A DNA stretch of 64,000 bases from a virus. Below are positions 1 to 64,000 of this stretch, one piece after another; position 1 is the first letter of the stretch; each line of letters starts with the position of its first letter. Both the position numbers and the translations under genes were made by a program. The stretch is taken from positions 21,551-85,550 of IMG/VR virus record IMGVR_UViG_3300040959_000745; one strand, given 5' to 3'. Under the pieces are notes generated by a model. That model made no database searches. It saw only the letters and a list, made by a program, of their open reading frames with translations, and was not told the DNA's origin.

Positions 1-159
1 ATTAAAGAAGAGATGTACACTCAAGTATGTGGGCTAGTATACACTACTATGTTAAATAAGGTTATAGATAATTCTAAACATACTTTTACTTTTGAGAAAG
101 GAGACTCAGATAACCTTTACATAAAAATTATAATGATAGAAATATATGCAAGAGGATAA
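1..159 (+). CDS. C-terminal end of an unidentified protein (partial)
   Basis: The reading frame is open from the first base of the window and stops at 157-159, giving the last 52 residues of a protein that starts outside. The visible part is mixed hydrophilic sequence ending in IIMIEIYARG, with no recognised motif. The next gene starts 14 bases before this stop, so the two are probably translationally coupled. Function unknown. Confidence 0.55.
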   Translation: MKEEMYTQVCGLVYTTMLNKVIDNSKHTFTFEKGDSDNLYIKIIMIEIYARG

Positions 160-454
160 TATTTTTTTTATAGAGGATGAATTTATGGACTCTGATTTCA
201 TAATCAAGTCGAGAAGGTTTCATGAGTTCCTACTAAAAAATATATCCGATAACATAGAAAGTGGATTATACGGTACTCTTGAGTTTACTTTTATATCTAG
301 TACCGATTATGTTATAGAAGGGAAGCTGCCTAAAGAAGGTTACAGTAAGAGTTTACAGACTAGTTTAGATTACTTTGTTAGTGAGGAGTTATATGAGTAT
401 GCTGCTAAATGTAAAAAGATATTAGATAAACTAAATAATTTACAAAATGATTGA
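146..454 (+). CDS. Hypothetical acidic protein with UVR-like helical tail
   Basis: 102 residues starting at ATG and overlapping the genes on both sides (14 bp upstream, 8 bp with the MazG-like gene), as in a tight operon. The C-terminal 30 residues (LDYFVSEELYEYAAKCKKIL) resemble the short helical UVR-type motif found in UvrB/UvrC-like and phage accessory proteins. The resemblance is by eye only and no enzymatic motif is visible. Function unknown. Confidence 0.6.
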   Translation: MQEDNIFFIEDEFMDSDFIIKSRRFHEFLLKNISDNIESGLYGTLEFTFISSTDYVIEGKLPKEGYSKSLQTSLDYFVSEELYEYAAKCKKILDKLNNLQND

Positions 455-755
455 AGAATTTGATACATTGATGGATCATGTAATAAGTTGGGCAGAAGCA
501 AAGGATTTAATAAAAAAAGAAAATGCCACTAAGCAAATGTTAAAGGTAGTAGAAGAAGTAGGAGAAACTGCTGGAGCATTGGCCAAAGGAAAAGAAGATG
601 CTATTAAAGATGGTATTGGAGATTCTTTTGTAACTTTAATTATATTAGCAAAACAGTTAGGATATGAACCTAATGAGTGCTTGTCTAAAGCCTGGTATGA
701 AATAAGAAACCGTACAGGTAAAACAGTTAATGGTGTATTTGTAAAAGACGAATAA
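447..755 (+). CDS. MazG-like nucleotide pyrophosphohydrolase
   Basis: 102 residues, the size of phage MazG-like proteins. The all-alpha NTP-PPase signature is visible: acidic helix VVEEVGETAGAL (residues 35-46) followed by DAIKDGIGDSFVTL (51-64), whose acidic residues bind Mg2+. Family members hydrolyse (d)NTPs or modified nucleotides to monophosphates. In phages they are thought to clean the nucleotide pool or affect host ppGpp signalling. It overlaps the preceding gene by 8 bp. A promoter lies at its 3' end and serves the following gene. Substrate is not predictable from sequence. Confidence 0.85.
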   Translation: MIEEFDTLMDHVISWAEAKDLIKKENATKQMLKVVEEVGETAGALAKGKEDAIKDGIGDSFVTLIILAKQLGYEPNECLSKAWYEIRNRTGKTVNGVFVKDE

Positions 756-769
756 ATAGTTTATATTTG
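738..769 (+). promoter_or_regulatory. Bacteroidota-type promoter (TTTG ... TATATTTG)
   Basis: TTTG at 738-741 and TATATTTG at 762-769 are separated by 20 bp, matching the -33 TTG / -7 TAnnTTTG consensus of the Bacteroidota primary sigma factor. The ATG of the likely SSB gene follows 30 bp downstream. Confidence 0.65.
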
Positions 770-799
770 TAAAAGTTTTAATCATTAAAAATAATTATT

Positions 800-1357
800 A
801 TGTCACAAATTGGATTTGGATCTAACAACGGAGTTGGGAGAAAATTAATTACATTGAACATTAAAGACTTGCCCCCTCTTTTTGAACTAAAGGAGAAGGT
901 GGACGATTCCTGGCAAACTACGGATAAGACTAACGAGATCGCTGGTTATTTGCAAAACGTACAAGTTTTAACCAAAACTAGTGATAAGTATGGAGATAAA
1001 AAGCAGGTAGTTTTAGATATGGATTTAGGAGATTTTCTTGCACGAGTTAGAGTTAACTTAAACTCTGTAGGTAAAGAGATTCTTAACAGAATGTCAAATT
1101 CTGATGACCTAAAAGGTTCTGTTTTAAAGATGAGAGTTTATGTTGATAAGAAGAACTATCCTAGTATTGTATGTTATAAGGATGATGAGATTATGCAATG
1201 GGGACTTACTACTGATCAAGTTAAATTAAATTTTGCACAAGAAGGTTTTTGGGTTTCTTTATATGAAACTAAAATTAGACCTCAATTTGATTCTACGGTA
1301 GTAACTGAAGAAGCTACTAGTGATTTAGATGACTTTATGAAAAATGTTAAACTGTGA
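800..1357 (+). CDS. Likely single-stranded DNA-binding protein
   Basis: 185 residues. The middle is beta-rich (VQVLTKTSDKYGDKKQVVLD, then VRVNL and VLKMRVYVDKK), as expected of an OB-fold. The protein ends in an acidic, hydrophobic-tipped tail (SDLDDFMKNVKL) like the partner-binding tail of SSBs and T4 gp32-type proteins. It has its own promoter and sits among nucleotide- and DNA-metabolism genes. The assignment is by architecture, not by a diagnostic motif. Another OB-fold phage protein is possible. Confidence 0.5.
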   Translation: MSQIGFGSNNGVGRKLITLNIKDLPPLFELKEKVDDSWQTTDKTNEIAGYLQNVQVLTKTSDKYGDKKQVVLDMDLGDFLARVRVNLNSVGKEILNRMSNSDDLKGSVLKMRVYVDKKNYPSIVCYKDDEIMQWGLTTDQVKLNFAQEGFWVSLYETKIRPQFDSTVVTEEATSDLDDFMKNVKL

Positions 1358-1623
1358 CAATAGGCAAAGCTTTTGAATCTCAAATTAAGAATAATTTGCC
1401 AGCAACAGAGCAAGGTATTAGGGTTTTAATTAACCCTATATACCACTCTGGTAGAAAGATAAATGCTGGCGATATTGCTTTATGGGCTAAATTAAGAGAA
1501 GAAGATGGCTCTACGACTATAGTACTTATACATCCAGATGATATAAAGATGTACTCTTTAGATAGAAAAGTTAAAAAAGTAGATCCAGACCTTCCTTGCA
1601 TTGTTCTGAAAAATAAAAAATAA
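1354..1623 (+). CDS. Hypothetical protein, GTG start
   Basis: 89 residues. The start codon is GTG at 1354, overlapping the TGA stop of the upstream gene (GTGA), which indicates translational coupling. The sequence is basic with a central beta-rich stretch (GDIALWAKLREEDGSTTIVL). No family recognised. Its coupling to the likely SSB gene suggests a role in DNA metabolism, which is inference from position only. Confidence 0.65.
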   Translation: MTIGKAFESQIKNNLPATEQGIRVLINPIYHSGRKINAGDIALWAKLREEDGSTTIVLIHPDDIKMYSLDRKVKKVDPDLPCIVLKNKK

Positions 1624-1626
1624 GTT

Positions 1627-1857
1627 ATGTTATATTCAATATACGCAAGTCTTTGCGGTAAAGTGTATCTAGAGGAGTATACGGACCACGTTAAAGCGTA
1701 CTCCAGATACTCGCAGTTATCTTATAAATTAGAAAAACTATCAAAAAATAAGTTAGAGATTAGTGATCTCTCTCACGAACTTTCTGAGAATTTAGACAAG
1801 CACTGTACGTCTTCTTTAGGTTTTGTTCACTGTGAGAAATTTGAGGGAGATTTATGA
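1627..1857 (+). CDS. Hypothetical protein
   Basis: 76 residues beginning MLYSIYASLCGKVYLEEYTD. Mostly helical and charged, with two cysteines near the ends. It starts 3 bp after the preceding stop and shares an ATGA stop/start overlap with the metallophosphoesterase gene, so it belongs to the same operon. No recognisable domain. Confidence 0.6.
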   Translation: MLYSIYASLCGKVYLEEYTDHVKAYSRYSQLSYKLEKLSKNKLEISDLSHELSENLDKHCTSSLGFVHCEKFEGDL

Positions 1858-2570
1858 AAACAGTAGTTCTTGGAGATATACACGGTTTAGGTGTATGGGA
1901 GTTAATAGTAGCTAAAGAATCTCCTGATAGAGTTATTTTCTTAGGGGACTATTTCGACTCTACAGAAGTAAGTACTTCTCAGCAAATAAATAACTACAAT
2001 AAAATAGTAGAGTTTAAAAAAAGTGGCGGAGCAGACATAATAATGCTAGTAGGAAATCACGACTTTCATTATCTTCCTTACATAGACACAGACGATATAA
2101 GTGGTTTTCAGAGTCACAGTGAAGATGTGTTAAAGGAACTTGTAGGAAGTACTTTAAACAATCTTACAATGTGCTATAAACAAGGTAACTACTTATTCAC
2201 ACATGCAGGAGTTTCAGATAATTTCTTACTAAAAGCACAAATAAATTATAGTAGAGACACAATAGATTCTTCTATTAATACTTTATTTTTGAGTAATCCT
2301 CATATATTTGATTTTGATGAAGATTGTGAAGATGCTTCTGGAGATAATAAGGAGCAGTCCTGTATATGGATACGTCCTAGAAGTCTTATGAATAATTCTC
2401 ATACTATAAAAAAAGACTATATTCAAATTGTAGGGCATACTACACAAAAGAGAGTAGATGTAAAAGGAGTAGCTACAGATGGGAGGTTCTATTTTTTAGA
2501 TACTTTAAGAACTTCTGGACAGTACGGTATTATTGAGTTTAACAATATTACTTTTAACTCGTATAAATAA
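1854..2570 (+). CDS. Calcineurin-like metallophosphoesterase
   Basis: 238 residues with the full set of metal-binding blocks: GDIHG (D8, H10), GDYFD (D32), GNHDFH (N68, H69), FTHAG and VGHT. These define the two-metal phosphoesterase fold of PP1/PP2A-type and ApaH-type enzymes, which hydrolyse phosphomonoesters, diadenosine polyphosphates or RNA caps. It overlaps the upstream gene by ATGA. A clear paralogue lies at 15404-16147. Substrate cannot be assigned. Protein dephosphorylation and nucleotide cleavage are both plausible. Confidence 0.88.
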   Translation: MKTVVLGDIHGLGVWELIVAKESPDRVIFLGDYFDSTEVSTSQQINNYNKIVEFKKSGGADIIMLVGNHDFHYLPYIDTDDISGFQSHSEDVLKELVGSTLNNLTMCYKQGNYLFTHAGVSDNFLLKAQINYSRDTIDSSINTLFLSNPHIFDFDEDCEDASGDNKEQSCIWIRPRSLMNNSHTIKKDYIQIVGHTTQKRVDVKGVATDGRFYFLDTLRTSGQYGIIEFNNITFNSYK

Positions 2571-2576
2571 TAGGTT

Positions 2577-3863
2577 ATGAACTACTATAAGATAAAAAGA
2601 AAACAAGTAAAGCGTGATGCTGAAGAATCTTATTACTACGGCACTTCTATAGTATATAGGATGTATCCTAATAAGAAGCAGGAGGAGTGGTTAACTGAGA
2701 TAGGCAACAAATGTCGGGGAGCTTATAACAAACTGGTAGAAGAGTTCTGCCAAAATCCAGATAAACCCAGGAACTTACCTGGAACTTCTTTAAAGGAGAT
2801 TAATAGGCTTAGACATTATTTAAAAGAGTTTGACTGGTTAGATGATGTTCCTTCTATATTTTTGTATAATGTTTGTAATAATTTTATTAAAGGAGTTGAT
2901 AACTTTTATACTCAAATTAAAAAGAATAAAAAGATATTAGAGAAAGATCCTTATGCTACAGTTAGAAAAACAAGTCCCCCTAAAAAGAAAAAGTCTTATA
3001 GAGACCTGCATTTTGGGTCTAATAACTCAACTATAGAAAGAAGCACTGCTATTGACTATGACAACAATAGATATTATTGTTTTACGAAAACATTAAAAAG
3101 ATTAGGTATTAGTGATTCTTTTAAGATAAAATGTCACAAGAAGTTTTATAATAGCAAAATAAAAAGAGTTTCTTTTATGAGGGACAGTTCTATGTGTTGG
3201 TATGTGTCTTTTGGTTTGGAGCTTCCGCAAATAGATAGGTATGATAAAATTTATGTACCTAAAGATAATAGTTTAGGTATAGACTTGGGTGTAAAAACCG
3301 CAGCTACTACTTCTGATGGGGTAAAATTTCACCCTCCAGTAGAGCAGATAAAAAAGTTGGAGAAGAAGATAGATGTTTTAAATAAAGTTATTAGCAGGAA
3401 ACAAAGATTAGATAAAAAGAATTACTGGAAGAGTAATAACTATAGTAGGGTGTTGGAGAAGAAGTACAGAATACAGAAAAAGATAAATAACATAAGAGCT
3501 AATTATAACGAGTATGTATCTCATGTTCTTACCAAAGGAGAGTATAATAAGATTCAGATGGAAGATCTTAAGTTAAATTTTATGGTAGAAAAAAGGAAGA
3601 AGAAGTTTGGTATGAGTAGATCGGCAACTCGTTTAGGTTTGGGAAGTTTAACTAATAAGATAAAATCTAAATCTCAGGTAAGAGGTATAGAGTTTAATAA
3701 AATAAATCCTGCAAACACAACTAAGTATTGTAGTAATTGTGGACATATAGAGAACAGTTTAACTCTTAATACAAGAGAGTGGACGTGTCCTAGATGTGGT
3801 GTTGACCACGATAGAGATATAAATGCTGCAAAAAATATTCAAAAAAGTTTGGATATTAGATAA
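2577..3863 (+). CDS. Miniature type V CRISPR effector, Cas12f/TnpB-like RuvC nuclease
   Basis: 428 residues, the size of TnpB and of the smallest Cas12f proteins. The C-terminal half carries a split RuvC site: GIDLGVK (D236), QMEDLKLNF (E329) and DHDRDINAAKNI (D414). A four-cysteine zinc ribbon lies before the last block (CSNCG at 385-389, CPRCG at 404-408). The N-terminal half is the basic, helical RNA/DNA-binding region typical of OrfB_IS605 proteins. All catalytic residues are intact. No TnpA transposase lies beside it. A structured RNA with an anti-repeat and a CRISPR array follow on the same strand, so I infer an RNA-guided CRISPR nuclease rather than an insertion-sequence TnpB. No cas1, cas2 or cas4 is present. 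Subtype (V-F or V-U) needs a phylogeny. Confidence 0.85.
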   Translation: MNYYKIKRKQVKRDAEESYYYGTSIVYRMYPNKKQEEWLTEIGNKCRGAYNKLVEEFCQNPDKPRNLPGTSLKEINRLRHYLKEFDWLDDVPSIFLYNVCNNFIKGVDNFYTQIKKNKKILEKDPYATVRKTSPPKKKKSYRDLHFGSNNSTIERSTAIDYDNNRYYCFTKTLKRLGISDSFKIKCHKKFYNSKIKRVSFMRDSSMCWYVSFGLELPQIDRYDKIYVPKDNSLGIDLGVKTAATTSDGVKFHPPVEQIKKLEKKIDVLNKVISRKQRLDKKNYWKSNNYSRVLEKKYRIQKKINNIRANYNEYVSHVLTKGEYNKIQMEDLKLNFMVEKRKKKFGMSRSATRLGLGSLTNKIKSKSQVRGIEFNKINPANTTKYCSNCGHIENSLTLNTREWTCPRCGVDHDRDINAAKNIQKSLDIR

Positions 3864-3904
3864 AAGGTTTGTAGATTTACGATCTAAGTAAGTTCATTGA
3901 AATA

Positions 3905-4100
3905 ATCGCCCGTGTGTAGCGGGTTTAAAGGCTTGCAGATATAGCGTCAACCCCTTCTTTGCTACGCAAGTGGTAAAGTCGCTCAAAATCTTTCTTTAAA
4001 ATGAAAGCGAGAGGCCGAGAGGACGCTAGGCGGCTAATGTCGAAAGACATAACGTGTGAGAACACACGAAATATCTTTTAAATTGTAGCCTTTGTATAGT
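3905..4100 (+). ncRNA. Candidate tracrRNA (omegaRNA-like scaffold) with anti-repeat
   Basis: This gene-free stretch between the nuclease and the array is rich in hairpins. CCCG/CGGG pairs 3909-3912 with 3920-3923. A long-range 7-bp pair joins TAGCGTC 3942-3948 with GACGCTA 4022-4028. ATGTC-GAAA-GACAT spans 4037-4050, and CGTGTG-AGAA-CACACG spans 4053-4068. Right after the last hairpin, 4069-4088 is an anti-repeat to the 3' half of the CRISPR repeat: of 20 positions, 17 are Watson-Crick, 2 are G-U and 1 is mismatched. Scaffold hairpins followed by a 3' anti-repeat is the layout of Cas12f tracrRNA. A position just 3' of the nuclease gene is also that of TnpB omegaRNA. Ends are approximate. Confidence 0.75.
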
Positions 4101-4103
4101 TAG

Positions 4104-4774
4104 GGTGTATACCACCACAATTTGAAAGGTGTTTACAACTAATGTTAGACAAAAAAATAAGTATAGCTTGGTATATAGCACCACAGTTTGAAAGGTATTT
4201 ACAACGGAAACTTAGGTTACCTACTATCTGCTGAAGGTGTATACCACCACAGTTTGAAAGGTATTTACAACGAAAACTTAGGTTACCTACTATCTGCTGA
4301 AGGTGTATACCACCACATTTTGAAAGGTATTTACAACCAAATGAAGAACGATGCACAATAAGATGTAGGTGTATAGCACCACAATTTGAAAGGTGTTTAC
4401 AACAGATCTAAAAGAAGAAGCAGAAAAACTTTCAGTGTATACCACCACAATTTGAAAGGTATTTACAACTAGTACCTATAGTATCAAAGTTAAATCAGAG
4501 GTGTATACCACCACAGTTTGAAAGGTATTTACAACTTATGTTATGAAGGTAGTACTCCTTATATTGGTGTATACCACCACAATTTGAAAGGTATTTACAA
4601 ACGGTGTCTCTTTAGCATCATAATTTTAAAACTGTTTACAACATAGCGACATCAATGTCGTTACCATAGATGGCTGTATACCACCACAATTTTAAAACTG
4701 TTTACAACATAGCGACATCAATGTCGTTACCATAGATGGCTGTATACCACCACAATTTTAAAACTGTTTACAAC
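4104..4774 (+). CRISPR. CRISPR array: 10 full repeats plus one truncated, about 30-nt spacers
   Basis: Eight type-A repeats of 35-36 nt begin at 4105, 4171, 4237, 4303, 4369, 4435, 4501 and 4567, exactly 66 bp apart. They begin with the small hairpin GGTG-TATAC-CACC and end in GTATTTACAAC or GTGTTTACAAC. Two full type-B repeats (4673-4708, 4739-4774) and a 5'-truncated one (4622-4642) share the ends but differ in the middle (TTTTAAAACTG). Spacers are 30 nt, except the one at 4602-4621, which is shortened. The last base of the 4567 repeat is A instead of C. The 3' ACAAC end and the adjacent anti-repeat set the crRNA direction as plus, with the repeat 5' of the spacer. No spacer matched elsewhere in the window by eye. 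Confidence 0.93.
4643..4774 (+). repeat. Perfect 66-bp tandem duplication of spacer plus type-B repeat
   Basis: 4643-4708 and 4709-4774 are identical. The duplicated spacer contains the inverted repeat CGACAT-CA-ATGTCG. It marks growth of the array by recombination rather than by spacer acquisition. Confidence 0.9.
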
Positions 4775-4791
4775 ATTAAAAAATCAAAGTT

Positions 4792-5187
4792 ATGAAAAGA
4801 ATTAGTTTAGTTTTAGTATTACTGTTATCAGCATATCTTGGGTATTCACAAAAAGGCCAGGATATTGTCTCTTTAGAAGAGATCTTAGAAACTATAAACA
4901 CTGGCTTGGAAGATCAAGCCTTTGAAAAATTACGGCAAGAAGCACACTCCAAAGAAGATAACGTTATCTTTAATGTAAAGTATCTATATCCTAATGTATG
5001 TTACAGACAACTAATAACTAAAGCAACAGGACAGAAGCTTTATATACAGGTAGCTTGTGATGCTATACACGCTAAGAATGGTCTTACTTTTAAAGAAGAA
5101 GAGGCGTATGAAAGATACCAGTTTCTTATAAAGAACAAACGTAAATTTGATAGATTAGATAGAAGAATAGAAAGAATGCACAATTAA
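4792..5187 (+). CDS. Secreted hypothetical protein
   Basis: 131 residues with a classic N-terminal signal peptide (MKRISLVLVLLLSAYLGYSQ, cleavage likely after GYS or SQ). The mature part is helical, charged and has two cysteines. The final 25 residues are strongly basic (RKFDRLDRRIERMHN). It starts 17 bp after the last CRISPR repeat and is followed by a strong terminator. It probably acts in the periplasm. No family recognised and no evidence of a link to CRISPR function. Confidence 0.65.
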   Translation: MKRISLVLVLLLSAYLGYSQKGQDIVSLEEILETINTGLEDQAFEKLRQEAHSKEDNVIFNVKYLYPNVCYRQLITKATGQKLYIQVACDAIHAKNGLTFKEEEAYERYQFLIKNKRKFDRLDRRIERMHN

Positions 5188-5205
5188 CACTATGAAAAAC
5201 TTTTT

Positions 5206-5233
5206 GGAGAGGTAACTACTGCCTCTCCTTTTT
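5206..5233 (+). terminator. Intrinsic terminator
   Basis: GGAGAGG (5206-5212) pairs with CCTCTCC (5222-5228) and is followed by five T. It closes the transcription unit that includes the CRISPR locus and the secreted protein gene. Confidence 0.8.
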
Positions 5234-5244
5234 AAATTTTAACT

Positions 5245-5382
5245 ATGAAGATACAAACATTCACAAATGCAAATACCTTTTATCTTATTCCAACCTTCTA
5301 TATTAAGGAGGATTGTGATTATTCTTTAAACTTTACCTGGCTTCATTTTGGAGTATGTGTAGAAATAATAAAATGTAAATGA
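5245..5382 (+). CDS. Small hypothetical protein
   Basis: 45 residues starting MKIQTFTNANTFYLIPTFYI and rich in aromatic residues. The ATG follows the terminator by 11 bp in an A-rich context. The stop overlaps the next start (ATGA at 5379-5382), which supports real translation. Function unknown. Confidence 0.5.
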   Translation: MKIQTFTNANTFYLIPTFYIKEDCDYSLNFTWLHFGVCVEIIKCK

Positions 5383-5615
5383 CACCAAAAGAAAAAGCAG
5401 AAGACCTTGTTAACCAATTCAGAATGATATTAATGGCTGAAGATACTGACTGTGGTAATGAAATACTTTGCACTTCGATAGCAATTAAGAATGCGTTAAT
5501 ATGTGCAGATGAAGTCTTGATGCGAGTGCCTCATAAAGACGTAGCTAATTGGATTGCAGATGATTTGGCTGTTAAATATTGGATTGATGTAAAAATGGAA
5601 TTAAGACAAATGTAA
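5379..5615 (+). CDS. Hypothetical phage protein
   Basis: 78 residues beginning MTPKEKAEDLVNQF, a helical acidic protein of a kind common in Bacteroidota phages and prophages. Coupled by ATGA to the preceding small gene. A start-less relative sits directly downstream (5622-5828) and shares the opening EKA(K/E)-L and the ending YW-VK-E pattern. Function unknown. Confidence 0.6.
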   Translation: MTPKEKAEDLVNQFRMILMAEDTDCGNEILCTSIAIKNALICADEVLMRVPHKDVANWIADDLAVKYWIDVKMELRQM

Positions 5616-5621
5616 TTATAA

Positions 5622-5828
5622 GAAAAAGCAAAAGAATTAATTGTAAGTATTAGTCACGATTCGTTTGTAGGAGCATCTTTGAACGCTTCACAAGTTAAGC
5701 ACATTGTATTTATACATTTAAATAATATGATTGCTGAACTACAGAGTGTTGAGAATATTTATGAACTTGATATGAAGGGTACTATATCTTATTGGATGAG
5801 AGTTAAGGGAGAAGTAATAAAACTATAA
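5622..5828 (+). pseudogene. Start-less paralogue of the preceding hypothetical gene
   Basis: An open frame of 68 codons begins right after an in-frame TAA (5619-5621) and reads EKAKELIVSISHDSF... to YWMRVKGEVIKL. It resembles the 78-residue protein upstream at both ends, with no ATG in the first third. It is most simply a duplicated copy that lost its start, or the tail of a fusion that acquired stops at 5613-5621. A rare non-ATG start cannot be excluded. Confidence 0.5.
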
Positions 5829-5844
5829 CCTAAATTACAAATAT

Positions 5845-6090
5845 ATGCTAGAATCTATACTTGAAAATTACTATGAAGAAGAGTTCTTAAAAGCTGATGG
5901 ATTTGATGATGCTATTATAGGAGTAGAAGAAAACTCTATGAGACTTATCTATTCAGTTAAAAAGTGTTTAGAGATCTTACAGACTGATATGGATGAGATA
6001 GATGCTATGGAGTACTTTACTTATAATGTAAGTGGAGCTTATATGGGAGAAAAGACTCCTATCTGGTGTTGTGATTTATTTGAAGATTAA
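5845..6090 (+). CDS. Hypothetical acidic protein
   Basis: 81 residues, strongly acidic (MLESILENYYEEEFLKADGF), with two terminal cysteines in TPIWCCDLFED. The start lies 16 bp after the pseudogene stop. No domain recognised. Such small acidic proteins are common among phage host-takeover genes, but no function can be assigned. Confidence 0.55.
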   Translation: MLESILENYYEEEFLKADGFDDAIIGVEENSMRLIYSVKKCLEILQTDMDEIDAMEYFTYNVSGAYMGEKTPIWCCDLFED

Positions 6091-6099
6091 CTATAGACT

Positions 6100-6408
6100 A
6101 TGAAAAAATTAATAAAAGAGGTACTTAGTAGTTTTGACTTTGAAAAAGTACATAAGACTATGACATTTTTAAATTGGACTTGGTATTTTAAAGAAGTACC
6201 AAATTTACTTAAGTTGAAAAGTACAGCACAAGAATTGTTAGAAGAGGCTTGTGGTAGGTGTTTAGAAAGTAAAAAAACAAGTCGTGACATACCTTATATT
6301 ATTATGACAGGTGGGTTTAGAGTAGAGGCATACCCTAACAAAAAGAGAACAAAGATTAAAAAGTTAAAATTAGACTTTATATTAACTACATCTTTTGATT
6401 ATAGATGA
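6100..6408 (+). CDS. Hypothetical basic protein
   Basis: 102 residues and lysine-rich, with the last third (KKRTKIKKLKLDF) very basic. It starts 9 bp after the preceding stop. No motif recognised. Possibly nucleic-acid binding on charge alone. Confidence 0.55.
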   Translation: MKKLIKEVLSSFDFEKVHKTMTFLNWTWYFKEVPNLLKLKSTAQELLEEACGRCLESKKTSRDIPYIIMTGGFRVEAYPNKKRTKIKKLKLDFILTTSFDYR

Positions 6409-6455
6409 TGAATATTTAATAAAATTTCGACATAACTTATATTAAGCAAAAAATT

Positions 6456-6707
6456 ATGAGTAAAGACAAAAACATTGTGTTGGCATTTAATATTATCAAT
6501 GCAGTTAGGGATAATAATTGGGAGGAAATGTTGAAATTATTTCCAGAGGGTGTAGAGCATAGAACGTATAAATACGATAGCATAGAATGTTTTACAGATT
6601 GGGAACATTACCAAGATTATGCAAGATATGTAGCACCTGCACGAGATATAATGAAAGAAAAATGTCTGGACAAAGCACTTGAGTGTCTTAATGTGTATGA
6701 TAAGTAA
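6456..6707 (+). CDS. Hypothetical protein
   Basis: 83 residues with an A-rich upstream context (AAAAAATT before ATG). Helical and rich in aromatic and charged residues (DWEHYQDYARYVAPARDIMK). It precedes thyX by 18 bp and may be co-transcribed with it. No family recognised. Confidence 0.55.
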   Translation: MSKDKNIVLAFNIINAVRDNNWEEMLKLFPEGVEHRTYKYDSIECFTDWEHYQDYARYVAPARDIMKEKCLDKALECLNVYDK

Positions 6708-6725
6708 TTCAAAAAATCTATACAA

Positions 6726-7343
6726 ATGAATACAGTAGAGTTGATTGGGTATTATGGTAGTGATTTAACCCACGCACAAAGTGCCTGGACCAGTACAAGT
6801 AGAGATTTGAGTGATGAGAAGTTATCGAGAGTTCCTGCCCTTCTTAAAATGTTGGCAGAAAATGGACATCATACTCCGTTTGAAAAAAGTACACTACACT
6901 TTTTAGTTACTGTCGACCAGGCATCTCATATCCATTTATTAAAACATCGTATAGGTGTGAGCATCAATGGGGAGAGTGCAAGGTATAAAGAACTTAAAGA
7001 AGATAAAACATATATACCTCAAGACTTTCCAAAAGAATGGCAAGGTAAGTTAGAGGTGTTTTCTCAAGCATCAAACAACTTATACCATAAGTGCCTGGAA
7101 GAACTTACGCCAATACTTGGTAGGAAAAGAGCAAAGGAATCAGCAAGATTTTTTAAGACATTTAATAGTCAGATTACTATGGATGTTTCTTTTAATTGGA
7201 GAAGTTTTTACCACTTCTTATCTTTAAGAAATAAACCTGATGCTCAAAAAGAAATACAAGAGATTGCACAGCAGATGTTAGATTTGGTTCTTGATATAGA
7301 AGGCAATCCATTTAAAAATACGATTATAGCTTTTGGGTTATAA
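6726..7343 (+). CDS. thyX: Flavin-dependent thymidylate synthase ThyX
   Basis: 205 residues. ThyX makes dTMP from dUMP using FAD, NADPH and methylene-tetrahydrofolate. The ThyX signature (RHR-x7-S-x2-R) appears as KHRIGVSINGESARY at residues 73-87, with the first Arg replaced by Lys but H74, R75, S84 and R86 kept. HHTPFE (48-53), needed for flavin and substrate binding, is also present, as is the LRNKPDAQKEIQEIA helix near the C terminus. The length matches short phage ThyX proteins. It supplies thymidylate for phage DNA synthesis independent of the host. Confidence 0.92.
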   Translation: MNTVELIGYYGSDLTHAQSAWTSTSRDLSDEKLSRVPALLKMLAENGHHTPFEKSTLHFLVTVDQASHIHLLKHRIGVSINGESARYKELKEDKTYIPQDFPKEWQGKLEVFSQASNNLYHKCLEELTPILGRKRAKESARFFKTFNSQITMDVSFNWRSFYHFLSLRNKPDAQKEIQEIAQQMLDLVLDIEGNPFKNTIIAFGL

Positions 7344-7397
7344 CCCTAAACTTATACTTAGACTTAAAAGTTTTTAGGGGTATAACCATAAAAATAC

Positions 7398-7528
7398 AAC
7401 AAGGAGGTGAGTACGCTTTAGTTGAGAGGTAGAGTGGATTAATTGCCGAAAAAGGGTTTGTAGTAGGTAGACGTTCCTCATTGCACTCAACAAGAAACCC
7501 TGAAACACCCAAAGCCTCCTTGTTTTTT
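7398..7528 (+). ncRNA. Structured RNA candidate closed by a 10-bp stem and U-run
   Basis: AACAAGGAGG (7398-7407) pairs perfectly with CCTCCTTGTT (7515-7524), and T residues follow. Inside, GTTGAG (7421-7426) can pair with CTCAAC (7486-7491), and GGGTTT (7454-7459) with AAACCC (7495-7500). These two inner helices interleave, so both together would form a pseudoknot. No convincing protein is encoded here. The element sits between thyX and an ART-like gene. It is either an elaborate terminator or a small regulatory RNA. It does not fold as a tRNA. Confidence 0.45.
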
Positions 7529-7536
7529 GTTTACTA

Positions 7537-7544
7537 TATTTATA
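7537..7544 (+). promoter_or_regulatory. TATTTATA motif, candidate phage late promoter
   Basis: TATTTATA ends 14 bp before the ATG of the ART-like gene at 7559. The same octamer precedes many leader-tagged or structural genes in this window at 10-18 bp. Confidence 0.4.
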
Positions 7545-7558
7545 TATAAAGTAAAGAT

Positions 7559-8101
7559 ATGAAAGATTCGAGAAAGCTTTTAGCAACCATTGCAAAGGGA
7601 TATTTGAGTGAAGAATTAAATCATAATATAGATGGGATAATAGCATATCATAGAAGCCCCAAAAAATTTTATGATTTTAAATTGTCAAATGTTAGTTCTG
7701 ACAGTAATAGACAGAGATATGGGTGGGGGTTATATTTTTCAAACAGTATTCCAAATACGCAATATGGTGATTATTTATATCAAGTAAGTCTTTTTAAAAA
7801 TAAGAAACAGTATGTTTTAATTGATTTAAAACAACCAGTTGAAGGACTTATAGTTAATAGGATTGTAGAAGCACTTAATCATTATAACAAAAAATCTGAT
7901 GAAGTTGTTGAGTTTGCTTATAATGGATTTTTGTTTTATAAAACGTTATCAAGAATTTTAGGTGGTGATAAAAACGCATCTTTGTTTTTATCTAAAAATG
8001 GTATAGATGGGTTACTAAATAAAATAACTAAAAATTGGCACGATTATATATTATTCAATGACGATAATATAATAATTGATGAGATTAAATATGACCCATA
8101 A
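7559..8101 (+). CDS. ART-like protein with cleavable N-terminal leader
   Basis: 180 residues. Residues 1-18 (MKDSRKLLATIAKGYLSE) form an amphipathic leader ending in LSE, the (L/I)xE site cut by T4-type prohead proteases. The body has an ART-like start, IIAYHRSPKKFYDFKL, followed by YGWGLYFSNS and YGDYLYQV. This matches the Y-H-x-S/T ... G-x-Y-F-S layout of ART and ART-PolyVal domains. The first 40 bp are nearly identical to the start of the gene at 8230, so the leader is a shared DNA module. I infer a capsid-packaged enzyme that modifies host targets. Activity is unproven. Confidence 0.55.
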   Translation: MKDSRKLLATIAKGYLSEELNHNIDGIIAYHRSPKKFYDFKLSNVSSDSNRQRYGWGLYFSNSIPNTQYGDYLYQVSLFKNKKQYVLIDLKQPVEGLIVNRIVEALNHYNKKSDEVVEFAYNGFLFYKTLSRILGGDKNASLFLSKNGIDGLLNKITKNWHDYILFNDDNIIIDEIKYDP

Positions 8102-8103
8102 AA

Positions 8104-8168
8104 ATAAAACAAAAAGAATGTTACGATGAAAATTAATACGAAGATGAAACGTAGCATTGCATATAACT
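8104..8168 (+). repeat. 65-bp flank shared with the region after the 14568 ART gene
   Basis: 8104-8168 aligns without gaps to 15293-15357. Both begin AAAACAAAAAGA or nearly so, and both end in CGTAGCATTGCATATAACT. Both copies follow an ART-like gene, which suggests that gene and 3' flank moved or duplicated as a unit. Confidence 0.7.
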
Positions 8169-8182
8169 GTTTGTTAATCCAA
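8160..8182 (+). repeat. Recurring intergenic module (CATATAACTGTTTGTTAATC)
   Basis: First of at least seven copies of a short 5'-flank module with core ATAACTATTTGTTAATCCAAG. Other copies are at 11219, 11573, 11937, 12611, 13429 and 23812. A second, shorter copy (CAACTATTTATTAATAAAG) follows at 8204-8222. Confidence 0.6.
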
Positions 8183-8229
8183 TATGCTTCTGGCTATGTT
8201 TTGCAACTATTTATTAATAAAGTAAAGGT

Positions 8230-8724
8230 ATGAAAGATTCGAGAAAGCTTTTAGTAACCATTGCAAGAGGGTATTTAAATGAAAATATTGAAGATTATTC
8301 AAAATGGAAACGTAAAAATGTAACTTTGCGTGGAATGAAAGAATTAGGTAAAGCAAATGAAGTATATGGTTCTTTTGGAAAAGGATTATATACAGTACCT
8401 TTAAGTAATAAAGCAATGGCAAAACAATATGGTAAAATATATTTTGTTGTAAATGGGATACCAAGAAAACCAAAAATTGTTGATTCATTAAATAATGCTG
8501 AATTGTTAAGACAAAAATTAATTAATGATTTTTGTAAAAAACATAACGAAGATTATAGTCCTCGTTTTTTTGAATCAAATACAACTATGGAAGATGAAAT
8601 GTTAAAGTTGGGTTATGATGGTCTTATAATAAAAGGTAGAGAGATGGTTAACTACACCCCAAAGGATATTAAATATTTTAAAAATGAAAATGATTTACAA
8701 CGTTACTATGAAGCACTTTCATAG
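8230..8724 (+). CDS. Divergent ART-like protein with the same leader
   Basis: 164 residues with leader MKDSRKLLVTIARGYLNE ending in an LNE cleavage motif. The body has GSFGKGLYTVPLSNKAMAKQ and, near the end, YDGLIIKGREMVNYTP, similar to the G-x-Y and final acidic blocks of ART-PolyVal proteins. The usual YHGT block is absent, with LRGMKELG in its place, so it may use an Arg-type first motif or be inactive. It is probably a packaged effector like its neighbour at 7559. Confidence 0.45.
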   Translation: MKDSRKLLVTIARGYLNENIEDYSKWKRKNVTLRGMKELGKANEVYGSFGKGLYTVPLSNKAMAKQYGKIYFVVNGIPRKPKIVDSLNNAELLRQKLINDFCKKHNEDYSPRFFESNTTMEDEMLKLGYDGLIIKGREMVNYTPKDIKYFKNENDLQRYYEALS

Positions 8725-8802
8725 TATTGGTGCTAAATTATTACTTAACCCAATCTCTAAAAGCATCTATTTCGATGCCTTTAAAAATTAAATAAAAAAG
8801 TT

Positions 8803-9390
8803 ATGAAAATAGTAGAAAACACAGTTACAGCCATTATGGTTATTTTTGTTTTGGTATTTCTTTATTTCTTTATGTCTGCCCAAAAAAGTGTGGGAGAAGA
8901 ACCTAAAACAGAACAAGTCTCTCACGATGTCATTCTAAATTCTGTGCGAGAAGTAATCTCCCTAACAGTAATAGAAGCAAACTTTACAGAGATATATACT
9001 AAAGAAGACTATTGGAAGTTAGATCTATCTCCTTTCAGAAAGAAGATGGTAGTTAAAGTAAAAGCTAATGTAGGTATAGGGTATGATCTAAATGAGTTAT
9101 ATATAGATGTAGATAGAGAATCTAAAACTATATTAGTATTAAGAATGCCTTCTCCCAAACTTTTGTATATAGATGATACATTGGAGTATTTTGATATATC
9201 TGAAGGATATTTTAATTGGTTTGACCCAGGAGATTACACAGAGATAGACAGAGAGACAAGAGATAAGATAGAGTCTATGGTAACTAATAGTAGTCTTTTT
9301 ACTGATGCAGACATAAAATTATTTGAAAATTTAAAAATAATTCGTAACTTAGCATCCGAGATGGGATGGACAGTAGTTATAAAGGATTGA
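8803..9390 (+). CDS. DUF4230-like membrane-anchored protein
   Basis: 195 residues. One N-terminal transmembrane segment (about residues 9-25, TAIMVIFVLVFLYFFM) is followed by an extracytoplasmic domain. The order of blocks matches the DUF4230 family of Bacteroidota and Firmicutes: VREVISLTVIEANFTEIYT, then MVVKVKANVGIGYDLNEL, then LVLRMPSPKLL. The biochemical role of the family is not known. Here it would sit in the inner membrane facing the periplasm. It is flanked by packaged-effector candidates but carries no (L/I)xE leader of its own. Confidence 0.65.
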   Translation: MKIVENTVTAIMVIFVLVFLYFFMSAQKSVGEEPKTEQVSHDVILNSVREVISLTVIEANFTEIYTKEDYWKLDLSPFRKKMVVKVKANVGIGYDLNELYIDVDRESKTILVLRMPSPKLLYIDDTLEYFDISEGYFNWFDPGDYTEIDRETRDKIESMVTNSSLFTDADIKLFENLKIIRNLASEMGWTVVIKD

Positions 9391-9402
9391 TACTCTCGTT
9401 TA

Positions 9403-9410
9403 TATTTATA
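9403..9410 (+). promoter_or_regulatory. TATTTATA motif, candidate phage late promoter
   Basis: The octamer ends 10 bp before the ATG of the GNAT gene at 9421 and follows the stop of the DUF4230 gene directly. Confidence 0.4.
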
Positions 9411-9420
9411 GTAAAAGCTA

Positions 9421-9915
9421 ATGAAACTTACAAAACTTTTAGAGACAGTTAGGGAAGATTTCGTAAATGAAGATATTAACCGTGATAAGTCAAGGAAAGT
9501 GTTGTTTGTTGATGGACACGGGAAACAAATTGTTTACGATGATGGTGCTTTTAGGATTGCTGTTGATGATAAAGATGATGCACTATATGTAACTTTATGG
9601 CATAAAGAAGATGTGAAAGGTAAAGAGTATTGGGTTAAACGTGGGTACATAGATGCTTGGAAGAGTAAAATGAACTTTAAAGATAGAAGTGGTACTTATT
9701 TATCTATTCGTTCAATAGAAATTGAGAATAAATATAGAAATAAGGGGTACGGCACAAAGTTATACAAAGCTCTATTTGATTTTTCAGCAAATGATGTTAA
9801 AGGTGTTTATTCTTACTTACCAAATAGGGTTAATAAAAAACAAGTGCCTAAAATATATAATAAATTAGGTGCTATTACTGATGGTGATTACCAATTTATT
9901 GAGTTTAGTAATTAG
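9421..9915 (+). CDS. GNAT-family acetyltransferase with N-terminal leader
   Basis: 164 residues. The leader MKLTKLLETVREDFVNE contains LLE, a prohead-protease type site. The GNAT core is visible as LSIRSIEIENKYRNKGYG (motif A, acetyl-CoA pyrophosphate loop R-N-K-G-Y-G) followed by TKLYKALFDFS. GNAT enzymes transfer acetyl groups to amines of proteins, tRNA or small molecules. With the leader and a TATTTATA motif upstream, I infer a late-expressed, capsid-delivered protein. Substrate unknown. Confidence 0.6.
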   Translation: MKLTKLLETVREDFVNEDINRDKSRKVLFVDGHGKQIVYDDGAFRIAVDDKDDALYVTLWHKEDVKGKEYWVKRGYIDAWKSKMNFKDRSGTYLSIRSIEIENKYRNKGYGTKLYKALFDFSANDVKGVYSYLPNRVNKKQVPKIYNKLGAITDGDYQFIEFSN

Positions 9916-9963
9916 TGATAAAACAAAAGTATTTAAAATATTAATTAATTAAAAGTTACAAAA

Positions 9964-10227
9964 ATGAATTACAAAGGTTTTGATGTACAGATTGAGATTA
10001 AGCAGTACAAAAATGGGGGAGATGCTATCTATCTAATAGATAAGCAGGACCATTCACCAGTAGCAGTAGCAACAAGTTGGATTGAAGGTTTAGAACCTGA
10101 TGAGTTAGCCATTAAAGATTATAGTGAGAATGAAGGTATATATAGATGGTTAGTAGACAATAATATTGTTACTCCATCCGTTAGAATGCTTTATGGATTT
10201 CCTATTTGTAAATTAGTTAACAATTAA
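9964..10227 (+). CDS. Hypothetical protein
   Basis: 87 residues with an A-rich start context (AGTTACAAAAATG). Begins MNYKGFDVQIEIKQYKNGGD, suggesting a small beta-rich fold. The C terminus has two aromatic-rich turns (MLYGFPICKLVNN). No family recognised. It opens a run of small genes to 14.5 kb whose spacers share recurring sequences. Confidence 0.55.
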   Translation: MNYKGFDVQIEIKQYKNGGDAIYLIDKQDHSPVAVATSWIEGLEPDELAIKDYSENEGIYRWLVDNNIVTPSVRMLYGFPICKLVNN

Positions 10228-10239
10228 ATAAAAAAAGTT

Positions 10240-10605
10240 ATGGAAAAGCAAATTAAAAACTTAATCGAATTAGCAGAGCAGTATTACCAATATGCCATAG
10301 AAGAAGATTTCCCAAGTGGACACACCTGGTTACAGACAGACTATGGGGAGGTTGGGGTATACTTATCCACTTACAGTAGAAGAGATTACTCAGTGAAATT
10401 CGATGGCGAAGTGGAGGTTGCAGGATATGCAAATAGAATAGCAATGGGATTTACTGCCACTTCAGAAACTTTAGAGAAATTATATAATAACTTTTCAAAA
10501 TATCTTAAAACTGAAAAAGATAAGATTCAAGAACAAGTAGCAGTCCAAAGAGCTGAGAAGATAAAAAATTTGGAAGAAGAACTATCAAGATTAAAAAACT
10601 TATGA
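10240..10605 (+). CDS. Hypothetical protein with C-terminal coiled coil
   Basis: 121 residues. The N-terminal half is mixed alpha/beta with TWLQTDYGEVGVYLSTYSRR. The last 35 residues (KIQEQVAVQRAEKIKNLEEE onward) form a heptad-like coiled coil. It overlaps the next gene by ATGA, so the two products are probably made together. No family recognised. Confidence 0.6.
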   Translation: MEKQIKNLIELAEQYYQYAIEEDFPSGHTWLQTDYGEVGVYLSTYSRRDYSVKFDGEVEVAGYANRIAMGFTATSETLEKLYNNFSKYLKTEKDKIQEQVAVQRAEKIKNLEEELSRLKNL

Positions 10606-11024
10606 ATAGGTTCACTTTCTTAAAAGTCTATAACTCTCCATTTAAGCCATTCCTACCTAAGTTATATATAGGTAGGATGACTATTGGAGTACCTTACTTT
10701 TATTCTCGTAAAAAAGTAGGGTTTGACCTTGTAGGCTTAGGTTATAAGACAAAGTGGTCAGATACTGACTATAGGTTCGAGTATAATCCTATATGGTCAT
10801 TTACATTTTATAAGTGGCAGATTGCTTTAATCTTTGCACCTATTGAATGTAACTATTATTGGCAGGCTTGGTTGTACTACTTTTACAATACTAAAGGTAC
10901 GAAGGAAGAAAGGATAAGAGAATGTAAGAAGGAGTATCCACTTAAAATTACAGTAAGTGGTGTAAAGGATGGGAGGAGGTATGAGTATAGTTACGATGCG
11001 TATGATAAAGTTTTAAAATCGTAA
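10602..11024 (+). CDS. Hypothetical protein of the KTKWSD family
   Basis: 140 residues, aromatic-rich, with the block LGYKTKWSDTDYRFEYNP. The same KTKWSD-D-R block occurs in the protein encoded at 13834-14478. Both are second genes of ATGA-coupled pairs, so the pair architecture looks conserved. Many Trp and Tyr residues suggest a beta-rich or membrane-associated protein, but no clear transmembrane helix is seen. Function unknown. Confidence 0.6.
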   Translation: MNRFTFLKVYNSPFKPFLPKLYIGRMTIGVPYFYSRKKVGFDLVGLGYKTKWSDTDYRFEYNPIWSFTFYKWQIALIFAPIECNYYWQAWLYYFYNTKGTKEERIRECKKEYPLKITVSGVKDGRRYEYSYDAYDKVLKS

Positions 11025-11029
11025 AAATT

Positions 11030-11206
11030 ATGGAAAACGAAGAAGTAAAAAACAACGAAAAATATTCAATACCAATCTATGAGAATGGTGTGAAAACTGA
11101 ATGGACTATTGATGGTGTAATAGGTGATGAAAAATATTTTGAGTTGTTGAAATATGGAAATGGTAAAGATTTACCTGATATGGTTAATGTTGGCGTAAAG
11201 AAATAA
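11030..11206 (+). CDS. Small hypothetical acidic protein
   Basis: 58 residues starting MENEEVKNNEKYSIPIYENG. The ATG is preceded by GTAAAAATT, the usual A-rich context here, and lies 5 bp after the preceding stop. No motif recognised. Confidence 0.55.
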   Translation: MENEEVKNNEKYSIPIYENGVKTEWTIDGVIGDEKYFELLKYGNGKDLPDMVNVGVKK

Positions 11207-11218
11207 TTTTTATATTTT

Positions 11219-11247
11219 ATAACTTTTTGTTAATTCAAGTTTTTAAA
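11219..11247 (+). repeat. Recurring intergenic module copy
   Basis: TATAACTTTTTGTTAATTCA and following bases, a copy of the module described at 8160, directly upstream of the gene at 11257. Confidence 0.55.
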
Positions 11248-11256
11248 CATAAAATT

Positions 11257-11577
11257 ATGGAAAGAAATATAAGCGAAACACCCGAAAAATGGGTAATATT
11301 AAAACTACCAAATAATTACTATAAAGTTTTTGGAACTTGGGCTGGTGGTTATTTATATGGTGACAGATATAGATTAAATTCTGGAATTAGTAAAGTAGAA
11401 CAAGACGAAAACTTTTATTATTTTATTGGATTTAGTGGAAGTTGCTATAAGTGTCACAAAAAAGGATATGGAACAGCGACATCTTACGGGTTAGGTGTTT
11501 TAAATAAAATAATAGAACAAGGAAACGGACAGATTGAGTTAATGGAAGATGCTGACGATTGGATAAATGTGGTATAA
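11257..11577 (+). CDS. Hypothetical protein
   Basis: 106 residues. I chose the ATG at 11257 (AAAATTATGG context) over a TTG 30 bp upstream, because the upstream stretch is the recurring intergenic module. The protein has FIGFSGSCYKCHKKGYGTAT, a Cys-x2-Cys pair that could bind metal, and an acidic C terminus (LMEDADDWINVV). Function unknown. Confidence 0.6.
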   Translation: MERNISETPEKWVILKLPNNYYKVFGTWAGGYLYGDRYRLNSGISKVEQDENFYYFIGFSGSCYKCHKKGYGTATSYGLGVLNKIIEQGNGQIELMEDADDWINVV

Positions 11578-11603
11578 CTATTTATTAATTAAAGTTTTAA
11601 ACC
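11573..11603 (+). repeat. Recurring intergenic module copy
   Basis: TATAACTATTTATTAATTAA then AGTTTTAAACC. The module begins inside the preceding stop codon, as if the gene end and the module were joined precisely. The following ATCGAAATCGATGCC resembles the sequence after the copy at 11937. Confidence 0.6.
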
Positions 11604-11654
11604 TATCGAAATCGATGCCTTTAATAAATTACTAACAATTAAATTTTTAAAATT

Positions 11655-11912
11655 ATGAAAATGTATTATTACAATCCAAACAATTATAGTGCTGAATTTT
11701 TCGTTATGGCTGAAAACAAAACAAAAGCACATGAATACTTATTAAAACATTTAGAAAATAAGATTGTATCTGAAAGTTGCTATGCTGAGATGTATCAAGA
11801 AGATTTAGAAATATGGAAAAAAGTAAATCCCTTGGATATTAAAACATTTCCAGGTAAATATACTTTGGATGAACATGAAATTGGTTCAGTTATCGAATCT
11901 GAAATTGCTTAG
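11655..11912 (+). CDS. Hypothetical protein
   Basis: 85 residues beginning MKMYYYNPNNYSAEFFVMAE, with a helical acidic remainder. It starts after an A/T-rich leader that follows an intergenic module copy. The opening resembles small phage proteins of the form Y-x-N-x5-F-V-A-E-N-K-T-x-A, which may be a small ferredoxin-like fold. No function known. Confidence 0.5.
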   Translation: MKMYYYNPNNYSAEFFVMAENKTKAHEYLLKHLENKIVSESCYAEMYQEDLEIWKKVNPLDIKTFPGKYTLDEHEIGSVIESEIA

Positions 11913-11936
11913 TGGTTGCACTTTCGTAGCATTGTG

Positions 11937-11967
11937 TATAACTATTTGTTAATCCAAGGTTTTAAAC
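11937..11967 (+). repeat. Recurring intergenic module copy
   Basis: TATAACTATTTGTTAATCCA then AGGTTTTAAACC, preceded by CGTAGCATTG as at 8150 and 15340. This is the best consensus copy of the module. Confidence 0.65.
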
Positions 11968-12007
11968 CCATCGAAATTAAGGGGTTTGTAAATTAAAAAC
12001 AGATAAA

Positions 12008-12313
12008 ATGGAATTAAAAAGAGTTATTGAAACATTAGAAAAACATCAAGAGTGGAGGCGTGACCAAAACGTACCACCAAAAGTAGAAATGCAAAGCCCT
12101 ATTGAAATAGGAGCAGCTATTGATTATGCAATAAGCGAGTTAAAAAAATTGCGTTTATCTGATGTTGTAAAATCGTTGCCTAAAGACACAGACGGATGCA
12201 ATATAAACAGTGTTAGCAACTATTTTCACTGCCAAAGAGAAGAAGAGATGGAAAGTAAATGTCAAACACAATGTGAACACTGTAAAGAATATTACAAACC
12301 ATTAGAGCAATAA
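12008..12313 (+). CDS. Hypothetical protein with C-terminal cysteine cluster
   Basis: 101 residues. The first half carries LEKHQEWRRDQNVPP and SPIEIGAAIDYAISELKK, a pattern seen in small phage proteins of unknown role. The C-terminal third has five Cys and two His (SKCQTQCEHCKEYY), a possible zinc site. The ATG follows a module copy and an A-rich tract. Confidence 0.6.
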   Translation: MELKRVIETLEKHQEWRRDQNVPPKVEMQSPIEIGAAIDYAISELKKLRLSDVVKSLPKDTDGCNINSVSNYFHCQREEEMESKCQTQCEHCKEYYKPLEQ

Positions 12314-12322
12314 TATTACTGC

Positions 12323-12376
12323 CAACGTTTTGGCTATGTGCCGTATGACGATAGGAATATGGACATATAGCCGTTG
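12323..12376. repeat. Imperfect palindrome (attC-like hairpin) between small genes
   Basis: CAACG (12323-12327) with CGTTG (12372-12376), and GGCTATGT (12332-12339) with ACATATAGCC (12363-12372), make a long hairpin with internal asymmetries. The shape and CAACG/CGTTG ends recall attC sites of gene cassettes, but no integrase is in the window. It could also be a terminator without a T-run. Confidence 0.4.
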
Positions 12377-12416
12377 TTGTGCATAGTAGCGGATTAATTA
12401 ACTAAAGTTTGAATAA

Positions 12417-12602
12417 ATGAAATTACAATTCTTAACAATCGAAATTGATGGAAAATGCTTTGACTTACCAAAGGATATGCAGATTCCGCAGAAAGGTAGC
12501 ACTGTATTTATTGAGGGTAAAACAGGGATAGTTGAAAACATTCACTACCATATAGTAGACGGAAAAGTACACATGATAAGCATTTTTGCTACGAAAGGGT
12601 AG
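12417..12602 (+). CDS. Small hypothetical protein
   Basis: 61 residues, predicted beta-rich (FLTIEIDGKCFDLPKDMQIP, STVFIEGKTGIVENIHYHIV). It looks like a compact beta-barrel of SH3-like size. It sits between two repeat modules, like its neighbours. Function unknown. Confidence 0.55.
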   Translation: MKLQFLTIEIDGKCFDLPKDMQIPQKGSTVFIEGKTGIVENIHYHIVDGKVHMISIFATKG

Positions 12603-12610
12603 CTATTATG

Positions 12611-12638
12611 CACAACTATTTGTTAATCCAAGTTATTA
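12611..12638 (+). repeat. Recurring intergenic module copy
   Basis: CACAACTATTTGTTAATCCA then AGTTATTAAG, 20 bp upstream of the small gene at 12658. Confidence 0.55.
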
Positions 12639-12657
12639 AGATAAAAAACAATAAAAG

Positions 12658-12819
12658 ATGAAAAAGTACAGAATTACAATTAGAACCAGTTTTGGGTCAT
12701 TTGAGATTGATGACATTGAAGCACAAGATGAGGATGAGGCATTTGATAAGGCTTGTGAAGAGGCTAAAAAAGAAATTGATTGTGCAAAACTGGATGAAGT
12801 TTATGAGTACGATTCTTAA
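12658..12819 (+). CDS. Small hypothetical acidic protein
   Basis: 53 residues, MKKYRITIRTSFGSFEIDDI and onward. The alternating beta strand followed by an acidic helix (EDEAFDKACEEAKKE) resembles tiny phage proteins with a single beta-beta-alpha fold. The ATG follows an intergenic module by about 20 bp. Function unknown. Confidence 0.55.
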   Translation: MKKYRITIRTSFGSFEIDDIEAQDEDEAFDKACEEAKKEIDCAKLDEVYEYDS

Positions 12820-12871
12820 TGGTGCATAACGGTACAGTATAACAGTAGTGCGGATAATTAAAAACAATAAT

Positions 12872-13078
12872 ATGGATAAGTACACGAAAAAAGCGGTGTT
12901 TAGTTACTTAAAGAAGTATGACCACATAGCAAACGAAGAGGACTTTATAGAAGTTACTGAATGGAAAAACGGTGAAGGATTTGATGTAGAGATAGTTGGA
13001 AAATTAAGTACAAGGTTTCAATTAACTTGGGGTGAATACACCGCTTTGAAGAAGTTGGTTAAAAAACTTGATGGTTAG
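12872..13078 (+). CDS. Small hypothetical protein
   Basis: 68 residues from the ATG at 12872 (AATAATATG context), preferred over a GTG 24 bp upstream that lies in spacer sequence. MDKYTKKAVFSYLKKYDHIA is a helix, followed by beta-rich GFDVEIVGKLSTRFQLTWGEY. No family recognised. Confidence 0.55.
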   Translation: MDKYTKKAVFSYLKKYDHIANEEDFIEVTEWKNGEGFDVEIVGKLSTRFQLTWGEYTALKKLVKKLDG

Positions 13079-13089
13079 CATTACTGTTA

Positions 13090-13145
13090 TACATTGTTGT
13101 AGTGTCGTTTTAATGCACTACAACGGCTACAGGTATGGCAATGTA
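13090..13145. repeat. Palindrome between small genes (attC-like hairpin)
   Basis: GTTGTAGTG (13096-13104) and CACTACAAC (13116-13124) are perfect 9-bp arms around an 11-nt loop. TACATT (13090-13095) and AATGTA (13140-13145) extend the stem after a 15-nt asymmetric bulge on the right. There is no T-run, so a simple terminator is unlikely. The asymmetry resembles attC sites. Confidence 0.45.
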
Positions 13146-13176
13146 ATTTTACGGATTTGAAACACGGAAATTAATT

Positions 13177-13413
13177 ATGGACAAGATAGATAGATTAAAG
13201 CAATTACTTCTGACACACAGAACAGAAGATATAAGCAAATTAACATTTGAAGAAAGGATTGATTTTGACGATGCGTTTGCACAAGAGATAGTAAAATTAT
13301 TTGCTATACCTGATGTTATAGAGCCGAAGGGAAAGTTAAAATGCGAATGTAAAGATGAGTGGATGGAAGATGTTATTTATGTTCAGTGTAGTAAGTGTGG
13401 TGAAAAGTACTAA
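13177..13413 (+). CDS. Hypothetical protein with C-terminal zinc ribbon
   Basis: 78 residues. The helical N-terminal half begins MDKIDRLKQLLLTHRTEDIS. The C-terminal half has CECKDEWMEDVIYVQCSKCG, four cysteines spaced as a small zinc ribbon. Such ribbons often mediate nucleic-acid or protein contact. No specific family recognised. Confidence 0.55.
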   Translation: MDKIDRLKQLLLTHRTEDISKLTFEERIDFDDAFAQEIVKLFAIPDVIEPKGKLKCECKDEWMEDVIYVQCSKCGEKY

Positions 13414-13428
13414 CGCATTTTAATTCTC

Positions 13429-13456
13429 TATAACTATTTGTTAATCCAAGTTATAA
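13429..13456 (+). repeat. Recurring intergenic module copy
   Basis: TATAACTATTTGTTAATCCA then AGTTATAA, 13 bp upstream of the TTG start at 13469. Confidence 0.6.
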
Positions 13457-13468
13457 AAATAAGGAACA

Positions 13469-13837
13469 TTGGCAAATAAAAATAAAGACCTTAAATTAGT
13501 AAAAGTTGGTACTGTTCGAAAACATATGGATGCGCATTTTAGAGATGAAATCAGCTACTCTGAAGCAGTTAATAGAATAAATAAAGAAGCAAATAAAAAT
13601 ATGAGAAATATGAAAGCAAAATTAACATTTATACTGCCAGAAGATAGGTACGAATATGACATGGCAGTCAATGGAAGCAATTGGCATCACGTTGCTTGGG
13701 AGATGTACCAATACTTGAGAGGCAAAACTAAATATGCACCAGATGATGCTCATGAGGAGTACACTCAAGCAATGTCTGATTGTAAGGATAAGTTGTTTGA
13801 AATTATGCGAGAAAACGGAGTAGATTTTGACTTATGA
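13469..13837 (+). CDS. Hypothetical protein, TTG start
   Basis: 122 residues. The frame is open from TTG at 13469, which fits the spacing from the intergenic module and gives the plausible start MANKNKDLKLVKVG. The next in-frame ATG, at 13526, would remove 19 residues. Mostly helical, charged, with NGSNWHHVAWEMYQYLRGKT. It shares an ATGA overlap with the next gene, the same paired layout as 10240/10602. Confidence 0.55.
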   Translation: MANKNKDLKLVKVGTVRKHMDAHFRDEISYSEAVNRINKEANKNMRNMKAKLTFILPEDRYEYDMAVNGSNWHHVAWEMYQYLRGKTKYAPDDAHEEYTQAMSDCKDKLFEIMRENGVDFDL

Positions 13838-14478
13838 GAAAATCAAAGTTTGACATATCATCACAAAAACCTTTGAGTTTTAGAATCAAAGAGTTTTTTA
13901 GAAGCCTACTTTTTTGGAAAGGTAGACAGAAAGGTGTGATTCATACCCGTAATATTATATTGGATGATTTCCGATATAAGGATGATTTCCGATACATCTT
14001 TTTTCCAAAAGATTTTGCTGAGAAATATGGATATTTGGGTACTTCTGTTTGGAATGAGGATAGTGTTTATTTCAAAGCACTTTATCCACTTGTTCTTGCA
14101 TTAGATTATGAAGCAAAACCAAAATGGTGTCCAAGATGGTTTCTTCGTTTTCTTGATGTATTTGGTTCTGATAGGTCAGTCGTTAGAGTTAGGAATTTGA
14201 GATTGCACAATTTACAAACAAAACTAACCAAAGGAATTGCATTTGTAGATTGGAAAACAAAATGGAGTGATTACGATTTAAGAATCAGTATCCATGCACC
14301 TTCTCACTTACAAGATTTGGCTTCAGCCATTGAAGAAAAGTTTTATTCTAAAGGTAGACAGAAAGAGTTAGTAAAACAAATCAAACAGTTAGACCCAAAT
14401 GCCTCTATAATATGGGGGAGTATAAAACGGTTAGAAGAACAATTAGAGAAGTTAGAAAATAAGGTTGTAGACTTATAA
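13834..14478 (+). CDS. Hypothetical protein of the KTKWSD family
   Basis: 214 residues. It contains VDWKTKWSDYDLRISIHAP, the block shared with the protein at 10602-11024, then a C-terminal coiled coil (LIQ-type, IKRLEEQLEKLENKVVDL). It is coupled to the preceding gene by ATGA. A 29-bp tandem repeat covers its last codons. No enzymatic motif seen. Confidence 0.6.
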   Translation: MRKSKFDISSQKPLSFRIKEFFRSLLFWKGRQKGVIHTRNIILDDFRYKDDFRYIFFPKDFAEKYGYLGTSVWNEDSVYFKALYPLVLALDYEAKPKWCPRWFLRFLDVFGSDRSVVRVRNLRLHNLQTKLTKGIAFVDWKTKWSDYDLRISIHAPSHLQDLASAIEEKFYSKGRQKELVKQIKQLDPNASIIWGSIKRLEEQLEKLENKVVDL

Positions 14479-14518
14479 TACCTATAAATAAGGTTGTAGA
14501 CTTATAATACCTATAATT
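14461..14518 (+). repeat. 29-bp tandem direct repeat across the stop codon
   Basis: 14461-14489 and 14490-14518 are almost identical (AAGGTTGTAGACTTATAATA and onward). The first copy encodes the last residues and stop of the preceding gene; the second is non-coding. It looks like a recent slip duplication. Confidence 0.85.
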
Positions 14519-14545
14519 GTGAATAACTACGATAAGTTTATTGTA

Positions 14546-14553
14546 TATTTATA
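14546..14553 (+). promoter_or_regulatory. TATTTATA motif, candidate phage late promoter
   Basis: The octamer lies 14 bp upstream of the ATG of the ART gene at 14568, in the context GTATATTTATATATAAA. The spacing matches the site before the 7559 ART gene. Confidence 0.45.
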
Positions 14554-14567
14554 TATAAACAGAATTA

Positions 14568-15272
14568 ATGAAAGACTTAAGAAAATTCTTATCTACAACT
14601 GCGAAACAGTATTTGAATGAACAAGCATCATTAGAAAATGTGAAACTAAATGATAATTTTTGGGAATGGTTTGGTAATAGTAAAGTTGTTGATAAAGATG
14701 GGAATCCAATGATTTGTTATCATGGAACACCAAAAGGTGGTTTTACTGAATTTAAACCAAAAACTGGTTATAAAGGTAAATCAAAACAACAAGTTGATTT
14801 AGGTTCGCATTTTTCAATTGATAAAGAATATGCTTCAGGATATGCTGGTGATAAAAAAACATCAAAAGTTTATGAATCATTTTTGAGAATAGAAAATCCG
14901 TTATATACTAATCAAATGTTTTATAGAGAGGATAATGAAAAATTATTTCTCAATTATTTGAATTTTATAACCAAAACATTCAAATTAAAATTAGGTGGTG
15001 ATTACTACTATAACAAAAATGGAGATAAGCAAAATGAACCACAAAATATTATGCTCAATAGTTTTTTGATTGATAAAATACCATCAAATAAACTTTATAA
15101 TAGTTTAATAGAATTTGGTTTTGATGGTGTTTTTCACGAACCATATAATAGGGAGGGGTTGAGTCATTTTAAAAAACATCCATTGGCATACATAATTATA
15201 GAACCGAACCAAGTTAAATCAATTGATAATGATGGTAGTTGGGATGTAAATGATAATAATATTTATTCTTAA
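14568..15272 (+). CDS. ART-PolyVal-type ADP-ribosyltransferase with leader
   Basis: 234 residues, the clearest ART of the set. Leader MKDLRKFLSTTAKQYLNE ends in LNE. The body has WEWFGNSKVVDKDGNPMICY then HGTPKGGFTEF, the diagnostic opening of the ART-PolyVal family, then LGSHFSIDKEYASGYAG. The family is thought to transfer ADP-ribose from NAD+ to macromolecules. Its 3' flank is a copy of that after the 7559 gene. By analogy with T4 Alt, an injected ART, I infer delivery with the genome. Target unknown. Confidence 0.75.
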   Translation: MKDLRKFLSTTAKQYLNEQASLENVKLNDNFWEWFGNSKVVDKDGNPMICYHGTPKGGFTEFKPKTGYKGKSKQQVDLGSHFSIDKEYASGYAGDKKTSKVYESFLRIENPLYTNQMFYREDNEKLFLNYLNFITKTFKLKLGGDYYYNKNGDKQNEPQNIMLNSFLIDKIPSNKLYNSLIEFGFDGVFHEPYNREGLSHFKKHPLAYIIIEPNQVKSIDNDGSWDVNDNNIYS

Positions 15273-15292
15273 TTTTGTGTGGTGGAGAAAAA

Positions 15293-15357
15293 GTAAAACA
15301 AAAAGATTATAATCACGAAACTTAATACGAAGCACAAACGTAGCATTGCATATAACT
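15293..15357 (+). repeat. 65-bp flank, second copy
   Basis: Aligns without gaps to 8104-8168. Shared blocks include AAAACAAAAAGA, TTAATACGAAG and AACGTAGCATTGCATATAAC. Confidence 0.7.
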
Positions 15358-15403
15358 AATCGCTATCCGCATATTTATGGTGGATATACAACAAAAACAA
15401 ATT

Positions 15404-16147
15404 ATGAAAACAGTTATATTAGGAGACATCCACGGAACAAATTATTGGCAAACTATAATAAACTTCGAGAAACCTGATAGAGTTGTGTTCGTAGGAGATT
15501 ATTTTGATTCTTTTGATATTCCTTACGATAAGCAGATAGATAACTTCCTGGACCTCATAGAGTACAAGGAAAAAAGTGGGGGAGAAGTCATACTACTAAT
15601 AGGTAACCACGACTATCATTATCTACCCTATATAAACGACACATATACATCAGGCTATCAATCTAAATATGCTCATTTAATAAAACAAGTAGTAGAAACT
15701 AACTTACACCATCTACAGATAGCCTATCAGTTTGATGACTTTCTAATAACACATGCAGGAGTAAGTGAAGAGTTTATGGATAATAACTTTGATAAGTGGT
15801 CTGAGGAAACTATAGTAGAACATCTTAATGATTTATTTAAATATAAACCTAATAAGTTTTTATTTAATGGTCTTGACCCTTATGGAGACGATACTTACCA
15901 GTCTCCTATATGGATAAGACCTAAAAGTCTTATGAGAGCAAACAAGACATCAGAACTAAAGAGAAGGTATGTTCAAGTAGTAGGGCATACTCAAGTAAAG
16001 GAAATTGATACGAAGGGAGGTGCTACGGGAGGAAGGTATTATTTTATCGACTGCTTATCTACGAGTGGGCAGTATATGATCGTAGATGAAGATTCGTTTA
16101 TAAATTTTAAAAGTTATAAAGATTATGATAAAGAAGATACTGAGTAA
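15404..16147 (+). CDS. Calcineurin-like metallophosphoesterase, second paralogue
   Basis: 247 residues from the ATG at 15404. An in-frame ATG 27 bp upstream is less likely because MKTVILGDIHG aligns with the start of the 1854 paralogue. Metal-binding blocks GDIHG, GDYFD, GNHDYH, ITHAG and VGHT are all present. Sequence similarity to the 1854-2570 protein runs end to end (PDRVVFVGDYFDS, SPIWIRPKSLM, STSGQY). Two copies suggest distinct substrates or stages. Substrate not predictable. Confidence 0.87.
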   Translation: MKTVILGDIHGTNYWQTIINFEKPDRVVFVGDYFDSFDIPYDKQIDNFLDLIEYKEKSGGEVILLIGNHDYHYLPYINDTYTSGYQSKYAHLIKQVVETNLHHLQIAYQFDDFLITHAGVSEEFMDNNFDKWSEETIVEHLNDLFKYKPNKFLFNGLDPYGDDTYQSPIWIRPKSLMRANKTSELKRRYVQVVGHTQVKEIDTKGGATGGRYYFIDCLSTSGQYMIVDEDSFINFKSYKDYDKEDTE

Positions 16148-16337
16148 AGTTTGGACCTCAAAAATAATTTGTATATTGTTGCACACCAGGATAAAGATAA
16201 AGGACTTTCCTTATGAGATAGATCCTGTAACACAACGGCCCTACGGTAGGTATAAGTGTAAAATTTGCGGGAGAAGATACCTTGCCAATAATAGATTCGA
16301 TTGGTATCAAATAGATATAAAGAAGAAACATAAATAA
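16125..16337 (+). CDS. Hypothetical protein with CxxC motif
   Basis: 70 residues, overlapping the preceding gene by 23 bp. Basic, with YGRYKCKICGRRYLANNRFD, a single Cys-x2-Cys that could be half of a zinc site. The hydrophobic stretch IICILLHTRI is too short to span a membrane. The start is the first ATG of the frame; no later ATG exists before the CxxC. Confidence 0.5.
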   Translation: MIKKILSKVWTSKIICILLHTRIKIKDFPYEIDPVTQRPYGRYKCKICGRRYLANNRFDWYQIDIKKKHK

Positions 16338-16349
16338 ACTAATTATAGA

Positions 16350-16553
16350 ATGAACATAGGCGTACTAAAACATAACGAGACTGGATGGTACATCGAAACT
16401 CCAGATAGAGACTATAAACTACATCCTGAAGAAGAGAAGGTCTGTAACATGTATGTAGACTATTCTATAGACTGGATAGGAAAAACTGTAGAGTTCCGTA
16501 TAAAGAAAGATAAAAAAATATCCTATGCTATTACAGAAAAGTTTGTAAAATAG
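16350..16553 (+). CDS. Small hypothetical protein
   Basis: 67 residues, beta-rich, beginning MNIGVLKHNETGWYIETPDR. Likely a small barrel. It is 12 bp after the preceding stop and has no recognised motif. Confidence 0.55.
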   Translation: MNIGVLKHNETGWYIETPDRDYKLHPEEEKVCNMYVDYSIDWIGKTVEFRIKKDKKISYAITEKFVK

Positions 16554-16578
16554 AAAATAAAGATTTATATTAGCGTTT

Positions 16579-16668
16579 ATGAAACACATTAAGCAAGCGT
16601 TACGACTATTACTACTATGTTGGCTTATTGTATTTCTATTATTTATATTATTAATTAACTTAAATTAA
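16579..16668 (+). CDS. Tiny single-pass membrane peptide
   Basis: 29 residues with one predicted transmembrane helix (LLLLCWLIVFLLFILLINLN). Positively charged N terminus (MKHIKQALR) implies N-in topology. It stands 6 bp before another small membrane gene. Could be a holin-like or regulatory peptide. No family. Confidence 0.4.
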   Translation: MKHIKQALRLLLLCWLIVFLLFILLINLN

Positions 16669-16674
16669 AAGGTT

Positions 16675-16851
16675 ATGGCATTATTTTTTTTCGGTTTGGG
16701 AGCAGGAGTTTCTCTGTCGTTGGTTTTATCGTTTATTGGTATAAGGTCTTTAATTTTATCTAAAAAGAACAGCTCTTCTATAGAGGTGTTAGAGAATGAC
16801 ATTAGTTACAAGCTATCTATGATGCAAAAGCAGATAGCCAGACTTAAGTAA
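16675..16851 (+). CDS. Small membrane protein
   Basis: 58 residues: N-terminal transmembrane helix (LFFFGLGAGVSLSLVLSFIG) and a soluble helical tail (SYKLSMMQKQIARLK). The layout is a short version of the following 162-residue membrane/coiled-coil protein. A strong terminator lies 9 bp after the stop. Confidence 0.5.
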   Translation: MALFFFGLGAGVSLSLVLSFIGIRSLILSKKNSSSIEVLENDISYKLSMMQKQIARLK

Positions 16852-16860
16852 GATTTTATG

Positions 16861-16879
16861 TGGGGACAAACTGTCCCCA
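16861..16879 (+). terminator. Intrinsic terminator
   Basis: TGGGGACA and TGTCCCCA form an 8-bp stem with a 3-nt loop, followed by TTTGTTTT. Confidence 0.75.
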
Positions 16880-16916
16880 TTTGTTTTGAACTTTAATTTT
16901 AATAAAATAATTAACT

Positions 16917-17405
16917 ATGAATTTATTTTTTTTCCTTGTTGGTGTTAGCTGTTGCTTAATAGTTCTTCTCATTATCAACGCTGTTATTTTGCGAAACGAT
17001 ATAAATAGACTTAGGAAATCAGCATACAGAATGGAGAAGATGATTGAAGATGTTAATAATTCTTCGGACACTATGGCTATAACGTTAGAGAATAGACAAG
17101 ATCGTTTAGCAGAAAGTCTCTCTCGCAGAATAGATGATTTGATTGCTACTGTAGATGCTAATGAAAAAGATCTCTACAGAGCCTTATCGAACAAAGAGTG
17201 TGACATCGATACCAGATTTAATTCTAGTATAAATGGTATTTACACTTCTTTAAAAGATATAGAAAATGTTGTTGATAACAACTCCAAAGAGGTTTATAAC
17301 TCTTTAGATAAGTTAGAAGACAGGTTTGATAATAGGATAGATACTGCTATGAAAATCTTTTATGAAGATTTACAAAGTCTAGAAGGTTCTATTGATAAGG
17401 CTTAA
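16917..17405 (+). CDS. Membrane-anchored coiled-coil protein
   Basis: 162 residues. One N-terminal transmembrane segment (residues 3-24) is followed by about 130 residues of coiled coil with repeating LEDRFDNRID / LSRRIDDL patterns. The soluble part probably faces the cytoplasm or periplasm as a rod. No enzymatic domain. Possibly a scaffold at the membrane, which is inference only. Confidence 0.6.
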   Translation: MNLFFFLVGVSCCLIVLLIINAVILRNDINRLRKSAYRMEKMIEDVNNSSDTMAITLENRQDRLAESLSRRIDDLIATVDANEKDLYRALSNKECDIDTRFNSSINGIYTSLKDIENVVDNNSKEVYNSLDKLEDRFDNRIDTAMKIFYEDLQSLEGSIDKA

Positions 17406-17462
17406 TACTCATGCTTTTTTTATACGTGGGAGGCTAGTCCTCCTACTTTTTAAATTTAAATT

Positions 17463-17783
17463 ATGATTAATACGTTACAATACTATTCTGAAAAATCTAA
17501 GTTTTTAGTATTCAAATACCATAGAGTAATTTTTGATGATCTACTTTTTAAAGGCTGGTCTGCGCATAATAATTATAGAGAGGTTTTATCTTTATACATC
17601 TATCTTATGAATGTTTACTTTAGAGTCCCTTTAAACTTATTAGCATCTACTCTTCCGATTGAGGAGTGTAGGTGTAAACTATATCTGGATAGTATTAAGA
17701 TTTCATATATAACTAAAATATCTGAAAAATTAGACAATTATTCTGAACAGTATGATATAACTTTAGCTAAGTTGTTTAAGTAG
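17463..17783 (+). CDS. Hypothetical protein
   Basis: 106 residues, helical, starting MINTLQYYSEKSKFLVFKYH. The middle has a hydrophobic helix (LYIYLMNVYFRVPLNLLAST), which may be amphipathic rather than membrane-spanning. A strong terminator follows the stop. No family recognised. Confidence 0.55.
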   Translation: MINTLQYYSEKSKFLVFKYHRVIFDDLLFKGWSAHNNYREVLSLYIYLMNVYFRVPLNLLASTLPIEECRCKLYLDSIKISYITKISEKLDNYSEQYDITLAKLFK

Positions 17784-17786
17784 CCC

Positions 17787-17815
17787 AAACAAACTCTTCG
17801 CATCTTAGTTTGTTT
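17787..17815 (+). terminator. Intrinsic terminator
   Basis: AAACAAACT (17787-17795) and AGTTTGTTT (17807-17815) form a 9-bp stem with T residues after it. A second hairpin, AGGGTGAG/CTCACCCT at 17835-17858, lies just downstream. Confidence 0.75.
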
Positions 17816-17892
17816 TTAAATGTTTTTTTGTGAAAGGGTGAGGTAAAGTTCTCACCCTATTTAGAATCCAAAAAAGTTGCCGAGAAGCCCTA

Positions 17893-18162
17893 ATGAAAAA
17901 TATACATACACTACAACTACATAATAAACTAATAATAGATAATAACACTTCAGTACTAAAAGTACCCAATGGACTAATATATACTATAAAGACAATAGAA
18001 ACTATAACTAATACTAAAGATAATTCTAAATACACTATAACAAATACTAATATAGTGTATGTACCTTATACTAATAACACTGATACTATAACAAATAAGG
18101 ATACAGATAATAAACCTAACCCAGATATAGATCTACCAGATAGTCAATACACTATAATATAA
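17893..18162 (+). CDS. Low-complexity Thr/Asn/Ile-rich protein (doubtful)
   Basis: 89 residues with over a third Thr plus Asn, repeating ITNT and TITN. Leucines are coded by CTA rather than the TTA used elsewhere. The DNA is full of ACTATAA, which continues in the non-coding region after the stop. It may be a real secreted-type low-complexity protein or an open frame through a repeat-rich spacer. Start context (CCTAATGAAA) is poor. Confidence 0.3.
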   Translation: MKNIHTLQLHNKLIIDNNTSVLKVPNGLIYTIKTIETITNTKDNSKYTITNTNIVYVPYTNNTDTITNKDTDNKPNPDIDLPDSQYTII

Positions 18163-18552
18163 CTTTATTATGTTTATCAAACTAAAATGATTGTTAAATT
18201 AAATACATACACTATAACTAATAGGTTATTTTATAGTATATATACACTATAATATATAACTACAAAGTATACGTTAGTCTTTCGTTTTTACAGGCTTCTC
18301 ACTTAGGTGGGAGGCCTTTTTATTTATAACCCTAAAGGGTGGAGGTGGGAAGGATTACAAAACGCATTCTAAAGGTTTACAAAATGTTTATCAAACTGGG
18401 GTGTCAAATTGGGGAGGTAGGTGCATATTTGCCCTGTCTTTTTCTCGACCCTCCATTTTTTTCCTACCAAATTTTATTTGGCCTGGGCTGGCCATCCTTC
18501 CTGGTTGATCTTCACCTGCCTGGTGGGTGGAGGACCTGGTCTGGTAGGAAAT
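18163..18552. other. Non-coding: terminator and CCTGG-rich tract
   Basis: No believable gene. It begins with ACTATAA-type repeats, then a terminator at 18292-18321. From 18340 to 18552 the base composition rises sharply in G and C, with repeated CCTGG pentamers. Open frames here lack start contexts and their codon use is unlike the neighbours. Confidence 0.6.
18292..18321 (+). terminator. Intrinsic terminator
   Basis: AGGCTTCTCAC (18292-18302) pairs, with two G-U pairs, with GTGGGAGGCCT (18307-18317) and is followed by a T-run. Confidence 0.65.
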
Positions 18553-18553
18553 G

Positions 18554-18595
18554 CTTATAAGGGTCTACCTCATATCTATTTGTTTTGCGTGTTTG
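18554..18595 (+). repeat. Bipartite intergenic element, copy 1
   Basis: CTTATAAGG at 18554-18562 and TTTGCGTGTTTG at 18584-18595, exactly 21 bp apart. First of nine copies between 18.5 and 27.9 kb. CTTATAAG is a perfect palindrome. Confidence 0.8.
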
Positions 18596-18755
18596 GTCAA
18601 CCAGGGTCTGGTTGGAATAACTTATTTTTGAAAAAAGTTGGGAAAATATTTGGAGATGTGGGTGAGGTTATATTATCTTTGTGGAACTTTAAGCAAGGGG
18701 GGAGTCCTTCCTCCCGTTTCCATGTTTTAAGTTTTAGTTGATTAATGATTTTGGG

Positions 18756-18790
18756 GCCTCCTCTTTAACTAGGGGAGGCTTTCTTTTTAT
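18756..18790 (+). terminator. Probable intrinsic terminator
   Basis: GCCTCCTC pairs with GGGGAGGC (two G-U) and is followed by TTTCTTTTT. It terminates no recognised gene, so a small RNA or lost gene may lie upstream (18600-18755). Confidence 0.5.
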
Positions 18791-18801
18791 AACTCCAGAA
18801 G

Positions 18802-18843
18802 CTTATAAGGATGTTTCTGTATACTGGATTGTTTGCGTGTTTG
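18802..18843 (+). repeat. Bipartite intergenic element, copy 2
   Basis: CTTATAAGG, 21 bp, TTTGCGTGTTTG, directly after a terminator. It is followed by ACCAACCAGGCCTGG, as in copies 1 and 3. Confidence 0.8.
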
Positions 18844-19006
18844 ACCAACCAGGCCTGGCAGGCTGGTAAGTTTGGTGTGAAGTTAGTAGGCGGCTTGGAT
18901 CCTTAAGTTCAGTATAAAGTTAAACTACCTATTATATAAGGTGTAGTATACTATATACACTATATACTATAAAGTTATTTTTTTTTAAAAAAGTTGCAGC
19001 GAGGTA

Positions 19007-19037
19007 TTGTGTAATTAAAAACTTACTTATATATTTG
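19007..19037 (+). promoter_or_regulatory. Bacteroidota-type promoter
   Basis: TTG 19007-19009 and TATATTTG 19030-19037 with a 20-bp spacer. The gene start is 29 bp downstream. Confidence 0.7.
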
Positions 19038-19065
19038 CGACATCGTTAATCACTAAAATAGAAAT

Positions 19066-19461
19066 ATGATGAAAAAGATCAGGGTAACAAATGAAGAACT
19101 ATTCTACGGTAAGAATGTAGAAGTATTTACTGAGAACTTAAATGTAGGTACTATTAGAGGTAGGTTTATTGGTACTGGACATTTACGCATTGTATGGGAT
19201 GGGGACTCTATGGTAAGTTCTGGTGAGTTTGGGAGGGATGATTTTGAGGAGGACTTTGGGTTTGTGTTTGAGGTGGAGAAAAATCCTAAAGAGGAGCAGT
19301 ACTTTATACTGAGGGATATCCAGAGGTCTGGGTATAATGTAGTAACGTGTGGAGATTGTGGCACGGTTAATCTTGTTAGGTTTTCTGATGGAGACTTTTA
19401 CAAGTGCCATAAATGTGGGTTTGATGATGACAGTAGTTCTTTTCCAGATTTATTTTATTAA
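19066..19461 (+). CDS. Hypothetical protein with C-terminal zinc ribbon
   Basis: 131 residues (or 130 from the second Met). Acidic N-terminal domain, predicted beta-rich (IRGRFIGTGHLRIVWDGDSM). The C-terminal ribbon CGDCGTVNLVRFSDGDFYKC then HKCG has four well-spaced cysteines. It stands alone between its promoter and the next gene 21 bp on. Possibly nucleic-acid or RNA-polymerase binding, from the ribbon only. Confidence 0.6.
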   Translation: MMKKIRVTNEELFYGKNVEVFTENLNVGTIRGRFIGTGHLRIVWDGDSMVSSGEFGRDDFEEDFGFVFEVEKNPKEEQYFILRDIQRSGYNVVTCGDCGTVNLVRFSDGDFYKCHKCGFDDDSSSFPDLFY

Positions 19462-19482
19462 TTAATTTAAAACTTAAATATT

Positions 19483-19770
19483 ATGACAAAGACAAAGATG
19501 TGTTCATTGGTAAAGTTAAACAACCTTATCTACAACTTTACCAAAGTTATTCCTTCCCTAAAGGAGCAGTACCTTCACTTTCATTATGATATATCTACGG
19601 ATACAATATCTCTATTAGAGATTAATGGTGGAAAGCCTATGGAGGGAGATGATATGTCTATAAGGTTTTCTGAGGAGGGTGATTTGTATGAGATTACTGT
19701 AACTGGGGATAAGTCCTTTTGTAATACGGTAGGTGATGTATTAAATCATATAGAGAATTGGTTTGCATAA
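19483..19770 (+). CDS. Hypothetical acidic protein
   Basis: 95 residues. Second gene of a two-gene unit ending in the terminator at 19801. It has QYLHFHYDISTDTISLLEIN and an acidic C terminus, suggesting a small alpha/beta fold. No family recognised. Confidence 0.6.
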   Translation: MTKTKMCSLVKLNNLIYNFTKVIPSLKEQYLHFHYDISTDTISLLEINGGKPMEGDDMSIRFSEEGDLYEITVTGDKSFCNTVGDVLNHIENWFA

Positions 19771-19800
19771 TAACTTGTTTTATATCTGGAATTGGTGATG

Positions 19801-19835
19801 AACCTCTCCCCAACTTTTGGTGGAGGGGTTTTTTT
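19801..19835 (+). terminator. Intrinsic terminator
   Basis: AACCTCTCC (19801-19809) with GGAGGGGTT (19822-19830) and seven T. Very similar terminators occur at 20834 and 23241. Confidence 0.8.
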
Positions 19836-19838
19836 ATG

Positions 19839-19880
19839 CTTATAAGGATCTACCTTATATCTATTTGTTTTGCGTGTTTG
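19839..19880 (+). repeat. Bipartite intergenic element, copy 3
   Basis: CTTATAAGG, 21 bp, TTTGCGTGTTTG, starting 3 bp after the terminator T-run and followed by CCCAACCAGG. Confidence 0.85.
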
Positions 19881-19908
19881 CCCAACCAGGGAAGGTCTGG
19901 CCTGGTTA

Positions 19909-19985
19909 GTTTACTTTGAAGTTATTATAGAGCTGGTTAGTTTACTATAAACTTATTATATGTAGATCTACTTTAAAGTTATTTT
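19909..19985. promoter_or_regulatory. Operator-like array (GTTTAC units)
   Basis: GTTTACTTTGAAGTTATT begins at 19909 and GTTTACTATAAAC (a perfect palindrome around its central T/A) at 19940, 31 bp apart. A degenerate third unit follows near 19967. The array sits between element copy 3 and the promoter at 20011. Confidence 0.55.
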
Positions 19986-20010
19986 TTTTGAAAAAAGTTG
20001 GGGTGAGGTA

Positions 20011-20041
20011 TTGCGTAATTAAAAACTTACCTATATATTTG
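20011..20041 (+). promoter_or_regulatory. Bacteroidota-type promoter
   Basis: TTG 20011-20013 and TATATTTG 20034-20041, 20-bp spacer, for the gene at 20072. Confidence 0.7.
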
Positions 20042-20071
20042 CAACATCATTAATCATTAAAACAAAAAATT

Positions 20072-20335
20072 ATGAAAGCTTTTGTAGTATTAATCCTAGT
20101 TGAAGGTTCATTAGTAGAGCCAAGAAAGACTTGTGAATTCCTTGAAGGAACTAAATTTGATATCGGAGGTTCAGTTCAAGCCACATCTACTGACGTATTG
20201 AACAAGGTTCTGTTTGAATTAGGTCTAAATGATTCTGATGGCATAGGAGTGCTTTCAATTTCAGACTTTATGGACAGGTTTAATGACCAAGAATTAAACC
20301 CAGATGACTACTTTATGTCTTATGTGTATGCTTAG
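20072..20335 (+). CDS. Hypothetical protein
   Basis: 87 residues, acidic, starting MKAFVVLILVEGSLVEPRKT with a beta-alpha pattern and ending DYFMSYVYA. It has its own promoter. Another promoter begins at its last codons (TTG at 20338), so the next gene is separately controlled. No family recognised. Confidence 0.6.
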   Translation: MKAFVVLILVEGSLVEPRKTCEFLEGTKFDIGGSVQATSTDVLNKVLFELGLNDSDGIGVLSISDFMDRFNDQELNPDDYFMSYVYA

Positions 20336-20337
20336 TA

Positions 20338-20368
20338 TTGTGTAATTAAAAACTTTCCCCTATATTTG
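20338..20368 (+). promoter_or_regulatory. Bacteroidota-type promoter
   Basis: TTG 20338-20340 and TATATTTG 20361-20368 with a 20-bp spacer. Confidence 0.7.
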
Positions 20369-20398
20369 CAATCATTAATTAACTTTAAACTAAACAAT

Positions 20399-20809
20399 AT
20401 GGAAAACTTACAAATGATAAATATGTTAGACTTTCTGTTTGATATGTTAGAGCATTACCCAGACTTCCCAAATTATTCAGAAGCAAAACAGTTATCTGTT
20501 CTTACAAAGCATATAAACTATCAAGATGGTCATACTAAATTAAATTTACAGTATGATTATATAGGAGAAGCATCAGATGATTACTATAAAGTTATATTTG
20601 ATATGAGTGATTTTGGTGAGGTATTTAAGTATGCAGATGAAGAGGTTTTATCTGAAATAAAAAGTAGTGAAGAGTTTAAGAGTAATAATAAGTATTTTAT
20701 GTTTAATGGTAAAGGTATAGTATCTAATGATGATATTACTGTGTTAGGTTTTGACTCTAAAAAGATTGCACAGTACATATTAGAAGAGTATCATAATTTT
20801 ATATGTTAG
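20399..20809 (+). CDS. Hypothetical acidic protein
   Basis: 136 residues from the ATG at 20399. An upstream in-frame TTG lies inside the promoter -7 box and cannot be the start. MENLQMINMLDFLFDMLEHY is followed by a beta-rich middle and a helical end. Very acidic. Single-gene unit closed by the terminator at 20834. Function unknown. Confidence 0.6.
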   Translation: MENLQMINMLDFLFDMLEHYPDFPNYSEAKQLSVLTKHINYQDGHTKLNLQYDYIGEASDDYYKVIFDMSDFGEVFKYADEEVLSEIKSSEEFKSNNKYFMFNGKGIVSNDDITVLGFDSKKIAQYILEEYHNFIC

Positions 20810-20833
20810 CATAGTTTCGGATAGTATGTTTGA

Positions 20834-20869
20834 GCCTCTCCGCCAGATTTTGGTTGGAGGGGTTTTTTT
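20834..20869 (+). terminator. Intrinsic terminator
   Basis: CCTCTCCGCC pairs with GGTTGGAGGGG, and seven T follow. Confidence 0.8.
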
Positions 20870-20872
20870 ATG

Positions 20873-20914
20873 CTTATAAGGATCTACCTTATACCTATCT
20901 GTTTTGCGTGTTTG
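20873..20914 (+). repeat. Bipartite intergenic element, copy 4
   Basis: CTTATAAGG, 21 bp, TTTGCGTGTTTG, immediately after a terminator. Confidence 0.85.
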
Positions 20915-20937
20915 CCCAACAGAGCTGGCTGATCTGT

Positions 20938-21015
20938 AAGTTTACTTTGAAGTTATTATATGTACTGGGTAGTTTACTGTAAACTTATTATATATAGGTT
21001 TAATAAAAAGTTATT
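20938..21015. promoter_or_regulatory. Operator-like array (GTTTAC units)
   Basis: Two GTTTAC units at 20940 and 20972, the second as the palindrome GTTTACTGTAAAC, then a degenerate unit ending AAGTTATT just before the promoter. Confidence 0.55.
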
Positions 21016-21031
21016 TTTTTTTCAAAAAAGT

Positions 21032-21061
21032 TTGCGGAGAAGAAATAAAAAACTATATTTG
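21032..21061 (+). promoter_or_regulatory. Bacteroidota-type promoter
   Basis: TTG(CGG) 21032-21034 and TATATTTG 21054-21061, 19-bp spacer. The same sequence recurs almost unchanged at 22492, 23461, 24518 and 25551. Confidence 0.75.
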
Positions 21062-21091
21062 CAGAACATTAATCATTAAAACATAACAAAC

Positions 21092-21496
21092 ATGAACAAT
21101 TACGATTTCTTTTTATTCACAAAACTAGTGGATGTAAGATTCCCCAACAATAAGGATTCTTACGATGAGTTGTACGATACCTTATCTATGGCTTATAACT
21201 CTTTTCTATCAAGTAAGTATAACGACTTTGATAAAGGAGTTTATGAGTGTATAGAAGAATACTTGGAAGATGAGGACTTACCATTCAGACAATGTACAAA
21301 GACTGGTAGTTACATTGTAGAGGGGTATATGGTCAATCACAATTTAATGTCGTACGGAGATATCGAATACTATGCTTCAGAAGAAGATTTAGTAGAAAGA
21401 TTGAAGGAAACTTATCCTGAAATTTCAGATAAGGAAGAACTACTGGCTACTGCCTATGAAGATGAGTATTACTGTTGGACACAATTTAATAATTAA
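21092..21496 (+). CDS. Hypothetical acidic protein
   Basis: 134 residues, first of four genes in a unit (21092-22221). Tyr- and acid-rich with CIEEYLEDEDLPFRQCTKTG. No recognisable domain. The very acidic character is shared with most products of the 18-28 kb region and may reflect DNA mimicry or host-protein binding, which is speculation. Confidence 0.6.
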   Translation: MNNYDFFLFTKLVDVRFPNNKDSYDELYDTLSMAYNSFLSSKYNDFDKGVYECIEEYLEDEDLPFRQCTKTGSYIVEGYMVNHNLMSYGDIEYYASEEDLVERLKETYPEISDKEELLATAYEDEYYCWTQFNN

Positions 21497-21514
21497 CTTT
21501 AAACTAAAACTATT

Positions 21515-21709
21515 ATGGAAGATTTCAAATTAATCAATGTACTGGAACTGGCTTCTGAACTAGCAGATATGAAAGTTAGAGAAATTATGGTAAACTTTTC
21601 AGATATTTACATTGAAGATAGTGATGGAAGTACAAGGTATACTGAAGAGGCTCAAGACCTATTTAACGAGTGGTACGATTCCTACACTGAACTAATACAA
21701 TCTATTTAA
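21515..21709 (+). CDS. Small hypothetical acidic protein
   Basis: 64 residues, helical, starting MEDFKLINVLELASELADMK. Its 5' flank (AACTTTAAACTAAAACTATT) is repeated before the next gene, so the two genes share a translation-initiation context. Function unknown. Confidence 0.55.
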   Translation: MEDFKLINVLELASELADMKVREIMVNFSDIYIEDSDGSTRYTEEAQDLFNEWYDSYTELIQSI

Positions 21710-21727
21710 CTTTAAACTAAAACTATT

Positions 21728-21973
21728 ATGGACAAATTACTTAAATCTGAAATTGACAAAGCAAAAAAACTTTTAAAAGACAATGGCTACCAAACGTATA
21801 ACTTGTGGCACATTGACGATGTATTGGATGAAGAAGGGCTTTTAGAGGATGGCGATAAGATGGAGATACTGGAAGAAGCACTCACAAATGAATGGGTTAT
21901 AGAACAAATTTTTTTTATTATAAACGACATTAGAGATAGGTATATTGAAGAAGTTAAAAACAAAAAAGCATGA
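21728..21973 (+). CDS. Hypothetical acidic protein
   Basis: 81 residues, helical. Its 5' flank matches that of the preceding gene. The C terminus overlaps the next gene by ATGA. No domain recognised. Confidence 0.55.
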   Translation: MDKLLKSEIDKAKKLLKDNGYQTYNLWHIDDVLDEEGLLEDGDKMEILEEALTNEWVIEQIFFIINDIRDRYIEEVKNKKA

Positions 21974-22221
21974 GAAGGAAGTATTTAAATAGAGTAACAG
22001 AAAGTGATTTTATAAACTGGTACTTTAGCGATTCAGAAGACTTGACCGAATTTGCAAAAGGTATTATTGATGAACTGGCAGAGACTGGTAAATGTAACTT
22101 GACTGTAAAGAAAGTATTTGATAACTGTGGGTATATACCCTCACACATTTGCGAGTCTAAACTGGATGGGGAAGAATACCAACCGCACGAAGTTAGACTG
22201 GTAAAAGATATTTCTAATTAA
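21970..22221 (+). CDS. Hypothetical protein
   Basis: 83 residues, MRRKYLNRVTESDFINWYFS, with three cysteines. Last gene of the unit and coupled by ATGA to the one before. No family recognised. Confidence 0.55.
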   Translation: MRRKYLNRVTESDFINWYFSDSEDLTEFAKGIIDELAETGKCNLTVKKVFDNCGYIPSHICESKLDGEEYQPHEVRLVKDISN

Positions 22222-22268
22222 AAGTAAAAAAGTTAGGGGAGAGTGTATAATAATTAAAAACTTTCCCC

Positions 22269-22276
22269 TATATTTG
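22269..22276 (+). promoter_or_regulatory. Promoter -7 box (TATATTTG), weak -33
   Basis: TATATTTG at 22269-22276 in the context TTTCCCCTATATTTGCAGAA, identical around the -7 box to the 20361 promoter. The -33 position reads TAT rather than TTG, so strength may differ. Confidence 0.5.
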
Positions 22277-22309
22277 CAGAACATTAATTAACCATAAAAA
22301 CTTAAAGTT

Positions 22310-22477
22310 ATGAAAGTAGCAAGACCCAAGACAGAAAAATGGCATAATGACCAAGAAGGTGATTGCAGAAAACCTATTGATAGAGATGGAAGTAAAAAAT
22401 CATATTATAAAAAAGGATGGTGGAAAAGATATGATAGAAAGAAGTTTTTCCGCAATATTAACAAGTGGTTTGGATAA
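22310..22477 (+). CDS. Small basic protein
   Basis: 55 residues, very basic, with YYKKGWWKRYDRKKFFRNIN. Its own promoter precedes it. The charge suggests nucleic-acid or ribosome binding, which is unproven. Confidence 0.55.
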   Translation: MKVARPKTEKWHNDQEGDCRKPIDRDGSKKSYYKKGWWKRYDRKKFFRNINKWFG

Positions 22478-22491
22478 TTACCGCTAAAAGT

Positions 22492-22521
22492 TTGCGGAGA
22501 AGAAATAAAAAACTATATTTG
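22492..22521 (+). promoter_or_regulatory. Bacteroidota-type promoter
   Basis: TTG(CGG) 22492-22494 and TATATTTG 22514-22521, 19-bp spacer. Confidence 0.75.
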
Positions 22522-22555
22522 CAGAACATTAATTAACAACTAAAAATTTAAAACT

Positions 22556-23215
22556 ATGCCAAACTGGTGTTCAAATTACGTAACGATTTACGGAGAAGAT
22601 TTCTCCAAAGTAAAAGATTTACTTTTAACTAAAACTGATGATGATGGTCTTTTCGAGCATACTGTAGGTATTGTAAAGGAAGGCTATTTAAGAGATGAAA
22701 AGTATAAAAATTTAGGAGAGGTTATGCTTGATAACAAATACTTTAACTGGTACGACCACAACATAAACGAGTATGGTACAAAGTGGGATGTTAATGAGAT
22801 TTCATTTGATGTTTTTGCCGACCCATCTGATGAGCATATTTCCTTTAGTTTTGAGTCCGCTTGGTCTCCTCCTTTAGAATGGGCAAGAAAACTGTCAGAT
22901 AAGTTTAAAGTAATTGTGGTAATAGAGTATGCTGAAAATGGTTGTGATTTTGGAGGTAGGTCAATATTTGAGAATGGAGATGAAAAGGAATTTGCACAAT
23001 ACACATACCTTAACTGGATGTTAGTTGATGATACGAGTGGAACTAGGTTTATGGAGGAAATAGAGTACATAACATCTCATATGGACAAAGATGAGTTTGA
23101 AGAGTATAAGCAGGATATTATAGAGTCTGCTGAAGAACAGTTAGACTCTACTTTTGTAAAGACTGTTGTGGATGTATTTGATGAAATAGAAAAGAGTATG
23201 TTTGAAGAATCTTAA
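22556..23215 (+). CDS. Api92/DUF1281-like protein with ferredoxin-like domain
   Basis: 219 residues. Starts MPNWCSNYVTIYGED and contains YGTKWDVNEISFDVF, then FSFESAWSPPLEWARKLSDK. The MPNWC-N opening, GTKWD and AWSPP blocks are hallmarks of the Api92-like/YubB family found on plasmids and phages. The molecular function of that family is not established. The C-terminal 60 residues are an added acidic helical extension. Single-gene unit with promoter and terminator. Confidence 0.75.
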   Translation: MPNWCSNYVTIYGEDFSKVKDLLLTKTDDDGLFEHTVGIVKEGYLRDEKYKNLGEVMLDNKYFNWYDHNINEYGTKWDVNEISFDVFADPSDEHISFSFESAWSPPLEWARKLSDKFKVIVVIEYAENGCDFGGRSIFENGDEKEFAQYTYLNWMLVDDTSGTRFMEEIEYITSHMDKDEFEEYKQDIIESAEEQLDSTFVKTVVDVFDEIEKSMFEES

Positions 23216-23240
23216 TAGTAATAGGTTATGTTTTAGAGTG

Positions 23241-23273
23241 CCTCTCCCCCGCTTTTGGAGGAGGGGTTTTTTT
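23241..23273 (+). terminator. Intrinsic terminator
   Basis: CCTCTCC pairs with GGAGGGG within 23241-23266, followed by seven T. Confidence 0.8.
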
Positions 23274-23276
23274 GTG

Positions 23277-23318
23277 CTTATAAGGATGATCCGATATACC
23301 TACTAGTTTGCGTGTTGT
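23277..23318 (+). repeat. Bipartite intergenic element, copy 5
   Basis: CTTATAAGG, 21 bp, TTTGCGTGTTGT. The second box is changed in its last bases, but spacing is kept. Confidence 0.8.
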
Positions 23319-23340
23319 GTGAACTGGTTGAACGTATTTG

Positions 23341-23445
23341 TAAGTTTATTTTAAAGTTATTGTACATACTATATGTTTACTTTTAAGTTATTATATGTAT
23401 TATATGTTTACTGTAAAGTTATTCTGTTTACTTTTAATTTATTTT
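23341..23445. promoter_or_regulatory. Operator-like array, 31-bp phased
   Basis: GTTTA-type units with AAGTTATT follow each other at 31-bp steps (equivalent points 23341, 23372, 23403), and a last unit runs into the promoter. Confidence 0.55.
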
Positions 23446-23460
23446 TTTTTGTAGAAAAGT

Positions 23461-23490
23461 TTGCGGAGAAGAAACAAAAAACTATATTTG
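23461..23490 (+). promoter_or_regulatory. Bacteroidota-type promoter
   Basis: TTG(CGG) 23461-23463 and TATATTTG 23483-23490, 19-bp spacer. Confidence 0.75.
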
Positions 23491-23523
23491 CAGAACATTA
23501 ATCAACATTAAAAACTTAAAGTT

Positions 23524-23802
23524 ATGGAAACTTACAAAAAGATTGGTAATTACACATTCAAGTTAACATCAAAATACAATATTGGTGATGAAATTTTTTA
23601 TCAGAATATGAAATGGAGTTATAAAGATGAGAAAAATATCATTACAAAAGAAAAGGCAAAAATAGTTGATATGTATGATTATGGTAATAAAAATTGGGGA
23701 ACACTAAATGTTAGAGTTATACCTGAAAGAAAAGAATTGTGGGATAAGGATGGTGGTAGGTGGATTAGTGAAAATGATATTATTTCAAAGGTGGGTGGGT
23801 AA
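23524..23802 (+). CDS. Hypothetical protein
   Basis: 92 residues, beta-rich and Trp-containing (IGDEIFYQNMKWSYKDEKNI, GNKNWGTLNVRVIPERKELW). It looks like a small beta-barrel. First gene of a two-gene unit. No family recognised. Confidence 0.6.
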   Translation: METYKKIGNYTFKLTSKYNIGDEIFYQNMKWSYKDEKNIITKEKAKIVDMYDYGNKNWGTLNVRVIPERKELWDKDGGRWISENDIISKVGG

Positions 23803-23811
23803 AAATTATTG

Positions 23812-23842
23812 CACATAACTATTTGTTAACCCAAGTTTAAAC
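23812..23842 (+). repeat. Recurring intergenic module copy (outlier position)
   Basis: CACATAACTATTTGTTAACC then CAAGTTTAAAC. This is the same module as between 8 and 13.5 kb, here inside the promoter-rich region and just upstream of the secreted-protein gene. Confidence 0.6.
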
Positions 23843-23851
23843 TTAATACCA

Positions 23852-24244
23852 ATGAAACTAACATTCAGTATTTTAATTATCTTTATATCTTTAACTGTAC
23901 ATTCACAGTCCAGAAGATTCACTTTAGATAAAAGTAATTTAGCAACAGTACAAAGTAACAATATTAATCAACCAACAAAACAATCTACTATGAAGTTATT
24001 CATCGCAATCGAAGAAGGAAGGAACCTACGTTCCAGATTCATTACAAGCTTGGAAATTATTGCTAGAAATGAAATTGAAGCTAGAAAAATTATCAGAGAG
24101 TATAATCGTTATGTATTTGATAATAAGTTAAAAGTAAAAGAATTGAACAGACCTATCATTTGTGAAGTAACTATGACTGGTGCATTTGAACACCATAAGA
24201 ACTCTACTAGAGGGTTTTATAACCCTACTACAGAAGTACAGTAA
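23852..24244 (+). CDS. Hypothetical secreted protein
   Basis: 130 residues with signal peptide MKLTFSILIIFISLTVHSQS. The mature part is helical and basic (IEARKIIREYNRYVFDNKLK). An internal ATG (MKLFIAIEEGRN, codon 47) could give a cytoplasmic form of 84 residues. No family recognised. Confidence 0.55.
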   Translation: MKLTFSILIIFISLTVHSQSRRFTLDKSNLATVQSNNINQPTKQSTMKLFIAIEEGRNLRSRFITSLEIIARNEIEARKIIREYNRYVFDNKLKVKELNRPIICEVTMTGAFEHHKNSTRGFYNPTTEVQ

Positions 24245-24268
24245 AGATATATTCACTCACTCTGTATA

Positions 24269-24302
24269 AAGGTGCTACATTAATTTGTAGTGCCTTTTTT
24301 TA
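24269..24302 (+). terminator. Intrinsic terminator
   Basis: AAAGGTGCTACA and TGTAGTGCCTTT pair around the loop TTAATT, and T residues follow. The ACATTAATTTGT centre recurs in the terminators at 26191, 27741 and 28491. Confidence 0.75.
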
Positions 24303-24304
24303 TG

Positions 24305-24346
24305 CTTATAAGGATGATCCTTTATACCTATTAGTTTGCGTGTTTG
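24305..24346 (+). repeat. Bipartite intergenic element, copy 6
   Basis: CTTATAAGG, 21 bp, TTTGCGTGTTTG, immediately after a terminator. Confidence 0.85.
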
Positions 24347-24366
24347 ATGAAGTGACCAGTCAGTAT

Positions 24367-24510
24367 ATATGTTTATTGTAAAGTTATTCTGTATACTATA
24401 TGTTTACTTTTAAGTTATTCTGTATACTATATGTTTACTTTTAAGTTATTCTGTATACTATATGTTTACTTTTAAGTTATTCTGTATACTTTTAAGTTAT
24501 TTTTTTTGCA
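24367..24510. promoter_or_regulatory. Four exact-phase 31-bp tandem operator-like repeats
   Basis: Units start at 24367, 24398, 24429 and 24460. The last three are identical and the first differs at a few bases. Each contains ATATGTTTACTTTTAAGTTA and TTCTGTATACT. A partial fifth unit (TTTAAGTTATT) leads into the T-tract upstream of the promoter. 31 bp is close to three helical turns, so a bound protein would occupy one face. Confidence 0.75.
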
Positions 24511-24517
24511 GAAAAGT

Positions 24518-24547
24518 TTGCGGTGATGAAATAAAAAACTATATTTG
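24518..24547 (+). promoter_or_regulatory. Bacteroidota-type promoter
   Basis: TTG(CGG) 24518-24520 and TATATTTG 24540-24547, 19-bp spacer. Confidence 0.75.
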
Positions 24548-24578
24548 CAGAACATTAATCATTCTAAAACAACACAAT

Positions 24579-25301
24579 ATGAAAAGTTTAACGTTTTTAT
24601 CAGCCAATCAAAAAGTTGTAAATGTCATTGCATTAAATAAAACTAAAAATGGCAAAATAACTACACCGAATAAATTAATACTACAAACCTATCACTTTGA
24701 TATTGAGCAAATAAATTTTGCCAAACAAGGTGGTAAAGGTATTAATTTAGATACTGGATTTCTTAATCCTAAATTAACTGAAAATAATTGTTTGAGCTGT
24801 CCTTTAAGATTTGGCGGTTGTTATACACATCACGGTATCCAGCCTGTAGGCCATTTATCTATGTTACGTAGATTGGCTAAATTAGATAAAATACCTCAAT
24901 ATTCTGTTGATACCATTAACCAATCTTTAGCAATGTTACAATTAACTACAAATAAATACATTAGGTTTGGCAGTTATGGGTGTCCAACAAATTTACCCTT
25001 TAATTTGGTACAATTATTAGCCGAAAATGCTAATAACTATACGGGATATACGCATGAATGGCACAATCCTAAAAACTACAAATATATGGCTTATTTTATG
25101 GCTTCTACTCACCAAAGTGACCCTATATTCAGTAGCAAATTAGCCAATGATTTGGGTTTTAGAACATTTGAGATAGACGGAAAAGTTAATACCGTCCAAT
25201 GTCCACATTCAACCAACAAAGATATTAAATGTGACAAATGTGGTTTATGTAGCGGATATAAAGGTAAAGGAAAAACAAATATAGGTATCCCAAAACACTA
25301 G
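24579..25301 (+). CDS. Cysteine-rich Gp88-like phage protein
   Basis: 240 residues from the ATG at 24579. The frame is open 117 bp further up, but that stretch contains the promoter. It has NNCLSCPLRFGGCYTHHG, then IRFGSYGCPTNLPFNLVQLL and, at the end, VQCPHSTNKDIKCDKCGLC. Clustered Cys/His and this block order match the Gp88-like proteins of phages and plasmids, possibly metal-binding. Function of the family is unknown. Single-gene unit. Confidence 0.6.
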   Translation: MKSLTFLSANQKVVNVIALNKTKNGKITTPNKLILQTYHFDIEQINFAKQGGKGINLDTGFLNPKLTENNCLSCPLRFGGCYTHHGIQPVGHLSMLRRLAKLDKIPQYSVDTINQSLAMLQLTTNKYIRFGSYGCPTNLPFNLVQLLAENANNYTGYTHEWHNPKNYKYMAYFMASTHQSDPIFSSKLANDLGFRTFEIDGKVNTVQCPHSTNKDIKCDKCGLCSGYKGKGKTNIGIPKH

Positions 25302-25323
25302 GTTTAGATTGATTAATTAGTTT

Positions 25324-25357
25324 AACGGCCTGGCAATAAGTTAGGCCGTTTTTTTTA
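25324..25357 (+). terminator. Intrinsic terminator
   Basis: AACGGCCT (25324-25331) and AGGCCGTT (25343-25350) pair perfectly, with a T-run after. Confidence 0.85.
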
Positions 25358-25359
25358 TG

Positions 25360-25401
25360 CTTATAAGGATGATCCTTTATACCTATTTATTTGCGTGTTT
25401 G
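25360..25401 (+). repeat. Bipartite intergenic element, copy 7
   Basis: CTTATAAGG, 21 bp, TTTGCGTGTTTG, after a terminator. Confidence 0.85.
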
Positions 25402-25421
25402 ATTAATTACTAATTAGTGTT

Positions 25422-25545
25422 TATGTTTACTTTTAAGTTATTATACACACTATATGTTTATTGTAAAGTTATTCTATATAGTATATGTTTACTTTTAAGT
25501 TATTCTATATAGTATATGTTTACTTTTAAGTTATTTTTTTCTAGA
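25422..25545. promoter_or_regulatory. Operator-like array, four 31-bp units
   Basis: TATGTTTA begins at 25422, 25453, 25484 and 25515, each followed by AAGTTATT. Phasing is exactly 31 bp as at 24367. Confidence 0.7.
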
Positions 25546-25550
25546 AAATT

Positions 25551-25580
25551 TTGCGGTGATGAAATAAAAAACTATATTTG
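25551..25580 (+). promoter_or_regulatory. Bacteroidota-type promoter
   Basis: TTG(CGG) 25551-25553 and TATATTTG 25573-25580, 19-bp spacer. Confidence 0.75.
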
Positions 25581-25613
25581 CAAAAGATTAATTAACAATT
25601 AAAACTTATTAAA

Positions 25614-25895
25614 ATGAGGAATTTAAAATTGCACGAAATTATTGAAAGGTCTGAATCGCTTGTGGAAATTAGCTATAAAGACGTTGCACCAAAAGTAAAA
25701 CAATTAAAAACTTACTACGGTACTAAAGTTTTCTTTTTGGCTACATTTGTTAGCAATGCTATTCAAGGTGGTATTGTTGTCCCAATAGATTATATAAATG
25801 AAGCAATAGATGAAATAGCACTACTACATTCAGAAGATAATGAGGAATTTGAATATTTAAAAGAATTATACAGTCACCAAACAGTATTATTATAA
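25614..25895 (+). CDS. Hypothetical protein
   Basis: 93 residues, helical, starting MRNLKLHEIIERSESLVEIS. Its 5' flank (TTAACAATTAAAACTTATTA) is repeated before the next gene. No family recognised. Confidence 0.6.
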   Translation: MRNLKLHEIIERSESLVEISYKDVAPKVKQLKTYYGTKVFFLATFVSNAIQGGIVVPIDYINEAIDEIALLHSEDNEEFEYLKELYSHQTVLL

Positions 25896-25921
25896 TTAAT
25901 TAACAATTAAAACTTATTATT

Positions 25922-26170
25922 ATGCCGTACTCAATTGAAGATACTATGGAAATTTACCTGTTAAATAATGAAACAGGCGAAGAATGTACTTTTAAAGTAG
26001 ATTTCAACTATTACTATGACGAAGGTAGATATCACAGTGCGTGGGAAGATAGTTATCCTGCTGAAGAATGTCTGGAAGTTACATGGGTTGAAAATGAAGA
26101 AAATTTGCCCGACTGGGTAACTGAGGAAATGATATATAATGAGGTGGAAAATAACTTACACTGTTATTAA
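25922..26170 (+). CDS. Hypothetical acidic protein
   Basis: 82 residues, strongly acidic (YPAEECLEVTWVENEENLPD). Second gene of the unit ending in the terminator at 26191. Beta-rich N terminus. Function unknown. Confidence 0.6.
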   Translation: MPYSIEDTMEIYLLNNETGEECTFKVDFNYYYDEGRYHSAWEDSYPAEECLEVTWVENEENLPDWVTEEMIYNEVENNLHCY

Positions 26171-26190
26171 TATCATAGAAAAATAGTGTT

Positions 26191-26228
26191 AAAATAGGGT
26201 AACATTAATTTGTTATCCTATTTTTTTT
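26191..26228 (+). terminator. Intrinsic terminator
   Basis: AAATAGGGTAACA pairs with TGTTATCCTATTT around TTAATT and is followed by T residues. Confidence 0.8.
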
Positions 26229-26270
26229 CTTATAAGGAAGACCTAATATGCGTACTTGTTTGCGTGTTTG
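26229..26270 (+). repeat. Bipartite intergenic element, copy 8
   Basis: CTTATAAGG, 21 bp, TTTGCGTGTTTG, directly abutting the terminator T-run. Confidence 0.85.
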
Positions 26271-26302
26271 ACCAATTGACTGGTTGACTGGATCTATTTT
26301 TA

Positions 26303-26386
26303 TATGTTTACTTTAAAGTTATTCTGTATACTATATGTTTACTTTAAAGTTATTCTGTATACTATATGTTTACTTTTAACTTATTA
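26303..26386. promoter_or_regulatory. Operator-like array, three 31-bp units
   Basis: TATGTTTACTTT units at 26303, 26334 and 26365, each with AAGTTATT or AACTTATT. Phasing is 31 bp. Confidence 0.7.
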
Positions 26387-26423
26387 TTACTATCAAAATA
26401 ACTTTTTAGTAAAAAAAATTAAC

Positions 26424-26450
26424 TTGATATTGAAATAAAAACTATCTTTG
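26424..26450 (+). promoter_or_regulatory. Bacteroidota-type promoter, TATCTTTG variant
   Basis: TATCTTTG at 26443-26450. TTG at 26424 is 16 bp away, shorter than usual. The 37 bp around it are repeated before the 28002 gene, so it is a distinct promoter type. Confidence 0.6.
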
Positions 26451-26483
26451 TATCGTATTAATTAATAACTAAAACAACACAAC

Positions 26484-26642
26484 ATGGAATTTTTAAAAGA
26501 ATTCGAATTGCAAGGATTTACTTACCACCTAGTTTTACACTGCGAAAAAACATACTTTTTTTTCGCTGGACTATTTTTTGAGGCTAACGGTTTTGAGTCT
26601 CAAATAACCGTTGAAAATTACATTTTATCATTATTAAATTAA
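26484..26642 (+). CDS. Small hypothetical protein
   Basis: 52 residues, MEFLKEFELQGFTYHLVLHC onward, aromatic-rich with a hydrophobic centre (TYFFFAGLFFEANG). It follows its promoter by 33 bp in the usual A-rich context. No family recognised. Confidence 0.5.
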   Translation: MEFLKEFELQGFTYHLVLHCEKTYFFFAGLFFEANGFESQITVENYILSLLN

Positions 26643-26648
26643 TTAACT

Positions 26649-26828
26649 ATGCTAAACTTAATCAAGCTCGTATTTTTGGTTTTAATTGGTATTGCATTAT
26701 TGTATATTGATGCGGTTATAAAAATACCACAATTAAAACTTATTGCATCATTTCCTTTTATGACAGTGGGAATATATCTAATTATCCTATTCCTTTTCCC
26801 TAAATTGGAAAAGCGGATAATTGGCTAA
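26649..26828 (+). CDS. Small two-helix membrane protein
   Basis: 59 residues with two transmembrane helices (IKLVFLVLIGIALLYIDAV and FMTVGIYLIILFLFP) and a basic end. It starts 6 bp after the preceding stop. Could be a small inner-membrane host-modifying protein or holin-like. No specific family. Confidence 0.5.
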   Translation: MLNLIKLVFLVLIGIALLYIDAVIKIPQLKLIASFPFMTVGIYLIILFLFPKLEKRIIG

Positions 26829-26888
26829 CTTTTTTTTAATTGGGTGAAAATTTTTTCATCCAATTATTCTTTATTTCAAATTTATTTA

Positions 26889-26896
26889 TATCTTTG
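26889..26896 (+). promoter_or_regulatory. Probable promoter -7 box (TATCTTTG)
   Basis: TATCTTTG 32 bp upstream of the DUF932 start. No clear TTG at -33. A TATTTATA octamer overlaps it at 26883-26890. Confidence 0.4.
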
Positions 26897-26928
26897 CTAT
26901 CATTTTAAACTTTAAAAATTTTCAAAAC

Positions 26929-27717
26929 ATGGAAAAAGTAATTTCAAAAGACGAATTAATTAAGATTTGTCCAGCAGTAATTTCAAAGCAATCACCATCA
27001 GTTAAAAGCCGTTATGTTCATATTAACACTATGGACGTTATTGAGCAAGTATTAAACAGTGGCAATTGGGATATTACCAAAGCAATTGGTAAGGACCAAT
27101 ACGGTTACCATCAAGTTATCTTGACTCAAAACGATAGTTTTGAGAACACTGACAAATTAGGAAAATTGTTTCCTCAAATTAAAGTAATTTCGTCTCATGA
27201 CGGTACAACAAAATTTCAGATGCTTATGGGTATTTTTAGACTCATTTGTGATAACGGTTTAGTTGCACCGATGAAAAATACTTCAGAAGCAAATACCGTA
27301 AAACATATTGGCATAGACACTGATTATGTTAACGGGGTAATCGAAAATACTTTATCTAACGGTTACGGTATTATTGGGAAAATTTCTAAAATGAGGAACA
27401 CTGATATTTTTGAGGATGCAAAAATAGACCTTATTAACACCGCACTATTGACTAAAGGTAGGGTACATGAAAATGAGGCTAGTAACTTTATTTCAAAGTT
27501 AAATACCGAAACCTACAAATCTATTTGTGAAATAAATAGACCACAGGATGCGGGAAATAATATTTGGAATGTTTTTAATACCGTTCAAGAAAATGTGCTA
27601 CGTGGTAATTATACGGTTTACGGGGAAAAGAATAGAAAGGCTAGACCTGTTACTGATTTTCGACTAAACGACCGTATTAATACAGCTATGTTTGAAAAGG
27701 TATTAGAACTAGTATAA
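26929..27717 (+). CDS. DUF932-family protein
   Basis: 262 residues. LGKLFPQIKVISSHDGTTKF, MLMGIFRLICDNGLV, NIWNVFNTVQENVLRG and the ending KARPVTDFRLNDRINTAMFE are the ordered conserved blocks of DUF932, a family frequent on plasmids and phages. The biochemical role is unknown. The length and all blocks are complete. It has its own promoter box and the perfect terminator at 27741, a stand-alone unit. Confidence 0.82.
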   Translation: MEKVISKDELIKICPAVISKQSPSVKSRYVHINTMDVIEQVLNSGNWDITKAIGKDQYGYHQVILTQNDSFENTDKLGKLFPQIKVISSHDGTTKFQMLMGIFRLICDNGLVAPMKNTSEANTVKHIGIDTDYVNGVIENTLSNGYGIIGKISKMRNTDIFEDAKIDLINTALLTKGRVHENEASNFISKLNTETYKSICEINRPQDAGNNIWNVFNTVQENVLRGNYTVYGEKNRKARPVTDFRLNDRINTAMFEKVLELV

Positions 27718-27740
27718 CATTAAAATAGTCTAGCATTAAG

Positions 27741-27774
27741 ATAGGGTAACATTAATTTGTTACCCTATTTTTTT
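27741..27774 (+). terminator. Intrinsic terminator
   Basis: ATAGGGTAACA and TGTTACCCTAT pair perfectly (11 bp) around TTAATT, then a T-run. Confidence 0.88.
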
Positions 27775-27776
27775 AT

Positions 27777-27818
27777 CTTATAAGGACGGTATAATATGTA
27801 TATTTATTTGCGTGTTTG
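27777..27818 (+). repeat. Bipartite intergenic element, copy 9
   Basis: CTTATAAGG, 21 bp, TTTGCGTGTTTG, after a terminator. Confidence 0.85.
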
Positions 27819-27941
27819 ACCTATTTTAAAGCGGTTTTTTTAGACGTTTTTTTGTTGACTGGGATTGTTCCCTATTGAGTAAAAAAAAGTCCTGAAATTA
27901 GCCTTAAAATAGCCTTGTAAAAAAAATGAAAAAAAATTAAC

Positions 27942-27968
27942 TTGATATTGAAATAAAAACTATCTTTG
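27942..27968 (+). promoter_or_regulatory. Bacteroidota-type promoter, TATCTTTG variant
   Basis: TATCTTTG at 27961-27968 with TTG at 27942, the same sequence block as the 26424 promoter. Confidence 0.6.
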
Positions 27969-28001
27969 TGGAAATTAATTTTTTAACTAAACTTAACTAT
28001 C

Positions 28002-28469
28002 ATGAAAAATTTAAAAGAACTTTTAGATTATTTGCACAAATTAATCGTACTGGAAAACCGCTCAAATGTCGGCTTTGTATGGATAGGGAAAACGTCCATT
28101 GCTAACTTAAATAAGTTAGGCAAAGAACTTTATCCTGAGGGAATAACTAAGGTGCAAAAGACTAAGGCTAATATTGCTAATAAAATTAGCCGTCATTTTG
28201 ATAAAGTTAATGAGCCGTTAAAAGGTATTGGTACATGGGGAAAAAGGATACATGCTGGACGTGTTGACCACAAAGAAGCAAGTTATATTGAAGTTTTCAG
28301 TGCGAAAAATGAGTATCAATATTTTTGCAATGCTACGGGCAATGAATTAAATTTTGCTGAAATTAAGCAATACCTATCTTTAAGACAGCCAACAGCACAT
28401 AAATATAGACGTTTTAAATTGGATGCAAATGTAGATTTTGTTTCCTTTGCAGGAAAGCGATTTAAATAG
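28002..28469 (+). CDS. Hypothetical protein
   Basis: 155 residues, basic, starting MKNLKELLDYLHKLIVLENR and ending DANVDFVSFAGKRFK. The middle contains VQKTKANIANKISRHFDKVN. Mixed alpha/beta with many Lys, possibly nucleic-acid binding. No family recognised. Single-gene unit with promoter and terminator. Confidence 0.6.
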   Translation: MKNLKELLDYLHKLIVLENRSNVGFVWIGKTSIANLNKLGKELYPEGITKVQKTKANIANKISRHFDKVNEPLKGIGTWGKRIHAGRVDHKEASYIEVFSAKNEYQYFCNATGNELNFAEIKQYLSLRQPTAHKYRRFKLDANVDFVSFAGKRFK

Positions 28470-28490
28470 CCTATAATTTAGTTTAAATAG

Positions 28491-28521
28491 GGGACTACAT
28501 TAATTTGTAGTCCCTTTTTTT
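28491..28521 (+). terminator. Intrinsic terminator
   Basis: GGGACTACA (28491-28499) and TGTAGTCCC (28506-28514) pair around the TTAATT centre, followed by a T-run. Confidence 0.88.
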
Positions 28522-29082
28522 GTGCCTATCTTATTCTAATAGGCTATTTAGACGTCAAATTTTAGACGTTTTTTTATTTTAGGTATATTACTATCATATT
28601 GATACAAGTATCGAAATTTCGCCTTAAAATAGGCAATTAGACCATCCAGAATATTATACTATTATTTAAGTGTTTTACGAAATTATATTTTATAATTTAA
28701 AAGTATAATTTAGCCAAAGTATAATATAATAATATAATTTGGTATTATACGTGTATGGCGAAATTATATTTGGGGGTTAGGTTTCTTGGCGATATAAAAT
28801 TTGGTGGAGGGTGGCCTGGCGCAGACTCGTTTTTATATCGAGGTCAAAATTTTTTACTGGGAAAAGTGTTTATCAAACTGGACCTACCTCCCTACCTCCC
28901 TACCAACCCTATCCTTCCATCCTACCTACCCACCTACCTACCATCCTACCAACCTACCTACCAACCTACCAACCCATCAGTCTACTTAGTCATATACCTC
29001 CAGCCTTACTCTTTGTATCAAACATAAAGGATCGAAAAAAGTTGGGGGGAGACTCTAAAAAATTATTTGCCTAAAAAGTAAA
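28522..29082. other. Non-coding: AT-rich spacer and CTACC microsatellite
   Basis: No believable gene. 28522-28750 is AT-rich with repeated TATAATTT and AGACGT. 28880-28990 is a C-rich microsatellite of CTACC/CAACC-type units (CCTACCTACCCACCTACCTA and similar). Three overlapping frames read proline-threonine-tyrosine repeats through it, as expected of a simple repeat rather than a gene. GTTTATCAAACTGG at 28868 also occurs near 18384. Confidence 0.6.
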
Positions 29083-29090
29083 TATTTATA
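29083..29090 (+). promoter_or_regulatory. TATTTATA motif, candidate phage late promoter
   Basis: TATTTATA at 29083-29090 starts the long effector-rich operon beginning at 29136. Confidence 0.45.
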
Positions 29091-29135
29091 TAAGAATAGT
29101 ATTTTAAAAAAATTCCGCAAAAAAAATTTTTTCCT

Positions 29136-29768
29136 GTGAGACTAGTTTCCCTACTTCCTATTAGAGAGTCTGTAACTTCCAAGTTTTCTTCTATGATCAA
29201 GTCTAATCCAGGGCTTATTACAAAGACTTTACTACCCACTTCAGTTCTTATGTTAATACCTTTATTAGCTAATAGTAGGAGTGTTAAGTATTTGGTTCCA
29301 GATCATAAAGACACTTTGTTAAGTTTTTGGCGAAGGTCTATTAAGTATTTAGGAAGTAGTGTAATTTCTATAAAGGAGTATGATATAGACTTGGATAAGT
29401 TAACTCCAGAAATTGTTGGCGAGATGTCTGCATCTTCTGTTGATATTATAACAGCCAGGGTAATCTTAGATTTGCTTTCCAAAGATATTTTAACAAAAGT
29501 TAAGGTTAGATCAGATAAGGTAAGAAAAGCTGTGTCGTATTTGGTAAAGGATATTACCAATTTAAAGGATATTGACGATAGTGCTATAGATGCGTATTTA
29601 GAGTCTTTAAGGGATGGGAGTAATACTTTTTCTTATAATGGCATTCAGTATAATACCTATTTAGAAGATAGTCCTATTCAGATTGCAAAAGCAGAATTAA
29701 GTGATAAGGCAAGTGATCATAAAAAAGTTGGCGAGATGGTAGACGAATTAGAAAAACTGTTAAAATGA
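29136..29768 (+). CDS. Hypothetical protein with leader, GTG start
   Basis: 210 residues from GTG at 29136. MRLVSLLPIRE is a leader-like start with an IRE site. An ATG at 29193 is the alternative start. Hydrophobic segment LITKTLLPTSVLMLIPLLA (about residues 27-45) may be a membrane or inserted helix. The rest is helical. First gene of a chain whose neighbours overlap by 4 bp (ATGATAAA at the 29765 start). Function unknown. Confidence 0.5.
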   Translation: MRLVSLLPIRESVTSKFSSMIKSNPGLITKTLLPTSVLMLIPLLANSRSVKYLVPDHKDTLLSFWRRSIKYLGSSVISIKEYDIDLDKLTPEIVGEMSASSVDIITARVILDLLSKDILTKVKVRSDKVRKAVSYLVKDITNLKDIDDSAIDAYLESLRDGSNTFSYNGIQYNTYLEDSPIQIAKAELSDKASDHKKVGEMVDELEKLLK

Positions 29769-30418
29769 TAAAACTAAAAGACATACTTTTAGAGGTTAGT
29801 AAGGTGTTTTATCACGGCACTCCAGATTCCAGGCAGATATCAAAACAAGCTGGTTTTGAAAGAAAGACAAAAACTATAAACTATATAGAGGATTTGGATA
29901 GATACAAAGAATTACAAAGACAGCTTAAGGATACAGACTATGCTAATATAGGACAGATAGGTAAAGAGATAAAGTCTTTAGAAAAAAAACATACTTTTAG
30001 ATCTCCTATATTTTTAACAGATACTCTTTCAGTTGCAAAGACATATAGTAAGAAGCCTGCCTGGGGTAGTCAGAATAGTACCCCTAAAGTGTATAAGGTA
30101 AAGACCAGTCCTTCAAAGATATTAACCTTAGATATAAAAGGTAAGAGGTTTGATTTTTTAGATGTAGGTTTAGTTGCAGGTGCGTTTAAAAGTGCGGGAG
30201 AAGATACTAACACCTTCCATAATTTATTACAAAAGTATGAGTACTATCAGTTAGGTAACATAGAAGGAGTACCTACAGACTCTTTAGTGGCTATTGCAGA
30301 CGAGTTAGGCTTTGACTGTATTGATGTTTTAAATGCAGAGGATAGTTATAATGTAGGAAACAAATTATCAACAATAAGAATTATGTTGGAACCAAACGAT
30401 ATAAATATTATAAGATGA
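29765..30418 (+). CDS. ART-like protein with capsid-targeting-type leader
   Basis: 217 residues. Leader MIKLKDILLE ends in LLE. The body starts VSKVFYHGTPDSRQ (the Y-H-G-T NAD-binding motif of ART folds) and has SPIFLTDTLSVAKTYSKKPA, the second ART block. An inserted charged helix (residues 40-75) lies between them. The final strand ends TIRIMLEPNDINIIR, a typical ART-PolyVal ending. Overlaps both neighbours by 4 bp. I infer a packaged, injected modifying enzyme. Confidence 0.65.
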   Translation: MIKLKDILLEVSKVFYHGTPDSRQISKQAGFERKTKTINYIEDLDRYKELQRQLKDTDYANIGQIGKEIKSLEKKHTFRSPIFLTDTLSVAKTYSKKPAWGSQNSTPKVYKVKTSPSKILTLDIKGKRFDFLDVGLVAGAFKSAGEDTNTFHNLLQKYEYYQLGNIEGVPTDSLVAIADELGFDCIDVLNAEDSYNVGNKLSTIRIMLEPNDINIIR

Positions 30419-31434
30419 TTAAATTAAAAAACATTGTAGAGAGTATCTTAAAAGAAAGAATATCAGATATAGTATACCACGCTACGTATCTTAATAAAGG
30501 CCTAAGCATATTAAAACAAGATGCTTTTGTTTTAGCTACTGTAACTGGTACTAAATCTGAAAAAGAAAAAAATAAAGGTAAAAACTACTATATGTCTTTA
30601 GCAAGATCTATGAGCAGTGGTTATAATCTTTTTAGAAATGCTAGACAAATTATATTTTTTAAACTTGATGGAAAATTGTTGGGAAATAACTTAAAAGGAG
30701 GTCCTATAGATTATTGGGATGGTATGCATATGATGAATATAAGTAATATGACAAATAAAGAAATGGAAGATAGAATATTCTCGGATAAACCTAAAATAGA
30801 AAATGCTTCTAAATATATAGAAGAGGTATATATTTTTTTAGGAGAAAAAAAATTTAAAATGAATAAAGATGAAAAAGGTATACCTACTGGTACATATACA
30901 TCCTGGTATGAATTGGAAAATATGTTATCAGATAATACAAAAAACATTATATTACAAATACTTGTACTACTAAAAAAAAGAGGCATACCTTTTTACATAT
31001 ACTTTAATAAATCAGATTTATTATCAAACAATAAGAAAAATGCCGTCAATTTTAAACAACTTAATTTAGGAGATAGAAAAGGTAATTTAGAATACAGTTA
31101 TGACCGCTCAGATGTAAATAAATATAGGTATTTGGAAAAATCTCAATTATTAATATACTTATATTATTTTAACAATATAAATAAAATTAAAAACATTGTT
31201 CCAAAACACTATAAAGATATTGTAAAATCTAAAGTATACGATATAACTAAGTTACATAAAAACGATTTTCTAATGAGTGAGTATATTAGAAGTTTAAAAG
31301 GTGAGATCCACAATGAAAAATCTAAAAACAACAACTATATTAATAGGCTCAATAAAATAATGAGAGATGAAAAATTAACTAATTTAGAAGACCTTGTTAC
31401 CTTAATATCAAAAAAATGGGATAAAATATTATGA
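30415..31434 (+). CDS. YHAT-family ART-like phage protein with leader
   Basis: 339 residues. Leader MIKLKNIVESILKE carries IVE and LKE sites. Then DIVYHATYLNKGLSILKQDA, YYMSLARSMSSGYN and, further on, MEDRIFSDKP near NASKYIEEVYIFL. This Y-H-x-T ... S-x-A-R-S ... E-D-R-(V/I)-(F/Y)-S order is shared with the genes at 39335 and 40359, and I recognise it as a widespread phage family with an ART-like core. The C-terminal 150 residues are a basic helical extension. Catalysis unproven. Confidence 0.55.
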   Translation: MIKLKNIVESILKERISDIVYHATYLNKGLSILKQDAFVLATVTGTKSEKEKNKGKNYYMSLARSMSSGYNLFRNARQIIFFKLDGKLLGNNLKGGPIDYWDGMHMMNISNMTNKEMEDRIFSDKPKIENASKYIEEVYIFLGEKKFKMNKDEKGIPTGTYTSWYELENMLSDNTKNIILQILVLLKKRGIPFYIYFNKSDLLSNNKKNAVNFKQLNLGDRKGNLEYSYDRSDVNKYRYLEKSQLLIYLYYFNNINKIKNIVPKHYKDIVKSKVYDITKLHKNDFLMSEYIRSLKGEIHNEKSKNNNYINRLNKIMRDEKLTNLEDLVTLISKKWDKIL

Positions 31435-31916
31435 TTAAATTAAAACAAATACTAAACACCTTAACAGAATCATTAGAAAGATTACAATTCTCAAACTGGG
31501 AGATTCCTGACTTAAAGCAGCTTAAGCTAGAGTTTAAGGTAGAGCATCAGCTAAAAAGAAATAACTTTTTTGAAAGTGAAGAAGATTTCTTAGAAAGAGT
31601 AGATAAAGGTGAGATAATAACAATAACAGAGCAAGATGATAGAAGTATATCTTATAGATCAAGAACAAAGAGCTTTGATCAGCTACATAATCTTATAAGA
31701 AGTTACGCTTCTTATCCAGAGTTTAGAAATGAGGATACTTTAAAAAATATTTACAAAGGTTTTAGAGAAGGTAAGGCTATGGATTTACCTATTGTAATTG
31801 AGTTTAGTAACGGAGCAAGAAGAATATTCTCTGGAAATACAAGATTAGATGTAGCCTTTCAGTTAGGGGTTACTCCTGTAAAGGTTCTTCTTATAAAGTC
31901 TGACCGAGAATATTAA
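31431..31916 (+). CDS. ParB/sulfiredoxin-like domain protein with leader
   Basis: 161 residues. Leader MIKLKQILNTLTE ends in LTE. The C-terminal part reads DLPIVIEFSNGARRIFSGNT then RLDVAFQLGVTPVKVLLIK. The G-N-T-R block between two beta strands is the phosphate-binding signature of ParB-like folds (CTPase, nuclease or kinase activities are known). It overlaps the preceding gene by 4 bp. Possible injected DNA- or nucleotide-acting enzyme; exact activity open. Confidence 0.55.
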   Translation: MIKLKQILNTLTESLERLQFSNWEIPDLKQLKLEFKVEHQLKRNNFFESEEDFLERVDKGEIITITEQDDRSISYRSRTKSFDQLHNLIRSYASYPEFRNEDTLKNIYKGFREGKAMDLPIVIEFSNGARRIFSGNTRLDVAFQLGVTPVKVLLIKSDREY

Positions 31917-31947
31917 TATCCGCTGCGTATTTTGTGGCGGAGAAGTA

Positions 31948-31955
31948 TATTTATA
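31948..31955 (+). promoter_or_regulatory. TATTTATA motif, candidate phage late promoter
   Basis: The octamer lies 13 bp before the ATG at 31969. Confidence 0.45.
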
Positions 31956-31968
31956 TTAAAACAACAGT

Positions 31969-33069
31969 ATGAACAAACAACTTATTAAAGAAGAAATCGC
32001 CAAAATACAGAGAATTGCAGAGGTAAAACAGCAATTAGACGGCAAATATGAGTATCCTTCCTATACAAATGAGCAAATTGAGGTCTTAAAGGAGGGTTTT
32101 TTAGACAAAATGAAGGCTAAGTTTAAGGATAAGTTTACATATGATCCTAACGTAAAAGCTATCTATTCTTATATAAAAGGTGGCGGAAAAGGCAATTTAA
32201 GGCTTCAAAACTACCCTTATGGTACATTTCCACCTGAATTGAAGAAAGTTGGCGGCAATTTTACTGTATCTTCTTCTAAAATAGAGGAGTTTTCTCCTAA
32301 AATGCAGATAGATGGAGATTTAACTGTTATGAAAACAGATATAAAGAATTTAGGAAAAGACTTAACTATTAAGAATGACCTAGCTATTATAAACTGTACT
32401 AACTTAAATGTATTTCCTAATAAGATTTTTGTTGGGGGAAGTATTGCAATCAAGGACACTCCGATAAAATCTTGGCCCAAAACTATATCAAAGATCAACG
32501 GTAATCTAGGATTATATAAAACAGATGTAGCTGAACTACCTTCAGGTCTATCTGTAAACGGAGTTCTAGATTTAAGAGACACTCCGATAAAGAAGATTCC
32601 AGATAATTTATTTGTAGCAGATAGTTTGTATGTGACTGGATGTCCTAATCTTAAGGGTGTATTCAGTTTTGGAAAAAATATTAGAGTAGATAAGAATGTT
32701 CATTTAAAGAAGACTCCTTTGATGAAGAGCTTAAGTACTCAGGATGATGTAAAAAGTTTTGTTGAAGCTACTGGTATGCAAGTAGGTGCGATACACTACG
32801 GTAAAAAATATCCTGTTGCTTTTAATGCTGGAAAAAAATCAAAGAAGGTAACAGCAGACATTGGAGGTAAGATCAGAGCTAAGCGAACAGCTCAAGGAGG
32901 TGGAGGGTTTGGCGGACAACTTGGAGCAGGTGGTAGAGCTGCTGGTGGAAGTAGAAAGAAGAGTATCTTCAACATCTTCAGAGAAAGTTTAAAAGAGGCT
33001 GAATATAGTCCAGAGGAGTTAAAGGAGATCGAAGGTGCTATTTCTATCTTACAAAAATATGATGCCTAA
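31969..33069 (+). CDS. Leucine-rich-repeat-like protein with leader
   Basis: 366 residues. The start MNKQLIKEEIAKIQRIAE holds IKE and IAE sites. Residues 60-245 are about eight repeats of 20-21 residues of the type G(D/N)L-(hydrophobic)-T-x-I-x-x-(L/F)P, for example LPSGLSVNGVLDLRDTPIKK. This is the short bacterial LRR type seen in YopM/IpaH-like effectors. A Gly-rich linker (QGGGGFGGQLGAGGRAAGG) and an acidic helix end the protein. Probably a protein-binding effector or structural adaptor. Confidence 0.6.
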   Translation: MNKQLIKEEIAKIQRIAEVKQQLDGKYEYPSYTNEQIEVLKEGFLDKMKAKFKDKFTYDPNVKAIYSYIKGGGKGNLRLQNYPYGTFPPELKKVGGNFTVSSSKIEEFSPKMQIDGDLTVMKTDIKNLGKDLTIKNDLAIINCTNLNVFPNKIFVGGSIAIKDTPIKSWPKTISKINGNLGLYKTDVAELPSGLSVNGVLDLRDTPIKKIPDNLFVADSLYVTGCPNLKGVFSFGKNIRVDKNVHLKKTPLMKSLSTQDDVKSFVEATGMQVGAIHYGKKYPVAFNAGKKSKKVTADIGGKIRAKRTAQGGGGFGGQLGAGGRAAGGSRKKSIFNIFRESLKEAEYSPEELKEIEGAISILQKYDA

Positions 33070-33623
33070 TGAACATATTAAAGGTAAGTAAGAATAAGCC
33101 TTTAGTAGATGCTATTGCCAACAGACATCCTATATCTTTTATGTATTATGGAGACAAGAACAGAGATGTACTTGTAGGTAAGAGGCAGTACGCTGAACCT
33201 GTTGCTATAGGAATCTCAAAAAAAGGCAATCTTATGATAAGATGTTACATAGAGCCTCCAACCAAGTCTAAGTCAGGCTATAAGAGGAGTTACTGGAGAA
33301 CTTATTTAGTCTCTGGTATGAGAGGTGTGGTTGTTATGAAATCTAAAACTTTTGATTTAACAAGACCATTATATAATGGTGGAGGGGATGATAGGACTAT
33401 GGTAACTACACTGTTTTCTAATGAGCCTGGTGCTGATCCGTACAGAACTCCAAAACAGATTCAGGCTGATGAGAAAAAGAAGCAAAGAGAAAAGGACACT
33501 CAGATTTCAGATAAGATAAAGAAGTCTATACAAGATAAGGTTAAAAAAGCAAGAGGGAACTTGAGTGCGAGGGATAAGGCCTTTATCAAACAGCAACAAG
33601 AAAAGTTAAAAAGAAAAAGATGA
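33069..33623 (+). CDS. Possible WYL-like beta-barrel protein
   Basis: 184 residues. The N-terminal domain reads HPISFMYYGDKNRDVLVGKR, EPVAIGISKKGNLMIRCYIE and SYWRTYLVSGMRGVVVM, the strand and loop order of WYL domains (SH3-like sensors of nucleotides). The W-Y-L triad itself is not intact, so the call is tentative. The C-terminal 60 residues are very basic and helical (KKSIQDKVKKARGNLSARDK). No leader. The next gene is a diverged relative. Confidence 0.35.
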   Translation: MNILKVSKNKPLVDAIANRHPISFMYYGDKNRDVLVGKRQYAEPVAIGISKKGNLMIRCYIEPPTKSKSGYKRSYWRTYLVSGMRGVVVMKSKTFDLTRPLYNGGGDDRTMVTTLFSNEPGADPYRTPKQIQADEKKKQREKDTQISDKIKKSIQDKVKKARGNLSARDKAFIKQQQEKLKRKR

Positions 33624-34225
33624 CAAAGCTATCTGAGTTAAAAAAAGAAACGCTTTTAAATACTGAAGAGTATTATGAGGTAGCTAAGGCTATAAGAGCT
33701 GGCAAACCTATAGACTTTTATTACTCACAAAAAAGTTCAGTATCTCCTTTATACTGGGCTGGTCCTGGTGCTGGACCTGAAGCTTCAAAAAGAATAACCG
33801 TCCAACCCTATGCTTTAGGTATATCTAATAAGTATACTGGATCTGGAGTCTTTATGTTGGCAATGATAAGAAAAGGAGAAACCTTTAGTATGTCCAACAC
33901 AGGAATTTGGAGAACTTATTATTTACATAGAATGGCAGATATAGAGCAGTCTTCTGAAAGGTGGGTAACGCCTAATAAAAGACCGCCAGATGATAAATTA
34001 TTTAAAAATATAGGAGATATAACAATGGTACACAGAGAATTAAACAGCATACCTCAAGATGACACTCTAGATACAGACGTAGACTATGAGATAAGCGAAG
34101 CTGAAGAAGCGGATATTAAAAACCTACAAAAAGATGTAGAGGAGTTTAGTAAGAATAAGGAGAAGATAAAGACAAAGTTATCTGATATTGCCAAACAACT
34201 TTTAGGAGATAAAGACAAGAAATGA
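33620..34225 (+). CDS. Possible WYL-like protein with leader
   Basis: 201 residues, overlapping the previous gene by 4 bp. The start MTKLSELKKETLLNTEEYYE resembles the MIKLK leaders, though the cleavage site is less clear. The core RITVQPYALGISNKYTGSGV then GIWRTYYLHRMADI matches the preceding protein, so the two are tandem paralogues. Acidic, helical tail. Function unknown. Confidence 0.4.
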   Translation: MTKLSELKKETLLNTEEYYEVAKAIRAGKPIDFYYSQKSSVSPLYWAGPGAGPEASKRITVQPYALGISNKYTGSGVFMLAMIRKGETFSMSNTGIWRTYYLHRMADIEQSSERWVTPNKRPPDDKLFKNIGDITMVHRELNSIPQDDTLDTDVDYEISEAEEADIKNLQKDVEEFSKNKEKIKTKLSDIAKQLLGDKDKK

Positions 34226-34788
34226 TAAAGATATTACTTTTTACATTTGCCCCCATCTTTTTGATGGCACAAGATAACTCTCTATTTTATAGTTTTGGCT
34301 TTTATATGAACGATGTAAGAGACTTAGATGGGAGAACTCCTATATCTTTAGAGATAGGTGCTGATATGGACACTTACACTGCGTCTTTGCAATCAGATGT
34401 AAGAAGAGGAAAGACTTACATAGGGAATTATGTTTCTAACTCTGATCCTGTTAGTATAGACACCAGGTATGTAATTAATGGTAAGATAAATAAGAATCAT
34501 TTATTAGGAGGGTATGGGCAGTTTACAACAACTGCAATGGCCATAGATGGAGCTGCCATAGGATTATCTTATAGGTATATAAATAAGCCTACAAAAGTTT
34601 TTTCTTTTTTTGCCGACTTTTTTTTGCCTGTATTAGGCTATAACAAAATAAGAAAGTGGAACCCTGTTGACGAGCGTGTAAATAGTATTATCTTTGGACA
34701 TAACCTTAATCCTGCCTACAAAGCCAGGAACACAGAAATTAGGTTTAAAGTAGGATTAGTAATTAGAAACTTTATAAATGAAAGATAA
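34222..34788 (+). CDS. Secreted, probably outer-membrane beta protein
   Basis: 188 residues with signal peptide MIKILLFTFAPIFLMAQ. The mature part is strand-rich (ISLEIGADMDTYTASLQSDV, YVINGKINKNHLLGGYGQFT) and ends in FKVGLVIRNFINER, like an outer-membrane barrel end strand. A paralogue with the same GRTPI / GGYGQ / AIG-SYRY order lies at 37176-37808. Might alter the host surface (exclusion), which is inference. Confidence 0.55.
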   Translation: MIKILLFTFAPIFLMAQDNSLFYSFGFYMNDVRDLDGRTPISLEIGADMDTYTASLQSDVRRGKTYIGNYVSNSDPVSIDTRYVINGKINKNHLLGGYGQFTTTAMAIDGAAIGLSYRYINKPTKVFSFFADFFLPVLGYNKIRKWNPVDERVNSIIFGHNLNPAYKARNTEIRFKVGLVIRNFINER

Positions 34789-35290
34789 AGAAGAAATGTC
34801 TCCACAAGAGAAAAAGATGGAGATGTTAAAAAAACATTACAAGTCTTTACCTCTTCCTAAAGTAAGAGATATACAGGCGCAGTTAAAAAGAAAGTCTAAA
34901 AGATACCAGGACTTAGGTACAAAAGTTCCTAAAGATGTCACGTCTTTACAAAGAACATTAACTTATATTATCAGAGCAAAAGAAGCAGAAGCTATAGAAA
35001 AAGGTGCGGTGAAGGAAAGCATTGATTATGGGGTTTTAAAGGATCTAATAACAAGTAGGATAAAGGTAAAGCCTTTAAAAAAAGTAAAACAGTCTATTTT
35101 TCCAAATGCTATAGATGTTTGGAAGTTATCAGAAAATATTTACTTAAAGACTACAGACGATAATAACCTAGTATTATTTAGTATGTCTGCTGATGATAAT
35201 TTAAAACTTAAGTACAAAGAGTTGAAAAAAATTGGCGGAGATGAAGATCTCTCTAACTTTTTAAATTTAGCAAAAAGAAAAAAAGTATGA
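34778..35290 (+). CDS. Hypothetical basic protein
   Basis: 170 residues overlapping the preceding gene by 11 bp and the next by 4 bp. N-terminal half very basic and helical (KKMEMLKKHYKSLPLPKVRD). C-terminal half beta-rich. No leader of the MIKLK type and no family recognised. Confidence 0.55.
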   Translation: MKDKEEMSPQEKKMEMLKKHYKSLPLPKVRDIQAQLKRKSKRYQDLGTKVPKDVTSLQRTLTYIIRAKEAEAIEKGAVKESIDYGVLKDLITSRIKVKPLKKVKQSIFPNAIDVWKLSENIYLKTTDDNNLVLFSMSADDNLKLKYKELKKIGGDEDLSNFLNLAKRKKV

Positions 35291-36108
35291 AACAAAACAC
35301 TTTTTACAAATTATATGATAAGTTAATATTAGAAACTATAAGCATCCTATCAGAATCTCAGTTAGACCAATTAAAGGCAACTTTTGTTGGGGAAGGAGAA
35401 TTAGACAAACCTGTTAAGATAGGAGGCAAAAAAGAGAAAGGCAAAAAAATGTCGGAAGATGTTTGGAATAAAATCTCTAATTTAACTGTATCTCGTGCTA
35501 ATAAGGATAATACCAAATTAAAAGATTTACCTCAATATTTTATCTGGTTGTTAAAAATGGTAGCAGCAGAAAAACTCCCAAAGGAAGATATAGACCAATT
35601 TGGAGATTCCAGTTTTGGAAAAGGTCTTATATCCAGGTTTATTAGTAAAAAGATAGCAAAGTATCTAAAACAAAGAGATATAACAAAGTATAGTAATATA
35701 GAGGATTTAAGAACTGACGTAGCTGATGCAGAAGACCAATTACCCTACGAGTATGAACAAGGAGAAAATTTAGTGCCTAAAGAAGGTATAGATGAGTTAA
35801 AACAAGTTGGAGTAGACCTTATAGGTACTGTTGCAGGATATCAATGCTTTAAAGTATCTCAAGGAAATGATAGTGAAGAGACTTTTAAAGTATATACTAA
35901 ATATTTGGCAAAATGTGCAAGTGGGGATATCACTTTAGATATTTGTACTATGAGAAATTATGATAGTTTTAAAAAGTACATAAAAAATGAAGATTATTAT
36001 ATATTCTTTAACACTAATGATAAAAAAGCACCTTACCAGTTTGGATACGGTAGTCAGCAGTTTCACGATGTAGGAAATAGAAGTGTCATTGCCGCTGATT
36101 ATGAATAA
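35287..36108 (+). CDS. Hypothetical protein with leader
   Basis: 273 residues. Start MKQNTFYKLYDKLILETISI has an ILE site, then ILSE. The helical middle is charged. The C terminus has CFKVSQGNDSEETFKVYTKY, CASGDITLDICTMRNYDSFK and PYQFGYGSQQFHDVGNRSVI, a pattern seen at the end of several T4-like phage proteins (F-x-F-x-S-x-Q-F-x-D). It may be part of the injected set. Function unknown. Confidence 0.5.
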   Translation: MKQNTFYKLYDKLILETISILSESQLDQLKATFVGEGELDKPVKIGGKKEKGKKMSEDVWNKISNLTVSRANKDNTKLKDLPQYFIWLLKMVAAEKLPKEDIDQFGDSSFGKGLISRFISKKIAKYLKQRDITKYSNIEDLRTDVADAEDQLPYEYEQGENLVPKEGIDELKQVGVDLIGTVAGYQCFKVSQGNDSEETFKVYTKYLAKCASGDITLDICTMRNYDSFKKYIKNEDYYIFFNTNDKKAPYQFGYGSQQFHDVGNRSVIAADYE

Positions 36109-36119
36109 AGTATAGGATA

Positions 36120-36734
36120 ATGAAAAAACACATATTACAATTTTTTAAATTTTTAAAAGATAAGGAAGGTAAATCAGCTCCCTTAAAACTCAAGCTCTTA
36201 GACCCACAAACTTTTGGTAAACCCACAAAAAATCAGTTAAATGTAAAAGGTGACTTAAATTTAAGTAAGACAAATATAAAGGAACTACCTCAAGGACTAC
36301 AGGTGAGTGGGGATTTAGATTTAAGCGGTTGCACATCTCTTACAAAACTTCTACAAGGACTACAGGTGGGTGGGAGTTTAGATTTACAAGGCTGTACTTC
36401 TCTAAAAGAACTACCTCAAGACCTTAAGGTGGGTGACGGTATAAATTTAATGGATTGCACATCTCTTAAAGAATTACCACAAGACCTTTATGTGGGTGAA
36501 GATTTAGATTTAGAAGGTTGCACATCGCTTAAAGAACTCCCACAAGGACTACAGGTGGGTTGGAGTTTAAATTTAATGGATTGCACATCTTTAAAAGAAC
36601 TTCCACAAGGTCTTAAGGTGATTGATAATTTATGGTTAGTAAACACACCTATAGCAGATAAATACTCAAAAGAAGAGATAAAAAAGATGATAGAAGATGG
36701 GGGAGGATTTGTTGAAGGTGAAATTAATGTATAA
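36120..36734 (+). CDS. Leucine-rich-repeat protein
   Basis: 204 residues with six to seven near-identical 20-23-residue repeats of the form CTSLKELPQGLQVGxSLDLx (residues about 40-175). These are short LRRs like those of bacterial effectors. N-terminal helix MKKHILQFFKFLKDKEG is shared with the next gene. There is no clean (L/I)xE leader. Probably a binding scaffold. It shares a 1-bp stop/start overlap (TAATG) with the following paralogue. Confidence 0.7.
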   Translation: MKKHILQFFKFLKDKEGKSAPLKLKLLDPQTFGKPTKNQLNVKGDLNLSKTNIKELPQGLQVSGDLDLSGCTSLTKLLQGLQVGGSLDLQGCTSLKELPQDLKVGDGINLMDCTSLKELPQDLYVGEDLDLEGCTSLKELPQGLQVGWSLNLMDCTSLKELPQGLKVIDNLWLVNTPIADKYSKEEIKKMIEDGGGFVEGEINV

Positions 36735-37159
36735 TGAAAAAACACATAGCACAATTCTTTAAATTTTTAGAGGATAAGGAAGGTAAGCCTGCTCCGTTAA
36801 GACTCAAGCTCTTAGATCCTCAAACATGGGGTAAACCTACGAAGGAAGATTTAAACGTTAAAGGTGATTTAGATTTATCAGAAACAAACATAAAAGAGCT
36901 TCCACAAGGACTTAAGGTAGATAAGAATTTATGGCTAGATGGTTGTACATCGCTTGAAAAACTACCCCAAGGTCTTAAGGTGGGGTGGCTTTTAGATTTA
37001 ACAGATTGCACCTCCCTTGAAAAACTACCCCAAGGACTTGAGGTGGGTATGGGTTTAAATTTAACAAACACACCCATAGCACAAAAATACTCAAAAGAAG
37101 AAATACGAAAAATGATCGAGCGTGGAGGTAAATCTGTTAAAGGTCAAATTATTATATAA
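36734..37159 (+). CDS. Leucine-rich-repeat protein, shorter paralogue
   Basis: 141 residues, same N-terminal helix (MKKHIAQFFKFLEDKEGK) and three to four LRR units. The C-terminal KYSKEEIRKMIERGGKSVKG matches the end of the preceding protein. It arose by tandem gene duplication with change in repeat number, leaving two length variants of one binding surface. Confidence 0.7.
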   Translation: MKKHIAQFFKFLEDKEGKPAPLRLKLLDPQTWGKPTKEDLNVKGDLDLSETNIKELPQGLKVDKNLWLDGCTSLEKLPQGLKVGWLLDLTDCTSLEKLPQGLEVGMGLNLTNTPIAQKYSKEEIRKMIERGGKSVKGQIII

Positions 37160-37175
37160 TGGAAAAACACAAATT

Positions 37176-37808
37176 ATGAAACAGATTATAACAACATTCC
37201 TACTACTATTAGGAATCACAACCTATTCTCAAACAGGGTGCTATACTTTTCCTTCAAGTACAAGATCATCGGTAGGTGTTTTAAAACTTGGAGCAGGTAT
37301 TATGCCATTTATGATGCAAGACAATGACCAGCTTCCTATTAGAATGTTTATGATGGAGATGGAGTATAAAACTTGGGGAGGAGGAGTTCAACTTGATGCG
37401 AGATCAGGTAAGACATATCTATCAAAAACATTTCCCTATGCTCCTTCCATATCTATGGATTCAAGACTCTACGGCTATCATAATATGAATGATAATGTAT
37501 CTATAGGAGGATACGGACAGATTAACTCTACAAGTATGTGGGTGGATGGATGTGCTTTGGGAGGACTCCTACGATACTCACAAGACTTTAAGAACGTTGG
37601 TATGTTTGGACAAGTACAACTACCTTTCTTTAGTATGCAAAGAAGACCTCCCTCAACGGTAGCAAATGGGATGGAGCATCAAAAACTATATTGGTTTGGT
37701 ATTCCTGAAAATTTTGGGCAAGATGACTTTCACAAAACAAGACCATCAGAATATAGATTTACAGTTGGAGTATATATAAGAATAAACAGTAGAATATATC
37801 CATATTAA
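37176..37808 (+). CDS. Secreted, probably outer-membrane beta protein, paralogue
   Basis: 210 residues from the ATG at 37176, where a signal peptide begins (MKQIITTFLLLLGITTYSQ). The frame is open 54 bp further up, but that would bury the signal peptide. YKTWGGGVQLDARSGKTYLS, SMDSRLYGY and SIGGYGQINSTSMWVDGCAL match the protein at 34222. It ends in a barrel-like strand (YRFTVGVYIRIN). Likely located in the host outer membrane. Confidence 0.55.
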   Translation: MKQIITTFLLLLGITTYSQTGCYTFPSSTRSSVGVLKLGAGIMPFMMQDNDQLPIRMFMMEMEYKTWGGGVQLDARSGKTYLSKTFPYAPSISMDSRLYGYHNMNDNVSIGGYGQINSTSMWVDGCALGGLLRYSQDFKNVGMFGQVQLPFFSMQRRPPSTVANGMEHQKLYWFGIPENFGQDDFHKTRPSEYRFTVGVYIRINSRIYPY

Positions 37809-37821
37809 TAAACCCAGCCTT

Positions 37822-38322
37822 ATGATTAAACTAAAGGAAATATATAATACATATATCATTTCAGAATTTACAAAATCTGATTATATAGAAATACCTTATG
37901 GTAAAGATGATGGTATAGATTATGATACTTTAGAGGATGAAGGGTTAGAAGATTATGAAGATGATATACTTGACCAAATAGATACCTTAGAAAAAGAGTC
38001 TGGAATACATTTTACAAGAGATAGGTTTATAGATACAATATTATTTCATAAAAAAGATAATAAGGTAGTTGGAGTGTTATACTATTCTGATGATACTGAT
38101 AAATTTACCTTTGATGTAATAGTCTCTAAAGATTATAGAAATAAAGGAATAGCTTCTTATTTAGTTAAATTGGCTTTAGATTTTTATAACTTTGATACAG
38201 AAATGTTTAATAATAAAATAGAAGTAGATGCAGTTAATCCGATTATGGCTAATTTACTAAAAACTAAATTTAATTTTAAAGTAAAAGAAAAACTACCTGG
38301 TAGAGAAATACTCACACGATAA
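37822..38322 (+). CDS. GNAT-family acetyltransferase with leader
   Basis: 166 residues. Leader MIKLKEIYNTYIISE ends in ISE. The GNAT fold is visible as NKVVGVLYYSD, then FDVIVSKDYRNKGIASYLVK (acetyl-CoA loop R-N-K-G-I-A) and EVDAVNPIMANLLKTKFNF. Second GNAT of the window after 9421, again leader-tagged. A very acidic 40-residue insert follows the leader. Target unknown; injected modifier inferred. Confidence 0.6.
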   Translation: MIKLKEIYNTYIISEFTKSDYIEIPYGKDDGIDYDTLEDEGLEDYEDDILDQIDTLEKESGIHFTRDRFIDTILFHKKDNKVVGVLYYSDDTDKFTFDVIVSKDYRNKGIASYLVKLALDFYNFDTEMFNNKIEVDAVNPIMANLLKTKFNFKVKEKLPGREILTR

Positions 38323-38333
38323 GACAACTAATT

Positions 38334-38912
38334 ATGATTAAACTAAAGCCACTTGTAGAAGGTATTTTAAAAGAAAGATATGATATTTCCAAATACGACA
38401 ATATGTTAAAACAAAAATATGATATAGATTATTCAGACTTAAATTATTTAGGAAGTGGAGACTTTGGTGAAGCATATTCTGATGATGAAGGGAAGGTCTT
38501 TAAGTTTACAAGTTCTAAAAGCGAGGCATCATTAGCAAAAGAAATATTGAAAAGTAACTCAAAGTATGATGCCTTTGCAGATATCTACGATGTAGTAGAT
38601 TTAGATAATAGAGTGACACTCATAGTACAAGAAGAATTAGAAGAAGACAGTTCTATAGAAGATATGTACTATCAAGTAGAAAATATATTAGCTAATCAAG
38701 AACTTCCTATACAGTATATACATAATTTAGATTATGATGAATTAGACGAAGAAATTGATTCAGAGTTAGAAAAATTTATTAACGATTTAGAAGATATAGT
38801 TAGGTCGTATAGAATGTTAGGTATAGAAGCCTCTGATATACGCCCAGAAAATATGGGATATGATAAATCAGGTAAACTAAAAGCATTTGATATAGATGAT
38901 AAAAATAAGTAA
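38334..38912 (+). CDS. Protein-kinase-like protein with leader
   Basis: 192 residues. Leader MIKLKPLVEGILKE has LVE and LKE sites. A kinase core follows: Gly-rich loop LGSGDFGEAY (39-48), lysine of VFKF (K57), helix with E64, then the catalytic loop ASDIRPENMG (D168, N173) and FDIDD (D186) in place of HRD and DFG. The core is small, so the C-lobe is minimal. By analogy with T7 gp0.7 a phage kinase may rewire host proteins. Here it seems to be packaged. Activity untested. Confidence 0.6.
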   Translation: MIKLKPLVEGILKERYDISKYDNMLKQKYDIDYSDLNYLGSGDFGEAYSDDEGKVFKFTSSKSEASLAKEILKSNSKYDAFADIYDVVDLDNRVTLIVQEELEEDSSIEDMYYQVENILANQELPIQYIHNLDYDELDEEIDSELEKFINDLEDIVRSYRMLGIEASDIRPENMGYDKSGKLKAFDIDDKNK

Positions 38913-38913
38913 G

Positions 38914-39342
38914 ATGATTAAACTAAGACAACTATTAAAAGAAGCCAAGAAGAAACTCTATCCTTGTCCTAAACCAACAAAGGATTTAAAACTTAATACA
39001 AAGAATAGAAACAAGGCTATTAAAGCAGACCACATTAAGTATGGTCCTTTAAACGTAGATAAGCCAGGAAACTTTTGGAAACAAATAGCAAAGTTTTGGA
39101 ACACAGAAGAAGATGCAGCAAAGTCTTCTTTATGCGGTAACTGTGCTGCATTTGATGTATCTCCAAGAATGAAGCAGTGTATGCCTGGAGAACTACAAGA
39201 TGATGATGGAGAGTTAGGATATTGTTGGATGCACCACTTTAAGTGCCACTCTGCAAGGACTTGTAGAACTTGGGCGAAGGGTGGACCTATAAAAACAGAT
39301 GATGTATCTGAAACTTGGCAAAATCAAAAATCAGATGACTAA
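38914..39342 (+). CDS. Cysteine-rich protein with leader
   Basis: 142 residues from the ATG at 38914, chosen because MIKLRQLLKE is the common leader (LKE site) and does not overlap the preceding gene. An ATG 18 bp earlier is in frame. Eight Cys, including LCGNCAAFDVSPRMKQC and CWMHHFKCHSARTC, suggest a metal cluster or zinc fold. This CGxC-F ... CxxH-F-x-C pattern occurs in small structural proteins of T4-like phages. Function unknown. Confidence 0.55.
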   Translation: MIKLRQLLKEAKKKLYPCPKPTKDLKLNTKNRNKAIKADHIKYGPLNVDKPGNFWKQIAKFWNTEEDAAKSSLCGNCAAFDVSPRMKQCMPGELQDDDGELGYCWMHHFKCHSARTCRTWAKGGPIKTDDVSETWQNQKSDD

Positions 39343-40357
39343 ATTAAAGATATTATTAGAACAAGTATTAAAAGAGCGTATAACTGATAAAGTGTATCAT
39401 ATAACTACTATAGAAAATGCTCTAAATATCTTACAATCAGATTCTTTTAAAGCATCTAAAGTGTATGCTAAAGACAAAGAAAAGGAGATAAACCCAGAAG
39501 GTTATGATTATTATATGTCTACTGCCAGGGTAAGAAATAGTATTTATATTAAAGATCACGCATCCTCATTCTCTGAAGTTATGTTTGTATTAGATGGTAA
39601 TAAGTTAAATCAGAATTTCAAAGGAAGAGCTGTGAATTATCACGCAGGTAGTTCACATTCGCCTACAAGAAGGTATTCAGAAGATGAAGATAGAGTGTTT
39701 TTGAAAAAACCCTTTATAAAAAACTTCTCAAAATATATAAAAAGAGTAGATATATTTATTAAAGAATCTACAAATAGTAATAATATTAATTGGATAGCGG
39801 CTAGAAAAATTATTTTAAAATGTAAAAAATATAATATAGACTATTTAATATTTAATAAAAGGGGAGATTTTATAAAAGGAGACAAAAAATTATCTATCCC
39901 TTTTGAAGATGTTAAAGGCTATATGAAAGGAGACTTACCAAAACGTAGACCTTTTCTAGATACTTTAGATAGAAAAGAGAAACAGTATGTAACATCTTTT
40001 ATATTTCTATACCATTCTAAGTCTTTATATGATTTCTATGTTAAAAATAAAACAAAAGGCTATCCTTATATTTTTCCTAATAATAATTTAAAACCAGAAG
40101 AGTTAAAAAAATGGATAAGCAATCCTAAGAATAAGGCTGATTTATTATCATCTCTAGTACGTGTACTAGACGAGTTTGGTGATATAACAAGCTATTCATT
40201 CTTTTTTAGTATACGTGATAAAGATAATACACACAAAAGAATAAGTGATGCTATAGAAAAAATATTTAGAACAGAAAGAGTAAGAAGTTTAGATGATAAG
40301 TTAGAGTCTAAAATAATAAACAAGTGGAAAGATATATTAGATAATTATATAGAATAA
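39335..40357 (+). CDS. YHxT-family ART-like protein with leader
   Basis: 340 residues from the ATG at 39335, where the leader MTKLKILLEQVLKE begins (LLE and LKE sites). The start overlaps the upstream stop by 8 bp, and an ATG 36 bp earlier would add a non-leader stretch. VYHITTIENALNILQSDSFK, YYMSTARVRNS and DEDRVFLKKPFIKNFSKYIK match the 30415 protein. It ends KIINKWKDILDNYIE; a copy of this 3' end survives beyond the next gene. Confidence 0.6.
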   Translation: MTKLKILLEQVLKERITDKVYHITTIENALNILQSDSFKASKVYAKDKEKEINPEGYDYYMSTARVRNSIYIKDHASSFSEVMFVLDGNKLNQNFKGRAVNYHAGSSHSPTRRYSEDEDRVFLKKPFIKNFSKYIKRVDIFIKESTNSNNINWIAARKIILKCKKYNIDYLIFNKRGDFIKGDKKLSIPFEDVKGYMKGDLPKRRPFLDTLDRKEKQYVTSFIFLYHSKSLYDFYVKNKTKGYPYIFPNNNLKPEELKKWISNPKNKADLLSSLVRVLDEFGDITSYSFFFSIRDKDNTHKRISDAIEKIFRTERVRSLDDKLESKIINKWKDILDNYIE

Positions 40358-40358
40358 G

Positions 40359-41456
40359 ATGACTAAATTAAAGATATTATTAGAACAAGTTTTAAAAGAG
40401 CGTATAACTGATGAAGTCTATCACCTGACTACCACACGAAGAGCTTTGTCTATTTTAGAGTCAGATACTTTTAAAGCATCTACTGTATTTGGAACATATT
40501 TAGATACGAAACAATTAATTAGAGAAATATTAAAGGAGAAAACAATTAATAATTTGGGATTAATGACCCAAATATTATATCATGGCACAAAGTATGAATT
40601 TGATAAATTTGATTTAAATTTTTTTAATAGTGGTTCTGGAGATGGTGGATGGCTAGGTTATGGTATTTATTTAACTAATGATTATGAATATGCTGAATCA
40701 TATGGTAATGTTTTGGAGTGTAAGATTAATATTAAAACCCCATATATTATTTCAGAATTTAGTTATAGTAGAAGTCCAGAAAAATTAGCCAATGAATTAG
40801 GTGTTAAAAATGCTAGAGAAATTACAAAAAAATTAATAAAAGAGGGCTATGATTCAGTTGTTTTAACCTATCCAGATAAAGGTTACACTAAAGACGATGA
40901 ATATAGTGAATTTATAGAGATATGCGTTTTTAATCCAAATGATATTCAAATAATGAATAATTTAAATGAACAACAAATATCCTTACATAAAAGTGAGTTG
41001 TTTGCCTTAGAAGATGATATACTAAAAAACATTCCAGATGGTTACTTATATCATGGTTCAAATAACATATCTTACTTTAATGATACGTCTGATATAGATA
41101 CATCAAACAATACGGTTAATGCTAAAAGTAAATATTTATTTTTAACACCAAACAAGTTAACAGCATTCAATTATTCTACAATAAATAATGGTATGAATGT
41201 TAAAATAAGTGATAAAAGTGGTGTTTTATCGTTTGCTTTAAAAAAAGCTAAAGGTAAGAAATTAACATCAAACGAACTAAAATATAGTAATATGGTTGAG
41301 TTTGAAGAGATATTAGATTATTACAAAAACAAAGGCTATGATTATGTGATAATAGTACCAGATGGTAGAAACTATGCTATACTAAATCCTAGTATATTAA
41401 AAATAGTAAGTAAAACATATACATATGATATTATTAATAATCAAACTATAAATTAA
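40359..41456 (+). CDS. Chimeric multi-ART protein with leader
   Basis: 365 residues built from three pieces. Residues 1-49 are the leader and start of the YHxT family (VYHLTTTRRALSILESDTFK). Residues 50-205 are a second ART domain with its own leader-like QLIREILKE, then TQILYHGTKYEFDKFD, GYGIYLTNDYEYAESYG and a final ICVFNPNDIQIM. Residues 230-365 start another YLYHGSNNISYF domain. DNA from the ancestral 3' end lies just after the stop (41464-41507). I infer insertion of ART modules into a duplicate of the 39335 gene. Confidence 0.6.
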   Translation: MTKLKILLEQVLKERITDEVYHLTTTRRALSILESDTFKASTVFGTYLDTKQLIREILKEKTINNLGLMTQILYHGTKYEFDKFDLNFFNSGSGDGGWLGYGIYLTNDYEYAESYGNVLECKINIKTPYIISEFSYSRSPEKLANELGVKNAREITKKLIKEGYDSVVLTYPDKGYTKDDEYSEFIEICVFNPNDIQIMNNLNEQQISLHKSELFALEDDILKNIPDGYLYHGSNNISYFNDTSDIDTSNNTVNAKSKYLFLTPNKLTAFNYSTINNGMNVKISDKSGVLSFALKKAKGKKLTSNELKYSNMVEFEEILDYYKNKGYDYVIIVPDGRNYAILNPSILKIVSKTYTYDIINNQTIN

Positions 41457-41463
41457 AATCCAA

Positions 41464-41507
41464 GATAATAAAAAAGTGGAAAGATATATTAGATAATTAT
41501 ATAGAAA
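41464..41507 (+). pseudogene. 3' remnant of a YHxT-family ART gene
   Basis: This 44-bp stretch nearly repeats the last 45 bp of the 39335-40357 gene (shared AAGTGGAAAGATATATTAGA then TAATTATATAGAA). It is separated from its presumed 5' part by the modules inserted in the 40359 gene. Confidence 0.75.
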
Positions 41508-41522
41508 AGCAAAACTAAGATA

Positions 41523-41530
41523 TATTTATA
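41523..41530 (+). promoter_or_regulatory. TATTTATA motif, candidate phage late promoter
   Basis: The octamer lies 18 bp before the ATG at 41549. Confidence 0.4.
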
Positions 41531-41548
41531 CATAAAACCTATTCTATA

Positions 41549-41971
41549 ATGAAAACTCACAAACTAAAAGTAACTCTTAACGAGATAAAAAGAATGCAAG
41601 AATTGGCAGGAATACAGACTTTAAAAGAGTCGATGTCTAATAACCAAAATATAGAAGTTATTGTAAATTTTAAAAAATCACAATTAGAATTTTATGACCC
41701 AGAAGAACACGATTTAATTGGGTCTTTTGAGTTTGAACCTCTTGCGAATGGGACTATTGATACTGACAAAACAGGTATCTTAGATTTATTTAAAAATGAT
41801 TATAGTTTTAATATCTTAATAAAAGGTATAGATTATGAAGGTAAAGAACTAAGAAATTTAGAAATGGACGATGTTATAAGGAATCCTAAAGACCTTATGG
41901 ATACATTAAACGATGCTGTTCTTGATTACGATAGTATGATGAATCTTGATGCTATGGGAAAACTTGGTTAA
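41549..41971 (+). CDS. Hypothetical acidic protein with leader
   Basis: 140 residues. The N terminus MKTHKLKVTLNEIKRMQELA then GIQTLKES has LNE and LKE sites and resembles the leaders. The remainder is acidic with a beta-rich middle (IEVIVNFKKSQLEFYDPEEH). No enzyme motif seen. Likely a late virion-associated protein. Confidence 0.5.
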   Translation: MKTHKLKVTLNEIKRMQELAGIQTLKESMSNNQNIEVIVNFKKSQLEFYDPEEHDLIGSFEFEPLANGTIDTDKTGILDLFKNDYSFNILIKGIDYEGKELRNLEMDDVIRNPKDLMDTLNDAVLDYDSMMNLDAMGKLG

Positions 41972-42015
41972 TATAAAAACTACATACTTATACACAAACA
42001 AACAATTTAAACATT

Positions 42016-42606
42016 ATGAAATTACACAGTTTATTTTTTATTTTAATGTTATCTCTTTTTAGTTGTTCAACTGAGGGAGATGTAGACACAACAGAACAGG
42101 AAGGAAAAGATACAGTAATTGTAGATGTTCCTACAGGAGATGTGGTTGATGCTCCTGTTGTTTCCGCTCCTATAAAAAAGAAGAAGCCAGTTTTAAAACA
42201 AGAAGACTTGCCTAAATCTCCAGATGGTAGTGTTGTAGAAATGTCTACAGAAGAAGTAGAGGAGTCAGTAGTAACTCCTCCTATCTTTTTTGACTGTGAG
42301 CTTAAAAAAAGAGAAAGATCTCAGATGAGATGCTCAGAAAAGTATTTACAGTCTTATGTAGAAGAGCATATTGAGTTTGAAGCAGAACAAGGAGTAGAAC
42401 ATTATGCTTCTGTTAAGTTTAGTATTAGAGCTAACGGATCAACAGGAACCGTAACTATTTTAGGCACTAGTGACGATCAGTTCGGTGCAGCTGTTGTAAA
42501 AGTTATAAAAAAACTCAATGTAGATGGTCTTATGTGGACTCCAGCTTATAAAGACGGAGAAGCTATTAATTATGACTATTATACTGAGTTTGAGATAAAG
42601 TATTAA
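42016..42606 (+). CDS. Lipoprotein with TonB C-terminal-like domain
   Basis: 196 residues. Signal MKLHSLFFILMLSLFSC has a lipobox (LFSC, lipidated C17). A Pro/Val/Lys-rich linker follows. Residues 115-196 read VEEHIEFEAEQGVEHYASVK, FSIRANGSTGTVTILGTSDD and MWTPAYKDGEAINYDYYTEF, the beta-alpha-beta pattern of the TonB C-terminal domain common in Bacteroidota. TonB itself is an inner-membrane protein; a lipoprotein form in a phage is unusual. It might touch TonB-dependent receptors. A strong terminator follows. Confidence 0.6.
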   Translation: MKLHSLFFILMLSLFSCSTEGDVDTTEQEGKDTVIVDVPTGDVVDAPVVSAPIKKKKPVLKQEDLPKSPDGSVVEMSTEEVEESVVTPPIFFDCELKKRERSQMRCSEKYLQSYVEEHIEFEAEQGVEHYASVKFSIRANGSTGTVTILGTSDDQFGAAVVKVIKKLNVDGLMWTPAYKDGEAINYDYYTEFEIKY

Positions 42607-42630
42607 TATTTAGTGTATTTTTAGTAACTT

Positions 42631-42668
42631 AAAGGAGACTTACAGTAATGTTTGTCTCCTTTTTTTAT
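42631..42668 (+). terminator. Intrinsic terminator
   Basis: AAAGGAGAC (42631-42639) and GTCTCCTTT (42654-42662) form a 9-bp stem with T residues after. Confidence 0.85.
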
Positions 42669-42675
42669 ATTTATA
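42668..42675 (+). promoter_or_regulatory. TATTTATA motif, candidate phage late promoter
   Basis: TATTTATA lies 13 bp before the ATG at 42689, directly after the terminator, so it begins a new unit. Confidence 0.5.
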
Positions 42676-42688
42676 TTAAAGTATTATT

Positions 42689-42829
42689 ATGATTATAGAG
42701 AGTCCGCTCCCGCTAATTTTACTGTATACATTTCTGTTTATTATAGTAGGATATGGTATAAAGTTTCATCAAGATGGTGTTACTTTTAAAGATTTGTACC
42801 GTAGTTTAAAAGATAAGTTTAGAAAATGA
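42689..42829 (+). CDS. Small membrane protein
   Basis: 46 residues with one transmembrane helix (LPLILLYTFLFIIVGYGI) and a basic tail (YRSLKDKFRK). Its stop overlaps the next ATG (ATGA), so translation is coupled. Function unknown. Confidence 0.5.
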   Translation: MIIESPLPLILLYTFLFIIVGYGIKFHQDGVTFKDLYRSLKDKFRK

Positions 42830-44472
42830 AACACCAAGAAAAATATATAAAACTTATATTAGAGAATCTTTCTAGTATTAATAATTTAGAAGAAGATATA
42901 ACAGCAGGAAGAGCTGTAGTATACCATAGAACAGGTAATGATGCAACGGTAAAAGGGGTATCAACAAATGGATATAGGGTAGGAGTCGGAGCTTATTATG
43001 GTGCTGGAATCTATACTTGCTATGAATTAGAATCTCAACTAAGATCAGAAATGAAGAATAGTTACGGCAGTATTTTAATTGAAAATAAAGTAAGAACTTT
43101 AGATGATTTTATAATTTTTGACTATGATATAGCTAAAAAGATATACAAATCAAACTACACCTTGGATAAGCAACTTCAAAAAATTCTAGGTAACGAGTGG
43201 AGTAAGTATAAGAACAATAAATACTTAAAAGAAATAATAGAGTCTACAGAAAAAGCTCAAGGAGGATTTACTTCCAATGTAGCTCAAGCGTTTTATAATA
43301 GTTTCAGTGAAACTATAGTGAGAAAATGTAGGGGCATGATTATGTATGGGCGAAAGGATGGAAAAACATTATTAGCTTATGATGCCAAAAATATAGTACC
43401 TATAAGATACTCTTTAGATGATGGTAAAACCTGGAAAAATGTTTTAACTAAAGATTTTTATAAACACATAAAAAAGTTAAACCCTAAACCTAAAGATGCA
43501 GGAATTTCTCATGATATTTCGAATTTAGATAGGGGGGTATTCGCTCCTGCTGATAGGTTTAAGAAATTATCTGATTATGATAAAAATAGATTTATAGATA
43601 TAATTATACAAAAAAAATTAAACTCTATACCGAAAGAGTACGCTGAGTATCTTCCAAAAGAATCTAGGGATAAATATGTAAACTATATTTTAAAAATAGC
43701 AACACTAAAAGACCCCAATTTTAGTATAACTGCTTCTGATTTTTTAAATTGGCCAAAAGACATACAAGACAAGTTTTTGGATGGGATTATCAAACTAAAT
43801 TTTAACTCTGATACTGAAACTTATGCAACTTTTACGGGTATGTCTGAGTTAAGTGGAAGCGATTTTGTTAAACTTGATAAAAAAACTAGAAATAATCTAA
43901 ATAGACTATTTACTAAATATCCTAATTTTAGAAAGGTATCTATAGAGCAGATAAAATCTATGAATTTTGACCAACTAAAAGATATATTTGTTAAGAAAAA
44001 GCACGAATTTAACGGTTTAGAAACAAGGCCAGATTTAATAAAAATAATCCCAGAACCATTACAAATTTTATGGGTTAAGCAGTATAATGGTACTTTTGGT
44101 AATGAGATCCTAAATGCTATTAAGTCTGTAAGAGTAAAAAAGTATATAGCAGATAAATTATCTGAAAAAAGCGATAGGATACCATCTAGTATATGGAGGT
44201 ATTTTACCACAGAACAAAGAAGAGAGTATATAAATAGCATTGTTGAGCGTAATAATACTACAAAGTACCCAGTAATATTACCAGCTGAAGTTCTTTCTGA
44301 TAAGGAAAATAAATACTATATAGACAATGTATTAGAAATTGGAGATAAACTACCAGTTAACTATTTTGATAAGCTCCCACAAAACTTAAAAGACTATTAT
44401 TCTGAAAAATATAATTCAAAAAATAAGTTAAAAAATATTGCAGAAATATTTATCAAGAAATATAAGAAATAA
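42826..44472 (+). CDS. Large ART-like protein with leader and helical repeats
   Basis: 548 residues. The leader region MKHQEKYIKLILENLSSINN has an ILE site. GRAVVYHRTGNDATVKG and GAYYGAGIYTCYEL form an ART-like start. MIMYGRKDGKTLLAYDAKNI closes the N-terminal domain in the way of other phage ART-PolyVal relatives. Residues 225-540 are degenerate helical repeats around R-(D/E)-K-Y-(V/I)-x-x-I and I-P-x-x-(Y/I), possibly a target-binding solenoid. The largest of the presumed injected effectors. Confidence 0.55.
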   Translation: MKHQEKYIKLILENLSSINNLEEDITAGRAVVYHRTGNDATVKGVSTNGYRVGVGAYYGAGIYTCYELESQLRSEMKNSYGSILIENKVRTLDDFIIFDYDIAKKIYKSNYTLDKQLQKILGNEWSKYKNNKYLKEIIESTEKAQGGFTSNVAQAFYNSFSETIVRKCRGMIMYGRKDGKTLLAYDAKNIVPIRYSLDDGKTWKNVLTKDFYKHIKKLNPKPKDAGISHDISNLDRGVFAPADRFKKLSDYDKNRFIDIIIQKKLNSIPKEYAEYLPKESRDKYVNYILKIATLKDPNFSITASDFLNWPKDIQDKFLDGIIKLNFNSDTETYATFTGMSELSGSDFVKLDKKTRNNLNRLFTKYPNFRKVSIEQIKSMNFDQLKDIFVKKKHEFNGLETRPDLIKIIPEPLQILWVKQYNGTFGNEILNAIKSVRVKKYIADKLSEKSDRIPSSIWRYFTTEQRREYINSIVERNNTTKYPVILPAEVLSDKENKYYIDNVLEIGDKLPVNYFDKLPQNLKDYYSEKYNSKNKLKNIAEIFIKKYKK

Positions 44473-44494
44473 TGCAAAAGCTAAAAGAAAATAA

Positions 44495-45199
44495 ATGATA
44501 AACTTCTGTAACTATACCTGGATAACAAAAGAAAGATGGGGAGAAGTACATCCAGATAAACCTTATGTCTGGTATGATAGTGATAGTGTTGTGCAGAATA
44601 GTAGTACAGAGATAAGTTTAATATCTAAATATAAGCCAAAGTATTTTGAACATATAGGAAGAACTGCTCAAATGGCAGTAGGGTTATTATCTTCTACCGA
44701 AAAATTTGGGTATGGTAGATTTGATCTTGAAGCAAAGCTTCCAAACCTACCTTATAGTTGGCCCGCCTTTTGGATGTGGTCTTGGTCAGATTGGCCGCCA
44801 GAAATAGATGTATTTGAAGGGTATAGTGATAAGAAAGGAAGGTACGATTTATCGTTATGGTCTAAAATATTTAATAATATATTCTATAAAGTAGAATCAA
44901 ATATACACATTAAAGATAGAGATACTAAATGGGATATAGGAGGAAGACCTCACTTTTTTGGTCATAGGGACCCAAGATATAATTTTAACAAATATTCAGT
45001 TATATGGACACCGAGATTGATATCTTTTTACTATAATGATACTTTAGTCAGAAAAGTAGAGGACGGTAGAGTTTTACAGTTAGTAAATGGTCATAAAATG
45101 AACGTGATTATAAACACGAGCTGTTACAGATACCATAAAGATCATCTCAAAAATGTGGGGGAGATGAAAATAAAAAACTTTAAGTACACAAGTTTATAA
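44495..45199 (+). CDS. GH16-family glycoside hydrolase
   Basis: 234 residues. PPEIDVFEGY carries the catalytic E-I-D-x-x-E motif (nucleophile E103, acid/base E108). FGYGRFDLEAKLPN and YSWPAFWMWSWSDWPPEID match the family core. VIWTPRLISFYYND is the typical W-T-P strand. GH16 enzymes cut beta-1,3/1,4-glucans, agars, carrageenans or related polysaccharides. No signal peptide or leader, so it may act from the virion as a depolymerase or intracellularly. Substrate cannot be read from the motif. Confidence 0.78.
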   Translation: MINFCNYTWITKERWGEVHPDKPYVWYDSDSVVQNSSTEISLISKYKPKYFEHIGRTAQMAVGLLSSTEKFGYGRFDLEAKLPNLPYSWPAFWMWSWSDWPPEIDVFEGYSDKKGRYDLSLWSKIFNNIFYKVESNIHIKDRDTKWDIGGRPHFFGHRDPRYNFNKYSVIWTPRLISFYYNDTLVRKVEDGRVLQLVNGHKMNVIINTSCYRYHKDHLKNVGEMKIKNFKYTSL

Positions 45200-45208
45200 A
45201 TTTTTTAC

Positions 45209-45216
45209 TATATTTG
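45209..45216 (+). promoter_or_regulatory. Promoter -7 box (TATATTTG)
   Basis: TATATTTG 24 bp before the ATG at 45241. No TTG at the ideal -33 position. Confidence 0.45.
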
Positions 45217-45240
45217 TGTTTTTAAACAAAACTCATAATT

Positions 45241-45402
45241 ATGAAAGTTTTAATTATTACTTCTGTAGTTATCTTAATTGGGGTAGGTCTATACTACTCT
45301 ATTAAGAACTACCTTAATGAAGAAAGAGAAAAAGATTTAACTGTTAGTGGTAAGAACGTTAAGACCACAAGTACCCCAAGAAAAAAATCTACAAAGAAAT
45401 AA
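45241..45402 (+). CDS. Small membrane protein with basic tail
   Basis: 53 residues: transmembrane helix VLIITSVVILIGVGLYYSI then a soluble tail ending TSTPRKKSTKK. A perfect terminator lies 19 bp after the stop. Function unknown. Confidence 0.5.
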   Translation: MKVLIITSVVILIGVGLYYSIKNYLNEEREKDLTVSGKNVKTTSTPRKKSTKK

Positions 45403-45420
45403 CTCGATTTCTTCCTTTTT

Positions 45421-45446
45421 ACCTCCCTGTTTAGGGAGGTTTTTTC
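45421..45446 (+). terminator. Intrinsic terminator
   Basis: ACCTCCC and GGGAGGT form a 7-bp stem, loop TGTTTA, then six T. Confidence 0.85.
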
Positions 45447-45468
45447 TAACCTTAAAAATTTAAAAGTT

Positions 45469-45549
45469 ATGACATTAATTTCAGTTATTGGAGCATTATT
45501 CATCGCAGTAGCCATTTACCTAGCAGTAGAAGACGCAAAAAATTGTTAA
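45469..45549 (+). CDS. Tiny membrane peptide
   Basis: 26 residues, MTLISVIGALFIAVAIYLAV then EDAKNC, essentially one transmembrane helix. The ATG has an A-rich context (TTTAAAAGTT). Possible, but too short to be sure. Confidence 0.35.
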   Translation: MTLISVIGALFIAVAIYLAVEDAKNC

Positions 45550-45553
45550 CACC

Positions 45554-45561
45554 TATTTATA
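45554..45561 (+). promoter_or_regulatory. TATTTATA motif, candidate phage late promoter
   Basis: The octamer lies 10 bp before the ATG at 45572. Confidence 0.4.
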
Positions 45562-45571
45562 ATAAAAGCCT

Positions 45572-45805
45572 ATGCAAGAAAGTATAAAAAGAATAGGAGA
45601 TAAATGGGTTGTTTATCCTAAAAAAGGCGGGAGCAGACTCGGAACTCACTCCTCTAAAGAAAAAGCACAAAAACAACTATCTGCTATAGAAATAAGTAAA
45701 AAAGAAAGAGGTGTAAAAGAATACATCAAACAAAGAATGGTAGATGTAAAAGATAAGAGATTGTTCTTAGAAAGATTATTAGAAAAATGTAAATGTAAAA
45801 ATTAA
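45572..45805 (+). CDS. Small basic phage protein
   Basis: 77 residues, basic. VVYPKKGGSRLGTHSSKEKA then QKQLSAIEISKKE is a motif often seen in small phage virion or accessory proteins. The C terminus ends CKCKN. Function unknown. Confidence 0.55.
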   Translation: MQESIKRIGDKWVVYPKKGGSRLGTHSSKEKAQKQLSAIEISKKERGVKEYIKQRMVDVKDKRLFLERLLEKCKCKN

Positions 45806-45808
45806 ATT

Positions 45809-46000
45809 ATGGATGATAGACAATTTGAACAATGGTCTACAGGGTTTATAGCCTTATTAGTATTAACCCTTATTATATACACTATAAAAAGAATGACCAA
45901 TACTTTTGTAAATATCTCTTTTGTAGAAATATGGGGGTCATTGGTAATACTACTAAATATAGTATCTGGTCTTTTGATTTTACAAAAAAAAGAAGAATGA
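45809..46000 (+). CDS. Two-helix membrane protein
   Basis: 63 residues with two transmembrane helices (TGFIALLVLTLIIYTI and IWGSLVILLNIVSGLLIL) and a charged end. It precedes the large gene at 46023 and, more remotely, the amidase, so a holin role is conceivable. An overlapping frame from 45832 is a shadow. Confidence 0.5.
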   Translation: MDDRQFEQWSTGFIALLVLTLIIYTIKRMTNTFVNISFVEIWGSLVILLNIVSGLLILQKKEE

Positions 46001-46022
46001 TATTTATAGATAAACCATTTGA

Positions 46023-47885
46023 ATGTGGAATCTATTTAAAGCTCAGCTTATGGCTGAGTATTCTCCTACAACCTACCTTATAAAAGACCTAAACAAGTTA
46101 GGTAGACATGGGAGGTATATAGAGCCATTATATCAAAGACATATAGACATCACATCTGGAGGGAGACTATTGCCAAGAATAGGACTCCCTCAAGCTTTTG
46201 AGTACTACTTTAAAGCTGTTGCTATAGCTAATAGATTTGGACTTAGCGACAATAACCCAAACTTATCTAACCAACTAAAGATACAGCACTTAGCTTACTG
46301 GACTGGTAGAATAATAGACAGTCCTACAGCCATAGTTATAACATTATTTCCTGGTATATGGACTGATATCTTTTTTAAACCTAACTTTTTACCTAGTGCT
46401 AAGAAATGGATAGACGCATTAAGTTTGTCTATGTACTTACAAAAGTGTAGTGTATTAGGCATAAGAATAAGTAAAGTACCTCCTTTTATAGTAACTCCTT
46501 GGTCTGGATTTATGTACAAAAGTTTAGATGGAGGACTTTCTTTAGGCTCTATTGTAGGGTCTATTCTAGATCAGTTTAATTTAACACTTGATGTATTTAG
46601 TGCTATTGTGTATAGAGGAGATACTTCTGTACTGAACCCCTTAAAACCCATATATGCTAATGCTATAAATTCTGTACTGACTCCTGAAGTTTACGAGTTA
46701 GCTAACTCTATACCAAATTTATACGGACAGGATTTTAACGGTATAGATTTGTCTGTGGGAGGTAATAATAAACCTGTAGAAGGAGTAATACTAAATTCTT
46801 TTGAAAGTATATGTAAAGGATTTCTATCTCAGTATGCTACTGCCTCTTCTGGTGGAGGTTTCTTCTCCGCAGAAAATCCAAGACCAAACCTAACTATACT
46901 TGTTGGAGTTATAGGTTTAGAACAAGAGAAAAAAGAATGGATAAACCAATATAGAAAAGGTATTACTGTAATATCTTATAATGAGTTAAGAAGACCTTTA
47001 GCCCAGGAGTATTATGAAAGATGGAGGCCAGGCAATAGAGGGCCTTACAGGTTAAGATACCCCTACGATGATGAGTTTGCGGAATATAACTTCTTTTCTG
47101 GAGAGAATATAACATACTCATACACTTCGAGAAGATATGGCATAGGGATATCTTTTTCCGATTATATAAGATATAGAGACCCTTTATTTGATATTACTAT
47201 GAAAAAAGCGGAAGATATGATCTATGAGCTTCTTATAGCAGGCCAACCAGTCGTATTTGACGCTAGAAATTTGGAGCGAGAAGACAGAAACAGACTACAG
47301 ACAAACTTAAAAAGACGAATAGAATCAAAGATACAATCAGATTTTTTAGATGAATTTAATTTACTTATAGATGAAAGATATTATAATAGAAGTCAATGGA
47401 CAGAAGAGCAGAGACAAGAATACGATAAAAGAATAAGAGAGCTATTAGGAGTAACCTTTTCTATGAAAATATTTGATTATGAAGATATTTTTGCTGGAGA
47501 TTTAGACTTCTTTAACTTCACAGAACTAAGAGAGTCAGAGTTAATAGATCAAGAGATAGTAAGTTCTTTATTACAAGATAATACTTTTATATCAGAGTTA
47601 GCAGAGTTTCAGCAAAACTCTCCAAATATAGAATCCTATAAAGAGTATCCAAGAGATAACAACAAAGCAGCTTATCTAAAAAAATTACTATATAATAAAG
47701 TTATAGAAAATTACGATACTGAATACTTAAAAGAAGAAGGTATAAATGAAAGTTATGATCCAAGATTAATTAGACTTATAGTAGACACTCAAATAAGAAG
47801 ATTTCAAGATGACAAAAGAGATAGAGAGAGATCTATAGAGAATCCTAGAGCATATAGAGATAATTATTCATTAATAACAATATAA
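46023..47885 (+). CDS. Large hypothetical, probably structural protein
   Basis: 620 residues, no recognised domain. The N-terminal half is neutral and hydrophobic in places, while the last 200 residues are strongly charged and helical. Many Arg-Tyr and Arg-Pro pairs in the middle (RPGNRGPYRLRYPYDDEFAE). The position just before the endolysin and near the baseplate module suggests a virion component. That is inference from location only. Confidence 0.6.
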   Translation: MWNLFKAQLMAEYSPTTYLIKDLNKLGRHGRYIEPLYQRHIDITSGGRLLPRIGLPQAFEYYFKAVAIANRFGLSDNNPNLSNQLKIQHLAYWTGRIIDSPTAIVITLFPGIWTDIFFKPNFLPSAKKWIDALSLSMYLQKCSVLGIRISKVPPFIVTPWSGFMYKSLDGGLSLGSIVGSILDQFNLTLDVFSAIVYRGDTSVLNPLKPIYANAINSVLTPEVYELANSIPNLYGQDFNGIDLSVGGNNKPVEGVILNSFESICKGFLSQYATASSGGGFFSAENPRPNLTILVGVIGLEQEKKEWINQYRKGITVISYNELRRPLAQEYYERWRPGNRGPYRLRYPYDDEFAEYNFFSGENITYSYTSRRYGIGISFSDYIRYRDPLFDITMKKAEDMIYELLIAGQPVVFDARNLEREDRNRLQTNLKRRIESKIQSDFLDEFNLLIDERYYNRSQWTEEQRQEYDKRIRELLGVTFSMKIFDYEDIFAGDLDFFNFTELRESELIDQEIVSSLLQDNTFISELAEFQQNSPNIESYKEYPRDNNKAAYLKKLLYNKVIENYDTEYLKEEGINESYDPRLIRLIVDTQIRRFQDDKRDRERSIENPRAYRDNYSLITI

Positions 47886-47888
47886 GAA

Positions 47889-48782
47889 ATGTATTACAGA
47901 TTTGGATCAAAAGGAGATAAAGTAAGAGAAATACAAATAGCTTTAAAACTACACGTTGACGGTATTTACGGTAGAATGACAGAAGCTGCGGTAAAAAACT
48001 TTCAGATAAAAAATGGAATGCATCCTGATGGAGTAGCTTCTCCAGATGTACTGAACTTACTACTAGGAGATAACTATACTACCGACACTCTAGAAAGTTT
48101 CTATAAGGAAGGTAATTTTATAAGAAGATGGTTAAGGGAAGGGGAGTATACAGAAGAACCTGTAAAGAAAGAATACATATTCTTACACCATACAGCAGGC
48201 AGCTACCACCCTTTTTACACAATTGATGGTTGGGAGAGAGATAAAAGAGGAAGAGTGGCTACTGAGTTTGTTATTGGAGGCAGGTCCTTTTTAGGTACAA
48301 ATGACTATGACGGTCTTATAGTACAAGCATTTCCAGATGATTGCTGGGCATATCATTTAGGAGTTCCTAACCAGTACTTAGAAAAATACTCGGTAGGTAT
48401 AGAGATATGTAATTTTGGTAAATTAACCGAAAAAGAAGGTAAATATTTTAACTATTTAGGGCAGGAAGTACCAGAAGATCAAGTTTGTGTACTAAAAGAA
48501 GAATATAGAGGGAGTAAATACTATCATAACTACACAGAAAAGCAGATAGTAGCACTTGAGAGACTTATTAAGTTCTTAGCAGATAAACACTCAATAGACC
48601 TAGAAAAAGGTCTAAAAACATGGCTAAAAACGTTTTCTCCTACTATTGCCTTTGATTTTTACTCAGATGCTATACAAGGTAAGGTAAAAGGACTTTTATC
48701 GCATACAAATGTCAGAAAAGGTCACGAGAAGCAAGACATATATCCACATCCAGGAATACTAGATATGCTTAATAGATTATGA
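47889..48782 (+). CDS. N-acetylmuramoyl-L-alanine amidase (endolysin)
   Basis: 297 residues. Residues 5-60 are a peptidoglycan-binding repeat (VDGIYGRMTEAAVKNFQIKN). Residues 95-290 form an Amidase_2 domain: first zinc ligand in FLHHTAGS (H100/H101), then CWAYHLGVPNQYLEKYSVGI and LSHTNVRKGHEKQDIYPHPG with the remaining ligand and the K-x-D-P-G-like loop. It cuts the bond between muramic acid and the stem peptide at lysis or entry. It converges with the next, leftward gene, overlapping it by 6 bp. Confidence 0.88.
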   Translation: MYYRFGSKGDKVREIQIALKLHVDGIYGRMTEAAVKNFQIKNGMHPDGVASPDVLNLLLGDNYTTDTLESFYKEGNFIRRWLREGEYTEEPVKKEYIFLHHTAGSYHPFYTIDGWERDKRGRVATEFVIGGRSFLGTNDYDGLIVQAFPDDCWAYHLGVPNQYLEKYSVGIEICNFGKLTEKEGKYFNYLGQEVPEDQVCVLKEEYRGSKYYHNYTEKQIVALERLIKFLADKHSIDLEKGLKTWLKTFSPTIAFDFYSDAIQGKVKGLLSHTNVRKGHEKQDIYPHPGILDMLNRL

Positions 48783-49202
48783 TATACCTTTAACTAAATG
48801 ATCTTCTATATACTTTATAATCATTTTTATATCTTTTATAGAATAAAACTCTCCTATAATTTCACCATCAGCATATAGCAGGTAGGTTTTCTTATTATTT
48901 CTAATTAAACCTTCTGCAATTCTTAAATCTACACCATTTACATTCTTTTGGGCGATAGGGTTGTCATAGTTAAACGCCTTCTGTCTAATATCGTCTTTTC
49001 TTCTCCCAAAAAAATTAGAGACATCTCCATCAACATAGTTTGCTTCTATTTCCTTTTGAAGCTCTTCGGCTTCTTTTTTATCTAAAAACTTCCCCTTTAC
49101 CGTATTGTCTAAAGCTGGTAATGCTATATTTTTTAATTGTTCAACTTTATTTTCTGTTAGAAGAATTTTTATGTTGGTAGGAAGTAGTTCTTTTAGTTTC
49201 AT
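48777..49202 (-). CDS. Hypothetical protein with leader, leftward
   Basis: 141 residues. The start MKLKELLPTNIKILLTENK matches the common leader with an LTE site. The body is helical and charged with VDLRIAEGLIRNNKKTYLLY. It is encoded on the minus strand with Hsp20 and two others. If packaged, it shows the leader system is not confined to one operon. Function unknown. Confidence 0.5.
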   Translation of the reverse strand: MKLKELLPTNIKILLTENKVEQLKNIALPALDNTVKGKFLDKKEAEELQKEIEANYVDGDVSNFFGRRKDDIRQKAFNYDNPIAQKNVNGVDLRIAEGLIRNNKKTYLLYADGEIIGEFYSIKDIKMIIKYIEDHLVKGIS

Positions 49203-49231
49203 TTTATTTTAAGATAGCCGAGACTTGTTAA

Positions 49232-49654
49232 TTACTCAGATTTTATACTAATTTGTTTTGGTTGCTGACTTTCTTTATAAGGTATAGTAATACTTAAAAT
49301 ACCTTTGGATAGTTTAGCTTCTAGTTTTTCTAAATCATATCTTCCAGATAGCTTATACCCTAAATCGAAAGAACGTTGTACAATAGACCTTACAATATAA
49401 TTAACATCTTCGCCAATTTTTGGCTTATCGTATTTTATACGTAAGGTATCTGCTGTTACTGTAATGGTAATATCCTCTAACTCTGCTCCTACACAAGCTA
49501 GTTGTAGTTGCAACCCCTCATCAGATTGGATTAAGTCAATAGGATAATTAATGTTGTTTTCTTTTACTGATAGATAATCAGCTTTTTGGTCGAAAAAATT
49601 CTTCAAGAAAACATCAACAGAAGAAAAAGGTACGGAATTTACTTTTCTAATCAT
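49232..49654 (-). CDS. Hsp20/alpha-crystallin small heat shock protein
   Basis: 140 residues. The alpha-crystallin domain is visible from YPIDLIQSDEGLQLQLACVG to LEKLEAKLSKGILSITIPYK (A-x-x-x-(N/K)-G-(V/I)-L motif). sHsps hold unfolding proteins in soluble oligomers. T4-like phages often carry one, perhaps to aid virion assembly. Monocistronic layout upstream: TATAAATA on the plus strand at 49720-49727 reads TATTTATA on its own strand. Confidence 0.85.
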   Translation of the reverse strand: MIRKVNSVPFSSVDVFLKNFFDQKADYLSVKENNINYPIDLIQSDEGLQLQLACVGAELEDITITVTADTLRIKYDKPKIGEDVNYIVRSIVQRSFDLGYKLSGRYDLEKLEAKLSKGILSITIPYKESQQPKQISIKSE

Positions 49655-49729
49655 TTCTAATAGTTTTGTGCCTCCTAAGATGGCAGTTAATAAATAAAAT
49701 GCTCGGCTATCTTATTTACTATAAATATA

Positions 49730-50233
49730 CTAATTTAAGCACAAATCCTGCTCTAATTGACCTAAAAACTCGTATTTTACATAATACTTATGGTTAAAAC
49801 CTTTAGGTCTTTCTTGGTTTTTAGATTTTAAAAAGAATATTCCTTTTAAAAATAGATTTCTGTGTACAAATTTTTTTATTTCTTCTTCTGAATTTGAACT
49901 TAAATGTATCTCCCTATCCATGTGGTTTACTATGGCCACTACTGCGTCCGTATCTTTAGGAGTACCTTTTGTTCTAATATTCAAAATATCATCTATTTGA
50001 TCCAGATTAAAATCGTCATTAAGTAAATCTTCTGACTTGTCTAAACCAGAATCATCTAAATCATCTTCAGAATATTCAGGATCGAACATATCAAATATTA
50101 TCTCATGGCCATCAACTAAATCTAACAGAGAGTCTAATTCCCCAGCCATTATTTTTTGAACAACTATTATTTTAGACTCGTCTTCAAGATTCATGTAAAA
50201 CGTGAAGAAATCAGAATAATCATAGTCTTTCAT
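49730..50233 (-). CDS. Hypothetical very acidic protein, leftward
   Basis: 167 residues with an Asp/Glu-rich middle (DPEYSEDDLDDSGLDKSEDL) and a more basic C-terminal third. It shares 1 bp with the upstream minus-strand gene, so the two form an operon. The acidic block could be a DNA mimic or a chaperone-type tail. No family recognised. Confidence 0.6.
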   Translation of the reverse strand: MKDYDYSDFFTFYMNLEDESKIIVVQKIMAGELDSLLDLVDGHEIIFDMFDPEYSEDDLDDSGLDKSEDLLNDDFNLDQIDDILNIRTKGTPKDTDAVVAIVNHMDREIHLSSNSEEEIKKFVHRNLFLKGIFFLKSKNQERPKGFNHKYYVKYEFLGQLEQDLCLN

Positions 50234-50505
50234 TATATTTCGAATTTAAGTATATTAGGAAGATATTCAGGATCTCTATAATTAGCTTGAGTTTCGTTTG
50301 ATAGGTTAGTGGTTATTTTTTTTACAATATTAGCGTAAGATTTAACCACATAGCCTTTCTTCTCTTTACTGTCACTCAAAGCTAAAAAAACTGTCCCTTT
50401 TTCAGATACAACATCGTACTTTTTAATTTTATTAGTATAATAAGTTTTAAAAATAAGACCTAGTTCATAGGATTTTGTTATAGGGTTTTTAAATATTACT
50501 TTCAT
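50233..50505 (-). CDS. Hypothetical basic protein, leftward
   Basis: 90 residues, basic, beta-rich (KKYDVVSEKGTVFLALSDSK). First gene of the leftward cluster. It lies opposite the rightward baseplate region across a 348-bp divergent spacer. Confidence 0.6.
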   Translation of the reverse strand: MKVIFKNPITKSYELGLIFKTYYTNKIKKYDVVSEKGTVFLALSDSKEKKGYVVKSYANIVKKITTNLSNETQANYRDPEYLPNILKFEI

Positions 50506-50853
50506 TTTCGTATATTAATTTTTTGTTAATTCTAATAGTTAGTATTGTTTTTTTAAATTTTTTTTTGTAACTTCGCAGAAAATTTGACTTGTATAAATTA
50601 CTCAACTATAAATATAAAAACATAAAAATAGTTACATAAAAACTTAAACTAAAAACTAAAACTTAACATAAAAACTAATAACTATAAAAAGTAAATATAA
50701 TAAAAAATAAATAAAAAACTAAACTTTGGCAAAGTTACAATTGCTAGGTAGGCGTACTCTATCTTTAATTTTTTTGAAATTTTATGCATATTTTTTTAAT
50801 ACTGAATTGTAAAATATTATTATCTTTATATTTATTTATATAAAAAGAAAACT
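50506..50853. promoter_or_regulatory. Divergent intergenic region with palindrome
   Basis: A-rich spacer between leftward (50505) and rightward (50854) genes. It holds long runs of AAAACTAAAAAC-type sequence and one clear palindrome, AACTTTG-G-CAAAGTT (50722-50736), a candidate operator. A TATTTATA octamer at 50833-50840 sits 13 bp before the rightward start. No gene is seen. Confidence 0.5.
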
Positions 50854-51039
50854 ATGAGTAGTGCAAAAGATACCTATAGAGGTAATGCTGAACATAAACT
50901 TAGTGAGATTAAAGATCAAGTAGCTATGATAAAGAGACAGGTAGAGAGAGGATCTTTAACTGAAGTTCAACTAAAACAGAGACTTGACTCTCTACTTAAA
51001 GACTTAGATCAAACAACTTTTTTATTATCCTTGACTTAG
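50854..51039 (+). CDS. Small coiled-coil protein
   Basis: 61 residues, one long helix (EHKLSEIKDQVAMIKRQVER onward) with heptad spacing. It starts 13 bp after TATTTATA and 4 bp before the next gene. Probably a partner of the coiled-coil membrane protein that follows. Confidence 0.55.
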   Translation: MSSAKDTYRGNAEHKLSEIKDQVAMIKRQVERGSLTEVQLKQRLDSLLKDLDQTTFLLSLT

Positions 51040-51043
51040 TATA

Positions 51044-52326
51044 ATGTTTAAGAAGAACTTAATTCTAGTATTAGTAGTAGTTTCTGCACTAACTATATCT
51101 GGTGCTGCTGCTTATTTTTCTGTTTACGGTTTATCTAAACTATTTGCTGGAGCTGGTATATCTGTAGTAATTATGGCTTCTGTATTAGAAGCTTCTAAAC
51201 TAATAACTGCATTTGCACTTCATGATAGAAGGGATGATTTACCTAAATTAGTAAGAGTTTATTTGTCGATTGCTGTAGCTGTTTTGATGATTATTACTTC
51301 TGCTGGTATATACGGATTTTTGTCTAATGCTTACCAAGTAACAGCAACTGCTAATACTATTGTAGAGAAAGAAGTAGGAATTATTAACGCTAGAGTAGAT
51401 AATTTAAACACTAGATTATCTGATGCTCAATCTGAAAGAGAGAGTATTGTAAACGATATAAACCAATTAAGACAAGGTCTATCTTCTGGTACACAGATCT
51501 CGTACATAGATAAAGAGTCTGGGGAAAGGATAACTACTACTTCTTCTGCTACTCGAAAATCTTTAGAGAATCAACTAGAAGATGCTGTAGCAAGACGAGA
51601 TATTGTGTCTTCTAAAATAGAAGATCTTTCTACTCAAATAGACTCTTTGAAGATAGGTATTTTAGAAAAACAATCTAATAATGAAGCTGCTGCTGAGTTA
51701 GGTCCTTTAATTTACCTTTCTAAAATTACTGGATTAGAAATGGATACTGTTATTAATTATTTTATTTTAATGATTATCTTTGTATTCGATCCATTAGCTA
51801 TTACTTTAGTTATTTCTATAAGTTATCTGTCTAATTCATCAAAAAATAAAGTTAAAAATTTTGCTATCGGTGTAGATAATAGTATATTAAACGAAGTTTT
51901 TAAGACAGATAAAAATTCTAAAGAAGAGGAGATAATAAATACATTTAACGATATACAAAAAACTAAACCCAAAACGTTAAAAAGAAAGCCAAGAGTAATT
52001 AATACTAAAAAAGATACTATAAAAACTGCACCAACTAAAAAAGTTGCGGAGAAGAACCAAACAACAGACGAAAAAAAAAAGAAGTAAAAAATTATAAAGT
52101 AAGTTTAGTAAATAAGACAGTACCTAAGTTTGAGATAGTAGATAATGGCCACAAAGTTTTAAGAAAGCATAATGTAGAAGAAGTAATAATAGAGCCTTTA
52201 TATGATGATAACTTCATAACAGATGAAACAATTAAGGACAGTTATGCGTTATTAGCACCTAAAGACTTTGAGAGCATGACAGATGAAGATATAAAGAATT
52301 GGTATAGAAAAAATAAAAGTAAGTAA
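51044..52326 (+). CDS. Four-helix membrane/coiled-coil protein, probable -1 frameshift extension
   Basis: The zero frame ends at 52087 (347 residues). Transmembrane helices are near residues 4-26, 35-57, 65-92 and 225-255. A coiled coil of about 100 residues lies between the third and fourth (ARVDNLNTRLSDAQSERESI). A run of ten A ending in the heptamer A-AAA-AAG (52075-52081) precedes the stop. A -1 slip there reads on for 81 codons (EVKNYKVSLVNKTVPKFEIV...) to 52326, in a frame that has no start of its own. Two products are likely, 347 and about 427 residues. Function unknown; related membrane proteins occur in large phages. Confidence 0.6.
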
Positions 52327-52349
52327 TTTTTAACCAAACATAAATAGTT

Positions 52350-53069
52350 ATGAATGAGCAACAAGTTTTAGACGTTAAGGAAAAGTTTAGGAAACTTATG
52401 GGATATGCAAAAGAGTATATTCCTGAAAGGTTCGAACTAATCTATCAGATGCACACTGGTTTTGGAAGTAGAATTTTAACTGCTCCAGCTAGTTCTATTG
52501 ATTATTATCATAATGCTTTTCCTGGTGGTTACATAGACCATGTCTTAAGAGTGGTAGAGTTTTCTATGAATCTTTACAACTTTTATGTAGAAAATGGCAT
52601 GTCTGTAAAAGGCTTTACCAAAGAAAACTTAGTTTTTGTTGCTATGCACCATGATTTGGGCAAGTTAGGTTTTCCAGGAGAAGGTAGGGAGAAGTACTTA
52701 CCTAATGATTCTGAGTGGCATAGAAAAAATCTAGGTAAAGTGTATAAGCACAATGAGAACATTCCTTTTGCTTTAGTTCAAGATTTATCCTTGTATTTAC
52801 TGCAAAAAAGTGGAATAAGCATGTGTTTTGAAGAGTTTTTAGCTATAAAAATACATGATGGTTTATATGATGATACAAATAAACCTTACTTTATAAGTAG
52901 GACTGAGAGTGCTGGATTAAGAAGCAATCTCCCTTATATAGTCCATACTGCCGATTTAATGGCTTCTAAGCACGAGTACTCTATGTGGAAAGACTCTAAC
53001 AACCCAGAAACAGAGAAACAGGAAGAAGAGTCTGCTGTTGAGTTTTTTAAGAAAATATTCGAACAATGA
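52350..53069 (+). CDS. HD-domain phosphohydrolase
   Basis: 239 residues. HD-domain metal ligands are seen in order: YIDHVLRV (H64), AMHHDLGKLG (H101, D102), IKIHDGLYD (H169) and VHTADLMA (D202). Family members hydrolyse nucleotides, ppGpp or cyclic dinucleotides. The overall layout (FPGGYIDHVLRVVEFSMNLY, then HHDLGKLGFPG) matches phage-encoded HD proteins. Degrading host second messengers is a possible role. It overlaps the next gene by ATGA. Confidence 0.82.
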   Translation: MNEQQVLDVKEKFRKLMGYAKEYIPERFELIYQMHTGFGSRILTAPASSIDYYHNAFPGGYIDHVLRVVEFSMNLYNFYVENGMSVKGFTKENLVFVAMHHDLGKLGFPGEGREKYLPNDSEWHRKNLGKVYKHNENIPFALVQDLSLYLLQKSGISMCFEEFLAIKIHDGLYDDTNKPYFISRTESAGLRSNLPYIVHTADLMASKHEYSMWKDSNNPETEKQEEESAVEFFKKIFEQ

Positions 53070-53392
53070 TCCTTTACGTACTTAGTTTAATATTGGTTAT
53101 TCTTGTTTATGTTATATATGTGTCTCAAGTAAGACTCTATAAGTATAAAAACTTATTAAATGAGTCTTATCTTGAGTCTGAAAATCTATTGGATTTTATT
53201 TCTGAAATTAATAGAAGATTATATGAAGATTATAAAGCTTTGAAAGAAGTGGATAGGAGAGGCTCTTTCGAGTCAGATGACGAGGTAGGTTTTGTTTTTA
53301 CAAATATTAAAAAAACAGTAGAGGATTCTTACATATTTGTTAACAAATACCTCAAGCAAGAATCTGATGCCGAAAAAGAAAAAGAAGAATAA
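53066..53392 (+). CDS. Membrane-anchored hypothetical protein
   Basis: 108 residues. One N-terminal transmembrane helix (LYVLSLILVILVYVIYVS) and a charged helical tail. It is coupled to the HD gene by ATGA and overlaps the sigma-like gene by 26 bp. Could anchor a partner at the membrane. No family. Confidence 0.55.
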   Translation: MILYVLSLILVILVYVIYVSQVRLYKYKNLLNESYLESENLLDFISEINRRLYEDYKALKEVDRRGSFESDDEVGFVFTNIKKTVEDSYIFVNKYLKQESDAEKEKEE

Positions 53393-54050
53393 TCAGTACT
53401 TTACTTTAGATGTAGATGATGCAATAGAAAAGTATAACAGTTCTCAAAACGATTATGAAAAGAATAGAATCTATGTAACCAGGATTTATCCTGCATTTGA
53501 TAAGTTATCAGAAAATTTAATAAACACTTACAAATGTCCTTACATAGATTCTTCTTTTGAAGACCTAAAACACGATTTAGTATCCTTTCTAACAGAGAAA
53601 TTAGATAAATTCTCTAGAGGTTCTGGTAAAGCTTACTCTTATTATACTAGAACTGGAATCAATTACCTTATAGCTAGAAACAATAAAAATTACGCTCTTA
53701 CCAAAAAAAGAGAAGAAGTAGATGTAGACTTAGCTGATGAAGAAAGAGATTTAGTCAGTGAAGCCTATGAAGACTCTTTTAGAGAGTCTTTAGACTCTTT
53801 TATGTCTGAATGGATAGAGTATGTAGACAGCAAATTAGATATATTATTCGATAACCAAGAGGAGAAGGCTATTGCCGATTCTGTTTTGGAGTTATTTAGA
53901 TTAAGGAAGACAATGGATCATTTTTCTAAGAAATCTTTATATCTATTAATAAGGGAGAGGACTCAATTAAAGACTCAAAAAATAACAACTGTAGTAAATA
54001 TTTTAAAAGAAAACTTCTTTCATAGGTTTAATGATTATCAAAACAGATAA
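53367..54050 (+). CDS. Likely late RNA polymerase sigma factor (gp55-like)
   Basis: 227 residues from the ATG at 53367 (MPKKKKKNNQYFTLD). An ATG 30 bp earlier is in frame but deeper in the preceding gene. FEDLKHDLVSFLTEKLDKFS and GKAYSYYTRTGINYLIARNN match the region-2 core of T4 gp55-type and related phage sigma factors (F-D-x-x-K-G-x-A-Y-x-Y ... A-x-N-Y-L-I). Such factors direct RNA polymerase to late promoters. The TATTTATA sites of this window are the natural candidate targets. Confidence 0.6.
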   Translation: MPKKKKKNNQYFTLDVDDAIEKYNSSQNDYEKNRIYVTRIYPAFDKLSENLINTYKCPYIDSSFEDLKHDLVSFLTEKLDKFSRGSGKAYSYYTRTGINYLIARNNKNYALTKKREEVDVDLADEERDLVSEAYEDSFRESLDSFMSEWIEYVDSKLDILFDNQEEKAIADSVLELFRLRKTMDHFSKKSLYLLIRERTQLKTQKITTVVNILKENFFHRFNDYQNR

Positions 54051-54053
54051 AAT

Positions 54054-54431
54054 ATGGACGATCCTAAAGATGTAGATTTATTTGATGGTGTTACCTTTTC
54101 TGATTTAATGAAGGATATCTACTATAACAGTAAAATTAAACAGAAAAAAATAGAAGATCTTATAGATCAACTAACTCCTATGATGACTAACTTATCGGAT
54201 GTAGTTCTTACTGCTCCTTTAATAAAAGATTATCTTGATATAGGAGTTAAAAACGATGACCATTTATTAAAACTAGCTTCTGTAGTTCAAAGGTACTCAG
54301 CTAACGCTGCTAAATCTAACAATTCTGAACTAATGTTATTAAGTGAGGATGAGAAGTTACAATTGATGGAATTGGCTGAACAAGAGGTCAAACAATTAAA
54401 CACTTCAAATGATATTAGCGGAAGTAGTTGA
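54054..54431 (+). CDS. Hypothetical protein of the baseplate operon
   Basis: 125 residues, helical, starting MDDPKDVDLFDGVTFSDLMK. The middle (LIDQLTPMMTNLSDVVLTAP) and the register of the helices recall small T4-like phage proteins placed before the baseplate genes. It overlaps the next gene by 23 bp. Function unknown. Confidence 0.6.
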   Translation: MDDPKDVDLFDGVTFSDLMKDIYYNSKIKQKKIEDLIDQLTPMMTNLSDVVLTAPLIKDYLDIGVKNDDHLLKLASVVQRYSANAAKSNNSELMLLSEDEKLQLMELAEQEVKQLNTSNDISGSS

Positions 54432-56277
54432 AACAGCTAAATTATCTTATGGTGAAAATACCAGAGATGAAAACGATAAGATAGTACCTTTAGGAACAAT
54501 AAGGGTAAAGATTATAAATAGAAGCTCTAATGTAAATGTCACTTACGAGTACGCTAGACCTTTTACTTTAAATTTAGGCATGGTTCCTATGAATGGGGAG
54601 CATGTTATGATATTTGAAGGCCCTGCTGTTGATACAAAACAGAACGAATATATAACTCCTAAGTATTATTATTTACCTTTTCCTATAAACTCTACGGATG
54701 ATGTAGTAATAAACCAATTACCAGACTTTTCTTACAATACAACTAGTAAAAATGGGGTAAAACCCACAAAACGCCCCTTAAAATTAGGAGAAACTTTCCC
54801 ACTTCCAGCAAGGCCAATATCTCCTTTACAGCCTTATGAAGGAGACTTTTTAGTACAAAATAGGAGCGGATCGTCTTTAAGATTAGGTACAGGGACAAAA
54901 AACAACAAACAATACGGAAAAAAACCTGATTTTCATAAAGATACTAACCCTGGAGATCCTTTTTTTGCTATGACTTTAGAAAGGCCAGGAAGTCCTAAAC
55001 CTAGACCTGCTGCTGAAGTTCCTAAATTACCTTCTGAACAAAATAAACATAACTCAGACAAAAGAAAAAGTCAGAAATATAGGACAGAGACTATAGGAAA
55101 TAACATAACTGGTATTTTTGGCGGGATAAGCCAACAGTATAAAAAGATAGTACTTGCTAGATCTAGATATTCTGAAACTAAAACTGTACCGAGTTATAAA
55201 AAACCTCAAATACTATTAGATACTGATAGGATAACTCTTAATGCTAAGAAAGATAGACTGTTTTTATTAGGTAAAAAAAGAGTTATTATAGAAGGTAGAA
55301 AGATACAATTAACGACAGACGAGCATAATGTAGATTTTGATGACTTAGTTAATAGAGTACAGGATTTAGCTAGAGAGCTACATAGACTTACCTCTGCTCA
55401 AGCTTTTTACTCTACAGTATTTGGACCTACAGGACCTGCTACTAACTTAGCAGAAGTACTTAGAATACATATTTTATGTCAAAGATGGCATTTAGTTCCT
55501 CCATCTTTATTCCCTAGTATACCCAGTTTCTCTTTACCTAATTACGATTTTGGTATAAACTCGGTTACTCCTAATATAATACTCAAATTCTTAAGATTAG
55601 CCACATCAGCTTCAGAAGCGTTAGCTAGAGCTAATGCTATAAATTTTGCAAATTCAGAATTAGGAGTAGATATAAACCAAAATTACAATGCTTCTTTATT
55701 CTCAGGTGGAGTAGGATCAAATAATCCAGACGGAAGTAGCAGTTCTGGTAATCAAGGAAGCTCTAATAGTGGAGATGGTATGCCTAAAGGAGGAGGTTGC
55801 GGATCTTTATGTGGTCCAGACGGTCTACCTATAGAGCAATCTGGTTCTGGAATTACCCAAACAACTTCCAGTATAACTCCAATCGTACCAGAGTATCCAG
55901 TAGAAGAACCTGAAGTTATAGATCTTGAAATTACTGAAAGTTTAAGTATAGACAATAAGGATAAAGAATGTTCTGGAGTTGTATACGAGTTTACTGGCGA
56001 TATGTTTGATGGCTTAACAGGAGTTACCAAACCTACTAAAAAAGATATAGTTCTTTTAATAGGGCAAAACCAAGAGTGTTCTGGATGGTATATTCTAGAG
56101 CCTGGAGAAGAAGAAGAGTATAATATACCTGAAAATGGACTAATAACTTTAGATACATTAGCAGATTCTGATTGTATATCTAGAGGATTATCTAATCAGG
56201 TGTGTAATAAAGATTCGTTTATTGTGAATACTAGTATTAAAAAAACCGATAAACTGGTTAAAATAATTAAAAATTAA
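54409..56277 (+). CDS. Baseplate hub/spike protein (gp5-like OB-fold)
   Basis: 622 residues. The N-terminal 90 residues (LGTIRVKIINRSSNVNVTYE, then PMNGEHVMIFEGP) look like the OB-fold of T4 gp5 and related tail-spike hubs. There is no lysozyme domain. The middle has low-complexity Ser/Gly (SSSSGNQGSSNSGDGMPKGG) near residue 450. A C-terminal Cys-containing domain follows. Its place before gp25-like and gp6-like genes supports a hub role at the tip of the tail. Assembly details are inferred. Confidence 0.6.
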   Translation: MILAEVVETAKLSYGENTRDENDKIVPLGTIRVKIINRSSNVNVTYEYARPFTLNLGMVPMNGEHVMIFEGPAVDTKQNEYITPKYYYLPFPINSTDDVVINQLPDFSYNTTSKNGVKPTKRPLKLGETFPLPARPISPLQPYEGDFLVQNRSGSSLRLGTGTKNNKQYGKKPDFHKDTNPGDPFFAMTLERPGSPKPRPAAEVPKLPSEQNKHNSDKRKSQKYRTETIGNNITGIFGGISQQYKKIVLARSRYSETKTVPSYKKPQILLDTDRITLNAKKDRLFLLGKKRVIIEGRKIQLTTDEHNVDFDDLVNRVQDLARELHRLTSAQAFYSTVFGPTGPATNLAEVLRIHILCQRWHLVPPSLFPSIPSFSLPNYDFGINSVTPNIILKFLRLATSASEALARANAINFANSELGVDINQNYNASLFSGGVGSNNPDGSSSSGNQGSSNSGDGMPKGGGCGSLCGPDGLPIEQSGSGITQTTSSITPIVPEYPVEEPEVIDLEITESLSIDNKDKECSGVVYEFTGDMFDGLTGVTKPTKKDIVLLIGQNQECSGWYILEPGEEEEYNIPENGLITLDTLADSDCISRGLSNQVCNKDSFIVNTSIKKTDKLVKIIKN

Positions 56278-56279
56278 TC

Positions 56280-56287
56280 TATTTATA
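56280..56287 (+). promoter_or_regulatory. TATTTATA motif, candidate phage late promoter
   Basis: The octamer lies 17 bp before the ATG at 56305 and 3 bp after the stop of the hub gene. Confidence 0.45.
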
Positions 56288-56304
56288 TAAAAAAGTTTTA
56301 CGTA

Positions 56305-56652
56305 ATGAAGCCTAATGCAGAATCTAAGATTAGAAAAATTATTAGAGAAGAGCTTGATTTTTATTTTTCAAAATTAAGTAACAAATTAGACGAAATATCT
56401 AATAGTAAAGGAAGTACCTTATCAGAGTATAAGACTGAGATTTCTAAGGAAGAAGTATCTTCTCAGCGAAAAAAACTTAGAAGTAAATTTGGAACTTTAA
56501 TGAGTAGTATTTCAGAAGGCATAGACTTAGAAAATGTGCCTAATGTTGGACTGACACCTGAAATGTTAGAAGGAAATAAAAAACTAGAGCATCTTCAAGA
56601 TGTCTTTACCAAAGACTACAGTCAACTTATTAAAAAAATGAATGAAAGATAA
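56305..56652 (+). CDS. Hypothetical helical baseplate-operon protein
   Basis: 115 residues, coiled-coil-like (IRKIIREELDFYFSKLSNKL), ending DYSQLIKKMNER. It shares 1 bp with the gp25-like gene. It could be a chaperone or minor wedge protein. Function unknown. Confidence 0.55.
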   Translation: MKPNAESKIRKIIREELDFYFSKLSNKLDEISNSKGSTLSEYKTEISKEEVSSQRKKLRSKFGTLMSSISEGIDLENVPNVGLTPEMLEGNKKLEHLQDVFTKDYSQLIKKMNER

Positions 56653-57179
56653 TGGCCATACCTACAGTATTTAAATCTTATGAAGTAGATAATTTTCCAG
56701 ACAAAGCTGTTGGAATACTACTTCCTTTTAACGGTAATGCAGATACTGTAGATGTAAAAAAAGGCAATAACTATTTCTATAAAAATAGAGGAGTAAAAGA
56801 TGTTAAACCTTTTAAATTATCTTATTCTACAGAAGAGCAAGCAATAAGTAATCTTGTTAATTTACTTTTAACTAGAAAGGGTGAGAGGTTAATGCAGCCA
56901 AACTTTGGATCTATGATACCAGAGTTTTTATTTGAACCTAATTCTAAAAAAGGAAGAGAGAGACTAAGATTGTCGGTAGAGGAAGATATAAACTTTTGGC
57001 TTCCTTATATAGTAATAAATAATATAAGCGTTTTAGCAGAGCAAGATAGAGCATTTCCTGATAGCTATGCAGAGCATAATGCTATTGTTAAAATAGAGTT
57101 TCAAGTTACTGAGCTAGGAGCAAATATGACAGTTACAGTATTTTTAGATGGAGCATCAATTAATTTTGAAGTAGCATAA
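56652..57179 (+). CDS. gp25-like baseplate wedge protein
   Basis: 175 residues. LLLTRKGERLMQPNFGSMIP then FLFEP is the diagnostic G-E-R-x-x-x-P-x-(F/Y)-G-(S/C) block of GPW/gp25 proteins, which sit at the sheath-baseplate interface and start sheath assembly. The following RLRLSVEEDINFWLPYIVIN and the last strand VKIEFQVTELGANMTVTVFL fit the family. About 40 extra residues precede the core compared with T4 gp25. Adjacent to the gp6-like gene as in other myoviruses. Confidence 0.88.
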   Translation: MAIPTVFKSYEVDNFPDKAVGILLPFNGNADTVDVKKGNNYFYKNRGVKDVKPFKLSYSTEEQAISNLVNLLLTRKGERLMQPNFGSMIPEFLFEPNSKKGRERLRLSVEEDINFWLPYIVINNISVLAEQDRAFPDSYAEHNAIVKIEFQVTELGANMTVTVFLDGASINFEVA

Positions 57180-57180
57180 T

Positions 57181-59070
57181 ATGAGTTCAAGACTATTAAC
57201 AAATAATATAAGAAAGCAAGTAAAATATCTAAATAAAGATTTTGGAGGTTTTAGGACTGAACTTATAAACTTTACTAAAAATTATTTTCCAGAAACTTAT
57301 AATGATTTTAATGAGTCATCTCCAGGGATGATGTTCATGGAACTAGCTGCTGCGACTGGGGATATTTTGTCTTTCTATACTGATATACAATTAAGAGAAT
57401 CCCTACTGATAACAGTTGAGGAAAATATAAATTTATACAATATAGCTCATTCTTTAGGGTATAAGCCTAAGTTTATAACTCCTGCCTCTGTTGATTTAGA
57501 TATGTTCCAGTTAGTTCCTTCCAGAAATTCTGGAGCAAGTACAATACCTGACTTTAGATATGCTCTACAAATAGAATCAAATGCAGTAGTTACAAATGGT
57601 AATGGATCTGAGTTTAGGACTATAGATAATGTAGATTTTTCTTATAGTTCATCTTTAGACACTACAGAAATTACAGTATACTCTCTAGATAGTTCGGGAG
57701 AGGTAGAATACTTCTTATTAAAGAAGAAAGTAAAAGCTGTATCTGGAAATATAAAGACAAGAACCTACGAATTTACAAACCCAAAGCCTTATGATAAGAT
57801 AGTACTACCTGAAACAGATGTGTTAGAGATAGTAGATATATATGATTCTGATGGCGATAGATGGTACGAGACTCCATATTTAGCTCAAGACTTAATACCT
57901 ATAACAGTCCCTAACCTACCTTACAATGATGCACATTTAGCTAAATATAGAACTACAGCACCATATCTCATTCAGTTTAAGCAGAGCGAAAGGAGGTTTG
58001 TATCTAGACTTAGAGAAGACAATTTAACTGAAATACAGTTTGGTTCTGGAGTTAGTGCTGAATATGATGAAGAGATTATACCTAATCCTTTTAATGTTGG
58101 ATTTGGACTTGATTATTTTGAGAGGGTGGTAGACTTAAGTATAGACCCTAAGAACTTTTTATACACAAAAACATACGGCAAAGCACCTTCTGATACTACT
58201 TTAACTATAAGATATACTACTGGAGGTGGAGTTGGAGATAATGTCTCAGCAAACTCTCTATCTCAGATATCTTCTATAAATGTCACAACTCCGCAATCTA
58301 ATCTAGATTCTGTAACTTATAGTGCAGTAGTAAATAGTGTTGCTGTTAATAACCCTCACCCAGCAAGAGGAGGTATTTCTAGTAGAAATGTAGAGGATGT
58401 TAGAAGAGATGCGTTAGCTAATTTTGCCGCACAAAATAGAGCTGTTACAAAAGAAGACTACATTGTAAGATGTTATAGCATGCCTGCAAAATATGGGGCT
58501 ATAGCTAAAGTTTGCGTGGAGTTAGATGACCAAATAGTAGATGATAATATAGATAATAGGGATAGAAATTACTTTGGTATAAACTTATATGTATTAGGTT
58601 ATGATGAGAATAAGAACTTTTCTGCAATAAATGATGCGGTGAGGTTCAATCTATTAAACTACTTAAAGCAGTACAGAATTATGACAGATTCTGTAAATAT
58701 AAAAGATGCTCATATTATTAATATAGGAGTAGATTTTGAAATAATTGTAGATCAAACTTATAATAGTAATGAAGTTCTTTTAAAATGTATAGACTCTTTA
58801 AAAAATTACTTTAATAATGAGAAAATGGGTATAGGTAAACCTATATTTAAAAATACAGTTTTAAAAGAAATTTCTCTTGTAGAAGGGGTTTTGTCTGTTA
58901 CTAGTTTAGAATTTTTTAATCTTTACGACACCTCTAAAGGATATTCTGGTAATGTATATGATATCGAAGCTGCGACTAAAAGAAATATTATATACACTTC
59001 CTTGGATCAATCTATATTTGAGATAAAGTATCCAAATAAAGATATTAGAGGTAGAGTAGCAAACTATTAA
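57181..59070 (+). CDS. gp6-like (baseplate J) wedge protein
   Basis: 629 residues, close to T4 gp6. ESSPGMMFMELAAATGDILS followed by FYTDIQLRESLL is the N-terminal signature of gp6-like wedges. The centre has GSGVSAEYDEEIIPNPF. The C-terminal half has RGGISSRNVEDVRRDALANF then AAQNRAVTKEDYIVRC, typical of the baseplate-J family. gp6 homologues form the inner ring of wedges that drives sheath contraction. All key blocks are present. Confidence 0.88.
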   Translation: MSSRLLTNNIRKQVKYLNKDFGGFRTELINFTKNYFPETYNDFNESSPGMMFMELAAATGDILSFYTDIQLRESLLITVEENINLYNIAHSLGYKPKFITPASVDLDMFQLVPSRNSGASTIPDFRYALQIESNAVVTNGNGSEFRTIDNVDFSYSSSLDTTEITVYSLDSSGEVEYFLLKKKVKAVSGNIKTRTYEFTNPKPYDKIVLPETDVLEIVDIYDSDGDRWYETPYLAQDLIPITVPNLPYNDAHLAKYRTTAPYLIQFKQSERRFVSRLREDNLTEIQFGSGVSAEYDEEIIPNPFNVGFGLDYFERVVDLSIDPKNFLYTKTYGKAPSDTTLTIRYTTGGGVGDNVSANSLSQISSINVTTPQSNLDSVTYSAVVNSVAVNNPHPARGGISSRNVEDVRRDALANFAAQNRAVTKEDYIVRCYSMPAKYGAIAKVCVELDDQIVDDNIDNRDRNYFGINLYVLGYDENKNFSAINDAVRFNLLNYLKQYRIMTDSVNIKDAHIINIGVDFEIIVDQTYNSNEVLLKCIDSLKNYFNNEKMGIGKPIFKNTVLKEISLVEGVLSVTSLEFFNLYDTSKGYSGNVYDIEAATKRNIIYTSLDQSIFEIKYPNKDIRGRVANY

Positions 59071-59073
59071 TAG

Positions 59074-60204
59074 ATGAATTATTCATTTTATCCTGTATAC
59101 GACACTACCATATACGAAAAGTCTTCCATAAGGAACGCTGGTATTGATCAGATACTTGAGTTAATAAAAAATGTACCTAATATACCTGACCCAGAAGATG
59201 GATATTATTGGGACGGTGTTTATAATTCTAGAATTTTAATAAAATTTGATACTAACGAAATAAATGGCCTTATTAACAAAGGCAAAATACCTTCAAATTC
59301 TAGATTCTACCTTAGTTTAAAAGGTACTAGAGCGGTTAATGTGCCTATAAGTTATAGTTTGGATGTATTTGCTGTATCACAGTCATGGGATAATGGGAGA
59401 GGACACTACAATGATTATCCAGAAATAACAACAGGAACTTCTTGGAGATATAGAGATGGTTATTATTTAGGGGATGGTACTTTATGGGTGACAGGATCAC
59501 TATCTTCAGGAACTACTGCTTCTTACTCTACTGTTGCTGGAGGAGGTACATGGTATACAGGGTCTGAGTTTTATGCTTCTCAAACATTTGACTATGCTTC
59601 TACCCCAGATATAAGAGTAGATGTGTCTAATATAGTCAGACAATGGTTGAGCGGCAGTATAGATAATAATGGTTTTATAGTAAAAAAACCAGATAATATA
59701 GAAGCAAGCGATGATTATACTGGCAATATAAGGTTCTTCAGTAAAGATACTCATACTATATACATACCTAAGTTAGAGGCTGTTTGGGATGATAGTGTGT
59801 TTGAGTCTACTTCTTCTTTATCTGAAATAGTAGATGATTACTCTGTATACATAAGTAATATAAAAAAAGAGTATAGAACATCGAGTAAAGAGACTTTTAG
59901 AGTCGTAGCTAGAGATAGATATCCAAGTTTAGATTATTCTAATTCTAGTAATTATCTTAACTTTAAAAGACTTCCAACATCATCTTATTATGCTATACAA
60001 GACAGTGTTACTGATGATTATATAATACCTTTTGATACTGGATCTACTAGAATGAGTATTGATAGTGAAGGGAATTATTTTAAAATAGATATGCGAACTT
60101 TTTTGCCAGAAAGATACTATAAAATAGTATTAAAGGTAGTCACTGATGGTGGAGATTCTGAGGACATTATAGATGAAGGATTTTATTTTAAAGTTGTTAG
60201 ATGA
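59074..60204 (+). CDS. DNRLRE-like baseplate or fibre-attachment protein
   Basis: 376 residues, beta-rich. PVYDTTIYEKSSIRNAGIDQ and RILIKFDTNEINGL, then DVFAVSQSWDNGRGHY and VDVSNIVRQWLSGSIDNNGF, follow the order of DNRLRE-type beta-sandwich domains known from adhesive surface proteins. The second half has two more beta domains. It lies between the gp6-like and collagen-like genes, overlapping the latter by 4 bp. Structural role likely, exact position unknown. Confidence 0.6.
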   Translation: MNYSFYPVYDTTIYEKSSIRNAGIDQILELIKNVPNIPDPEDGYYWDGVYNSRILIKFDTNEINGLINKGKIPSNSRFYLSLKGTRAVNVPISYSLDVFAVSQSWDNGRGHYNDYPEITTGTSWRYRDGYYLGDGTLWVTGSLSSGTTASYSTVAGGGTWYTGSEFYASQTFDYASTPDIRVDVSNIVRQWLSGSIDNNGFIVKKPDNIEASDDYTGNIRFFSKDTHTIYIPKLEAVWDDSVFESTSSLSEIVDDYSVYISNIKKEYRTSSKETFRVVARDRYPSLDYSNSSNYLNFKRLPTSSYYAIQDSVTDDYIIPFDTGSTRMSIDSEGNYFKIDMRTFLPERYYKIVLKVVTDGGDSEDIIDEGFYFKVVR

Positions 60205-61838
60205 CAGAATTAGAAAAAATACAAGGAGATTGTACTGATGGTTGTGATGAGACTCTTGTAGTCGGAGCTGCTCCAGAAAATTCGGAGAGAAGATATTCTC
60301 CTGGATTCTTAGATAGTGGTAGATTGGGTTTGGGTTCTGGAGGTCCTGCTCCTATAGATTATGAAGCTTTAGGTATACCTAGACCTACTACTAATCCTAG
60401 AGGCCTTATAACTGGTTTTGCTAAATATGTTGTTTTTAAGGAGAAGGTAGGAAATGTATATAAAGAGTATGTAGTAGATATTAAGAAAAGAGAGGACGTA
60501 AAAAATGAAACTTCTGGAGAAAATTTAACAAAAGAGCAATTAGATGCTATAAACATAAAATTTTTATCTCAAAATAATTTAGGCAAAAAAATAGTGCCTA
60601 TAACTTATAGTAGTTTAAATGGGGAACTGGTTGTTAATCCTGCTTTTTTGGGCATAGTTCCTGAGAAGAGGGTTATAGCAGATTCTGAATTATGCTCTCA
60701 AATAGATTGTGAGTTTTCGTTCTTTACTGGAGATGATGCAGTTGAGCCAGAAGTTATCTATCCGCCAGGTACATTCTTTAGAGTTGCTTTAGACACTTTA
60801 GAAGGAGGTCTTTCTCTTCCTAAGTGTGACCAAACTATCTACTTTGTAACTCAAGGAAACTGTGTTTGTGAGATACCTAATAAGAAGACTTTACAGGTTA
60901 TGCTTGTAGAGAGAAATAAAGTAATAGAGAGTGTCTTTGTTATAGAATCTTTCCAGTTTGATAACTTTGATGTTACTGGACAGTGTCCTAATAGGGCCTC
61001 CGAATGGTTAGAAAGATTTGAAATCGAGTCTGGATGTAAGACTCCTGAAGTAGATATTGATCTAAGTCCGTTTGATAATATTAAGTTCCCAGAATTACCT
61101 AGCGTAATTCAAGGTCCTATGGGTATGGCAGGAACTCCAGGATTCCCAGGAATGCCAGGTGTACCAGGTGTACCAGGAAATAATGGAGAAGCAGGGTCAG
61201 ATGGTGAGCCAGGAGAGTCTGGAAGCCCAGGAACTCCAGGACAGCCAGGAAGTGCAGGTGCGCCAGGAGAATGTCCTGATTGTCCATCTCCTTCACCTGC
61301 TCCAGAAGAGCCTACTGCTGGTGATGGGTCTTGTAAGAAGTATAGATTTGTTTACTTAGGAAACCCAGGCGGAGGTTCTGGAGGAGGAGGTTCTGATGTA
61401 TCCGCTGGAGATGTAAGAAATAATGGAGAGGACTTCCAAAGCTATTTAGGTGGCGGAGGAGGAGGCCAAGGTTCTGGAATAGGTGATTTTGGTGGAGGAG
61501 GATTTGGAGGTGGTGTAGATAGTGGTTTAGGAGGTTTTGGAGAGTTTGATAACCCTAATTATCAAAGTGGCTTAACCGATGCTGGAGGTACTTTTAATCC
61601 AGAAACCATAATGGGGTCTGATACAGGTAATGTTACTTTAGGTCTAATAGATGCACTAACTGGATTTAGATCAGGGTTGTCTTATTTTGGTGTAGGAGGA
61701 GGCGAGAATCAATCTGATGTTCCTTTAGAAGGTGGTTTAGAAGATGTACAAGATTTTTTGGATAGACTAGCTAATCAGAGCCAAGTTGAAGACAAAAGCG
61801 AGAATTCGAATGTTAATATACTAGACCAATTAAAGTAA
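60201..61838 (+). CDS. Collagen-like tail protein with Gly-rich segment
   Basis: 545 residues. Residues 305-358 are Gly-X-Y collagen repeats (GPMGMAGTPGFPGMPGVPGV and so on), about 17 triplets, which would form a triple helix. The sequence 385-460 is Gly-rich (GGGGGGQGSGIGDFGGGGFG). The N-terminal 300 residues are beta-rich with several Cys. A trimeric fibre or needle-like virion part is inferred. Collagen-like repeats are known in phage fibres. The start overlaps the preceding stop by 4 bp. Confidence 0.75.
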   Translation: MTELEKIQGDCTDGCDETLVVGAAPENSERRYSPGFLDSGRLGLGSGGPAPIDYEALGIPRPTTNPRGLITGFAKYVVFKEKVGNVYKEYVVDIKKREDVKNETSGENLTKEQLDAINIKFLSQNNLGKKIVPITYSSLNGELVVNPAFLGIVPEKRVIADSELCSQIDCEFSFFTGDDAVEPEVIYPPGTFFRVALDTLEGGLSLPKCDQTIYFVTQGNCVCEIPNKKTLQVMLVERNKVIESVFVIESFQFDNFDVTGQCPNRASEWLERFEIESGCKTPEVDIDLSPFDNIKFPELPSVIQGPMGMAGTPGFPGMPGVPGVPGNNGEAGSDGEPGESGSPGTPGQPGSAGAPGECPDCPSPSPAPEEPTAGDGSCKKYRFVYLGNPGGGSGGGGSDVSAGDVRNNGEDFQSYLGGGGGGQGSGIGDFGGGGFGGGVDSGLGGFGEFDNPNYQSGLTDAGGTFNPETIMGSDTGNVTLGLIDALTGFRSGLSYFGVGGGENQSDVPLEGGLEDVQDFLDRLANQSQVEDKSENSNVNILDQLK

Positions 61839-61840
61839 TT

Positions 61841-63004
61841 ATGGCTATAGTAAAATATAAAGATTGTAGTGGAGCAGATAAATCAGTAGATAAAGAGTCT
61901 ACTTTTGAAATATGTGCTACTGATCCTAATAGCTTTGAGTATAACCCTAGTTTATGGAGAGTAGAAGAGGTGGGATCTTGTGAAGAAGTAAAACCAGCAT
62001 GTAATAAATATAGAATAACAAGAGAAAGAGGAGGTATAGATAGGTCTACTATATTGCTTGTAGAGTGTGAGTCTGGAACTCCTAAAAAAGCAGTACTTAA
62101 GGCTAAGAAAAATAGTATTATAGAAATATGTTCTCAAAAAGAACCGATGTGGGCAAAGGCTTCTTTATTAGAAGGTCTTGTAAAAATAGAAAAAATAGGT
62201 GTATGTGGAGCAGACGAAGAGCAGGTAAACGAAGACGCTCCAGTACCTGCTAATAGGTACTATCAATTAACTCCATGTAATAGTTCCAATGTAGTAGTAT
62301 ACACCAAAAGAGAGCCTGCATTAGATAATGAAAGGGTTTCTATATCTAATCCTCAAGATGTAGGAGTGCCTTCAAATGTTAATTGGACCTATAATGGACA
62401 GACAACGAATGCTGATAATCCTGGAGTTCTAGCTGCAAGTATTTTCTCTAAGAATGTTTCTGGATGTACAGATACTCAGGAAGATATTTTGGATGGGGGT
62501 TTAGATAGACCTAAAGCTAATCCTTACAGTATAAGAATAGGCGTGAGTCAAGCAGGAATACAGGCTAAGTTAAGTATAGACGGTACAGAAAGGACTGTAA
62601 GTTCTAATAATCTTTTTGTTATTTCTAATTTTAACCCTACTTCATCTTCTGATACTAGAAGAGTACCTTCTATAAGTTATTCTGTTGGAGATTTAGTACA
62701 AGGAACAGATTCTAAAGGATTAGTTAGAGATTATATAATTTCTAATATAAGTGAAACATACTCTAACGGTACAGAAAGAAGGACTAATAACTTAAATCAA
62801 GGAGATAGATTTAAGTATGTAGGTCAGAATGTTTCTTTTGATATATTGTATAATTTTTATTTAGAATTAGCCGAAAATGTTCAAGAAGATACTACGCCAC
62901 CATCTCCACCAGTTACTGGAGGCCCAGACGGCAACACTAACAATGTTACTAGGACAGGAAATAATAACTCATCACAAAATGAAACTGTTTTCCAGCCTAG
63001 ATAA
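61841..63004 (+). CDS. Cys-rich structural protein
   Basis: 387 residues starting two bases after the collagen-like gene. The N-terminal 150 residues contain repeated modules around C-x-x-Y-x-(I/L)-T and (V/L)-E-C with evenly spaced Cys, similar to CKKYRF in the preceding protein. The C-terminal part is Ser/Thr/Asn-rich, ending in a Pro/Gly/Asn-rich tail (TPPSPPVTGGPDGNTNNVTR). Probably an extended virion protein partner of the collagen-like one. Function unknown. Confidence 0.6.
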   Translation: MAIVKYKDCSGADKSVDKESTFEICATDPNSFEYNPSLWRVEEVGSCEEVKPACNKYRITRERGGIDRSTILLVECESGTPKKAVLKAKKNSIIEICSQKEPMWAKASLLEGLVKIEKIGVCGADEEQVNEDAPVPANRYYQLTPCNSSNVVVYTKREPALDNERVSISNPQDVGVPSNVNWTYNGQTTNADNPGVLAASIFSKNVSGCTDTQEDILDGGLDRPKANPYSIRIGVSQAGIQAKLSIDGTERTVSSNNLFVISNFNPTSSSDTRRVPSISYSVGDLVQGTDSKGLVRDYIISNISETYSNGTERRTNNLNQGDRFKYVGQNVSFDILYNFYLELAENVQEDTTPPSPPVTGGPDGNTNNVTRTGNNNSSQNETVFQPR

Positions 63005-63034
63005 ATTTAAAGATAAACTATATATATAGATAAT

Positions 63035-64000
63035 ATGTCATTAGAAAGATTTACAAATAATATAGAGATTCTACAGTCTAATAAAAGACTGCAAGGTTTA
63101 TATATTTCTAATGAAGACATAAATTCTTTAAACTACAAATTAGCTTATTTAGGAGATGTTTCTACACATAATTTAATTGTAGAAAGTCATTTGTATAATA
63201 ATTCAGGTAATTATCTCAACTCTATCTACAATACGCCTTATAGATACTATAGTGAGTATAAGGACTTTTCTTTTGACTTGGCCACTTTATTTGATTCTCT
63301 AAATATTTTAAGTGGGGAGTATAAAATAAGTATGTCTTTCCTAATAAATATATTAGGAGAGTCTAAAAACCCACCTTTAAGTTTAGCGGAAATAAGTCCA
63401 GATAGAACTGAGGTTAAATTAATTGTAAAAAAATCTTATTTAGATTCTTTTCCGAACATAAGACAAGAAGTAGAGTATTTTAAAGAAGTTGCAGGGTTTA
63501 TTAGATCTCAAGAGAGATTAAATAGTATAGCTGTAAATTTCGGTAGAAATTATATATTTAACGTAGTAAATATAAAAGTAGATTGTGAGGATGATTTAAT
63601 AATATATTGTAAGTTATATTCTCCTTTACTTGATGATATAGCTTTGAACAGTCTATCTTACATATCTTTAAAAGTTTTAGAAGATTATGTAGAAAATGTA
63701 GTAGTACGTACTGAAGAAAGTGGCGGAGATGTAACAATACTAAGAGGCCCTAAATTTACAGATTGTAGTCCATTAGAATCAAGTAACGAAACAGATATAA
63801 AGAACTGGAATAATTTATTAGATTCGGATTCTTTAAGTGCTTCTAGAATAATAAATAGTGTATTATCAGGATCAAATGATGTAGATCTTAACTTAGATTT
63901 TACAGATTTTAAAAACTTTGTATTATACGGATCTGCTGAAGAGAGACTAAAGAACTATGACTACAAACTAAAGTTAATAGAGTACTATGATTCTGAAAAG
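63035..64000 (+). CDS. Baseplate-region structural protein (partial, runs off the window)
   Basis: Open from the ATG at 63035 to the end of the window (322 codons) with no stop. MSLERFTNNIEILQSNKRLQ, then YYSEYKDFSFDLATLFDSLN and SGEYKISMSFLINILGESKN. The pattern of mixed beta domains suggests a tail or fibre component. It continues the baseplate operon. No family identified. Confidence 0.65.
   Translation, partial: MSLERFTNNIEILQSNKRLQGLYISNEDINSLNYKLAYLGDVSTHNLIVESHLYNNSGNYLNSIYNTPYRYYSEYKDFSFDLATLFDSLNILSGEYKISMSFLINILGESKNPPLSLAEISPDRTEVKLIVKKSYLDSFPNIRQEVEYFKEVAGFIRSQERLNSIAVNFGRNYIFNVVNIKVDCEDDLIIYCKLYSPLLDDIALNSLSYISLKVLEDYVENVVVRTEESGGDVTILRGPKFTDCSPLESSNETDIKNWNNLLDSDSLSASRIINSVLSGSNDVDLNLDFTDFKNFVLYGSAEERLKNYDYKLKLIEYYDSEK

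What the first reader, a model, noticed from the sequence alone, without database searches (positions are those of the whole stretch)
2577..4774. Self-contained miniature type V CRISPR system in a phage: TnpB-sized nuclease, tracr-like RNA and array
Seen: a 428-residue protein with intact RuvC residues (D236, E329, D414) and a zinc ribbon, then a hairpin-rich RNA with an anti-repeat, then at least ten CRISPR repeats at an exact 66-bp period, all on one strand within 2.2 kb. Known: TnpB uses an omegaRNA from its own 3' side, and Cas12f uses a tracrRNA with a 3' anti-repeat. Inference: this locus looks intermediate between TnpB and Cas12f and is carried by a phage without cas1, cas2 or cas4, probably against rival mobile elements or the host.
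Basis: partly seen in the sequence, partly recalled or inferred. Interest (0 to 1): 0.95.

Follow-up and report, generated by a model that had tools for sequence, protein, structure and literature searches.

The report
Phage-borne mini CRISPR with TnpB-like nuclease
A bacteriophage of Bacteroidota-type bacteria carries, in 2.2 kb, a very small DNA-cutting enzyme, its helper RNA and a bank of eight distinct guides; comparison with a second, only distantly related phage shows the parts evolved together, so it looks like a real miniature CRISPR system near the split between transposon nucleases (TnpB) and Cas12f.

Summary
Window 2577-3863 encodes an intact 428-aa TnpB/Cas12f-family nuclease. 3' of it lie a structured RNA (about 3886-4103) and a CRISPR array (4104-4774) of ten 36-nt repeats plus one truncated copy. 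The RNA holds an 18-bp uninterrupted anti-repeat (0 of 1000 shuffles). A second phage lineage (IMG/VR, contigs up to 309 kb) has a 42%-identical nuclease, the same layout and a homologous scaffold: 21 of 21 chosen RNA pairs hold in both, 10 with changes on both sides, two of them in the anti-repeat/repeat helix. A Bacteroidota-type promoter overlaps the nuclease stop codon in four related loci. No Cas1, Cas2 or TnpA was found, and no protospacer. In trees of the RuvC/zinc region the two nucleases form their own branch on the Cas12f side of all sampled TnpBs, with moderate support (95/68); the AlphaFold fold is closest to TnpB. Phage-borne TnpB-like nucleases next to arrays are already published, and I found more, including in cultured Lactobacillus phages. 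So: an apparently intact new variant of a known kind (compact type V, V-U/V-F border). Targets, cleavage and 'transitional' status remain unshown.

The parts
2577..3863 (+). TnpB/Cas12f-family RNA-guided nuclease, 428 aa; RuvC D236/E329/D414, zinc C385/C388/C404/C407
   Evidence: AlphaFold pLDDT 88 and Foldseek best hits to TnpB
3848..3879 (+). Bacteroidota-type promoter TTTG-N20-TAGATTTA overlapping the nuclease stop; predicted start of the scaffold/array transcript about 3886 (inferred)
   Evidence: same motif with N20 at the stop codon in L014, L202 and L283; chance about 0.03 per locus
3891..3900 (+). boxA-like antitermination leader AGTTCATTGA (similar leader in L014, L202, L283)
   Evidence: boxA upstream of CRISPR arrays: PMC7862264
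3886..4103 (+). tracr/omega-like scaffold RNA (limits inferred)
   Evidence: (z -2.3 to -2.6)
3909..3923 (+). scaffold hairpin 1, loop GUGUA shared with L014, two compensatory pairs
4027..4036 (+). scaffold motif TAGGCGGCTA identical in L014
4037..4050 (+). scaffold hairpin 2, three pairs counted, two with changes on both sides
4053..4068 (+). scaffold hairpin 3, loop AGAA shared with L014, four of six pairs compensatory
4069..4086 (+). anti-repeat AAATATCTTTTAAATTGT, 18-bp helix with the repeats
4104..4774 (+). CRISPR array: ten full 36-nt repeats plus one truncated (4622-4642), 30-nt spacers, eight distinct

Best explanation
It is a compact, adaptation-less type V CRISPR effector module of a Bacteroidota phage (a myovirus by its baseplate protein). 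The nuclease is made from an upstream message. A separate promoter overlapping its stop codon starts a non-coding transcript that runs through a boxA-like leader, the scaffold RNA, the anti-repeat and the whole array. The first repeat lies 17 nt after the anti-repeat, so the transcript can fold in cis as a natural single guide carrying spacer 1. Cut array units (repeat plus 30-nt spacer) can pair with the same scaffold in trans as crRNA:tracrRNA, probably trimmed by host RNase III. The loaded nuclease recognises DNA matching a spacer beside a short motif and cuts it with its RuvC site. The phage most likely uses this against rival phages or plasmids in the same host. Shown by sequence: intact catalytic residues, anti-repeat, conserved RNA structure, conserved promoter position, static array. 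Inferred: transcription, processing, cleavage, target class.
For: Intact catalytic and zinc residues across 42% identity. Anti-repeat 18 bp, 0/1000 shuffles. Scaffold plus anti-repeat/repeat helix: 21/21 pairs kept in window and L014, 10 with both sides changed; slid controls at most 2. Scaffold model finds only these two full scaffolds in 388 kb searched; lower hits lie mostly on repeats. Promoter at the stop codon in four loci. Repeats 24-30/36 identical among window, L014, L202, L283, L255, so repeat sequence is constrained alongside type V nucleases. No Cas1, Cas2, TnpA or phage RNase III. Array identical in four metagenomes for L014 and changed in the window only by unit duplication, decay and a deletion.
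Against: No protospacer for any spacer. Distal array decayed and partly duplicated. No expression data. The paired columns were chosen after looking at the two sequences, and only two scaffolds exist for the covariation test. In L014 the anti-repeat is interrupted and not significant by itself.
Confidence: 0.72

Rival explanations
1. A selfish retention or homing device: the TnpB-like nuclease and its guides mainly cut sister phages that lack the cassette, favouring spread of the cassette, as TnpB does for insertion sequences and homing endonucleases do in phages.
For: Profile and fold closest to TnpB; single copy per genome; the two phages share core genes but the locus sits among different genes.
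Against: No TnpA; eight different guides instead of one guide from the element's flank; no spacer matches its own or the related phage genomes.
Confidence: 0.15
2. The guides act on the host: cutting or silencing host genes or host defence islands during infection.
For: No phage or plasmid target found; type V effectors can silence by binding (V-M and others, PMC12669027).
Against: The RuvC triad is intact, so cutting rather than binding only is expected; host genomes could not be searched with the spacers here.
Confidence: 0.2
3. A decaying or non-functional remnant: a TnpB gene beside an orphan array with no current function.
For: Distal repeats have 5 of 36 changes, one unit is truncated, two units are duplicated; no protospacers.
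Against: Open frame with all catalytic residues; compensatory RNA changes between two lineages; conserved promoter and leader; array kept unchanged in four metagenomes in the L014 phage.
Confidence: 0.1
4. An ordinary IS200/IS605 TnpB that happens to lie next to repeats.
For: NCBIfam guided_TnpB 194 bits and phrog_506 'transposase' are the best family hits.
Against: Anti-repeat matched to the repeats and co-varying; no TnpA; separate promoter for the RNA; tree position outside sampled TnpBs.
Confidence: 0.04

Closest known systems
Type V-F Cas12f (Un1Cas12f1, AsCas12f, OsCas12f1; and the L283 phage Cas12f found here)
   Same: Size class, split RuvC plus TNB zinc domain, tracrRNA with anti-repeat, 36-nt repeats; window repeat 30/36 identical to that of L283; motifs IQMEDL and P-x-N-T-x-K-x-C-S-x-C-G
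   Different: Branches outside the Cas12f clade; keeps the TnpB-type HDRDxNAAKN motif; fold nearer TnpB (TMt 0.80 against about 0.61)
IS200/IS605 TnpB (ISDra2, ISFba1)
   Same: Fold, length, DRD and zinc motifs; RNA encoded on the 3' side
   Different: No TnpA, guides come from an array, separate tracr-like RNA and promoter, outside sampled TnpB clades
TranC (LaTranC, PDB 9jfo/9jfq), V-U4, V-U2 candidates
   Same: TnpB-like nuclease working with an array; LaTranC is the best CRISPR hit in PDB by sequence (5e-15)
   Different: Full-length similarity weak; LaTranC did not group with it (long branch); the TranC paper itself was not held, so guide anatomy was not compared
Phage-encoded TnpB-like nucleases beside CRISPR arrays in landfill viromes (PMC12607003: 401 and 433 aa; V-U4, Cas14j/k homologues)
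   Same: Same kind: viral, TnpB-sized, next to an array, no adaptation genes
   Different: There no tracr RNA, covariation or promoter was described in the text read; sequence relation to this locus not testable here

Membership tests
Type V-F (Cas12f) | Compact effector with RuvC triad and TNB zinc domain | tested here: met
Type V-F (Cas12f) | Effector falls inside the Cas12f clade | tested here: not met
   Cas12f refs plus L283 form a clade 100/98; L202 joins next (95/90); the window pair joins outside them (95/68)
Type V-F (Cas12f) | tracrRNA with anti-repeat plus CRISPR array | tested here: met
Type V-F (Cas12f) | Works as asymmetric dimer on T-rich PAM | not testable with these tools
   no protospacers; only a monomer model made
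IS200/IS605 TnpB | TnpB-family fold and motifs | tested here: met
IS200/IS605 TnpB | Nested among TnpBs in a tree | tested here: not met
   separate branch outside all sampled TnpBs in three trees (92; 92/89; 95/68), moderate support, sampling limited
IS200/IS605 TnpB | TnpA partner | tested here: not met
   No Y1 transposase in six records; records are fragments
IS200/IS605 TnpB | Transposon ends bounding the element | not tested
   no empty site available
IS200/IS605 TnpB | Single guide taken from the element's right flank | tested here: not met
   Guides are array spacers with repeats complementary to the scaffold
TranC | Specific relation to LaTranC | tested here: inconclusive
   E 5e-15 over 136 aa; not grouped in tree, long branch
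TranC | Uses both a fused (reRNA-like) and a split guide | not testable with these tools
   anatomy permits it: first repeat 17 nt after the anti-repeat
V-U4 | Best profile match to Cas12u4 | tested here: inconclusive
   Cas12u4 110 bits against Cas12f PDLC01691 118 bits; plain TnpBs score higher on both
Functional CRISPR-Cas immunity | Spacers match mobile elements | tested here: not met
   none found in the collections searched
Functional CRISPR-Cas immunity | Adaptation genes in cis | tested here: not met
   No Cas1 or Cas2; Cas4 not tested; usual absence in viral systems per PMC12607003

The most novel reading that the evidence does not exclude
The window and L014 nucleases, with the L202 nuclease, are surviving stem lineages of Cas12f kept in large Bacteroidota phages: an intermediate in which a TnpB-type enzyme already uses a split tracr:crRNA guide and an array, while the first repeat still follows the scaffold in cis as in an omega RNA. 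The transition from transposon nuclease to Cas12f would then have happened, or been preserved, in phages.
Probability: 0.25. Interest if true: 0.87.

Novelty: new variant of a known kind. Interest (0 to 1): 0.63.

Why it matters
If active, this is an RNA-guided nuclease unit with a 428-aa enzyme and with scaffold and repeats already defined by covariation. It sits where TnpB gives way to Cas12f, so the order of events (array gain, guide splitting, enzyme change) can be tested on a real series: window and L014, L202, L283. The near-identical repeats next to nucleases from different branches (L255 among TnpBs, L283 in Cas12f) suggest that phage arrays are shared, swapped or converge on one repeat, which is also testable.

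Tried and rejected
Single-protein search of IMG/VR found only the same virus; alignment searches were needed. L017 and L046 (40% and 37% over the C-terminal half) are plain TnpBs without arrays. Spacer 5 matches Bacteroides phage DAC16 30/33 and Aeromonas phages 24/26, but it is a purine-rich lysine/glutamate-codon-like stretch with E 0.02 at best, and I do not count it. RNAduplex energy was not significant for the anti-repeat; the contiguous-helix test is the sharper one. Rfam gave no match. The scaffold model does not extend to L202, L255 or L283: lower hits lie mostly on repeats or are weak. Papers PMC10691335 and PMC12171694 are not held.

Full report
CHECK. The reported parts are all present. 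ORF 2577-3863 gives a 428-aa protein with Cas12f1-like_TNB, OrfB_IS605 and HTH_OrfB_IS605 domains above Pfam cut-offs. The triad D236/E329/D414 and C385/C388/C404 are invariant over 40 relatives. The array holds eight full repeats at exactly 66 nt, a truncated unit and two divergent units. The RNA between them contains an 18-bp anti-repeat at 4069-4086; none of 1000 dinucleotide shuffles gives a helix as good. The window lies in an 85,550-base virus record. A 102-kb IMG/VR contig with the same locus is the same virus: identical over the 8,860 bases compared and overlapping G000 over about 33 kb at 99.99-100%. The phage has a T4-type baseplate wedge protein. The Bacteroidota promoter motif TTTG-N19-21-TAnnTTT(G/A) occurs 16 times in the window against 6 expected, which points to a Bacteroidota host; the consensus TAnnTTTG is given in PMC10309648.

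A SECOND, INDEPENDENT LOCUS. An alignment search found L014 (same locus as L174-L177 in four metagenomes; longest contig 309 kb) with a nuclease 42% identical end to end. It has the same layout: nuclease, about 215-nt scaffold, repeats GTTGGGAATCATCACAATTTGAAAGGTAGTTACAAC at a 65-66-nt period. The two phages share no DNA similarity, only about 25-30 distant proteins. The scaffold RNAs are homologous. For a structure written by hand (three hairpins plus the anti-repeat/first-repeat helix) all 21 pairs are standard in both sequences and 10 have both bases changed; slid controls give 0-2. Two of the ten lie in the anti-repeat/repeat helix itself. This is the strongest evidence that nuclease, RNA and array work together. 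Caution: two sequences only, and the pairs were chosen by eye.

CONTROL REGION. In window, L014, L202 and L283 a promoter motif with a 20-nt spacer overlaps the nuclease stop codon; the chance per locus is about 0.03. A boxA-like sequence follows about 40 nt later (found by the pattern in window, L014 and L202; GTTCTTTAACATATTGG read in L283). boxA before CRISPR arrays is known to help transcription of long arrays (PMC7862264). Hence the scaffold and array are probably one separate transcript.

RELATIVES AND PLACE IN THE FAMILY. A repeat-pair scan of IMG/VR and the protein searches gave further phage loci with very similar repeats: L202 (325-kb phage, 531-aa nuclease, 7 repeats), L283 (438-aa Cas12f, repeat 30/36 identical to the window's) and L255 (415-aa TnpB-like). 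Trees of the RuvC/zinc region put window and L014 together (100/97-99 in the two careful trees). In one search Cas12f references plus L283 are a clade (100/98), L202 joins them (95/90), the window pair joins next (95/68), and sampled TnpBs lie outside. L255 falls among TnpBs, so association with this kind of array arose, or was acquired, more than once. The grade TnpB, window pair, L202, Cas12f is suggestive, but branches are long, other Cas12 subtypes were not included, and TnpBs were sampled by similarity. Profile scores are highest for TnpB families. The AlphaFold model (pLDDT 88, pTM 0.80) is closest to ISFba1 and ISDra2 TnpB, then Fanzor2 and AsCas12f.

MOBILITY AND ADAPTATION. No Cas1, Cas2 or Y1 TnpA was found in the records searched, and no phage RNase III, so any RNase III step would be the host's. 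All records may be fragments. The nuclease is single copy. The array is identical in four metagenomes for L014. In the window it shows unit duplication, decay and one deletion. Both fit a static array without acquisition.

TARGETS. No spacer matches the phage's own 85.5 kb above chance, the related phages or other held loci, annotated phages or plasmids convincingly, or IMG/VR for the exact cores of three spacers. The target class and any flanking motif are therefore unknown. I prefer rival mobile elements from the general behaviour of such systems, not from data here.

KNOWN OR NEW. The 2025 classification infers about 50 independent TnpB-CRISPR associations (PMC12669027), and landfill phages with 401- and 433-aa TnpBs beside arrays are published (PMC12607003). 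In the loci sampled here arrays also sit beside TnpBs in Lactobacillus phages Bromius and Bacchae and in L051 and L084. The kind is known. What is new is this lineage, its scaffold, its position near Cas12f, and the shared repeats and promoter arrangement among Bacteroidota-type phages.

Noticed in passing
L006:2284-2700 and L029:4187-4619 (Lactobacillus phages Bromius and Bacchae): Cultured Herelleviridae phages carry a 7-copy, about 66-nt-period CRISPR-like array directly 3' of a TnpB annotated as transposase/mobile element protein; some spacers differ between the two phages only by point changes.
   Followed up: partly
L051:2626-2931 and 4436-4734; L084:4105-4466: Other viral TnpB genes with 66-nt-period arrays, one flanked by arrays on both sides.
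   Followed up: partly
L202:4203-6490 (325-kb phage record): 531-aa TnpB/Cas12f-like nuclease, scaffold with 10-bp anti-repeat (1 of 1000 shuffles) and seven repeats; groups with Cas12f (95/90).
   Followed up: partly
L247, L249, L252-L254, L257, L259-L264, L272 and others: Viral contigs hold dispersed 2-4-copy mini-arrays with repeats such as GGTGTTACACCCTTCAATTTGTAAGTCTCCTCCAAC, several per genome, without a hit to these type V nucleases on the DNA held; effector unknown.
   Followed up: partly
L285:3402-6044: 388-kb phage record with a Cas6 gene beside a 13-repeat array, probably a class 1 system.
   Followed up: no
window 21031-25580: The promoter-like element TTTGCGGAGAAGAAATAAAAAACTATATTTG or a near-copy recurs five times (21031, 22491, 23460, 24517, 25550); 31-bp tandem repeats lie nearby (23344, 24366, 25422, 26301).
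   Followed up: no
window 36277-36610: 63-bp repeats inside ORF 36120-36734 encode a repetitive protein (about 21-aa repeats, leucine-rich-repeat-like).
   Followed up: no
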